Source of the DNA: Comamonadaceae bacterium
GTDB lineage: Bacteria > Pseudomonadota > Gammaproteobacteria > Burkholderiales > Burkholderiaceae_C
Length of the DNA: 42,949 nt
Direction: 5' to 3'
Assembly (NCBI GenBank): GCA_027491035.1
Contig: JAIXWZ010000003.1
Span: forward strand, 1 to 42,949
The notes under the pieces are model-generated. The model was not told the origin of the DNA. It saw only the letters and a program-made list of their open reading frames with translations, and did not search any database. Shown here piece after piece: positions 1 to 42,949 of the stretch; position 1 is the first letter of the stretch, and each line of letters starts with the position of its first letter. A program made the position numbers and the translations under genes.

Positions 1-41
1 CGCCGAGAGGTTGCGCTAACTGCGTCATTGCACCCTTGGTC

Positions 42-211
42 CGTCATTGCGAGGAACGAAGCAATCCATCGGCGCTTGTGCAACGACATAGATTGCCACG
101 GCGCTGCGCGCCTCGCAATGACGTAGGAGCCGGCCCGCCACGTCGCAAGCTCCTCGCGGCTAAAGGCTGCGCCTCGCAATGACGGGGTGGTGGCCGCGCC
201 TCGCCATGACA
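42..211. repeat. REP/MITE-like intergenic inverted-repeat element (CGTCATTGCGAGG...CCTCGCAATGACG) with extra degenerate right-end copies
   Basis: cgtcattgcgaggaacgaagcaatcca at 42 mirrored by gattgccacggcgctgcgcgcctcgcaatgacg ending at 123; further right ends cctcgcaatgacg (172-184) and cctcgccatgac (199-210). Confidence 0.75.
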
Positions 212-353
212 GGGCCGGGCGTGCGCAAAGCAAAAGTTAAAGATGGTCGACACGCCTTGCGGCCTGTGCTCAAGAGCCTGGCTGCGCCATACACTGCGCG
301 CCTTTGCGCAGGTTGCAATTGCACCCAGGCGCAGCCGCGTGCAGGAGGTTGGG

Positions 354-1505
354 ATGCCTGTCGATGAACTCGAGGCTTGGCTCAGGCTGTTGCTCACGCC
401 CGGCGTGGGGCGGGTGCAGGCTCGGCATTTGCTGGCTGCTGCTCGCTCCCCCCAGGCGGTGTTCGAGCTCAGCCATGCGGCGTTGCAGGCGCTGGGCCTG
501 GAGCGTTGCGCCGCGGCGCTGGCCGCAAGGCCCGCCGAGCTTGACGGCCAGTTGCGGGCCACGCTTGAGTGGCTCGAGGGTGGCGGCGATCGTTTTGTGT
601 TCACCCTGGGCGATGCGGGCTACCCGCCGCAGCTGCTCGATATCGACGACCCGCCTTTGCTGCTCTACGCCATGGGCGCGCTGGCGCGGCGCTGGGCCGC
701 CGGTGAGCACGGGGGCCTGCCCATGCTGGCGGTGGTGGGCAGTCGCAACCCGACACCACAGGGTCAGCGGCATGCGCAGCAGTTTGCGCACGCGCTGGCC
801 CAGGCGGGCGTGTGCATTGTCTCGGGGTTGGCCTTGGGCATTGATGGCGCGGCGCATCAGGGTGCGATGCAGGCTGGCGGCAGCACGGTGGCGGTGGTGG
901 GTACGGGGTTGGACCGGGTGTATCCGCGCCAACACCTGGCGCTGGCCCGCCAGATGCTCGATCAGGGCGCCATCGTCAGCGAATTTGCCATCGGGGCGCC
1001 ACCGCTGACCCACCACTTTCCGCAGCGCAACCGCATCCTGGCCGGCCTGGCGCAGGCGACCTTGGTGGTCGAGGCGAACTTGCAATCGGGCTCCTTGATC
1101 ACGGCGCGGCTGGCGGCCGAGCAGGGCAAGGAGGTGATGGCCATTCCCGGCTCGATCGACTCGCCGCAGTCGCGCGGCTGCCACCAGCTCATCGTGCAGG
1201 GCGCGCGGCTGGTGGGCGGCGTGGCCGATGTGCTGCAGGCTCTCGGTGACTTGGGCGCGACGCGCTGTGCTGACGCCGCAGCGGCGGCCGACCGACCGGG
1301 CCAGCAGCCAGGTTCGGCCCTGCCCCCCGGGCGCAGCGACGATGGGCCGCTGCTGCAGGCCCTGGGCTTTGAGCCGGTCGGGTTGGACGCCTTGCAGGCC
1401 CGCTGCGGCTGGCCCACCGAGCGGCTGCAGGCCCGGCTGCTTGAACTCGAGCTCGAGGGCGCGCTTGGGCGCTTGCCCGGCGGCCTGTTTCAGCGCGTGG
1501 TTTAG
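354..1505 (+). CDS. dprA: DNA-processing protein DprA (Smf)
   Basis: VVGSRNPTPQG, VSGLALGIDGAAHQGAM, VVGTGLDRVYP...FPQRNRILAGL motifs; start refined to ATG at 354 (MPVDELEAWLRL). Confidence 0.95.
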   Translation: MPVDELEAWLRLLLTPGVGRVQARHLLAAARSPQAVFELSHAALQALGLERCAAALAARPAELDGQLRATLEWLEGGGDRFVFTLGDAGYPPQLLDIDDPPLLLYAMGALARRWAAGEHGGLPMLAVVGSRNPTPQGQRHAQQFAHALAQAGVCIVSGLALGIDGAAHQGAMQAGGSTVAVVGTGLDRVYPRQHLALARQMLDQGAIVSEFAIGAPPLTHHFPQRNRILAGLAQATLVVEANLQSGSLITARLAAEQGKEVMAIPGSIDSPQSRGCHQLIVQGARLVGGVADVLQALGDLGATRCADAAAAADRPGQQPGSALPPGRSDDGPLLQALGFEPVGLDALQARCGWPTERLQARLLELELEGALGRLPGGLFQRVV

Positions 1506-1553
1506 CGGCCTCCCACTTGCGCCCACCCCGTCCTTGTGCGTTATATTGGGGCC

Positions 1554-2045
1554 ATGTTTGAGGTGCTGGTTTACGTCTACGAAAACTATTGGCAAGGCGA
1601 CGCCTGCCCCGAGGCGCCGGCCCTGGGTCGCAAGCTCAGTGCGGCCGGCTTTGAGCCCGAGGAGATCGAGGCCGCCTTGATCTGGCTTGACGGCCTGCAG
1701 CTGGCCGCTCAGACCAGCCGGGTGTGCCCGGCCGATGCGCGTGGCGCAGCCGATTGCGCCCTGCCGCAGTCAGCCGACAGCCTGCGCGTTTACTCGTCGG
1801 CCGAGTGCCAGCAGCTCGGTGTCGATGCGCTGGGCTTCATCAGCTTTCTTGAAGGCGCCGATGTGCTGCCGCCGCACATGCGCGAGATCGTGGTCGACCG
1901 CGCCATGGCGGTGGCGGGAGAGCCCCTGAGCCTGGACGACCTCAAGATCATCGTGCTCATGGTCTATTGGAGCTTGGGCCAGGAGCCCGACGCCCTGGTG
2001 CTCGACGAGCTGTGCGACGACAGCCAGGGTCGGCTCGCGCACTGA
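1554..2045 (+). CDS. smg: Smg family protein (DUF494)
   Basis: MFEVLVYVYENYW N-terminus and ..RVYSSAECQQLGVDALGFISFLE; downstream of dprA as expected. Confidence 0.92.
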   Translation: MFEVLVYVYENYWQGDACPEAPALGRKLSAAGFEPEEIEAALIWLDGLQLAAQTSRVCPADARGAADCALPQSADSLRVYSSAECQQLGVDALGFISFLEGADVLPPHMREIVVDRAMAVAGEPLSLDDLKIIVLMVYWSLGQEPDALVLDELCDDSQGRLAH

Positions 2046-2072
2046 GCGCTGCCGGCCCCCACCCCCCGGCTT

Positions 2073-3029
2073 TTAAACCACCGCGCCGGCGTTGGGATCC
2101 TTGGGATCTTGGTCGCCTTTTTTCGGCTCGGCCTTGATCAGGTCTTCGCGGCGCAGGCCCAGCCACATGGCCACGGCGGCGGCAACGAAGACCGACGAGT
2201 AAATGCCAAAGCAAATGCCGATGGTCAGGGCCAGCGCGAAGTAAAACAGCGTCGGCCCGCCAAACAGCAGCATGGACAGCACCATGATCTGGGTTGAGCC
2301 GTGCGTGATGATGGTGCGGCTGATGGTCGAGGTGATGGCGTTGTCGATGATCTGCACCGTGTCCATCTTGCGCAGGCGGCGAAAGTTCTCGCGGATTCGG
2401 TCAAAGATCACCACCGACTCGTTGACCGAATAGCCCAGCACCGCCAGCACCGCAGCGAGCACGGCCAGCGAGAATTCCCACTGAAAGAAGGCAAAAAAGC
2501 CCAGGATGATGATGACGTCGTGCAGGTTCGCAATGATGGCGGCCACCGCGAACTTCCATTCGAAGCGAAAAGCCAGGTAGATCATGATGCCCACCACCAC
2601 CATGGCCAGTGCCTTGAGTCCATCGGTGGCCAGCTCCTCACCGATTTGCGGCCCGACGAATTCGGTGCGCTTGAGCGTCACGCTGGGGTCGCTGGCCTTG
2701 AGCGCCTGCAGCACCCGATCGCTTTGCTGGGCGGTGGTCACGCCTTTTTGCACCGGCAGGCGGATCATCACGTCGCGGGCGGTGCCAAAATTTTGCACCT
2801 GCACTTCGGCGTAACCCAGGCTGGCGACGGTGCCGCGCACCTTTTCCAAATTGGCCGGCTGGCTGTAGCTCACCTCCATCAGCGTGCCGCCGGTGAACTC
2901 GACCGACAGGTGCAGGCCACGGGTGAAGAGGAAAAAGACCGCCAGCGCGAAGGTGATGAATGAGATCGCGTTGAAGATCTTGGCATGCCGCATGAACGGG
3001 ATGTCGCGGCCTATTTTGAACAGTTCCAT
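2073..3029 (-). CDS. secF: Protein translocase subunit SecF
   Basis: MELFKIGRDIPFMRHAKIFNAISF; VEFTGGTLMEV; VIFDRIREN; follows secD on the same strand. Confidence 0.96.
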   Translation of the reverse strand: MELFKIGRDIPFMRHAKIFNAISFITFALAVFFLFTRGLHLSVEFTGGTLMEVSYSQPANLEKVRGTVASLGYAEVQVQNFGTARDVMIRLPVQKGVTTAQQSDRVLQALKASDPSVTLKRTEFVGPQIGEELATDGLKALAMVVVGIMIYLAFRFEWKFAVAAIIANLHDVIIILGFFAFFQWEFSLAVLAAVLAVLGYSVNESVVIFDRIRENFRRLRKMDTVQIIDNAITSTISRTIITHGSTQIMVLSMLLFGGPTLFYFALALTIGICFGIYSSVFVAAAVAMWLGLRREDLIKAEPKKGDQDPKDPNAGAVV

Positions 3030-3058
3030 GATGGCTCTTTCGGTCGTGACGCGCGGTT

Positions 3059-4924
3059 TTAGGGCTTGGTGCTGGCGTCTGGGCGCCAGACGGTGCCGAT
3101 GGACACCGACTTGAGTTTCTTTTGCCGGCCGTACCACAGGTTGACCAAGCCGCGTGAGAAGAACACGGCTGAGAACATGCTGGTCAAGATGCCCAGGCAG
3201 TGCACCACGGCGAAGCCGCGCACCGGGCCCGAGCCAAAAATGAGCAGGGCCAGGCCGGCGATCAAGGTGGTGATGTTGGAGTCCAAGATGGTGGCCCAGG
3301 CCCTTTCGTAGCCGGCGTGGATGGCCGCCTGTGGCGCCGCCCCGTTGCGCAACTCTTCGCGCACCCTCTCGTTGATCAGCACGTTGGAGTCGATGGCCAT
3401 GCCCAGCGCCAGCGCCATGGCCGCCATGCCCGGCAGGGTCAGCGTGGCCTGCAGCATGGACAGCACCGACACCAGCAGCAGCAAATTGACCGCCAGCGCC
3501 AGGCCCGAGAACAGGCCAAAGAGCATGTAGTAAATGGCCATGAAGGCCACGATCACCAGAAAGCCCCAGGTCACGCTGTTAAAGCCCTTGGCAATGTTTT
3601 CGGCGCCCAGGCTCGGGCCTATGGTGCGCTCTTCGATGATCTCCATCGGCGCGGCCAGGGAGCCAGCGCGCAGCAGCAGGGCCAGGTCGTTGGCCTCGAC
3701 CGTGGTCATGGAGCCCGAGATCTGGAAGCGGTTGCCCAGCTCGCCCTGAATCACCGGCGCGGTCAGCACTTCGCCCTTGCCTTTTTCAAACAGCACGATG
3801 GCCATGCGCTTCTTCAGGTTCTCGCGGCTGACGTCGCGCATGATGCGCCCGCCCTTGGCATCGACCGTCAGGTCGACCTTGGGCTGCTGGGTTTGCGAAT
3901 CAAAGCCCGGCTGCGCGTCGGTCAGGCTGTCACCCGTGAGCACCACCTGCTTTTTCAGGATGATGGGGCGGCCATCGCGCTCGAGGAATTTCTCGCTCAT
4001 GAAGGGCACCAGGCCGCCGCCGAGCTCGGCCGCGCGCGCCTCGGCGCTCTCGTCAACCAGGCGCATCTCTAAAGTGGCGGTGCGGCCCAGGATGTCCTTG
4101 GCCTTGGCCGTGTCCTGCACGCCGGGCAGCTGCACCACGATGCGGTCAAGCCCTTGCTGCTGGATCACCGGCTCAGAGACGCCCAGTTCGTTGATGCGGT
4201 TGTGCAAGGTGGTGATGTTTTGCTTGAGAGCCTGCTCCTGCACGCGGCGCACCGCCTCGGGCTTGATGCTGGCCAGCAGCCTCGTCTTGGCGCCGTCGGG
4301 CTCGGTGCGCACCTGCAGATCGGCAAACTGCTCGTCGATGAGCTTGCGCACCGCCTCGACCGTGGCGGCATCGGGCAGGCGCATCTGCAGGCCTTGGCCT
4401 TCGCGCCTCAGGTCTTCGTAGCGCAGGCTTTTTTCGCGCAGGTTCAGCCGCAGGTCGCCGGCCAGCGAGTCGACGCGTTTGGTCAGCGCCGCCTGCATGT
4501 CCACTTGCAGCATGAAGTGCACGCCGCCGCGCAGGTCCAGGCCGAGGTACATGGGCATGGCATGCACGCTGCGCAGCCAGGCCGGCGAGCGCGACACCAG
4601 GTTGAGTGCAACGATGTAGCTTGGGTCGGCGGCGTTGACCAGCGCCTTTTGGATGGCGTCTTTGGCTCTGAGCTGGGTGTCGGGGCTGTCCAGGCGCACG
4701 CGCACCGAATTGCCGTCGAGCACCACCTCTTGGGCTTGCACGTCGGCCGCTTTGAGCGCTTCTTGCACCCGATCGACGGTGCTGTCGTCGATCTTGACCA
4801 TGGTCTTGAGGCTCGAGACCTGCACCGCTGGCGCCTCGCCAAAGAAATTGGGCAAGGTGTAGAGCGCAGCAATCACCAGGGTGATGGCGATGATCAGATA
4901 CTTCCAGATCGGGTAGCGGTTCAT
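3059..4924 (-). CDS. secD: Protein translocase subunit SecD
   Basis: MNRYPIWKYLIIAITLVIAALYTLPN; LGLDLRGGVHFMLQVD; MAIDSNVLINERVREEL. Confidence 0.97.
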   Translation of the reverse strand: MNRYPIWKYLIIAITLVIAALYTLPNFFGEAPAVQVSSLKTMVKIDDSTVDRVQEALKAADVQAQEVVLDGNSVRVRLDSPDTQLRAKDAIQKALVNAADPSYIVALNLVSRSPAWLRSVHAMPMYLGLDLRGGVHFMLQVDMQAALTKRVDSLAGDLRLNLREKSLRYEDLRREGQGLQMRLPDAATVEAVRKLIDEQFADLQVRTEPDGAKTRLLASIKPEAVRRVQEQALKQNITTLHNRINELGVSEPVIQQQGLDRIVVQLPGVQDTAKAKDILGRTATLEMRLVDESAEARAAELGGGLVPFMSEKFLERDGRPIILKKQVVLTGDSLTDAQPGFDSQTQQPKVDLTVDAKGGRIMRDVSRENLKKRMAIVLFEKGKGEVLTAPVIQGELGNRFQISGSMTTVEANDLALLLRAGSLAAPMEIIEERTIGPSLGAENIAKGFNSVTWGFLVIVAFMAIYYMLFGLFSGLALAVNLLLLVSVLSMLQATLTLPGMAAMALALGMAIDSNVLINERVREELRNGAAPQAAIHAGYERAWATILDSNITTLIAGLALLIFGSGPVRGFAVVHCLGILTSMFSAVFFSRGLVNLWYGRQKKLKSVSIGTVWRPDASTKP

Positions 4925-4975
4925 GGTCGATTCCGGGAGAGGCCTGACGGGCGCTGGGCCCAGGCCGGGGGCAAA

Positions 4976-5011
4976 TCGGCAGCTGAGTCGGCAGCTGAAC
5001 TGGCAGCTGAG
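4976..5011. repeat. 12-bp tandem repeat, three units (tcggcagctgag)
   Basis: tcggcagctgag / tcggcagctgaa / ctggcagctgag between yajC and secD. Confidence 0.85.
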
Positions 5012-5048
5012 CTTGCGAACCGGGCGGGCGCACCGGTGCGCAGCCGCA

Positions 5049-5381
5049 TCACTTCATGCTGCCCTTGGGCAGCACCTGCACCACCGAGGCGCGCTGCATC
5101 TGCACTTCCACGCCCTCGGCCAATTCGATGCCGATGAAAGCGTCGCTGATCTTGCTCACTCGGCCGACCAGGCCGCCGGCGGTGACCACCTCGTCGCCCT
5201 TGGCCAGGGCCTCGATCATGGCCCGGTGTTCCTTTTGCTTCTTCATCTGGGGGCGGATCATGACGAAATACAGCACCACAAACATCAGCAGCAGCGGCAG
5301 CATGCTGGCCATCGAGGACATCATGTCGCCACCACCGGCGGCGGCGGGGGCGGTCTGGGCATAAGCAGAGGAAATGAACAC
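5049..5381 (-). CDS. yajC: Preprotein translocase subunit YajC
   Basis: MLPLLLMFVVLYFVMIRPQMKKQKEHRAMIEALAKGDEVVTAGGLVGRV; likely GTG start at 5381. Confidence 0.93.
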   Translation of the reverse strand: MFISSAYAQTAPAAAGGGDMMSSMASMLPLLLMFVVLYFVMIRPQMKKQKEHRAMIEALAKGDEVVTAGGLVGRVSKISDAFIGIELAEGVEVQMQRASVVQVLPKGSMK

Positions 5382-5480
5382 GGCTTGAACTCCAAAAAGG
5401 GGTGGATGCTGGCCTGGCCTGACCTGCACGGCAGGCTCTGGCGCGCCGAGGCCTAAGGACGGTCTGCACAAGTGCGTTTT

Positions 5481-5569
5481 GTCATTGCGAGCGAAGCGTG
5501 GCAATCCAAAAAACGTTGATCAATCAGCGGTTGATGGATTGCCACGTCGCTGCGCTCCTCGCGATGACG
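5481..5569. repeat. Second REP/MITE-like element (GTCATTGCGAGCGAAGCGTGGCAATCC...GGATTGCCACGTCGCTGCGCTCCTCGCGATGAC)
   Basis: near-perfect terminal inverted repeats flanking a short spacer (aaaaaacgttgatcaatcagcggttgat). Confidence 0.85.
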
Positions 5570-5749
5570 GGGCTGTGCAGGCTGTCCCTAAGCAGGGCGG
5601 GCTCGGCGCAAAAGGGCGATTGTATGCGGCGGCCCACGCGCCCGAGCCGATCAGGCGCTCGCAATCCCGCGAGCGCGCAAGGGCTTGGTCCCCGCCCGAA
5701 AGCGCCGCCGGTGGCGCATCTGGCCCCGCGGGCCGTGCCCGCTCGAGCG

Positions 5750-6997
5750 CTAGCGTGGCCACAGCACCCAGGCCTGCAGCGGCTGGCGGATGCGGCTGGC
5801 CAGCTCGCCGGCCTGCGCGCCGGTGCCGGTGAAGTAGTCGATCCGCAGCGCCCCGACGATGGCCGCGCCGCTGTCTTGCGCGGCCACCAGCCGAGCCAAT
5901 TGCACCGCCGGGCCTTGGGAGACCAGCCAGACCGGCGTGCCGTGGGCGATGCTGCTGGGGTCGACTGCGATCGAGCGGCCGGCGCTCAGCGGCACGCCCA
6001 GCGCGCCGCGCGGGCCCTCGGCCGGATCGCCGATCGGCTCTTCCCGAAAGAACACGTAGCGCGGATTGCTCCACAGCAGCTCGGGCACGCGCTGCGGGTT
6101 CTGCGCGGCCCAGGCTTTGGTCGCCTGCGGCCAGGGGGCGATGCGCTGCACGCCTTGCTCAAGCAGCCACTGGTTGACGCTGCGGTAAGGCTGCCCGTTG
6201 GTGCCGGCAAAGGCCACCCGCACCTGGCGCGAGCTGCCGTCGGCCTCGGTCAGCTCCAGCCGCCCCGAGCCTTGGATGTGCAGCAGCAGGGCATCGATCG
6301 GGTCGCTGAGCCAGGCGATTTCGCGCCCGCGCAGCGCCTGCATGGCCTGCGGCAGGGTGTCGATCTCCCGCCGGCTGAACCAGGGCGTGCGCTCGGCCAG
6401 CCCAGCCGGCGGGCGGTACAGCGGCACCGGATGGTCGGCAGCAGGCAGCCGCCGCGCCGGCAAGATGGGCTCGAAATAGCCGGTGAGCAAGCCTTGCGCC
6501 CTGCCCTCCAGATCGAGCACGCGATAGGGCTTGAGGGTGTCCATCAGCCATTGGCTTTGTTGCTGCGCGCTGGCCAGGGCCAGCTGGCGCATTTGGGGGC
6601 ACAGCGCAGCGAAGGCCGGGCTGGGCCGCTGGCAGCTGCGCACAAGCGCGGGCCAGGCCTGGGCCAGCGGGTCTTGGCCCCAGCCCGGCAGGTCGGACCA
6701 CTGCGCGGGCGCCCAGCAACTGCTGCCCGCGCGCACGCTGCCCGCTGCGCAGCCCGGTGCAGCGGCGCTGGTTGGGGCCGGCGCGGGCCCGCGGGACAAG
6801 TGCGGCTGGGGGTGCGGCTGGGGGGGCGGCTGGGTGGGCGTCTGGGTGGGCGGTGGGGCCGAGGGCAGTCCTGGCGCACTGGCCGGCAGCGCGGGCGGGG
6901 CTTGGCGCGGGGCGCTGCAAGAAACCAGACAGGCCGTCAGGATCAGGCAGGCAGAGATAATTGAGGCGCGCCCGCAGTGGCGTGGACGGCCCCTCAT
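5750..6997 (-). CDS. mltA: Membrane-bound lytic murein transglycosylase A (lipoprotein)
   Basis: GLLTGYFEPILPARR; GREIAWLSDPIDALLLHIQGSGRL; VAAQDSGAAIVGALRIDYFTGTGAQAGE; lipobox-like LTAC/LVSC at the N-terminus. Confidence 0.92.
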   Translation of the reverse strand: MRGRPRHCGRASIISACLILTACLVSCSAPRQAPPALPASAPGLPSAPPPTQTPTQPPPQPHPQPHLSRGPAPAPTSAAAPGCAAGSVRAGSSCWAPAQWSDLPGWGQDPLAQAWPALVRSCQRPSPAFAALCPQMRQLALASAQQQSQWLMDTLKPYRVLDLEGRAQGLLTGYFEPILPARRLPAADHPVPLYRPPAGLAERTPWFSRREIDTLPQAMQALRGREIAWLSDPIDALLLHIQGSGRLELTEADGSSRQVRVAFAGTNGQPYRSVNQWLLEQGVQRIAPWPQATKAWAAQNPQRVPELLWSNPRYVFFREEPIGDPAEGPRGALGVPLSAGRSIAVDPSSIAHGTPVWLVSQGPAVQLARLVAAQDSGAAIVGALRIDYFTGTGAQAGELASRIRQPLQAWVLWPR

Positions 6998-7130
6998 GAC
7001 CTTGTTGTTGCTCGAAGCCTTGCTGGCGCTGGCCTTGCTGGTGTTCATCGTCTGGTGGACCATGTTTTCGGGACGCCCCAAGGGGGAGCGCCCCGATCAG
7101 CAGCCGCCCGATGAAGACGGCCGGCGCTAG
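6996..7130 (+). CDS. Possible small single-TM protein (44 aa) divergent from mltA
   Basis: in-frame within ORF 6531..7130: MTLLLLEALLALALLVFIVWWTMFSGRPKGERPDQQPPDEDGRR; one hydrophobic helix followed by a charged tail. Confidence 0.45.
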   Translation: MTLLLLEALLALALLVFIVWWTMFSGRPKGERPDQQPPDEDGRR

Positions 7131-7155
7131 AGCGCAGGCGACTTCGGGCCGGGAT

Positions 7156-7200
7156 GGTCGTTGCGGTCGTTACGACCGTTATGGCCGTTATGGCCATCAT
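7156..7200. repeat. 9-bp tandem repeat, five units, containing two hairpins
   Basis: ggtcgttgc/ggtcgttac/gaccgttat/ggccgttat/ggccatcat. Confidence 0.85.
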
Positions 7201-7205
7201 CAGCA

Positions 7206-7844
7206 TCACGGCAGTCCCGTCTCGTGCAGCAAGTTGGCCAGCTCCACCGCTGATCGGACCCCCATTTTTTCAAAGATGCGGGCGCGGTGCACCTCCACCG
7301 TGCGCACGCTGATGCCCAGCGTGTCGGCCACCTGCTTGTTGGCCAGTCCGTCGACCACACAGCGCATGACCTCGTGCTCACGCTCGGTCAGGCCTGCGAG
7401 CCGCTCGCCTAACTCGTGGCGGCGGCGGTGGGCGGCCAGGGCGGCGGCCGAGGCGGCCAGGGCCTGCTCGACCCGATCAATCAGGGCGTTGTCGGAAAAG
7501 GGCTTCTCGCAAAAGTCGAAGGCGCCGCGCTGGACCGTTTTGACCGCCGTCGCCACATCGGCATGGCCGGTGAGGAAAATCACGGGCATCAGCTTGGGCA
7601 GCTGGCGCTCGATCAGACGCTCGAACAGGGCCAGGCCGCTGAGCTCGCCCATGCGCACGTCGAGCAGCGCGCAGGTCGGCTCGCGCAGCGCAAAGCCCTC
7701 GCGCGTGATGTGGGCCTCAAAGGCCTCGGCCGAGTCGAAGGTTTCGCTCAGCAGCCGCCGCGAACGCAGCAGCCAGGCCAGCGCGTCGCGCACGCCGGCA
7801 TCGTCGTCGATCACATAGACCGTGGAATTGGGGTAGGGGTTCAT
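7206..7844 (-). CDS. FixJ/NarL-type response regulator (LuxR HTH output)
   Basis: VYVIDDDAGVRDAL, LLDVRMGELSGLALFE, VIFLTGHADVATAVKTVQRGAFDFCEKPF, LTEREHEVMRCVVDGLANKQVADTLGISVRTVEVHRARI. Confidence 0.93.
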   Translation of the reverse strand: MNPYPNSTVYVIDDDAGVRDALAWLLRSRRLLSETFDSAEAFEAHITREGFALREPTCALLDVRMGELSGLALFERLIERQLPKLMPVIFLTGHADVATAVKTVQRGAFDFCEKPFSDNALIDRVEQALAASAAALAAHRRRHELGERLAGLTEREHEVMRCVVDGLANKQVADTLGISVRTVEVHRARIFEKMGVRSAVELANLLHETGLP

Positions 7845-9990
7845 GAAGGTGTGCCGGCGTCGGCGCGCGCGGCAGGCAAGGTGAACAAAAACACGGTGCC
7901 TTGCGGTTGCTGGGGGGCAAAGCGCAGCGAGCCACCATGCTGCTCGACCACCGTTCGGCACAGGCTCAAGCCCAGGCCCATGCCCTCGTCTTTGGTGGTG
8001 AAAAACGGGGTGAAGAGTTGCGCGGCCACCGCCTCGGTGATGCCGTGGCCCAGATCGCTGACCGAAAATTCGACCCAGGCCCCCGCGCCGGCCCAGCCAC
8101 CGTCTGCAGTACTGTCTTCAGCACCGTTTGCACCACCTGCCGCAGGCTCGGCCAGGCGCACCTGCAGCGACAGCACGGGCTTGTCCAATGGACTGCTGTG
8201 CATGGCCTGCATGCCGTTGCGCGCCAGATTGAGCAGCACCTGCTCGACCATGGTGCGGTCGCACAGCACCGGCGGGCACAGCGGCGCCACGCTCACGTCG
8301 ATGCGCACGCCAAGCTTGCGCGCTTGCAGCGCGATCAGCGGCATGATGGCCTCCAGCAGCTCCTGCGGTGCCACCGCCTCGCGCTGGTGCTCGCGGCGGC
8401 GCACGAAGTTGTGCACGCTGCGGATGACCTTGCCGGCGCGTTCGGCCTGGGCCGCGATGCGCTGCACGGCGCCAGTGAGCCCCTGCGCCAGCTGCGTCGC
8501 TTGGGCGGCGTCGGCCGGCGGCCTTTGCAGCGCGTCTTGCAACACATTGAGCGAGCCGCTGGCATAGCTGGCAATGGCTGCCAGCGGCTGATTGAGCTCG
8601 TGGCTGAGCAAGGAGGCCATCTCGCCGACCAGGGCCAGGCGGGCGCTGGCCTGCAGCCTCTCCTGGGTGGCCCGCGACCGCTCTTCGCTGCGTTTTTGCT
8701 CGCTCAGGTCGAGCACCGCGCTCATCCAGCCGGTGTGGCGGCCTTGCGCGTTGATCAGCGGCGCCTCCATGATGAGCACCGGAAAGCGCGTGCCGTCACT
8801 GCGCATGAAGACCGATTCATGCCCGCCGCGCAGCACCGCCAGATCGTTGTGCCGGTCCTGCTGGCGCTCCCGGTAGGTCGGCGCCATCTCGGGCGGCCAG
8901 TAAGGCACCTGCTGCTCGTGCGCGCGCAGCTGGGCCGCCTCAAAACCGACCATCTTGCAAAACGCTGGGTTGACGTAGGTGATGCGCCCTTGCAGGTCGC
9001 GCGCTCGCAGCCCGGTGCTCAGCGAGTCTTCCATCGCCTTGCGAAAGGCCAGGGCCTCGCCCAGATCCTGCTCGACCCGCTGGCGCCGGCGCACATCGCG
9101 CACCAGCAGGGCCAGCACCAGCACCAGCGCCAGGGCCATGGCGCTGACCAGGGCGCTGAGCGGGTTGGGGAACAGCCCCGCCCGGCCTTGCCGGGCCTGC
9201 ATGCGCACCACCAGGGTGTTGCCCGGCAGATCCAGCAACTGCTGGGCACTGTAGAGCCGCTCGCCTGGGCCGAGCTGGCCATGCAGGGCCAGCCGGGTGC
9301 CATCGGCTTCGGTAAACGCCAGGGCGCGGCCGCGCGGCAGTTGCGGGCCCGCCAGCTCGGCGAGCAAGTCGCTCAGGGCATAGGTGGCCACTGTATAGCC
9401 GACGATGCGCCCGGACTCGATCTGCGCAATGCACAGCTCCATCAGCTCGCGCCCCTGGCCATCGGCCTGCGGGACAAAGTAGCTGTTGGAGTAAGCCGGG
9501 CTCTGAAAGCGCGCGGCGGCGCGGCACGCCAAATTGAGGTCGGCCTGATTTTGCTCGCGCGGCATGCGCGAAAACGCCGCCAGCTGGCGCGGCGAGTCCA
9601 GGCTCAGTTGCAGCGCCATCTTCTCGTCGCGCCACTCCAGCCGTATCAGTTCGCGCTGCTGCTGCAGCAAGGCGCTGGCCTGCTCGTTCCACAGGCTGGG
9701 CTGCCGGTGAGGCAGCGCTTGCAGACGCAGCAAGTTGCGCGCCAGCGCGCCGCGCAGATCGGCCACGATGGCGGCTGTCTCAAAGTCCAGGCGGTCTTGC
9801 ACGGCGTCGTCTTCATAGCGCCCGGTCAGCCAGACCAGCAGGCCGAGCAAGGCGGCCAGCAGCAGCATCAGCAGGCTCCACAGCACGTTGCGCCCGCGCA
9901 GGCGCCTGGCCAGCCGCGCCAGCGACTGCCAGGCTGACCGCAGCGCCAGCAGCCCTCTTGGGACGGCGTGCTGCTCGGGCTGGCTGCTGC

Positions 9991-9994
<4 letters not shown>
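7841..9994 (-). CDS. PAS-domain sensor histidine kinase (FixL/DctS-like)
   Basis: TM segments near the N-terminus, PAS (ITYVNPAFCKMVGF), H-box SHELNQPLAAIASYASG, GMGLGLSLCRTVVEQHGG; start ATG overlaps the upstream stop (ATGA). Confidence 0.92.
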
Positions 9995-10800
<806 letters not shown>

Positions 10801-10846
10801 CGTCGTGGGCTCATGGCGTTTGTTGGGGGCACGGCTGCAGTCAGGG

Positions 10847-13800
10847 TCAGGGCGTCTGTGGCGTTGCGGCGGCGGGCCTGCGCACCACCCGCTCAATCAC
10901 CGGATCGGCCCAGGTGCCGCGCACCAGAAATTCTTGCGTGTTCGCTTCGTTGATCGGTCGGCGCAGCAGCCACTGCGCGATGAAGGTGCCCAGACCGACC
11001 GCCGGGTTGATGGCCGAGGCCAGCAGCGAGGCCGTGCCAGCATTGATTTCGGGCACGACCACCACCCGCAGGTCTTGCGTCTCGCGCCCGATGTCGGCCG
11101 AGCCGGCCAGCAGCACGGCGGCATTGACGCCTTTCATGCGCAAGCTGTCGGTGCTGGCCACGCCTTGATCGATGCTCACCTCGCCGCGCACCCAGTCAAA
11201 GGAAAAGCCTTCGGAGAACACATCGCGAAAATCGAGCGTCAGCCGCCGTGGCAGGGCTTGCAAATTGAGCACCCCGAGCAGCTTGGCCACGCCGGGCTCG
11301 GCCTTGAGAAACTGGCCCGACTCCACATCCACCGTGAATTGCCCGCTCATGCTTGGCGTGTGCAGGCTCAAGGGCGAGCCGCTCCAGCCGATCTGGCCTT
11401 CGAGCTTGCCCTTGCCGCGCCGAATCGCGCCGTCCATGCCCAGGCGCTTGAGCAGTTCACCCGAGTCGTTGATGTCGAGCCGAAACGTCATCTGCGTGTT
11501 GCGCCGCTGCGCCGCCTCGCCCGTGCGCCCAGGCGCGGTGGTGGGCGGCGCGGCCCAGCTGCCGGTGGCAATCAGCCGTGCCTCGGGCACACCCAAGGTG
11601 AGCTTGGCCAGGCGCCACTCGCGCGAGCCTTGCGCAGCGTTGCGGTTGACCGCCTCGATCTCAAGGCGGCCGAGCTTGCGCCCGCGCAGATCGAGCTCGT
11701 CGACCACGATATCGAGAGCCGGCATGCTCGCGGGCTGCTTGTCGAGCAGGTTTTCCACGCTGTTGCTGGTCACCTGGCCCAGGCTCAGGCGCGACAGCCG
11801 TGCGTACAGGCGGCCGGCGCTGCCTGCGCTGGCGGGCCGGTACTCGGCCTGGCCGCTGACCTCGCTGGCATCGATGGTGCCGCGCCACAGCGCCCCTTCG
11901 CGCGTGGCATTGAGCGCCACTTGCTGCAAGGTGTGGCCCTGCAGCCGCAGCTGGGGCGAGCGCAGGGTGATGGCGCTGGGCAGGTAGCCCTGGCCCAGCC
12001 CGCGGCTGCTCTCCCACAGGCCAGGGCCGGCTTCTTCCCAAGCGTCGAGGTCCAGCGAGGGCCATTGAATCTGCGCGCGCACCTGTCCATTGATCAGATC
12101 GCGCGGCGCGCTGCCCAGGGCAATGTCGCCGGCGAGCACCTGTGCCGTCGGCCCGCTGACATCGCGCAGGTAGCTGGCACTGAGGCTGCCCGCCAGGCCG
12201 GGTCCTGGCCCGAGTTGCAGCGTGATGCGGTCCTGTGCCTTGCGATCGGTCCCCAGGCTGGCTGGCACCATGGCGCGCTCGATGCGCAGCGGCCACTGCG
12301 CATCGGCCGGCTTGTTCAGGGGCTCGGGCAGGTTCAGTGCCAGGCCCTTGAGCGGGCTTTGCACGCTGGCCTCGAGCCAGCCCTCACGCAGCCCGAGGGT
12401 GGCGCTGTAGCTGGTGCTGCCGCTGGCGTGGCGGGCCAGCTCGCTCAGCCAGGGCTGGCCGCGCACCTGTTTGAGGCCGTCGGCGCTGAGCTGACCCTGA
12501 AGCCTGAACAGCGCTTCGGGCTCGCTGCCGCCCTTGGGCCGGATGCTGCCCTCAAAACGCATATCGCCCCCGAGTACACGCGCCTGCGCATCACTGACTT
12601 GCACGCTGGCCTGGGTAAATTGCACGGTGCCGCGCGTCTGCGCCAGCAGCGGCAGATCGGCTCCGAGCTGTACGTCGTTGCCGCCGAGCTGCAAGCTGCC
12701 TTGCACGGTCGAGCTCTCCAGATCGCGCAGCGGCAAATTGAGCCGCAGCTGCACCTCGCCCGAGCCACTGGCGCTGGCCTGAGAGAGCGCCTCGCGCGTC
12801 ATGCCCGCAAGCGGCGAGCTTTGCACCAGCTGCAGCCCCTGGTTGAGTGGCCCGCGGATTTCGCCAGTGACCTCGACGCTCGATTGCGGCCCCAGGCTGG
12901 CGATGCGGGCCAAGGTTTTTTGCATGACCAGGCCCGGCCGCCCGGCGATCTGGGCGCGGGCGTTGCTCAGCTGCAGACTGGCGCGGTTAAAGCTCAGGTC
13001 GGCATCGAGCTGCTCGAAGGCCGGCCAGGGCTTGGCTTTGGGCGACAGGTAAGAGGGCACATAGTCGTAGCGGGCATTGCGCAGCTTGGCGTTGACGAAA
13101 AACTCCCCCTCCCCGGCTTGCGCGAAGGGAAAGCGTGCAAGCGGGCCCTTGACCTTGAAGCCGACGTCGCTGAGCTGGCCCTGAGAGACGGCCGCCTGCA
13201 CATAGCGGCGCACCGACTCGGGGATGCTCAGCGGCAGGTAGCGGTGTGCGCGGCTGGCGTCGGCGCGGCTGAGCTGGCCTTGCAGATCGAGCTGGCCCAG
13301 GCCCTCGCCCTGGCGGCTCCAGCTGCCCTGGAATTGGCCTTGGGCGTCCTGGGCCTGCAGCTGGCTCGGTTCGAACTCGATCGAGCTGGCGGCGGCGCTG
13401 TGCGTGAACTTGATTTTGGTTTTGAGTCCATCGAGCGCGAGCCGAGGCTCGGCGAACACGCCCGGGAACTCCAGATGGCCGCCTTGCAGGTTGATGCTGG
13501 CCTGGCCGCTGAGTTGCTTGGAGTCGCGCTTCCACTGAAAGTCAACGTCGGCGCCTTGCACCCCGGGCCGGCCTGGGCCGCGCTCGGCCGGCTGGGCCGA
13601 CAAGGCGAGCTGGCGCACCCGCCCCTGGGCCTGCAGCTGCTCGGGCTGGCTCAGCGGCCCGACCCAGCTGAGCTGCAGCGTCTCAAGCAGGCCCTGGGGC
13701 TGCAGGCTGCGCAGCTGCTCGTGCAGCTGCCCGGGCATCGACATCCGCTGCGCCAGAGCTGTCAGTGCTTGCAAATCGATGCGCTCGGCGCTGAGCTGGC

Positions 13801-14890
13801 TGCGCGCAGCCTGGCCCGCTGGCGCCTCTTGGCCGGTCCACTGCACATTGCCTGCTGGCCAGCGCACACCATCGGCGCTTTCAAAGCTCAGGGCCTCGGC
13901 GCGCACCTGGGTCGAGCGCTCGAGCCGCTGCCAGCCCAGCCGGCCGCTGACCGAGTTGAGCGTCAGGGCGGGCAGCTTGCTGTCCAGCTGGGTCTGCACT
14001 TGCGACAGCTGCACGTCGGCCAGCGCGCCCACGATGCGACCGCGCTCGACATCGATCCAGGTGCGCAGCGCGCCGCGGCCCTGGGTGATTTGCAGCCCCG
14101 CCAGCCGGGCATAGGCTTGCAGCGGCTCGGCCTCGATGCGGCCCAGCTCGGCGTACAGCTCGCCGCTCCACTGGCGCCAGTTGCCCGCCGCGCCCGACAG
14201 CAGGGGCTGGCGCAGCATGCCGCGCACGCTGATGCGATCGCCCCATTGCGTCTGCGGCGTGGCATCGAGGCGCATGTGGTGGCGCTGGCCGCTGTTGCGC
14301 ATGACCCAGTTGACCTGCTGGAGCTCGGTGCTTTTGCCCTGCAGCTCGTCGCGCCAGAGCACCGTGCCATTGAGCAAGGCCCATTCGGTCTGGGAAAACA
14401 GCCAGTTGAGCAGGGGCTGTGGGTCGTTCGGCACGGAGCTGCCGACGTCGATGCCGGCGACCCAAAAACGGCCATCGGCCGTGCGCTTGATCTCCAGCTG
14501 CGCGCCGTCGATGACCAGCTGCTCGAGCCCGCGTTTGAGCAGCGAGCGCGGGGAGATGGCGATCAGCACCTCGGGCAGCTGCAGCGCGGGCTGGCCCTGG
14601 GCATCGAGCAGGCGCACATCGCGCAGCGCGAACGAGGGGATCAAGCCGCCCGAGCGCGCCTGCAGCTGGCCGATCTGGATCTGTAGGCCTGTTGCCTGTC
14701 GGGTCAGCCGCTCGAGGGCCGGGCGAAATTCATCGATACGCGGCACAATGAGCCAGTTGAGCAGGCCCCAAAACAGAGCCAGCAGCAGGGCAAAAGACAC
14801 GACGAGCGCGAGCAGCCACCCGGTGGCCCTCGACCACAGCTTGAGCCGCGGCGGCAGGATCGTTGGCGTGGGTGCGGATTCCGGCGACAT
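10847..14890 (-). CDS. YhdP family protein (TIGR02099 / DUF3971, AsmA-like)
   Basis: about 1340 aa with an N-terminal TM helix, repeated beta-rich sequence and typical C-terminal LLGVLNLQALPRRLTLDFRDVFSEGFSFDWVRGEVSIDQGV... Confidence 0.9.
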   Translation of the reverse strand: MSPESAPTPTILPPRLKLWSRATGWLLALVVSFALLLALFWGLLNWLIVPRIDEFRPALERLTRQATGLQIQIGQLQARSGGLIPSFALRDVRLLDAQGQPALQLPEVLIAISPRSLLKRGLEQLVIDGAQLEIKRTADGRFWVAGIDVGSSVPNDPQPLLNWLFSQTEWALLNGTVLWRDELQGKSTELQQVNWVMRNSGQRHHMRLDATPQTQWGDRISVRGMLRQPLLSGAAGNWRQWSGELYAELGRIEAEPLQAYARLAGLQITQGRGALRTWIDVERGRIVGALADVQLSQVQTQLDSKLPALTLNSVSGRLGWQRLERSTQVRAEALSFESADGVRWPAGNVQWTGQEAPAGQAARSQLSAERIDLQALTALAQRMSMPGQLHEQLRSLQPQGLLETLQLSWVGPLSQPEQLQAQGRVRQLALSAQPAERGPGRPGVQGADVDFQWKRDSKQLSGQASINLQGGHLEFPGVFAEPRLALDGLKTKIKFTHSAAASSIEFEPSQLQAQDAQGQFQGSWSRQGEGLGQLDLQGQLSRADASRAHRYLPLSIPESVRRYVQAAVSQGQLSDVGFKVKGPLARFPFAQAGEGEFFVNAKLRNARYDYVPSYLSPKAKPWPAFEQLDADLSFNRASLQLSNARAQIAGRPGLVMQKTLARIASLGPQSSVEVTGEIRGPLNQGLQLVQSSPLAGMTREALSQASASGSGEVQLRLNLPLRDLESSTVQGSLQLGGNDVQLGADLPLLAQTRGTVQFTQASVQVSDAQARVLGGDMRFEGSIRPKGGSEPEALFRLQGQLSADGLKQVRGQPWLSELARHASGSTSYSATLGLREGWLEASVQSPLKGLALNLPEPLNKPADAQWPLRIERAMVPASLGTDRKAQDRITLQLGPGPGLAGSLSASYLRDVSGPTAQVLAGDIALGSAPRDLINGQVRAQIQWPSLDLDAWEEAGPGLWESSRGLGQGYLPSAITLRSPQLRLQGHTLQQVALNATREGALWRGTIDASEVSGQAEYRPASAGSAGRLYARLSRLSLGQVTSNSVENLLDKQPASMPALDIVVDELDLRGRKLGRLEIEAVNRNAAQGSREWRLAKLTLGVPEARLIATGSWAAPPTTAPGRTGEAAQRRNTQMTFRLDINDSGELLKRLGMDGAIRRGKGKLEGQIGWSGSPLSLHTPSMSGQFTVDVESGQFLKAEPGVAKLLGVLNLQALPRRLTLDFRDVFSEGFSFDWVRGEVSIDQGVASTDSLRMKGVNAAVLLAGSADIGRETQDLRVVVVPEINAGTASLLASAINPAVGLGTFIAQWLLRRPINEANTQEFLVRGTWADPVIERVVRRPAAATPQTP

Positions 14891-14959
14891 GGGTTGCAGG
14901 AATTATCACCTTCGCAGCGGGTGATCTGCGCCCTTGTTTGCTGCCGCGTTGTGACCCCG

Positions 14960-17731
14960 ATGACCTTGCCCCCTGCCGAGCCCTCCACTGCGGACCCGCC
15001 GGTCTTGGCCGGGCCGCCGGCTATGGCCTGCGCGCCGGAGCACAGCCGTTATGTGCAGCGCATCCGCCGGCGCTACGCCCAGTGGCTCGGTGGCCTGCCT
15101 GAGGGCGCACCGACCCCTCAGGCCCTGACCCAGACCTACGAGACGCTGCGCGCTGCAGGCCACGACACCGGTGCGGCGCTGCGCATCTTGCGCCAGCTCG
15201 TGCTCGAGCGCCTGGTGGTCATCGATACCGGCGCGGGCCAGCAGGCGCCGCTGCCCCTGGTCACCGGCGCGATGACCGAGCTGGCTGAATTCGCGCTCGA
15301 TGTGGCCATGCAGCACAGCAGCCAGATGCTCGATGCGCTTTACGGTCCGCCCCAGGCCGGCGCAGCCGGCCGGCGCGCCTGCATGTGGGTCGTCGGCATG
15401 GGCAAGCTCGGGGCGCGCGAGCTCAATGTCTCGAGCGACATCGACCTGATCTACATCTACGACGAGCAGGGTCAGACCCAGGGCCGCCCCGATGGGCGTG
15501 GGGTGATTTCCAACCACGAGTACTTTGCGCTGCAGGTCAAGGCGGTGCAGGCGCTCATTGGCGATGTGACCGAGCACGGCTTTGTCTTTCGGGTCGATCT
15601 GGCGCTGCGGCCCAATGGCAATTCCGGACCGCCGGCGGTCTCGCTCGGTGCGCTTGAGGAGTATTTCCAGGTGCAGGGCCGCGAGTGGGAGCGCTTTGCC
15701 TGGCTCAAGAGCCGCGTGGTGGCCCCGATGCAGGCGCGCAGCGATGCGTCCTTGCAGGCCCTGCGTCAGTTGGTGCTGCCTTTTGTGTTTCGCCGCTACC
15801 TCGACTACAACGTGTTCGAGTCGCTGCGGGTGCTGCATCGGCAAATTCGCGAGCAGGCGGCGCGCCGCGCCGCCGGGCACCCCGAGCGCGCCAACGACGT
15901 CAAGCTCTCGCGCGGGGGCATCCGTGAGATCGAGTTCACCGTGCAATTGCTGCAGGTGGTGCGCGGCGGCCAATTCCCCGAGCTGCGCACGCGCCCCACG
16001 GTCGATGCGCTTGCACGTGTGAGCAAGGCCGGCCTGATGCCGGCGGCAACGGCCAGCGCCTTGGCCCAGGCGTATGACTTTTTGCGCCGCGTCGAGCACC
16101 GCATCCAGTACCTCGATGACCAGCAGACCCATGTGCTGCCGACCCAGGATGCCGATCTGGCCTGGATCGCCGCCACCCTGGGCTTTGCCTACACCGGCGC
16201 GTTTTTGGCCGAGCTTGACCGCCACCGCGAGTTCGTGGCCGAGGAATTTGACAAGCTGCTGGGCGGGCATGCTGACTGCGTGGGCTGCTTCAAGCTCGAC
16301 CAGAGCGTGCCGCAGGATCTGGCCGAGCTGCTGCAGCGCGAGGCCGTCAGCTGGCCCGATCCTTTGCGCGAGCGGCTGCGCAGCTGGCAGGACCATCCTC
16401 GGGTGCTGGCTTTGCGCGAGGCCTCGCGCGCTCGACTGCTGCGCCTGCTGCAGCGCACGGCGGCCTGGCTCGATGACGGCCGGGTCACGCTGGAGGCCGC
16501 GCTGCGGCTGCTCGACTGGATCGAGCCCTTGCTGCGCCGCGAGAGCTACCTGGCCTTGCTGCTCGAGCGCCCCTCGGTGCACGAGCGCTTGCTGCGGCTG
16601 CTTGGCGCGGCGCGCTGGCCGGCGCGCTATCTGCTCAAGCATCCGGGCGTGATCGACGAGCTCGCCCATGGCCAGATGCTCGAGCAGCGCTTTGATCCTA
16701 AGGGTTTTGCCGAGGAGCTCAATGGCCGACTCGACGCGCTCAAGCGCACCGGCGAGGACGACGAGGAAGCTTGTCTGAACTTGCTGCGGCGGGCCCACCA
16801 TGCCGAGGTCTTTCGCACGCTCGCGCGCGACGTCGAAGGCCGACTGAGCGTCGAGCAAGTGGCCGACGACTTGAGCGCGTTGGCCGAGTCGGTGCTGGCC
16901 CTGACGGCGCAGTGGTGCTGGCAGCGGCTCAGGCACCGCCATCGCGCCGAGCCCGAGCTGGGCATCATTGCCTACGGCAAGCTCGGCGGCAAGGAGCTGG
17001 GCTACGGCAGCGATCTGGATCTGGTGTTTGTCTACGACGACGAGCACGAGAGCGCCGGCGAGGTCTATGCGGGCTTTGCCCGCAAGCTCATCAACTGGCT
17101 GACCGTCAAGACCAGTGAGGGCGACCTCTTTGAGATCGACACCGCCCTGCGGCCCAACGGCAACTCGGGCCTGCTGGTCACCCGCTTTGAGGCCTACGCC
17201 GACTACCAGCAGCAGCGCGGCAGCAACACCGCCTGGACCTGGGAGCATCAGGCCATGACCCGGGCGCGCTTTGTGCTCGGCTCGGCGGCCCTGCGGCAGC
17301 GCTTCGCGCAGGTGCGCGAGCAGGTCATCACCGCCGATCGCGATGCGCCGGCCTTGCGAGCCGAGATCGTGGCCATGCGCGAGAAGGTGCGCGCCGCCCA
17401 TCCCCAGCGGCGCAGCGACGTCTTTGATGTCAAGCACAGCCCCGGCGGCATGGTCGATGTCGAGTTCGTGGTGCAGTACCTGGTGCTGGCCCACGCGGCG
17501 CGCCACCGCGCGCTGGTCGACAACGCCGGCAACATCGCCCTGCTCGAGCGCGCCGAGCAGGCCGGCTTGCTGCCGCCCGGGCTGGGCCACGGCGCGGCCG
17601 ATGCCTACCGGGAGCTGCGCCGCACCCAGCACCGCGCCCGCCTCAACGAAGAGCCCACCGAGCTGGCTTTGAGCGAGCTCAGCCAGGCCCGTCAGTGCGT
17701 GCTGCAGCTTTGGCAGCAGGTGCTCGGCTGA
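14960..17731 (+). CDS. glnE: Bifunctional glutamine-synthetase adenylyltransferase/deadenylyltransferase
   Basis: two nucleotidyltransferase modules: GMGKLGARELNVSSDIDLIYIY and AYGKLGGKELGYGSDLDLVFVYDD; RGGIREIEFTVQLLQ. Confidence 0.96.
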   Translation: MTLPPAEPSTADPPVLAGPPAMACAPEHSRYVQRIRRRYAQWLGGLPEGAPTPQALTQTYETLRAAGHDTGAALRILRQLVLERLVVIDTGAGQQAPLPLVTGAMTELAEFALDVAMQHSSQMLDALYGPPQAGAAGRRACMWVVGMGKLGARELNVSSDIDLIYIYDEQGQTQGRPDGRGVISNHEYFALQVKAVQALIGDVTEHGFVFRVDLALRPNGNSGPPAVSLGALEEYFQVQGREWERFAWLKSRVVAPMQARSDASLQALRQLVLPFVFRRYLDYNVFESLRVLHRQIREQAARRAAGHPERANDVKLSRGGIREIEFTVQLLQVVRGGQFPELRTRPTVDALARVSKAGLMPAATASALAQAYDFLRRVEHRIQYLDDQQTHVLPTQDADLAWIAATLGFAYTGAFLAELDRHREFVAEEFDKLLGGHADCVGCFKLDQSVPQDLAELLQREAVSWPDPLRERLRSWQDHPRVLALREASRARLLRLLQRTAAWLDDGRVTLEAALRLLDWIEPLLRRESYLALLLERPSVHERLLRLLGAARWPARYLLKHPGVIDELAHGQMLEQRFDPKGFAEELNGRLDALKRTGEDDEEACLNLLRRAHHAEVFRTLARDVEGRLSVEQVADDLSALAESVLALTAQWCWQRLRHRHRAEPELGIIAYGKLGGKELGYGSDLDLVFVYDDEHESAGEVYAGFARKLINWLTVKTSEGDLFEIDTALRPNGNSGLLVTRFEAYADYQQQRGSNTAWTWEHQAMTRARFVLGSAALRQRFAQVREQVITADRDAPALRAEIVAMREKVRAAHPQRRSDVFDVKHSPGGMVDVEFVVQYLVLAHAARHRALVDNAGNIALLERAEQAGLLPPGLGHGAADAYRELRRTQHRARLNEEPTELALSELSQARQCVLQLWQQVLG

Positions 17732-17836
17732 GGGCTGTCGCGCTACTTTGAGCAGGGGCTCTGGCCCCAGGCCTGGCTGCGCCGCAAGTGCCTCGCTACA
17801 CTGTCGCTTGACGCGGGTTTTCCCGTAGGACGAACC

Positions 17837-18934
17837 ATGAAAACGAGAATGTTCTGGCCCCTGGCTTTGCTGGGGGCATGCTGGGGCGGCGCGGCGCTGG
17901 CCCAGGATAAGGCGCCGACTGTGCGGCCAGCCCTGACCGTGACCATCGCGCAGCCGCAAAGCCAGAAGCTGGCGCAGGTGCTGCCGGCGCATGGCTCGAT
18001 CGCGGCTTGGCAAGAGGCGCTGATTGGGGCCGAGGCCAGTGGCCTGAAGATTGCTCAGGTGCGCGCCCAGGTGGGCGACGTGGTGCGCAGCGGCGACGTG
18101 CTGGCGCTGCTGCAGTCCGACACCGTGCGCGCCGAGTTGGCGCAGACCCGAGCCTTGCTGGCCGAGGCCGAGGCGTCGGCGCAGGAGGCCCGCGCCCAGG
18201 CCGAGCGCGCCCGCTCGCTGCAGCAGCAGGGCTTTTTCAGCAACGCCCAGCTCAGTGCGGCGCTGGCCAGTGAGGCCATGGCGCAGGCGCGGGTGCAATC
18301 GGCCCGCGCGGCGCTGAACCTGGGCGAGCTGCGCCTGTCGCAGACCGAGGTGCGCGCACCCGATGCTGGCGTGATTTCGGCGCGCAGTGCCACTTTGGGC
18401 GCGGTTGTGGCCCCGGGCAGCGAGCTGTTTCGGCTGATCCGGCAGGGCCGGCTGGAGTGGCGCGCCGAGCTCACGGCCGCCGACTTGCCGCGTGTGCGGG
18501 TGGGCGCGCCGGTGCGCATCAAGACGGCCAGCGGCCTTGAAGTCAGCGGCCGCGTGCGGGTGCTCGCGCCCTCGGCCGACCCGCAGACGCGCAACGCCTT
18601 GGTCTATGTGGATCTGACCCGGCCCAAATCCGGGCCGTCCTCGGCCCTGGTGCCGGGCATGTTTGCCAGCGGCCAGATCGAGCTGGGCAGCAGCCAGGCG
18701 CTGACCGTGCCGCAGACGGCGGTGGTGGTGCGCGACGGCATGAGCTATGTCTATGTGGTCGGTGCGCAAGACCGGGTCAGCCAGGTCAAGGTGCAGACTG
18801 GGCGCCTGGTGGCCGACCGGCTGGAGATCGTCAGCGATCTGGCCGCCGATGCCCGCCTGGTGGCCAGTGGCGGTGCCTTCCTCAACCACGGCGACACCGT
18901 GCGCGTGGTGGCGGCCCCGCCGGCGGCCAAATGA
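17837..18934 (+). CDS. RND efflux periplasmic adaptor (membrane fusion protein)
   Basis: signal peptide; VLPAHGSIAAWQEALIGAEASGLKIAQVRAQVGDVVRSGDVLALL; VRAPDAGVISARSATLGAVVAPGSELFRL. Confidence 0.93.
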   Translation: MKTRMFWPLALLGACWGGAALAQDKAPTVRPALTVTIAQPQSQKLAQVLPAHGSIAAWQEALIGAEASGLKIAQVRAQVGDVVRSGDVLALLQSDTVRAELAQTRALLAEAEASAQEARAQAERARSLQQQGFFSNAQLSAALASEAMAQARVQSARAALNLGELRLSQTEVRAPDAGVISARSATLGAVVAPGSELFRLIRQGRLEWRAELTAADLPRVRVGAPVRIKTASGLEVSGRVRVLAPSADPQTRNALVYVDLTRPKSGPSSALVPGMFASGQIELGSSQALTVPQTAVVVRDGMSYVYVVGAQDRVSQVKVQTGRLVADRLEIVSDLAADARLVASGGAFLNHGDTVRVVAAPPAAK

Positions 18935-18947
18935 GCCGGGCGCGCGC

Positions 18948-21900
18948 ATGATCAACGTTTCGTCCTGGTCGATCCGCAACCCGATTCCCGCGGTGTTGCT
19001 CTTTGTGTTGCTGACCCTGGCCGGCATGATCGCCTACGGGTCGATGAAGGTGCAGAACTTCCCCGACCTCGATCTGCCGACGGTGCAGGTCACGGCCAAC
19101 TTGCCGGGGGCGGCGCCCTCGCAACTTGAGACCGATGTGGCGCGCAAGATTGAAAACGCGCTGGCGCCGCTGCAAGGGCTCAAGCACATCACCACCAAGG
19201 TGCAGGACGGTTCGGTCTCGATCACCGCCGAATTCCGCCTCGAAAAGCCGGTGCAGGAGGCCCTTGACGAGGTGCGCTCGGCGGTGCAGGGCGCGCGCGC
19301 CGATCTGCCCAGCGACTTGCGCGACCCCATCGTGCAAAAGCTCAACCTGGCCGGCACGCCCGTGCTGGCCTACACCGTGCGCTCGCCGCGCATGGACGAT
19401 GAGGCGCTGTCCTGGCTGGTCGACAACGAACTCACGCGCAAGCTGCTGGCGATTAAGGGGGTCGGTGCGGTCAACCGGGTCGGCGGCGTCACGCGCCAGA
19501 TTCGGGTGGCCATCGACCCGCAGCGGCTGCAGGCGCTGGGCATCACCGCCGCGCAGGTGTCGCAGCAGTTGGCGCAGGTGCAGCAAGAAAGCTCGGGCGG
19601 TCGCATCGATCTGGGCGTGGGCGAGCAGCCGGTGCGCACCCTGGCGACGGTGCAGACGGCGCAGGAGGTGGCCCGCATCGAGCTGGCCGCCTCCGGCGGG
19701 CGACGCGTGCGCCTCGATCAGATCGCCACGGTCACCGACGCCCTGGCCGAGCCGCGCTCCTGGGCTGGCCTGAACGGGCAGCCGGTGGTGGGCTTTGAGG
19801 TGGTGCGCAGCCGCGGTGAGAGCGAGGTCGCGGTGGGCCGCGCGGTGCGCAAGATGCTGGCCGATTACCGGCTGGCGCACCCAGACATCGAAATCGCCGA
19901 GGCGTTCGACTTCGTCACCCCGGTCGAAGAAGAGTACCAAGGCTCCTTGGTGCTGCTCTATGAAGGCGCGATTTTGGCGGTGCTGGTGGTGTGGCTCTTC
20001 TTGCGCGATCTGCGCGCCACCTTTGTCTCGGCGGTGGCGCTGCCGCTTTCTGTGGTTCCTGCTTTCATCGGCATGGCCTGGCTGGGCTTTTCCATCAACG
20101 TGGTCACGCTGCTGGCGCTCTCGCTGGTCATCGGCATCTTGGTTGACGATGCCATCGTCGAGGTCGAAAACATCGTGCGCCATTTGCGCATGGGCAAGAC
20201 GCCATACCAGGCGGCGATGGAGGCGGCCGACGAAATCGGCCTGGCGGTGATCGCCACCACCTTCACGCTCATTGCGGTCTTTTTGCCCACCGCCTTCATG
20301 AGTGGCATTGCGGGCAAGTTTTTCAAGCAGTTCGGCTGGACCGCCTCGCTGGCCGTGTTTGCCTCCTTGGTGGTGGCGCGCGTGCTCACGCCCATGATGG
20401 CCGCTTATCTGCTCAAGCCCATCGTGGCGGCCGAGCGCGAGCCGCGCTGGATGCACTATTACATGGGAGCGGCGCGCTGGTGCCTGCACCACCGGCTCGT
20501 CACCTTGCTGGCCTCGGCCGCTTTTTTTGTCGGCTCCCTGGCGCTCATCCCCCTGCTGCCCACCGGCTTCATCCCACCCGATGACAACTCGCAAACCCAG
20601 GTCTATCTGGAGCTGCCGCCGGGCTCAACGCTGCAGCAAACGCGGCAAAGCGCCGAGCACGCGCGCACCTTGCTGATGCAGGTGCAGCACGTCAAGAGCG
20701 TCTACACCACCATCGGCGGCGGCAGTGCCGGCAGCGACCCCTTTGTCAGCGCCGGCGCGGCCGAGGCCCGCAAGGCGACCTTGACGATCGCGATCAGCGA
20801 TCGCGGCGAGCGCCCGCGCAAGCAGGTGATCGAGGCCGACATCCGCCGCGCCATGCAGGACCTGCCCGGTGTGCGCAGCAAGGTCGGCCTGGGCGGCTCG
20901 GGCGAAAAATATGTGCTGGTGCTCACCGGCGAGGATCCGCTGGCTTTGCAGCAGGCCGCGCTGGCCGTCGAGAAGGACTTGCGCACCCTGCCTGGCCTGG
21001 GGCAAATCGCCTCGACGGCCAGCCTGGTGCGCCCCGAGATTGCGGTGCGCCCCGACTTTGCCCGCGCCGCCGATCTGGGCGTGAGCAGCGCGGCCATCGC
21101 GCAGACTCTGCGCGTGGCCACTCTGGGTGATTACGAGGCGCAACTGCCCAAACTCAATGTGTCGCAGCGGCAGGTGCCCATCGTGGTGCAGCTTGAGGAG
21201 GCCGCACGCAAGGACCTGTCGCTCATCGAGCGCCTGATGGTGCCCGGCAGCCGCGGCCCGGTCATGCTCTCGCAGGTGGCCAGCGTCGAGGTCACCGGCG
21301 GGCCCGCCGTGATCGACCGTTACGACCGCCAGCGCAACGTCAATTTTGAGATCGAGCTGTCCGGCACGCCGCTGGGCGAGGTCACGCAGGCGGTGCAAAA
21401 GCTGCCCACCATCGTCAACCTGCCGCCGGGGGTCAAGGTGGTGGAGGTGGGCGATGCCGAGGTCATGGGCGAGCTGTTCGCCAGCTTTGGCCTGGCCATG
21501 GGCGTGGGCGTGCTGTGCATTTATTTCGTGCTGGTGCTGCTCTTCCAGGGCTTTTTGCATCCGCTGACGATCTTGGCGGCCTTGCCGCTGTCGCTGGGCG
21601 GCGCTTTCGTGGGTTTGCTGCTGGCGCAAAAGAGCTTTTCCATGCCCTCGCTGATCGGTCTGATCATGCTCATGGGCGTGGCCACGAAGAACTCGATTTT
21701 GCTGGTCGAATACGCCATCGTGGCCCGGCGCGGCCGGCCGGCCGTCGATGGTCAGCCGGCCGTCGCGCCGATGCCCCGCTGGGACGCGCTGCTCGATGCC
21801 TGTCACAAGCGGGCCCGGCCCATTGTGATGACCACCATCGCCATGGGCGCGGGCATGTTGCCCATTGCCGTGGGCTGGGGATCGGCCGATGTGAGCTTTC

Positions 21901-22094
21901 GCTCGCCCATGGCGATCGCGGTGATAGGCGGCTTGCTCACCAGCACCGTGCTGAGCTTGCTGGTTATCCCGGTGGTCTTCACCTACCTCGATGACCTGGG
22001 CCAGTGGGCCACGCGGTGGCTGCGCCGCCGCCCGGCCGATCGCTCGGGTGATCGCTCGGGTGATCGCCCTGTCAAGCCGGCCGACGCGGCTTAG
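18948..22094 (+). CDS. RND efflux inner-membrane permease (HAE1/AcrB-like)
   Basis: MINVSSWSIRNPIPAVLLFVLLTLAGMIAYGSMKVQNFPDLDLPTVQVTANLPGAAPSQLETDVARKIENAL; GILVDDAIVEVENI; GVATKNSILLVEYA. Confidence 0.96.
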   Translation: MINVSSWSIRNPIPAVLLFVLLTLAGMIAYGSMKVQNFPDLDLPTVQVTANLPGAAPSQLETDVARKIENALAPLQGLKHITTKVQDGSVSITAEFRLEKPVQEALDEVRSAVQGARADLPSDLRDPIVQKLNLAGTPVLAYTVRSPRMDDEALSWLVDNELTRKLLAIKGVGAVNRVGGVTRQIRVAIDPQRLQALGITAAQVSQQLAQVQQESSGGRIDLGVGEQPVRTLATVQTAQEVARIELAASGGRRVRLDQIATVTDALAEPRSWAGLNGQPVVGFEVVRSRGESEVAVGRAVRKMLADYRLAHPDIEIAEAFDFVTPVEEEYQGSLVLLYEGAILAVLVVWLFLRDLRATFVSAVALPLSVVPAFIGMAWLGFSINVVTLLALSLVIGILVDDAIVEVENIVRHLRMGKTPYQAAMEAADEIGLAVIATTFTLIAVFLPTAFMSGIAGKFFKQFGWTASLAVFASLVVARVLTPMMAAYLLKPIVAAEREPRWMHYYMGAARWCLHHRLVTLLASAAFFVGSLALIPLLPTGFIPPDDNSQTQVYLELPPGSTLQQTRQSAEHARTLLMQVQHVKSVYTTIGGGSAGSDPFVSAGAAEARKATLTIAISDRGERPRKQVIEADIRRAMQDLPGVRSKVGLGGSGEKYVLVLTGEDPLALQQAALAVEKDLRTLPGLGQIASTASLVRPEIAVRPDFARAADLGVSSAAIAQTLRVATLGDYEAQLPKLNVSQRQVPIVVQLEEAARKDLSLIERLMVPGSRGPVMLSQVASVEVTGGPAVIDRYDRQRNVNFEIELSGTPLGEVTQAVQKLPTIVNLPPGVKVVEVGDAEVMGELFASFGLAMGVGVLCIYFVLVLLFQGFLHPLTILAALPLSLGGAFVGLLLAQKSFSMPSLIGLIMLMGVATKNSILLVEYAIVARRGRPAVDGQPAVAPMPRWDALLDACHKRARPIVMTTIAMGAGMLPIAVGWGSADVSFRSPMAIAVIGGLLTSTVLSLLVIPVVFTYLDDLGQWATRWLRRRPADRSGDRSGDRPVKPADAA
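22038..22073. repeat. 12-bp tandem repeat at the RND permease 3' end
   Basis: gatcgctcgggt / gatcgctcgggt / gatcgccctgtc encoding DRSGDRSGDRPV. Confidence 0.8.
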
Positions 22095-22582
22095 CTCTGA
22101 CGGATTTTGCGCACCAGGGCGGAGGTTGAATAGCCCTGCACCAGGTCGATGGCCAGGGCCCGGCCGCCATAGGCCTGCACCACCGCGCTTTCGGGCAGGC
22201 GGCTCATGTCGTAGTCGCCGCCCTTGACCAACACGTCGGGGCGCACTTGCGCGATCAGCTCGAGCGGGGTGTCTTCATCAAACCAGGTCACCAGGTCCAC
22301 CGATTCGAGCGCAGCCATCATGATGGCGCGATCGACCTCGGCATTGAGCGGCCGATCGGGCCCCTTGCCCAGCCGCCTGGCTGACGCATCGGTGTTGAGC
22401 GCCACCAGCAAGCTCGCGCCCAGGGCGCGCGCCTGCGCCAGATAGGTCACATGGCCGCGGTGGAGCACGTCGAACACGCCGTTGGTCATGACCAAGGGGC
22501 GCGGCAGCTGCGCCAGACGGGCGGGCAGCTGCTCGTGCGGGGTGATCTTGCCCAGGAAGGCCGGGGCTTGGGCGCTCGTCAC
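22091..22582 (-). CDS. rfaE2: D-glycero-beta-D-manno-heptose 1-phosphate adenylyltransferase (stand-alone HldE C-domain type)
   Basis: LVMTNGVFDVLHRGHVTYLAQARALG (HxGH), LVKGGDY; likely GTG start at 22582 overlapping the upstream TGA. Confidence 0.9.
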   Translation of the reverse strand: MTSAQAPAFLGKITPHEQLPARLAQLPRPLVMTNGVFDVLHRGHVTYLAQARALGASLLVALNTDASARRLGKGPDRPLNAEVDRAIMMAALESVDLVTWFDEDTPLELIAQVRPDVLVKGGDYDMSRLPESAVVQAYGGRALAIDLVQGYSTSALVRKIRQS

Positions 22583-23436
22583 GCGGTCTGAGCCGGGGCC
22601 GTCGGCGCCAGGCCGCCCATGAGCTGCTTGCGAAAGCGGTTGAGCTCTTGCACGGTGGCAAAGCTCTGGTTCATCAGCAAGCCCATGTTGTGCAAGATGC
22701 GCTCGACCACCTTGGTTTCCCACTCGGCGTCGAACTTGATTTGCTGGCTCAGCCAGTGCTCGAGCCACTGCGGGTCGGGCAGCCGCGACTGGATGGTGTC
22801 GCGCGGAAACAGGGCCTTGTTGACGTGCAGGTTGGTCGGGTGCAGCGCCTGGGCCGTGCGCTTGGCGCTGGCCATGAGCACGCCGACTTTGCTAAAGGCC
22901 GCGCGGGCCTCGTCGCCAAAGCGGCCGATGGCGCGTTTCATGTAGCGCAGGTAGGCGCCGCCGTGGCGCGCCTCGTCCTGGCTGAGCTGGGTGTAAATAT
23001 GCCGGATGACGGGCTCGGTGTGCCATTGGGCGGCGCGCCGGTACCAGTGGTTGAGCCGAATTTCGCCGCAAAAGTGCAGCATCAGGGTTTCGAGCGCCGG
23101 TGCCGGCTCGAACTCAAAGCGCACCTCGTGCAATTCTTGTTCCGTCGGCGCCAGCTCGGGCCGAAAGCGGCGCAGGTATTCGATCAGCACCAGCGCGTGC
23201 TTTTGCTCCTCGAAAAACCAGATCGACATGAAGGCCGAGAAATCGCTGTCTTCGCGGTTGTCGCGCAGAAACATCTCGGTGGCCGGCAGCGCCGCCCATT
23301 CGGTGATCGCATTCATCTTGACCGTCAGCGCCTGCTCGTCGGACAACAGGGTGCTGTCAAATTGGGCCCACGGAATGTCTTTATCCATGTCCCAGCGGAC
23401 GGATTCCAACTGCTTGAACAATTCAGGGTAGAGCAT
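22579..23436 (-). CDS. Ferritin-like diiron protein, acyl-ACP-desaturase-like
   Basis: candidate diiron ligand set: ATEMFL (E), FFEEQKHA (ExxH), CGEIRLNH (E), SQDEARHG (ExxH). Confidence 0.75.
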   Translation of the reverse strand: MLYPELFKQLESVRWDMDKDIPWAQFDSTLLSDEQALTVKMNAITEWAALPATEMFLRDNREDSDFSAFMSIWFFEEQKHALVLIEYLRRFRPELAPTEQELHEVRFEFEPAPALETLMLHFCGEIRLNHWYRRAAQWHTEPVIRHIYTQLSQDEARHGGAYLRYMKRAIGRFGDEARAAFSKVGVLMASAKRTAQALHPTNLHVNKALFPRDTIQSRLPDPQWLEHWLSQQIKFDAEWETKVVERILHNMGLLMNQSFATVQELNRFRKQLMGGLAPTAPAQTA

Positions 23437-23508
23437 GTCAGTCCTCGCGCGGCCCAGCGGCCAAAAAGCCCAGCAATTTTAGGCCTTGCTGCCGGGCTCG
23501 TCCCGCTT

Positions 23509-23523
23509 GGGTTACAGTAACCC
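23509..23523. promoter_or_regulatory. Perfect 15-bp palindrome GGGTTAC-A-GTAACCC, candidate operator
   Basis: direct reading; lies between the divergent diiron gene and glutathione peroxidase gene. Confidence 0.6.
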
Positions 23524-23631
23524 GACGGTTGGGGCTGTCAGGCCAAGTTGACGCTGCCGTTTGTGGATCTGGGCGTGTGCGCGAACTCGCCGGAGCCTGC
23601 GCAGCGGTTTGAAACGCCAAGGAGAGTGCTC

Positions 23632-24246
23632 ATGCATCGTTCGATCAACCGCCGGGCTGGCGCCGTGGCCGCTTCACGTGCGCTTTTGTGGGCGCCTTTA
23701 TGGGCGCTTTTATGGGCGCTGTCATCGCCTGCAGCCCACGCCCAGCCGGCCAAGGCCGACGCGCAGGCCTGCCCGCCCTTGCTGCAGCACACCATGGCGC
23801 GCTTGCAAGACGAAAAGCCGCAGTCCCTGTGCCAGTACAGCGGCAAGGTCTTGCTGGTGGTCAACACCGCCAGCTTTTGCGGTTTCACGCCGCAATATGC
23901 GGGGCTCGAGGCGCTGCATGCCCGCTACAAGGACCAGGGCCTGGTGGTGCTGGGCTTTCCATCCAATGACTTTTCTCAGGAGCGCGGCAGCAACAAGGAC
24001 ATTGCAGAGTTTTGCGAGAGCACGTTCGGCGTCAAATTTCCCATGTTCACCAAGACCGTGGTGACCGGTCGCGATGCCCATCCGTTCTACAAGCTTCTGG
24101 CCAGCCAGGCCGGTGCCGCGCCGCGCTGGAATTTCTACAAATACCTGGTCGGCAAGGACGGCAAAGTGGCCGGCAGTTACGGCTCGACCACCAGCCCCCA
24201 GGATCCTCGCCTGATCAGACAGATCGAGCAACTTGTGGCAAAATGA
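23632..24246 (+). CDS. Glutathione peroxidase family protein with signal peptide
   Basis: GKVLLVVNTASFCGFTPQYAGLEALHARYKDQGLVVLGFPSNDF; KFPMFTKTVVTG; RWNFYKYLVGKDG. Confidence 0.93.
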   Translation: MHRSINRRAGAVAASRALLWAPLWALLWALSSPAAHAQPAKADAQACPPLLQHTMARLQDEKPQSLCQYSGKVLLVVNTASFCGFTPQYAGLEALHARYKDQGLVVLGFPSNDFSQERGSNKDIAEFCESTFGVKFPMFTKTVVTGRDAHPFYKLLASQAGAAPRWNFYKYLVGKDGKVAGSYGSTTSPQDPRLIRQIEQLVAK

Positions 24247-24276
24247 CCGGCCAGTCACAATATGACTGACCAGTCG
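24244..24276. promoter_or_regulatory. Two near-identical 14-bp imperfect dyads 19 bp apart, candidate operators
   Basis: TGACCGGCCAGTCA (24244-24257) and TGACTGACCAGTCG (24263-24276). Confidence 0.5.
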
Positions 24277-24561
24277 CATCGGATCGGCCGTGCGTCGGCT
24301 CAATGGAGACCAGGATGAACCGCTCGGGTTTGAACACCGCCACCGGCATGGGGCCCTCGGGCCTGCCTGGTCGGGCCCGCGGCCCCGGCAAATCCTTGGG
24401 CCGCTCTCGGTTTTTGATGGGCTCTGAAAATACATGGTTTTCGTTGCGAAGTCTTCCGGCGCCGCATGGCCTGGTTGCAAGCCCGGGGTGTCTCTCCTCC
24501 TCCCTCCCTCCCTTCTTTGCCTCGGGACGCTTCGCAACATTTTTCTCATCGGGCGCGTGAG

Positions 24562-25968
24562 ATGGGCCTCGACCTGCTCATGCGCTCAGGCTTGCCAACG
24601 GCCGCTCAACCGAACGGGGCTGGCCAGCCGCGGGTGGCCATCGTTGGCTCGGGCATTGCTGCCTTGGCAGCGGCCCACCACCTTCGCGGGCAGGCCCGGC
24701 TGACCCTGTTCGAGGCGGCCGACTACTTTGGCGGCCACACGCACACGGTCGACGTCACCTTGCCCAGCGCCCAGGGGCCAGTCACCCACGGGGTCGACAC
24801 CGGCTTTCTGGTCTTTAACGAACGCACCTACCCCCAGCTGATCGCTCTGTTTGAGGAGCTGGGCGTGCCCACCGCCCAATCGGACATGTCGTTTTCGGTG
24901 CAGGCACCGGCGACGGCCGTGCGGGCCGCCTTGGAGTGGAGCGGCTCGAACCTCAACACCGTGTTTGCGCAGCGCAGCAACCTCTTGCGGCCTGGCTTTT
25001 GGCGCATGCTCGCCGATATCGTGCGCTTTAATCGCCTGTGCACCGCCCTGGCGCAGCGCCTGGAGGGCGCGGCCGGCGATGCCCGCTTGATGCAGCCGCT
25101 GTCGCAGTTCTTGCGCGAGCAGGGCCTGTCCGATGGTTTTCGCGATGGCTACCTGCTGCCCATGCTGGGGTGCATCTGGTCCTGCCCGACCGACCAGATG
25201 CTGCAGTTTCCGCTGGCCACCATGCTGCGCTTTTGTCATAACCACGGCCTGCTGCAGATCACCGGGCGGCCGCAGTGGTGGACCGTCGCCGGTGGCGCGC
25301 GCGGCTATGTGCACAAAATCACGGCTGGCATCGAGGACAAGCGGCTGTCCAGCCCGGTGCTGCTCGTTGAGCGCGATGCGGGCGGCGTGCGCATCACCAG
25401 CCGGCGCAACGGCCAGCTGCACAACGAATCGTTTGACAAGGTGATTCTGGCGGGCCATTCGGACCAGAGCCTGGCCCTGCTCAGCCAGCCCTCGCCGGCC
25501 GAGCGTTCGGTGCTGGGCGCCATCGGCTACCAGCCCAACCGGGCGGTGCTGCACACCGATGCATCGGTGCTGCCCAGCCGTCCACTGGCTTGGGCCGCCT
25601 GGAACTACGAGCGTGCCGCCGACACCGGGCAGGAGTCGGCGCGGGTGTGCCTGCATTACCTGCTCAACAAGCTCCAGCCCCTGCCCTTCGAGCAGCCGGT
25701 CATCGTTTCGCTCAATCCGATCGGCCCCATCGACCCGGGCCAGATCATCGGCCAATACGACTACGCCCATCCTGTCTTTGACGCCGCCGCAATCGCAGCG
25801 CAGCAGCAGGTGCCGGCCTTGCAGGGGCAGCAGCACAGCTACTTTTGCGGTGCCTGGGCGGGCTATGGGTTTCACGAGGACGGCCTCAAATCAGGCGTGC
25901 AGGCGGCCACGCGCTTGCTCGGCGACTGGGCGGCGCAGACCCGCCCGGCCTTGCGGGCCGCCGCATGA
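24562..25968 (+). CDS. FAD-dependent oxidoreductase (amine-oxidase/desaturase-like)
   Basis: PRVAIVGSGIAALAAAHHLRGQARLTLFEAADYFGGHTHTVDV (Rossmann/FAD), FLVFNERTYPQLIALFEELGV. Confidence 0.92.
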   Translation: MGLDLLMRSGLPTAAQPNGAGQPRVAIVGSGIAALAAAHHLRGQARLTLFEAADYFGGHTHTVDVTLPSAQGPVTHGVDTGFLVFNERTYPQLIALFEELGVPTAQSDMSFSVQAPATAVRAALEWSGSNLNTVFAQRSNLLRPGFWRMLADIVRFNRLCTALAQRLEGAAGDARLMQPLSQFLREQGLSDGFRDGYLLPMLGCIWSCPTDQMLQFPLATMLRFCHNHGLLQITGRPQWWTVAGGARGYVHKITAGIEDKRLSSPVLLVERDAGGVRITSRRNGQLHNESFDKVILAGHSDQSLALLSQPSPAERSVLGAIGYQPNRAVLHTDASVLPSRPLAWAAWNYERAADTGQESARVCLHYLLNKLQPLPFEQPVIVSLNPIGPIDPGQIIGQYDYAHPVFDAAAIAAQQQVPALQGQQHSYFCGAWAGYGFHEDGLKSGVQAATRLLGDWAAQTRPALRAAA

Positions 25969-26774
25969 ACGGCCGGGCGGCCCAGCTTGCGGCGCTGCTG
26001 GACGCGCCCACCGACGTGCCGCCCGCGCAAGCCCTGATCGGGTTTGGCCAGGTGCGCCACCAGCGCCTGCGGCCGGCCGGCCACGCTTTTGCCTACCCGA
26101 CCGCGTTTTTGATGCTGCCCTTGCGCAGCCTGCGCGCGCACGGCAGTGGCGCTTTGGCGCGCAACCGCGCCGCGATGCTGAGCTTTCACGACCGCGACCA
26201 CGGTCAGGGCGGTGACGACTGCCTGGCCTGGCTCGACGAGCTGCTTGCCTCGCAGGGGCTCAGCGCCCCCGGCGAGGTCTGGTTGCACACCTATCCGCGC
26301 ATGTTCGGCTACACCTTCAAGCCGGTGAGCTTTTGGTACTGCCACGGTGCGGACGGCGCGCTGCGAGCGATTGTGGTGGAGGTCAACAACACTTTTGGTG
26401 AGCGCCACTGCTATTTGCTCGATGCGCCGCGCTACGGCCATGTGCTCGAGGCGGCCAAGGCCTTTCATGTCTCGCCCTTTTGCCGCGTCGAGGGTCGCTA
26501 CCGCTTTGCCTTCATGCGCACCGAGCGCGACGGGCGCGAGCGCACCGTGGCGCGCATCGACTACGACGATGACCAGGGCCCGCTGCTCAAGACCAGCGTG
26601 GCGGGCACGCTCGAGCCCCTGAACCGACGCAGCGCGCGGCGGGCGCTGATCGCTTACCCAGCCATGACGCTGGCCGTGATGGCGCGTATCCACTGGCAGG
26701 CGCTCAAGCTCTGGCTCAAGCGTGTGCCCTTCTTTTCCAAACCTCAGCCACCCAAGCAATTCCTGACGCGATGA
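25965..26774 (+). CDS. DUF1365 domain-containing protein
   Basis: GQVRHQRLRPAGHAFAYPTAFLMLPL; HTYPRMFGYTFKPVSFWYCH; VVEVNNTFGERHCYLL; ATGA overlap with upstream gene. Confidence 0.93.
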   Translation: MNGRAAQLAALLDAPTDVPPAQALIGFGQVRHQRLRPAGHAFAYPTAFLMLPLRSLRAHGSGALARNRAAMLSFHDRDHGQGGDDCLAWLDELLASQGLSAPGEVWLHTYPRMFGYTFKPVSFWYCHGADGALRAIVVEVNNTFGERHCYLLDAPRYGHVLEAAKAFHVSPFCRVEGRYRFAFMRTERDGRERTVARIDYDDDQGPLLKTSVAGTLEPLNRRSARRALIAYPAMTLAVMARIHWQALKLWLKRVPFFSKPQPPKQFLTR

Positions 26775-28015
26775 ACACGGCCACCGACTCTACCCCTACG
26801 ACCGCCGCCCTGGGCTTGCCCGCAGGCGCGCCCGCGGCGGCACGCACCGTGCTCCAATTGCTGACTCGCCTGCGCCATGGCTGCCTGAGCGTGCGCTTGC
26901 CCGACGGCTCCATGCGCCGCTTCGGTCAGGGCCAGACGCCCACCGCCAGCTTGCACCTCAACGACTGGCAGGTGTGCTCGGCCGCCCTCAAATCGGGCGA
27001 CATCGGCTTTGCCGAGGGCTATATCGATGGCCATTGGAGCTCGCCTGACCTGGCGGCCTTGCTGCGCCTTTTCATTGCGAACCGGCGTGAGGTCGAAGAT
27101 GTGATCTACGGCACCTGGCTGGGCCGGCTCTTTTATCGCGTGCGCCATCTGCTCAATCGCAACACCCGAGGCAACAGCCAGAAAAACATCCACGCCCACT
27201 ACGATTTGGGCAATGCTTTCTACGAGCTGTGGCTCGACGGCACCATGAACTACAGCTCGGCCCTCTACGAGACGCCGCAGGCCTCGATGCAACAGGCGCA
27301 ACTGGCCAAGGTGCGGCGGGCGCTGCGCATGGTCGATGTCAAGCCCGGCGAGCGCGTGCTGGAAATCGGTTGCGGCTGGGGGGCGCTGGCCGAGATGGCC
27401 ACCACCGAGTTTGGCGCCCGCTTGGTCGGCGTGACCCTGAGCACCGAGCAGCTGGCCTGGGCGCGCGCGCGCATGTCGCGCTGCGGCGTTGCCGAGCGAG
27501 CCGATCTGCGCCTGCAAGACTACCGCGACATCGGCCGCGATGGCCTTGCCGATCAGTCGTTCGATGCGATTTGCTCTATTGAGATGATCGAGGCGGTCGG
27601 GCGCGAATACTGGCCCACCTACTTCGCCACCGTGGCGCGTCTGCTCAAGACGGGCGGCCGCGCCTGCATCCAGAGCATCGTGATCGACGACGAGTTTTTC
27701 GAGCGCTACCTGCAGTCGACCGACTTCATTCAGCAGTACATCTTTCCGGGCGGCTGCCTGCCCAGCCCGGGCGCTTTCAGGGCGCAAGCCGAGCAGGCTG
27801 GGCTCAAGGTGATCGACGAGTTTTGCTTTGGCCAGGACTATGCCCGCACCCTGCAAGAGTGGCGCCAGGCCTTCATGGCACGCGAGCATGAGGTGCTGGC
27901 GCTGGGCTTTGACCGTCGATTCATGCGCATCTGGGAGTTTTATCTGGCCTATTGCGAGGCCGCCTTTGCCGAGCGCAACACCGACGTGGTGCAGTACACG
28001 CTGCTCAAGGTGTGA
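26771..28015 (+). CDS. Cyclopropane-fatty-acyl-phospholipid synthase family methyltransferase
   Basis: HYDLGNAFYELWLDGTMNYSSALYE; VLEIGCGWGALAEMA; SIEMIEAVGREYWPTYF; QQYIFPGGCLPSP. Confidence 0.95.
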   Translation: MNTATDSTPTTAALGLPAGAPAAARTVLQLLTRLRHGCLSVRLPDGSMRRFGQGQTPTASLHLNDWQVCSAALKSGDIGFAEGYIDGHWSSPDLAALLRLFIANRREVEDVIYGTWLGRLFYRVRHLLNRNTRGNSQKNIHAHYDLGNAFYELWLDGTMNYSSALYETPQASMQQAQLAKVRRALRMVDVKPGERVLEIGCGWGALAEMATTEFGARLVGVTLSTEQLAWARARMSRCGVAERADLRLQDYRDIGRDGLADQSFDAICSIEMIEAVGREYWPTYFATVARLLKTGGRACIQSIVIDDEFFERYLQSTDFIQQYIFPGGCLPSPGAFRAQAEQAGLKVIDEFCFGQDYARTLQEWRQAFMAREHEVLALGFDRRFMRIWEFYLAYCEAAFAERNTDVVQYTLLKV

Positions 28016-28032
28016 GTCTCAAGAGCCCATCC

Positions 28033-28581
28033 ATGACCCTGATCCGCTGGCCCATCCTGCTGGCTTTGTTGCTGGCCCTCGTGCTGCCCGTCCAGGCCCA
28101 GCGCTCGGCCGCGCCGGTGCCGCCCGAGCTTGCGCAGGCCGAGCTGGTGCCGCGCGGCCAGGCGCGCTTGCGGGTCTGGGGCTTTGAGGTTTATGACGCC
28201 AGCTTGTGGAGCAGCCCGGGCTTTGCAGCCGATGCGTTTGATGCGCAGCCGCTGGCGCTGGAGCTGCGTTACCTGCGCGATTTTTCTGCGCAGGACATCG
28301 CGCAGCGCTCGCTCAAGGAAATGCAGCGCCAGGGCGCCCTCAAGCCCGAGCAGGAAAAGCGTTGGCTTGGCGAGATGCTGCGCGTGTTTCCCGACATCCG
28401 AAAAGGCGACCGGCTGCTTGGCTTGCACCGCCCGGGACAGGGGGCGGTGTTCTGGTTCAACGGCCAGCCCCGTGGCGAAATCCGCGACACCGACTTTTCG
28501 CGGCTGTTTTTTGGCATCTGGCTGTCGCCGCGCACCTCCGAGCCTGCCCTGCGAAGCGCTTTGCTGGGCAGCGCCCCATGA
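28033..28581 (+). CDS. Chalcone-isomerase-like periplasmic protein
   Basis: signal peptide; ARLRVWGFEVYDASLWSSPGF; ALELRYLRDFSAQDIAQRSLKEMQRQG. Confidence 0.85.
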   Translation: MTLIRWPILLALLLALVLPVQAQRSAAPVPPELAQAELVPRGQARLRVWGFEVYDASLWSSPGFAADAFDAQPLALELRYLRDFSAQDIAQRSLKEMQRQGALKPEQEKRWLGEMLRVFPDIRKGDRLLGLHRPGQGAVFWFNGQPRGEIRDTDFSRLFFGIWLSPRTSEPALRSALLGSAP

Positions 28582-29867
28582 CGGCAGCGCTCGGCCGGCG
28601 CAATGCCATGCTCTATGGCCTGCTGGGGCTGCCGCTGGCCTTTGCCGCGCTGCCTTTGTATGTGATCTTGCCCAACCACTACGCGCGCGAGTTTGGCGTG
28701 CCCCTGGCGGCCCTGGGCGCGGTGCTGCTGGCGGCCCGGCTGCTCGATGCGCTGCTTGACCCCTGGCTGGGACGGCTGACCGATCGCCTGCTGCAGCGCA
28801 GCCCGCACGTGCTGCTGCGCTGGGGCGCGCTGGCCGCAGCGTTGCTGGCCGCGGGCATGGTGCTGCTGTTTTTCCCCGATCGGCTTTTGCAAGCCCCCCA
28901 GACCGCAGACCTGCTGGTGTGGGCGGCCGTCATGCTCGTTGTCACCTATCTGGGCTACAGCCTGCTGAGCATTGCCCACCAAGCCTGGGGCGCCCTGCTG
29001 GGCGGCGATGAGACCCAGCGCAGTCGCATCACCGGCGTGCGCGAAGGCTTTGCCTTGGTTGGCGTGTTGATCGCTTCGGTGCTGCCGGGCTGGCTGGGCC
29101 TGCCCACAGCCATGGCGGTGTTCACGGCCTTTTTGCTGCTGGGCTGGTGGAGCTGGCGCGCGAGCCTGCCTCCGCCGGCCCCCCAGTTAGAGGGGGCAGC
29201 TGCCCCCTCGGTTTGGCTGCCTCTGCGCGAGCCGTGTTTTCGGCGTCTGCTGGCGGTCTTTATGCTCAACGGCATCGCCAGCGCCGTGCCGGCCACCTTG
29301 GTGTTGTTTTTCGTGCAGGACCGGCTGCAGGCGCCCGCTGCCATGGAGCCGGCCTTCCTGGGCAGCTACTTTCTCAGTGCCGCGCTGTCCATGCCCCTGT
29401 GGCTGGCCGCGGTCAAGCGTTGGGGCCTGGAGCGCAGCTGGCTGGCGGGGATGCTCGCCTCGGTGGGCCTGTTTGTCGGCGCGGCCCAGTTGTCCACGGG
29501 CGACACCACCGCCTTTTTGTGGATCTGCATCGGCTCGGGCCTGGCTTTGGGCGCCGACCTGGCCTTGCCCGGCGCCTTGCTGGCCGGCATGATTTCGCAC
29601 AGCAGCGCCGGTGCGCGCCTGGCCGGCGCCTGTTTTGGTTGGTGGAACTTTGCCGCCAAGCTCAACTTGGCGCTGGCCGCCGGCCTGGCCCTGCCTCTTT
29701 TGCAATGGCTCGGCTATGCGCCGGGCGTGCGCGAACCCCAGGCGCTGCAAGCGTTGACCTGGGCCTACTGCCTTTTGCCCTGTTTGCTCAAGCTGCTGGC
29801 CGCTTTGGCCTTGTATCTTGCCATCATGCGTGCCGGCTTGCGGCCGGCTTGGGAGAACCGTTCATGA
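28578..29867 (+). CDS. MFS transporter (GPH/MelB-like family)
   Basis: about 12 hydrophobic segments; LLAARLLDALLDPWLGRLTDR; ATGA overlap with upstream gene. Confidence 0.88.
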   Translation: MTAALGRRNAMLYGLLGLPLAFAALPLYVILPNHYAREFGVPLAALGAVLLAARLLDALLDPWLGRLTDRLLQRSPHVLLRWGALAAALLAAGMVLLFFPDRLLQAPQTADLLVWAAVMLVVTYLGYSLLSIAHQAWGALLGGDETQRSRITGVREGFALVGVLIASVLPGWLGLPTAMAVFTAFLLLGWWSWRASLPPPAPQLEGAAAPSVWLPLREPCFRRLLAVFMLNGIASAVPATLVLFFVQDRLQAPAAMEPAFLGSYFLSAALSMPLWLAAVKRWGLERSWLAGMLASVGLFVGAAQLSTGDTTAFLWICIGSGLALGADLALPGALLAGMISHSSAGARLAGACFGWWNFAAKLNLALAAGLALPLLQWLGYAPGVREPQALQALTWAYCLLPCLLKLLAALALYLAIMRAGLRPAWENRS

Positions 29868-30427
29868 CTCTTCGATCCTTTTTTGTCCGCGCCTGGGCCT
29901 GGCTGGCTGGCGCCTTGCTCGTGCTGGGCCTGTCGGGCTGCGCCGGCCCGCAACTGTCCGACCATGCCAAAGACCTGCCGCGGCTCGATTTGCGCCAGTA
30001 CTTCAACGGCACGCTCGATGCCTATGGCATCTTCACCGACCGATCGGGCAAGGTGGTCAAGCGCTTTACGGTGCTCATGAAGTGCAGCTGGAGCGGGCCT
30101 GCCGGCCAGGAGACGGGCGTGCTCGATGAAGAGTTCACCTACTCCGACGGCACGCGCGAGCGCCGCGTCTGGACCTTGCAGCGCACGGCCGATGGCCGTT
30201 ATGTGGGCACCGCTGCCGATGTGGTCGGTCAGGCGCTGGGGCAAGAAAGCGGCAACGCCTTTCGTTTTGGCTACACGCTCAAGTTGCCGGTTGACGGGCG
30301 CACCTACGAGGTGCAGTTCGACGACTGGATGTACCTGATGGACGAGCGGGTGATGCTCAACAAGGCGCAGATGAGCAAGTTTGGCATTCGCCTCGGTGAG
30401 GTCACCTTGTCTTTCGTCAAGCGCTGA
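29864..30427 (+). CDS. DUF3833 family lipoprotein
   Basis: lipobox LGLSGC; LDLRQYFNGTLDAYGIFTDRSGKVVKRFTV; FDDWMYLMDERVMLNKAQMSKFGIRLGEVTLSF; ATGA overlap. Confidence 0.9.
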   Translation: MTLRSFFVRAWAWLAGALLVLGLSGCAGPQLSDHAKDLPRLDLRQYFNGTLDAYGIFTDRSGKVVKRFTVLMKCSWSGPAGQETGVLDEEFTYSDGTRERRVWTLQRTADGRYVGTAADVVGQALGQESGNAFRFGYTLKLPVDGRTYEVQFDDWMYLMDERVMLNKAQMSKFGIRLGEVTLSFVKR

Positions 30428-30448
30428 GCCGGTGCGGGTTCTTTGCTG

Positions 30449-31222
30449 ATGTCACACAACCCACCGATCGCCCACTGGCCCGGCAAGACCGTCTGGCTCG
30501 TTGGGGCCTCCAGCGGCATAGGCCTGGCCACGGCGCAGGCCTTGCATGGCCTGGGCGCCCAGGTGGTGATTTCGGCGCGTCAAGCGCCGCTGCTCGACGC
30601 ATTTTGCGCCGCCCATGCGGGCGCCGTTTCTTGCCCGCTCGATGTCACCGATGCGCAGGCGGTGCAAGCGGCCGCCGGCGCTCTGCTCGAGCGCGGCCCG
30701 ATCGACATGGTGGTGTACTGCGCCGGCCACTACAAGGCCCAGCGCGGCTTTGATTTCACGCTCGAGGAGTTGCTGCGCCACCAGCAGATCAACTACGTGG
30801 GCGCGCTGCATGTGATGGCGGCCACTTTGCCGGCCATGCTCGCGCGCGGCAGCGGTCACTTCAGCCTGATTGCCAGCGTGGCCGGCTACCGCGGCCTGCC
30901 CAAGAGCCTGGCCTACGGCCCAACCAAGGCGGCCCTGATCAATCTGGCTGAAAGCCTCTACGGCGACTTGCAGCCCAGAGGCATCGGCGTGAGCCTGGTC
31001 AACCCCGGATTTGTGCAAACGCCGCTGACGGCGCAAAACCGCTTTCACATGCCCGCCCTTATCACGCCCGAGCAGGCGGCCAGCGCCATGCTCGAGGGCT
31101 GGCGGCGCGGCGCTTTCGAGATCCACTACCCCAAGCGCTTTACCCGCTGGATGAAGCTGCTCGGCGCGCTGCCCTATGCCGCGTACTTGCCGTTGGTGGT
31201 GCGCATGAGCAAGGAGCCCTGA
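30449..31222 (+). CDS. Short-chain dehydrogenase/reductase
   Basis: KTVWLVGASSGIGLATAQAL; YGPTKAALINLAESL (YxxxK). Confidence 0.93.
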   Translation: MSHNPPIAHWPGKTVWLVGASSGIGLATAQALHGLGAQVVISARQAPLLDAFCAAHAGAVSCPLDVTDAQAVQAAAGALLERGPIDMVVYCAGHYKAQRGFDFTLEELLRHQQINYVGALHVMAATLPAMLARGSGHFSLIASVAGYRGLPKSLAYGPTKAALINLAESLYGDLQPRGIGVSLVNPGFVQTPLTAQNRFHMPALITPEQAASAMLEGWRRGAFEIHYPKRFTRWMKLLGALPYAAYLPLVVRMSKEP

Positions 31223-31224
31223 GG

Positions 31225-31662
31225 ATGCAGGAGATGGCCGAGCGCACCGAGGCCGTGGTGCATTTTTTCGAGAACCTGCAGCGCAGCGAGCTGTCGCGCC
31301 TGGGCCAGATTTACGCGCCTCAGGCGCGCTTCAGGGACCCCTTCAACGAGGTGCAGGGCGTCGCGCAGATCGAGGCGATCTTCCAGCACATGTACCGCTC
31401 GCTCGAGCAGCCGCATTTTTACGTCACCGAGCGGGTGATGCAGGGGCGGCAGTGCTTTTTGGTGTGGGATTTCCGCTTTCGCTTCCAGCGCTTTTCGCCC
31501 GCGCAGTGGCAGACGGTGCACGGCAGCTCGCACCTGCGTTTTGACGACCAGGGGCTCGTCGAGTACCACCGCGACTATTGGGACGCGGCGCAAGAGCTGT
31601 ACGAAAAGCTGCCGGCCGTCGGCTCCTTGATGCGCTGGCTGCGGCGCCAGGCCATGCGCTGA
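31225..31662 (+). CDS. SnoaL/NTF2-like protein
   Basis: YAPQARFRDPFNEVQGVAQIEAIFQHMYRSLEQPHFYVTERVMQGRQCFLVWDFRF; two bp after SDR stop. Confidence 0.85.
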   Translation: MQEMAERTEAVVHFFENLQRSELSRLGQIYAPQARFRDPFNEVQGVAQIEAIFQHMYRSLEQPHFYVTERVMQGRQCFLVWDFRFRFQRFSPAQWQTVHGSSHLRFDDQGLVEYHRDYWDAAQELYEKLPAVGSLMRWLRRQAMR

Positions 31663-31684
31663 AGGCCGCGCCGCGCCTGCCGCC

Positions 31685-32299
31685 TCAGGCCGGCGCGGTG
31701 TCGATAAAGCTCGGGCGCTGGCTCAGCTTGTCTTGCAAGCGCGCCAGATTGGGGTGACGCGCGCGCCAGTCGATATGGGCAAAGCGCAGGTCCAGATAGG
31801 CCAGGGCGCAGCCCACGGCGATGTCCGACAGGCTCAGGTGCACCCCGCTGCAAAACGGCTTGTCACCCAGCCCGGTGGACATGGCTTGCAGGGCCGAGTC
31901 GACCTTGGCCATCTGGCGATCGATCCAGGCCTGGCTGCGCTGGCCCTCAAGCCGGCCGGCCCAGGAAGCCTCCAAGCGCGCGAGCACGCAGGCATCGAGC
32001 ACGCCGTCGGCCAGCGCTTCCCAGGTTTTGACCTCGGCGCGTTCGCGGCCGCTGGGCGGGATCAGCTTGCCCACGGGCGACAGTGCATCGAGGTATTCGA
32101 CGATGACGCGCGAGTCGAACACCGCCTCGCCGCCTTCCATCACCAGACAGGGCACCTTGCTCAGAGGGTTGGACAGCGCGATCTGGCTGTCTTTGGCCCA
32201 GACGTCTTCGACAACGAATTGGTAGTCGAGCTTTTTCTCCGACATCACGATGCGCACTTTGCGCACATAGGGGCTGGTGAGGGAGCCGAGAAGTTTCAT
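31685..32299 (-). CDS. Glutathione S-transferase family protein
   Basis: MKLLGSLTSPYVRKVRIVMSEKKLDYQFV; NPLSKVPCLVMEGGEAVFDSRVIVEYLD. Confidence 0.93.
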   Translation of the reverse strand: MKLLGSLTSPYVRKVRIVMSEKKLDYQFVVEDVWAKDSQIALSNPLSKVPCLVMEGGEAVFDSRVIVEYLDALSPVGKLIPPSGRERAEVKTWEALADGVLDACVLARLEASWAGRLEGQRSQAWIDRQMAKVDSALQAMSTGLGDKPFCSGVHLSLSDIAVGCALAYLDLRFAHIDWRARHPNLARLQDKLSQRPSFIDTAPA

Positions 32300-32308
32300 G
32301 GTGTCTGA

Positions 32309-33856
<1,548 letters not shown>

Positions 33857-33880
33857 GCGGGCGCCGCGCCGCGCAGCCAA

Positions 33881-34300
33881 TCAGCCGGCCGAGCGTTTTT
33901 CCAGTGCGCGGTCGGCGTAGCGGCCAAAGCGCCAGGCGCTGCCCTCGCGCAAGATGCGCCGCCAGGTCGCTCGTTTGGCCCCCGGCGTCATCTGCGGCCA
34001 AAGCTGCACCTCCTCAAAGCTGCGCCCGCAGCCTTTGCAGACGTCGTCGCCCTGACTGGTCGAGCAAATGGCGATACAGGGCGTGTCGGGCGTGCTGTCG
34101 TACCAAGCCTGCCAGGCGGCCATGGCCGGGGCTGGAAAGCTCGCTTCGTCGGCTTCGTCTTGACGGTAGTACACCATCAGCGCGTACACCTCGGCCAGCG
34201 CCCGCAGTTGGGGCGCCAGGGTAAAGCCGTCGGGCGACGGGCTTTTTTCGCGCCAGAAGTTGATGGCCGATTCGATGTCGGTGATGTGCAGGGTGGGCAT
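33881..34300 (-). CDS. DUF3717 + DUF1289-like protein
   Basis: N-term MPTLHITDIESAINFWREKSPSPDG...LRALAEVYALMVYYRQDE; C-term TPCIAICSTSQGDDVCKGCGRSFEEVQLWPQMTPGAKRATWRRI (Cys-rich DUF1289). Confidence 0.82.
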   Translation of the reverse strand: MPTLHITDIESAINFWREKSPSPDGFTLAPQLRALAEVYALMVYYRQDEADEASFPAPAMAAWQAWYDSTPDTPCIAICSTSQGDDVCKGCGRSFEEVQLWPQMTPGAKRATWRRILREGSAWRFGRYADRALEKRSAG

Positions 34301-34311
34301 GGAGGCTCGCG

Positions 34312-34341
34312 CTCGAGGCGACTCGAGGCGACTCGGGGCGG
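34312..34341. repeat. 10-bp tandem repeat, about three units
   Basis: ctcgaggcga/ctcgaggcga/ctcggggcgg immediately upstream of the 33881-34300 gene. Confidence 0.8.
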
Positions 34342-34424
34342 GGCGCTGATTATGAGGCAGACCCCCGGCGCGGGGCTTGCCCCGGGGGCTGGCTTGCCAA
34401 AAACACCGCTTTAGGGTGTAATCC

Positions 34425-34580
34425 ACTGCTTGCGAAGGGGAGTAACTCCCCGGCGGGTCCGATTTTTCCTACAGCCTTTGGCGCCGGCCCCACCGATCAG
34501 CATGTCGTCATTACGGAGCCTTGCGCTTCCGGCATGTTGGGCGCGCCAGCGACACTGGCCGCCGAGCCAGACCTTCGATT
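34425..34580 (+). ncRNA. yybP-ykoY (manganese) riboswitch
   Basis: cttgcgaaGGGGAGTAactcccc 5' core, GTCGTCATTACGGAGC..GCTTCCGGCATG arm, GCCAGCGACACTGGC hairpin and closing GCCAGACC; upstream of terC. Confidence 0.87.
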
Positions 34581-34617
34581 GAAACCTGTCAAGGTTCGGT
34601 CGAGGCGTTTCTTTTTT
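34581..34617 (+). terminator. Possible intrinsic terminator / expression platform of the riboswitch
   Basis: GAAAC(34581-34585)...GTTTC(34607-34611) followed by T6; a competing AACCT-gtca-AGGTT hairpin lies inside. Confidence 0.5.
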
Positions 34618-34703
34618 GCGCTCAAGTCCCAACTTTCAGGTGTGCCCTTTCGGGGGCGCTTTCGGCTTCGCTCCACTACGACAACATCTTTAAGGAGTAA
34701 TTT

Positions 34704-35438
34704 GTGGAACTGTTTTCCCCTGCCTGGTTTTCGGCCTTGCTGGCCATCATTCTGATCGACCTGGTGCTCGCCGGCGACAACGCCATCGTGATCGCGCTGG
34801 CTGCCCGCAACTTGCCGCCCCATCTGCAAAAAAAGGCCATCCTCTGGGGCACGGCGGGCGCCATCATCGTGCGCTCGGTCATGACGGTGGGTGTGGTCTG
34901 GCTGCTCAAGATTCCTGGCCTGATGCTCGTCGGCGGCCTTGGCCTGGTCTGGATTGCCTACAAGTTGCTGGCCGACCAGGGCGGCGATGAGCACGACGGC
35001 CCGGTGGTCAGCACCTTCTGGGGTGCGATGAAGACCATCATCATTGCCGATGCCTTGATGGGCGTGGACAACGTGCTCGGCGTGGCCGGTGCGGCCCACG
35101 GCGACTTCGGTTTGGTGGTCATCGGCCTGCTGGTCAGTGTGCCCATCGTGGTCTTTGGCAGCTCCATCGTGCTCAAGTTGGTCGAGCGCTTCCCCATCAT
35201 CATTCAGGCCGGCTCGGCCGTGCTGGCGTTCACCGCCGCCAAGATGATCGTCGGCGAGCCTTGGCTGGTCGACTTCTACGGCGGCAAGGACGTTTGGTCC
35301 AAGGGCCACACCCCGCACGTGGTGGCGCACCTGGCCACCTATGCGGTGGCCGTGATCGGTGTGCTGGCTGCTGGCTGGTGGGCCTCGCGTCGGGCTGCCG
35401 GCAAGTCCGCCGACTCTGAAGACCAGAGCCCGGCGTAA
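34704..35438 (+). CDS. TerC family integral membrane protein (Alx/YjbE-like, putative Mn exporter)
   Basis: LLAIILIDLVLAGDNAIVIALAARNLPPHLQKKAILWGTAGAIIVR; ADALMGVDNVLGVAG; AAGGAG RBS and GTG start. Confidence 0.95.
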   Translation: MELFSPAWFSALLAIILIDLVLAGDNAIVIALAARNLPPHLQKKAILWGTAGAIIVRSVMTVGVVWLLKIPGLMLVGGLGLVWIAYKLLADQGGDEHDGPVVSTFWGAMKTIIIADALMGVDNVLGVAGAAHGDFGLVVIGLLVSVPIVVFGSSIVLKLVERFPIIIQAGSAVLAFTAAKMIVGEPWLVDFYGGKDVWSKGHTPHVVAHLATYAVAVIGVLAAGWWASRRAAGKSADSEDQSPA

Positions 35439-35502
35439 AAGGCCGCCCATGGTGCCCCCAGGGGCTGATTTTTCTGATCTACTTGCCTCACTGGAGCCCA
35501 CC

Positions 35503-35934
35503 ATGCAGACCCTGATTGTTTATGTTGACGACGCGCCCCATGCCCTGGAGCAACTCGCGCCGATGCTCGCGCTTGAGCCCGGACGTGAGACGGTGCGCTG
35601 GATTTTGGTGGGCTGCGCTCCGCGCGTGACTCACCATGTGAGCAAGTGGGTCACCCGCAGCGCCCGCGAAAACTGGCGTGGCAAGTGGGCCGACAAGCTG
35701 TTCGGCCGGCTCGTGCCCGCGCTGACGGGCACGGGAGACGAGGTGCTTACCTGCTTGGCCGCCCATCCGCTGCAAGCGCAGATGGAGGCCCTGCTGGCCG
35801 AGCATGCCGGCGCGCGCCTGATCGACGCCAGGCGCCCCAAGCTCGAAGAGCGCACTTGGTCCATGCCCGGCCGCAAGCTGCTGACCTTGCTGATGTCCTC
35901 CTCCAGCGGCAGCTGGCTGGCGCTGGCCGAATGA
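35503..35934 (+). CDS. Conserved hypothetical protein downstream of terC
   Basis: 143-aa ORF MQTLIVYVDDAPHALEQLAPML...; same strand as terC, no competing gene-like ORF recognised. Confidence 0.75.
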   Translation: MQTLIVYVDDAPHALEQLAPMLALEPGRETVRWILVGCAPRVTHHVSKWVTRSARENWRGKWADKLFGRLVPALTGTGDEVLTCLAAHPLQAQMEALLAEHAGARLIDARRPKLEERTWSMPGRKLLTLLMSSSSGSWLALAE

Positions 35935-35973
35935 GGCCAGCTGGCCCGCTCTTGCGGCGCCTTTGCTGCTGCC

Positions 35974-36960
35974 TTACTTTAGCCAGCCGCGCCGGCGGAA
36001 ATACCACATCGGCCCCAAGGCGCTGGCCAGCATGAGCGCGAGCGCGTAGGGGTAGCCCAGCTCCCACTGCAGCTCGGGCATGAACTGGAAGTTCATGCCG
36101 TACAGGCTGGCAATCAGGGTGGGTGGCAGCAGCGCCACGCTGGCCACCGAGAAGATCTTGATGATCTTGTTTTGGTTGATGTTGATGAAGCCGACGGTGG
36201 CATCCATCAAGAAGTTGATCTTCTCGAACAAGAAGGCGGTGTGCGAGTCGAGCGAGTCGATGTCGCGCAGGATCTGCCGCGCGTCCTCGAACTGCTCGGC
36301 GTGCAGCATCTTGCTGCGCATCATGAAGCTCAGGGCGCGGCGCGTGTCCATCATGTTGCGCCGGATGCGGCCCGACAGGTCTTCGTGGCGCGCAATCGCG
36401 CCGAGCACCTCGCCGGCCAGCTCGTCCGTCACGTTGCCCGACAGCACCTTGGTGCTGACCTTCTCCAGGTCGATGTAGATGCCTTCGATGGTGTCGGCCG
36501 AATACTCGGCGTCGGCATCGAAGAGCTTGAGCAGCACGTCTTTGGCGTCGTCGATCAGGCCTACCGCCCGGCGCGCGCGCATGCGCACGAGCCGAAACAC
36601 GGGCACGTCTTCGTCGTGAACGGAAAACAGCACCCCTCGGCTTTTGTGCTCGCCGGTGTGCATGTTCAAAATGAAGGCCACCCGCACGGTGTGCGGCTCT
36701 TCGGCGTCGGCAATCAGGAAGTCCGAGCGGATGTGCAACTCGCCGCTGTCTTCTTCGTAAAAGCGGGCCGACTCCTCGATGTCCTCGTCCATCGCGTCTT
36801 CCGGGATGGACAGGCCAAAGTGCTGTTTGACCCAGTGCTTTTCCTCTTGGGTGGGCGACTCCAGGTCCACCCAGATGGGCTCAAAGCGCGAGAGCTCTTC
36901 CAGCGATTCGATCTCTTCCTGGAACAGCCGTCCGTTGGCGAGCGTAAAAATGTTGAGCAT
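35974..36960 (-). CDS. corA: CorA family magnesium/divalent cation transporter
   Basis: MLNIFTLANGRLFQEEIESLEEL; C-terminal ASLYGMNFQFMPEL (GMN motif) with two TM helices. Confidence 0.95.
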   Translation of the reverse strand: MLNIFTLANGRLFQEEIESLEELSRFEPIWVDLESPTQEEKHWVKQHFGLSIPEDAMDEDIEESARFYEEDSGELHIRSDFLIADAEEPHTVRVAFILNMHTGEHKSRGVLFSVHDEDVPVFRLVRMRARRAVGLIDDAKDVLLKLFDADAEYSADTIEGIYIDLEKVSTKVLSGNVTDELAGEVLGAIARHEDLSGRIRRNMMDTRRALSFMMRSKMLHAEQFEDARQILRDIDSLDSHTAFLFEKINFLMDATVGFININQNKIIKIFSVASVALLPPTLIASLYGMNFQFMPELQWELGYPYALALMLASALGPMWYFRRRGWLK

Positions 36961-37260
36961 GGCGGGCTCCCTGCGGGATCTTGTGGATCGGGGCGGTTCG
37001 CTGCCTGGCCGGGCCAGTGCGTCACCGGGCGGGGTGAGTTGGGTCGCTTCCAACCCCGCTTGAGCCAGCCTGAGAGGCTGCGAGGCTGAAAGCTAGCGAC
37101 TGGGGCTGCTTTCCATGGACGGTCTCCGTCTGAGGCGACAGCTCGCATTATGGCACCGCCCCCCGGGCGTTGGCCAGCTTTTAAGGGCAAATACTACTTG
37201 TTTTTCGGCCGCACTTGCCAAGCGGCGGCCGGCGGCGCATGATGGCTGCGAGAGTGCTTC

Positions 37261-37294
37261 GCCGACCCCCGGGTTGGGGCCCCGTCGGCCTTTT
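37261..37294 (+). promoter_or_regulatory. GC-rich hairpin with T4 tail in the hpf leader
   Basis: GCCGAC(37261-37266)-CCCC-gggtt-GGGG-cccc-GTCGGC(37284-37289) then cTTTT. Confidence 0.45.
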
Positions 37295-37323
37295 GTGTCC
37301 GCCCCCACGACTAGGAGCTCTTC

Positions 37324-37674
37324 ATGAACCTGACGATCAGTGGTCACCACCTGGAGGTCACCCCCGCCCTGCGCGGCTACGTGACCAGCAAGCTCGACCG
37401 CATTGCGCGGCATTTTGACCAGGTGGTTGACATTCGCGTGCTGCTGACGGTGGACAACATGAAGGAAAAAGAGCTTCGCCAGCGGGCCGAATGCAGCGTT
37501 CATGTCAAGGGCCGCGATCTTTTTGCCGAAAGCTCCCATGCCGACCTGTATGCCGCCGTCGACGAGCTCGCCGACAAGCTCGACCGGCAGGTGGCCCGTC
37601 ACAAAACCCGGCTGCAAGACCATCACCATGCCGCCGTCAAGCGCCAGGTCGACGGTTCGGTGCTCAACGCCTGA
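37324..37674 (+). CDS. hpf: Ribosome hibernation promoting factor (HPF/YfiA family)
   Basis: MNLTISGHHLEVTPALRGYVTSKLDRIARHFDQVVDIRVLLTVD; ESSHADLYAAVDELADKLDRQVARHK. Confidence 0.96.
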   Translation: MNLTISGHHLEVTPALRGYVTSKLDRIARHFDQVVDIRVLLTVDNMKEKELRQRAECSVHVKGRDLFAESSHADLYAAVDELADKLDRQVARHKTRLQDHHHAAVKRQVDGSVLNA

Positions 37675-37782
37675 GTCGCCTGCCGGGCCGGGTTGTTGCT
37701 CGGCCGCGCCATGCCCCTCCTTTTTTTCGCGGCCCACGCGCTGTCAGGGGGGCGCTGGTGTGCATAATGCGGCTCAACTGTC

Positions 37783-38253
37783 ATGAACCGCCTGTCCCAG
37801 ATCCTGCCCCCCAGCCAGGTGCTCGTTGGCGTGGAGGCAACGAGCAAAAAACGCGCCTTTGAGGAGGCGGGCTTGCTGTTTGAAAACCAGCATGGCCTGA
37901 ACCGCGCGCTGGTCACCGACAGCTTGTTTGCGCGTGAGCGGCTGGGCTCGACCGGCTTGGGCCACGGTGTGGCGATTCCCCACGGCCGCATCAAGGGCCT
38001 CAAATCGCCCATGGCCGCAGTCTTTCGGCTGGGCGCGCCGATCGGCTTTGATGCGCCCGACGAGCAGGCCGTGGCCTTGCTGATCTTTTTGCTGGTGCCC
38101 GAGGCGGCAACCCAGAAGCACCTGGAAATCCTTTCCGAAATCGCCGAGTTGCTCAGCGACTCGGCCTTGCGCGAGCAAATCATGTCCTGCGCCAGTGCCG
38201 GCGAGCTGCACGCCATGCTGGCGCGCTGGCAGTCGGCGCACGCAGCCCACTAA
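37783..38253 (+). CDS. ptsN: PTS IIA-like nitrogen regulatory protein
   Basis: LFARERLGSTGLGHGVAIPHGRIKGL (active-site His region); followed by hprK. Confidence 0.95.
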   Translation: MNRLSQILPPSQVLVGVEATSKKRAFEEAGLLFENQHGLNRALVTDSLFARERLGSTGLGHGVAIPHGRIKGLKSPMAAVFRLGAPIGFDAPDEQAVALLIFLLVPEAATQKHLEILSEIAELLSDSALREQIMSCASAGELHAMLARWQSAHAAH

Positions 38254-38271
38254 GAGCCCGGGCGAGCCCGC

Positions 38272-39222
38272 ATGAAGCCCACCGGTGTCAGCGCCGACGT
38301 CCTGTTTGAGGACCACCGGCAATCGCTCAAATGGCAGTGGCTGGCCGGACTGCAGGCTTCAGAGCGGCGTTTTGACGAGGTGGCCGTGCGCGCCGCGCGC
38401 TCTGGCGCCGATCTGGTGGGCTACCTCAATTACATCCACCCCTACCGGGTGCAGATTCTGGGCGAGCGCGAGGTGGCCTATCTGAGCCAGGGCAGCCTCG
38501 AAGACTGCAACCGGCGCATCAACCGCATCATCACGCTCGAGCCGCCAGTGCTGGTGGTGGCTGATGGCCAGGTCGCGCCCGACATGCTCATTGCGATGTG
38601 CGAGCGCGGCAATCTGCCCATGTTCGCCACGCCCGAGTCGGCCGCTTTTGTCATCGATGTGCTGCGTGCCTACCTGTCCAAGCACTTTGCCGACCGCACG
38701 TCGATGCACGGCGTGTTTCTCGATATCTTGGGCCTGGGGGTGCTGATCACCGGTGAGTCCGGGCTGGGCAAGAGCGAGCTCGGGCTTGAACTCATCTCGC
38801 GCGGCCACGGCCTGGTGGCCGACGATGCGGTCGATCTGTACCGCATCAACCAAACCACCATTGAAGGGCGCTGCCCGGACTTGCTGCGCAACTTGCTTGA
38901 GGTGCGCGGCATCGGCCTGCTCGATATCAAGGCGATCTTTGGCGAGACCGCGGTGCGCCGCAAGATGCGGCTCAAGCTCATCGTGCACCTGGTGCGCCGC
39001 GAGACGCTTGAGCGCGATTACGACCGCATTCCCTACGAGCCCCTGGAGCAAAACATCCTGGGCATCGGTGTGCGCAAGGTGGTCATTCAGGTCGAAGCGG
39101 GGCGCAACATCGCGGTGCTGGTCGAGGCGGCGGTGCGCAACGCCATCTTGCAACTGCGTGGCATCAACACCTACGAAGAATTTGTTGAGCGCCACCGCCG
39201 CGCGATGGAGCAGGGCGACTGA
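38272..39222 (+). CDS. hprK: HPr(Ser) kinase/phosphorylase
   Basis: [32 protein letters not shown] (Walker A); [21 protein letters not shown]. Confidence 0.97.
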
Positions 39223-39240
39223 CTCGGGGCTGCGCGCCGA

Positions 39241-39702
39241 TCAGGCTTTTTCGCCCCGGCCCTCAGAGCCCGGCCCAGCCGTGCGGTGGGGGCACTCGGT
39301 CTTGGTGCAGCTGGCGTAGATGGCCAACGAGTGGTCGGTGATTTCGAAGCCCTTGGAATGGGCCACCGCCTGCTGACGCTTTTCGATCTCGGCGTCGTAA
39401 AACTCCTCGACCCGTCCGCAATCGAGGCACACCAGGTGGTCGTGATGCTGCCCCTCGTTGATCTCGTAGACCGCCTTGCCCGATTCGAAATTGCTGCGGT
39501 TGAGCAGGCCGGCCTGCTCAAACTGCGTGAGCACGCGGTAGACGGTGGCCAGGCCAATGTCCGAGCGCTCCTCGAGCAAGACGCGAAACACGTCCTCGGC
39601 CGTCATGTGGCGCTGGCGCCCTTTCTGAAAGATCTCCAGGATCTTCAGCCGGGGCAGCGTCGCTTTCAGACCGGTGCTTTTGAGCTCGTTGACGTTGTTC
39701 AT
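39241..39702 (-). CDS. fur: Ferric uptake regulator Fur
   Basis: LKATLPRLKILEIF; HMTAEDVFRVLLEERSDIGLATVYRVLTQFEQAGLLNR; HHDHLVCLDCGRVEEF. Confidence 0.97.
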   Translation of the reverse strand: MNNVNELKSTGLKATLPRLKILEIFQKGRQRHMTAEDVFRVLLEERSDIGLATVYRVLTQFEQAGLLNRSNFESGKAVYEINEGQHHDHLVCLDCGRVEEFYDAEIEKRQQAVAHSKGFEITDHSLAIYASCTKTECPHRTAGPGSEGRGEKA

Positions 39703-39862
39703 GGGTTCACACGCCTGGCGGGCGCTGCTGCGGCGGGGGTCTGGGCAGGTCTGTCGGCGCGCTGACCTGCCGGGTCGACGCCCAGGCCGATCGGCAGCGG
39801 CGGTGGGCGCTGAAAAAGCGCTGCCGCTACAATGGACTGATCATATCCGCCCTGGTTTTTTC

Positions 39863-40426
39863 ATGCCCGCCAGTCACCGCATCCCTTTGCTCGTCCTGGC
39901 GGCCCTGTCGCTGGGCCTGGCAGCGTGCAGCTCCGTGCCCCGCGCGCTGGTGCAGCCCACCCAGTGGCTGACGCCGTATCGCAGCGACGTGCTGCAGGGC
40001 AACTTCATCTCCAGCGAGCAAGTGGCCCAACTCACGCCGGGCCTGTCACGGCTGCAGGTGCGCAATTTGCTGGGCACCCCCTTGGTCTCCAGTCTGTTCC
40101 ATGCCGACCGCTGGGACTATGTGTTTAGCATCAAGCGCGGCACCGGCGAGCCCCGGATGTACCGCTACACCGTTTTCTTCAAGGGCGACGCGCTGCAGCG
40201 CTTTGAGGGCGACGCCATGCCCAGCGAGGCCGAGTTCATCGCCCAGCTCGATGTGCGGCGCAAGCTCGGCGCGGTGCCGCCGCTGCAGGCCAGCGAAGAG
40301 CAGCTCAATGCCGCTCGGGGTGCTGCGCCGGCCGCGGGCAGCGCCGCGCCACCTGGGCCACCGGCACCACCGGCGCCCCTGCCCCCCGCAACCGCCTACC
40401 CTCCGCTTGAGGGTCCCCGCCCGTGA
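39863..40426 (+). CDS. bamE: Outer membrane assembly lipoprotein BamE (SmpA/OmlA)
   Basis: lipobox [48 protein letters not shown]. Confidence 0.94.
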
Positions 40427-41247
40427 GCGCCGCACCCGTGGGTGACGCCCTTGGGGTGGCCGTGGCCGGCGCCAGCGGGCGCATGGGTCAGATGCTGGTG
40501 CAGGCGGTGCTCGATGCCGATGACCTGCGCCTGAGCGGCGCGCTCGACATCGCCGGCAGTGCCCAGCTGGGCCAGGACGCCGGAGCCGGCCTGGGCCGAC
40601 CCTGCGGCGTGCGCATCACCAGCGATTTGCACCAGGGGCTGGACGGAGGGCATTGCCTGATCGACTTTACGCGCCCCGAAGGCACCATGGCCCATCTGGA
40701 GGCCTGCCGCCAAAAGGGGCTCAACCTGGTCATCGGCACCACGGGCTTTTCCGAGGCCCAGAAGCAGCAAATTGCCGCTGCCGCCGCCGACATCGCCATC
40801 GTGATGGCGCCCAATATGAGCGTGGGCGTCAACGTGACGCTCAAGCTGCTCGAGATGGCGGCCAAGGCGCTGGCCAGCGGCTACGACATCGAGATCATCG
40901 AGGCGCATCACCGCCACAAGGTCGACGCGCCTTCGGGCACCGCGCTCAAGATGGGTGAGGTCATTGCTGAGGCCATCGGCCGCGACCTCAAGGACTGCGC
41001 GGTCTACGAGCGCTACGGCCACACCGGCGAGCGCGACCCGTCGACGATCGGTTTTTCGACCATACGCGGCGGCGACATCGTGGGCGATCACACCGTGCTC
41101 TTTGCCGGCACGGGTGAGCGCATCGAGATCACGCACAAGTCGGCCAGCCGCGCCACCTACGCGCAAGGCAGCTTGCGCGCGGCGCGCTTTCTGGCCGGTC
41201 AGCGCCGCGGCCTGTTCGACATGTTCGACGTGCTCGGGCTCAGGTAG
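40423..41247 (+). CDS. dapB: 4-hydroxy-tetrahydrodipicolinate reductase
   Basis: [53 protein letters not shown] start overlaps bamE stop. Confidence 0.97.
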
Positions 41248-41255
41248 GCCGCCGC

Positions 41256-41900
41256 ATGATGCTGCTGCTCACCGAGGGGGACGCCGTGAGCCGCTTGGTG
41301 GCCTGGGTGCTGCTGCTCATGTCCATGGCCAGCTGGGTCGTGATTGCCTGGAAGGGCCAGATGCTCTTGCGGCTGGGCCGCAGCCTGTCGAGCAGCATTG
41401 CCGCTTTTTGGCAGGCGCCGGGCTGGGCGCAGGCCGAGCAGCGGGTGGCCGCGCTCGATGCCCAGGGCGTGCTCATGCCCTTGCTGCAGGCGGTGCAGCG
41501 CCGGCCGGCGGCCACGCTGGCTGCCGCCGGTGACGAGCGCGCGCAGCTCACGCGGGTGCTGCGCGATGCGCTGCAGCAATTGGGCCATCGCCTGCAGTAC
41601 GGTCAGATCCTGCTGGCCACGGTAGGCGCCACCGCCCCCTTTGTGGGCTTGCTCGGCACGGTCTGGGGCATCTACCTGGCGCTCACCACCCTGGCCGCTT
41701 CGGGGCAGATGGCCATGGACCAGATCACCGGCCCGGTGGGCGAAGCCCTCATCATGACGGCCGCTGGCCTGGCCGTGGCCTTGCCGGCCGTACTGGCTTA
41801 CAACGTCATGGGCCGGCGCATCGGCCAGCTCGAGGCCGAACTCGAAGGCTTTGCCCACGACCTGCGCGAGCTGCTGCTCGCGCCCAAGGGCGGCGCATGA
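41256..41900 (+). CDS. exbB: MotA/TolQ/ExbB proton channel family protein
   Basis: ILLATVGATAPFVGLLGTVWGIYLALTTLAASGQMAMDQITGPVGEALIMTAAGLAVALPAVLAYN. Confidence 0.92.
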   Translation: MMLLLTEGDAVSRLVAWVLLLMSMASWVVIAWKGQMLLRLGRSLSSSIAAFWQAPGWAQAEQRVAALDAQGVLMPLLQAVQRRPAATLAAAGDERAQLTRVLRDALQQLGHRLQYGQILLATVGATAPFVGLLGTVWGIYLALTTLAASGQMAMDQITGPVGEALIMTAAGLAVALPAVLAYNVMGRRIGQLEAELEGFAHDLRELLLAPKGGA

Positions 41901-42334
41901 ATTTCGGCCGGCTTCTTGAGGGCAAGCGCGCGCCCGAGCCCATGAGCCAGATCAATGTCACCCCCTTGGTTGACGTGATGCTGGTGCTGCTGGTCATCTT
42001 TATGGTGACCGCGCCCTTTTTCAGCGGCTCGCTCAAGCTCGACTTGCCGCGTGCGCCTGTCAGTGCCGCACCGCCCAGTGCGGCGCCCAGCCTGCTGCTC
42101 GAGCTCGGTGGCGACGGGCAATTGCGGCTCAACGGCCTGGCCGTGACCGACGCACAGCTCAGTCAGCGCCTGCGCGAAGTGGCGGCGCAGCGCCCCGATG
42201 CCGAGCTGCAGCTGCACGCCGACCGCCAGGCGCCCTACGGGCGGGTGGTGCAGTTGCTGGCTCTGGCCAACCAGTCTGGCGTGGCGCGCGTCGGCTTTGT
42301 CGCCCAGTCCGACGGCTCCGGGCGCCGGCCTTGA
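41897..42334 (+). CDS. exbD: ExbD/TolR family biopolymer transport protein
   Basis: MSQINVTPLVDVMLVLLVIFMVTAPFF; ATGA overlap with exbB. Confidence 0.93.
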   Translation: MNFGRLLEGKRAPEPMSQINVTPLVDVMLVLLVIFMVTAPFFSGSLKLDLPRAPVSAAPPSAAPSLLLELGGDGQLRLNGLAVTDAQLSQRLREVAAQRPDAELQLHADRQAPYGRVVQLLALANQSGVARVGFVAQSDGSGRRP

Positions 42335-42469
42335 CGCCGATGCTGCAGGCCCGCTGGACGCGGCCACCAAGCCGGGACGGGTGCGGCACCTAAAATCGGC
42401 GTGAACACCGCCCCCGAATAGGGATGAGCAGACCTTTTGTGCGCAGGCGACCCCGCCGCCCCTGACCCC

Positions 42470-42949
42470 ATGCTAGAGACCACTTACAACCCCCAAAAAA
42501 TCGAGGGCACCGCCCAGGCCGCCTGGCGCGAGCAAGACGCCTACCGGGTCGGCGAGCGCAGCGACAAGCCGCTGGGCAAGTACTACGCCTGCTCCATGCT
42601 GCCCTACCCCAGCGGCAAGCTGCACATGGGCCATGTGCGCAACTACACCATCAACGACATGCTCACGCGTCAGCTGCGCATGAAGGGCTACAACGTCCTC
42701 ATGCCCATGGGCTGGGACGCATTTGGCCTGCCCGCTGAAAACGCCGCCCTGAAAAACGGCGTGCCGCCGGCCAAGTGGACGTACGAGAACATCGCGTACA
42801 TGAAAAAACAGATGCAGGCCATGGGCCTGGCCATCGACTGGTCGCGCGAGGTGGCCACCTGTGATGCGAGCTACTACAAGTGGAACCAGTGGCTGTTTTT
42901 GAAGATGCTGGAAAAAGGCGTGGCCTACCGCAAAACCCAGGTCGTCAAC
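42470..42949 (+). CDS. leuS: Leucyl-tRNA synthetase, 5' part (truncated by window end)
   Basis: [45 protein letters not shown] (HIGH motif); [14 protein letters not shown]. Confidence 0.97.

Follow-up and report, generated by a model that had tools for sequence, protein, structure and literature searches.

Furan fatty acids are made by ufaD-ufaO-ufaM in Rhodobacter sphaeroides and Rhodopseudomonas palustris, and in 2020 genetics and biochemistry assigned UfaD as the desaturase, UfaO (DUF1365) as the oxygenase and UfaM as the methyltransferase (PMC7380195). The three enzymes act on phospholipid acyl chains and are encoded by ufaM and the RSP1091-1087 operon (ufaD-ufaO) in R. sphaeroides, and by RPA2569-2571 in R. 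palustris. The R. sphaeroides operon holds additional genes that furan formation does not need, since deletions of RSP1087-1089 left the fatty acid profile unchanged (PMC7380195); the operon described below likewise extends beyond the core. In Halomonas the trio genes are consecutive, with UfaM activity. Similar FAD oxidoreductase, SDR and UfaM/Cfa-type genes are present in Shewanella SO_3386-SO_3374, in the Vibrio cholerae VC1118-VC1122 region and in Pseudomonas LitR regions, and these homologous operons belong to light, singlet-oxygen or oxidative-stress regulons and have phrB nearby (PMC4336711, PMC5241685, PMC9758184).

We analyzed a 42,949-nucleotide stretch of a Comamonadaceae bacterium genome (the window). 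ORF and junction analysis revealed eight contiguous genes on one strand (+) at 24562-31662, and a Pfam match was obtained for all eight families:

24562..25968 (alternative start 24580), + strand: ufaD, predicted FAD-dependent fatty acyl desaturase (Pfam Amino_oxidase/NAD_binding_8; gene order; PMC7380195)
25965..26774, + strand: ufaO, predicted DUF1365 furan-forming oxygenase (Pfam DUF1365, 275 bits)
26771..28015, + strand: ufaM, predicted SAM-dependent fatty acyl methyltransferase (Pfam CMAS)
28033..28581, + strand: chalcone-isomerase-like (CHI-like) protein with a signal-peptide-like N-terminus (Pfam Chalcone_3)
28578..29867, + strand: MFS_2 transporter, MFSD2A/MelB-type cation symporter (Pfam MFS_2; profile matches; RxxDAxxDP motif)
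29864..30427, + strand: DUF3833 lipoprotein, lipocalin-like barrel in the model (Pfam DUF3833; lipobox Cys)
30449..31222, + strand: SDR oxidoreductase (Pfam adh_short)
31225..31662, + strand: SnoaL/NTF2-like protein (Pfam SnoaL_2)

An earlier note on this DNA had described eight unidirectional, tightly coupled genes with four ATGA overlaps. The ORF, junction and Pfam analyses agree with that description, and the overlaps were recovered at exactly the same positions (25965, 26771, 28578 and 29864); the three remaining junctions have gaps of 17, 21 and 2 nt. The synteny search across Burkholderiales that the note had proposed found the eight-gene set, with its order unchanged, in 52 of the 61 named Comamonadaceae-type loci whose flanks were long enough, and in 21/34 loci of other Burkholderiales families. 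Since the genes are kept in order in so many loci, the arrangement is far from chance, and we conclude that the window carries a conserved bacterial operon of eight genes. The trio of DUF1365, FAD oxidoreductase and CMAS methyltransferase was never separated in the loci examined, and the other five genes, the companion module, are near-completely co-conserved with it. Among 120 Burkholderiales genomes, DUF3833 was present in 41 and DUF1365 in 52, and all 41 fall within the 52 (hypergeometric p 3e-22, a value that is overstated because the genomes are related). A strict coupling of DUF3833 to DUF1365 was ruled out, because Klebsiella plasmids carry DUF3833 without DUF1365.

The operon contains genes of the three enzyme families of the UfaD-UfaO-UfaM pathway, and genes 1-3 match the ufaD-ufaO-ufaM trio; this assignment is based on protein family, gene order and published work rather than on a tree. 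The structure model of UfaO has a pLDDT of 92, and a search for a solved-fold relative of DUF1365 found none. The earlier suggestion of a phospholipid acyl-chain oxidation/methylation pathway was correct in kind but lacked the specific pathway, furan fatty acid synthesis; the accompanying statement that the pathway was not resolved does not hold for the core, which is known (PMC7380195), and stands for the other five genes. When the methyltransferase was classified with HMMs, as had also been proposed, it showed a CMAS domain and scored far below the cut-offs of all curated Cfa models (285/600, 246/400 and 219/650 bits, score/cut-off).

The MFS_2 protein matched the profiles of MFSD2A (E 3.6e-31) and MelB (E 8e-26), and in the cation motif of the family, RxxDAxxDP, the R and both D residues are invariant. 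Its similarity to the lipid symporter MFSD2A is no weaker than that to sugar carriers. The lipobox Cys of the DUF3833 protein is invariant, and its model (pLDDT 94, with fold matches in the PDB) points to a lipocalin-like lipoprotein. A sequence search for a solved-fold relative of the CHI-like protein found none. The envelope export or maturation branch put forward in the earlier note would fit the folds, the signal peptides and the lipobox, and the five companion genes most likely handle envelope lipids that carry furans or have been oxidised. The R. sphaeroides counterparts of three of them are dispensable for furan formation (PMC7380195).

Two other readings of the gene set were considered. 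The methyltransferase could produce cyclopropane or simple methyl-branched fatty acids, with the FAD and DUF1365 proteins engaged in another reaction, and the locus would be a cyclopropane-type stress operon. This is consistent with the CMAS domain and with the cyclopropane synthase annotation of the V. cholerae and Shewanella homologues. Among the Cfa bicarbonate-site residues C139, E239, H266, I268 and Y317, UfaM keeps E, I and Y and carries C to S and H to Q changes, both of which are shared by cotton cyclopropane synthases; hence the active-site residues were withdrawn as proof of a non-cyclopropane product. However, Gln occupies the E. coli His266 position in 39/39 operon copies, whereas both solved Cfa enzymes aligned have His, every curated Cfa cut-off is missed by far, and the constant partner, DUF1365, is a demonstrated furan-forming enzyme (PMC7380195). 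We regard a cyclopropane-type operon as very improbable. It is somewhat less doubtful, but still rather unlikely, that the pathway leads to a further product, with the SDR, SnoaL and CHI-like proteins modifying the furan chain or what arises from its oxidation, and the MFS protein acting as exporter: the eight genes stay together across families, and a transporter and periplasmic lipid-binding-type folds are among their products, but loss of RSP1087-1089 altered no fatty acid in R. sphaeroides (PMC7380195), and the literature examined holds no report of export or of a modified product. Furan fatty acid synthesis, accompanied by an envelope-lipid module, is the reading that we retain.

The earlier claim that related clusters occur with ECF sigma/ChrR regulators holds in annotated records: Azospirillum has both an ECF sigma factor and ChrR, and Pseudoalteromonas has ChrR. 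Homologous operons adjoin ChrR, ECF sigma, MerR and photolyase genes. The genome to which the window belongs, whose assembly is about 90% complete, yielded neither ChrR nor an RpoE-ChrR control as in R. sphaeroides; the sole Cupin_7 match, a dioxygenase-like cupin, belongs to an unrelated catabolic operon. Unlike in the gammaproteobacterial operons, no photolyase adjoins the operon, and the Pseudoalteromonas operon has DUF2878 where the window has the MFS gene, and its SDR/NTF2 genes come first. In contrast to R. sphaeroides, ufaM lies inside the eight-gene operon together with CHI-like and SnoaL genes, and, unlike in R. sphaeroides and R. palustris, a leader RNA and a tandem operator candidate are present upstream:

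23632..24246, + strand: gpx, glutathione peroxidase with a signal-peptide-like N-terminus, a neighbour outside the core operon (Pfam GSHPx)
24245..24275, no strand assigned: tandem near-palindromic operator candidate GACCGGCCAGTCacaatatGACTGACCAGTC (matrix matches)
24443..24550, + strand: conserved structured RNA, candidate sRNA and operon 5′ leader (covariation, distribution)

The RNA and the operator lie just upstream of the interval covered by the earlier note and are absent from it. In 36/61 close relatives gpx is located at most 2.5 kb upstream of ufaD. The operator matrix, which was built partly from its own matches (15 of the 43 operon-locus matches were used), matched upstream of ufaD at 43/115 operon loci, versus 1/21 loci that have the RNA but no operon. 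This tandem palindrome after gpx, possibly the site of a TetR-type repressor, probably controls the operon.

The RNA folds into a three-way junction with a CUCC-repeat loop and a 3′ stem followed by a terminator-like U-run. Compensatory changes were observed at 21/23 pairs, and the CUCC loop is present in 80/80 copies, with a side hairpin also conserved. In the window the 3′ end of the RNA lies 11-29 nt before ufaD, and at 45 distinct loci the in-frame ufaD starts are mostly 9-55 nt past it. The RNA was found in 110/151 family genomes, at a fixed synteny even without the operon (anchor gpx-RNA-(operon)-GST-purB). Its retention in 29 genomes that lack DUF1365 makes it probable that the element is an sRNA gene in its own right, which also forms the 5′ leader of the operon. 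A GGAACTT-type promoter box precedes it in most relatives and is missing in the window. An RpoE promoter was dropped as the identity of this box, the motif upstream of 20 rpoE loci being not beyond chance, and the presence of RpoE gave no clear split between RNA-positive and RNA-negative genomes. The stem and U-run, and the position directly after gpx in many genomes, would also suit a mere transcription terminator of gpx that has no function as RNA. This is improbable, because 64/75 loci have a GGAAC promoter box after gpx and before the RNA (7.4 in shuffles), the RNA is kept at loci where gpx was not found upstream, and the long CUCC loop and conserved side hairpin are superfluous for termination.

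An RNA that is both sRNA and leader has a counterpart in UpsM, a 5′-UTR-derived sRNA from the dcw cluster of R. sphaeroides. UpsM ends at an intrinsic terminator immediately ahead of an operon that lacks space for a promoter of its own, so that read-through is needed (PMC5089854). The element described here likewise ends in a terminator-like stem directly before the operon and leaves no space for another promoter, and transcription from upstream would have to read through it to reach the operon. It differs from UpsM in its unrelated structure and taxon and in persisting without the operon. The CcsR RNAs of Rhodobacter are CCUCCUCCC-motif stress RNAs. They have in common with our RNA a CCUCC-type anti-Shine-Dalgarno-like loop and a stress context; however, ours has one reported copy per genome, a three-way junction and a GGAACTT-type rather than an RpoH-type promoter, and homology to CcsR is not indicated. 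Bordetella S17 was ruled out as its identity, since S17 sits by coq7 and is related to bdhR1. Rfam gave no match above the gathering score, literature searches found no report of the RNA, and the element is apparently new to description.

The locus as a whole is best explained as a furan fatty acid operon with an envelope-lipid companion module, operator control and an sRNA-type leader with read-through (probability about 0.8). By analogy with the characterized enzymes, UfaM would methylate the cis-vaccenoyl chain of a phospholipid, UfaD would desaturate this chain to give a methylated conjugated diene, and from the diene UfaO would form the furan by inserting O2-derived oxygen; in the membrane the furan would scavenge reactive oxygen. 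A cation symporter, a secreted CHI-like protein, a lipocalin-fold lipoprotein and two soluble enzymes would serve envelope lipids. The structured RNA would lie within the 5′ leader of the operon, both here and in many relatives, and transcription from upstream would pass its terminator-like stem. The analysis shows the content, order and conservation of the genes and the structure, position and distribution of the RNA, whereas the chemistry in this organism, the role of the companion module, transcription and read-through are inferred. More tentatively, and with the odds somewhat against it, the RNA may be the first described of a Comamonadaceae-type family of sRNAs, with an ECF-sigma-type promoter responding to envelope stress and a CUCC anti-Shine-Dalgarno loop silencing mRNAs, where terminator read-through would couple the adjoining furan fatty acid operon to the same stress signal. 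If so, one transcript would have two outputs wherever the operon lies directly behind the RNA.

The core pathway is already known, and the leader RNA is apparently the new part. What had been an unresolved pathway now has a specific predicted product in Comamonadaceae, furan fatty acids. The remaining puzzle is isolated: across proteobacteria five companion genes travel with the pathway, yet three further genes in the operon of R. sphaeroides are dispensable for furan formation. The RNA family, with its clear structure, promoter box and syntenic anchor, is a candidate stress sRNA for environmental Burkholderiales, and its arrangement with the operon lets sRNA-terminator gating of a lipid-protection operon be probed directly.

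The operon at 24562-31662 consists of the eight plus-strand genes described in the earlier note: ufaD, ufaO (DUF1365), ufaM (CMAS), and the CHI-like, MFS_2, DUF3833, SDR and SnoaL genes. A Pfam search confirmed the family of each, and ORF and junction analysis the gene order and the four ATGA overlaps (at 25965, 26771, 28578 and 29864). The arrangement is strongly conserved. A synteny check across Burkholderiales, suggested in that note, found the complete set, in unchanged order, in 52 of the 61 close relatives with enough flank (among them Polaromonas, Rhodoferax, Acidovorax, Hydrogenophaga, Ramlibacter and Curvibacter) and in 21 of 34 loci of other families; the Azoarcus operon is identical in order. 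DUF3833 was present in 41 of 120 Burkholderiales genomes, all within the 52 that carry DUF1365, a co-occurrence whose p value overstates independence, the genomes being related. The features surrounding the operon are as follows.

22579-23436, minus strand, ferritin-like/AurF-like diiron protein
23632-24246, plus strand, gpx
24245-24275, tandem near-palindrome, candidate operator, between gpx and ufaD
24443-24550, conserved structured RNA element
31685-32299, minus strand, GST, downstream of the operon
32342-33856, plus strand, purB, downstream of GST

In 14 loci of other families a homologue of the diiron protein is encoded 3-5 kb ahead of ufaD, and in operon-less loci homologues adjoin gpx.

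By family, gene order and literature, the first three genes would encode UfaD, UfaO and UfaM. The R. sphaeroides proteins turn cis-vaccenate into 11Me-12t-18:1, 11Me-10t,12t-18:2 and the furan 9M5-FuFA, whose furan oxygen derives from O2, and the R. palustris trio suffices in a triple mutant (PMC7380195). In Halomonas the three ufa genes are consecutive, and its UfaM produced 11-methyl-octadec-12-enoate in E. coli (PMC12089945). Profile scoring placed the window methyltransferase far under the curated Cfa cut-offs. At the position of E. coli His266 it has Gln, a residue shared by all 39 aligned operon copies; at that of Cys139 it has Ser, and most copies there have either Ser or Ala. The low scores and these substitutions appear to set it apart from Cfa. 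The active-site residues leave the product undecided, because cotton cyclopropane synthases show identical changes at both positions (PMC3132707). The UfaO model was good (pLDDT 92), and a structure search with it found no solved fold relative. Divergent loci with ufaD-ufaO-ufaM-like genes alone, lacking the last five genes (the companion module), were also observed (L048, L049, L050, L058 and L067); four of them also encode a second CMAS paralogue, whose residue at the His266 position is His.

The operon belongs to an already known kind, and the view that its pathway is unresolved holds for the companion module only, the core chemistry being largely explained by the literature. Single deletions of RSP1087, 1088 and 1089 left R. 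sphaeroides fatty acids unaltered (PMC7380195); hence the companion genes, likened to these as further operon genes and not family by family, probably act elsewhere than in furan formation, e.g., in transport, turnover or repair. The evidence obtained here is structural, and suggests lipid handling in the envelope. The CHI-like protein has a signal-peptide-like N-terminal stretch. The lipobox of DUF3833 (LSGC) contains an invariant cysteine, and the protein was modelled with high confidence as a lipocalin/FABP-like barrel (pLDDT 94). The MFS profile match to MFSD2A, a lysophosphatidylcholine symporter (E 3.6e-31), was slightly better than that to melibiose carriers (E 8e-26); the RxxDAxxDP cation motif is retained, and conservation does not extend to the MelB FGKDFA segment. 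In Pseudoalteromonas, DUF2878 takes the place of the MFS gene. On Klebsiella plasmid pKPN-332 (L225, 7941-9448), DUF3833 is followed by a DUF523/DUF1722 gene between insertion sequences, without DUF1365; 95 Klebsiella plasmid records have similar DUF3833 matches.

In the literature, operons of this kind are assigned to regulons for light or oxidative stress. The association of related clusters with ECF sigma/ChrR stated in the earlier note was seen in Azospirillum (ECF sigma/ChrR) and Pseudoalteromonas (ChrR and photolyase); the Azoarcus operon adjoins a MerR gene. Neighbours in other Burkholderiales families include a MerR/B12-binding (LitR-type) regulator, a photolyase-related protein, FolE2, photolyase and a divergent TetR protein. 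We hypothesized that TetR could bind the candidate operator at 24245-24275. A matrix built from 15 near-palindrome sites had matches ahead of ufaD at 43 of the 115 operon loci, those 15 included, and in 1 of 21 RNA loci without a downstream operon. On a separate contig, C56 (L224:3655-4332, plus strand), the window's genome encodes a homologue (48% identical) of the TetR protein that stands divergently next to ufaD in other families; the end of a histidine kinase gene overlaps its gene there.

Upstream comparison revealed the element at 24443-24550. It folds into a three-way junction, GUUGCGAAG...CUUCGCAAC, with two hairpins inside, one variable and one with a CUCC/CCUCC-run loop; a U-run comes after the junction. 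In a first alignment of 36 sequences, whose outer stem was partly fixed by the search pattern, 11 of 23 pairs showed compensatory changes, matched by 0 of 500 shuffles. A second alignment, of 80 covariance-model matches among which the stem varies too, gave compensatory changes in 21 of 23 pairs, with 95% of cells paired (36-47% in slid controls); being fitted to the model, this alignment is biased in its favour. CCUCC or CUCCU is present in every one of the 80. No Rfam family scored above its gathering score.

Under strict filters, which weaker copies could escape, the model had one reported match in each of 110 genomes, out of 151 in the window's family, and no match in the genomes sampled from other families. 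The RNA lies 1320-1561 bp upstream of DUF1365 on the same strand, directly before ufaD, in 54 genomes, and elsewhere in 27; 29 have it without DUF1365. Most of 21 operon-less loci examined keep the order RNA, GST, purB, often with gpx upstream. GST and purB, after the operon or, where it is absent, after the RNA, mark a fixed chromosomal anchor. In one such locus (L210, genome G250) the sole gene between RNA and GST is an SDR sharing about 60% identity with the operon SDR, likely a relic of a lost operon.

Of 75 distinct loci, 64 have a GGAAC box ahead of the RNA, against 7.4 in shuffles; its commonest distance is 64-85 nt, and a CTCxA-like box follows after some 16 nt. RpoE comparisons across genomes assigned no sigma factor to the GGAAC box. 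In the window, GGAAC is absent before the RNA (24340-24443), and no sigma factor of its genome, in an assembly about 90% complete, exceeded the RpoE cut-off; box and RpoE-type factor were possibly lost together. The first in-frame ufaD start codons fall mostly 9-55 nt downstream of the RNA (45 distinct loci; 11 or 29 nt in the window), a gap so short that it leaves no room for another promoter. The simplest reading is that the RNA is a predicted stand-alone sRNA gene doubling as operon leader, an arrangement comparable to that of UpsM in R. sphaeroides (PMC5089854). This RNA is the most novel element at the locus.
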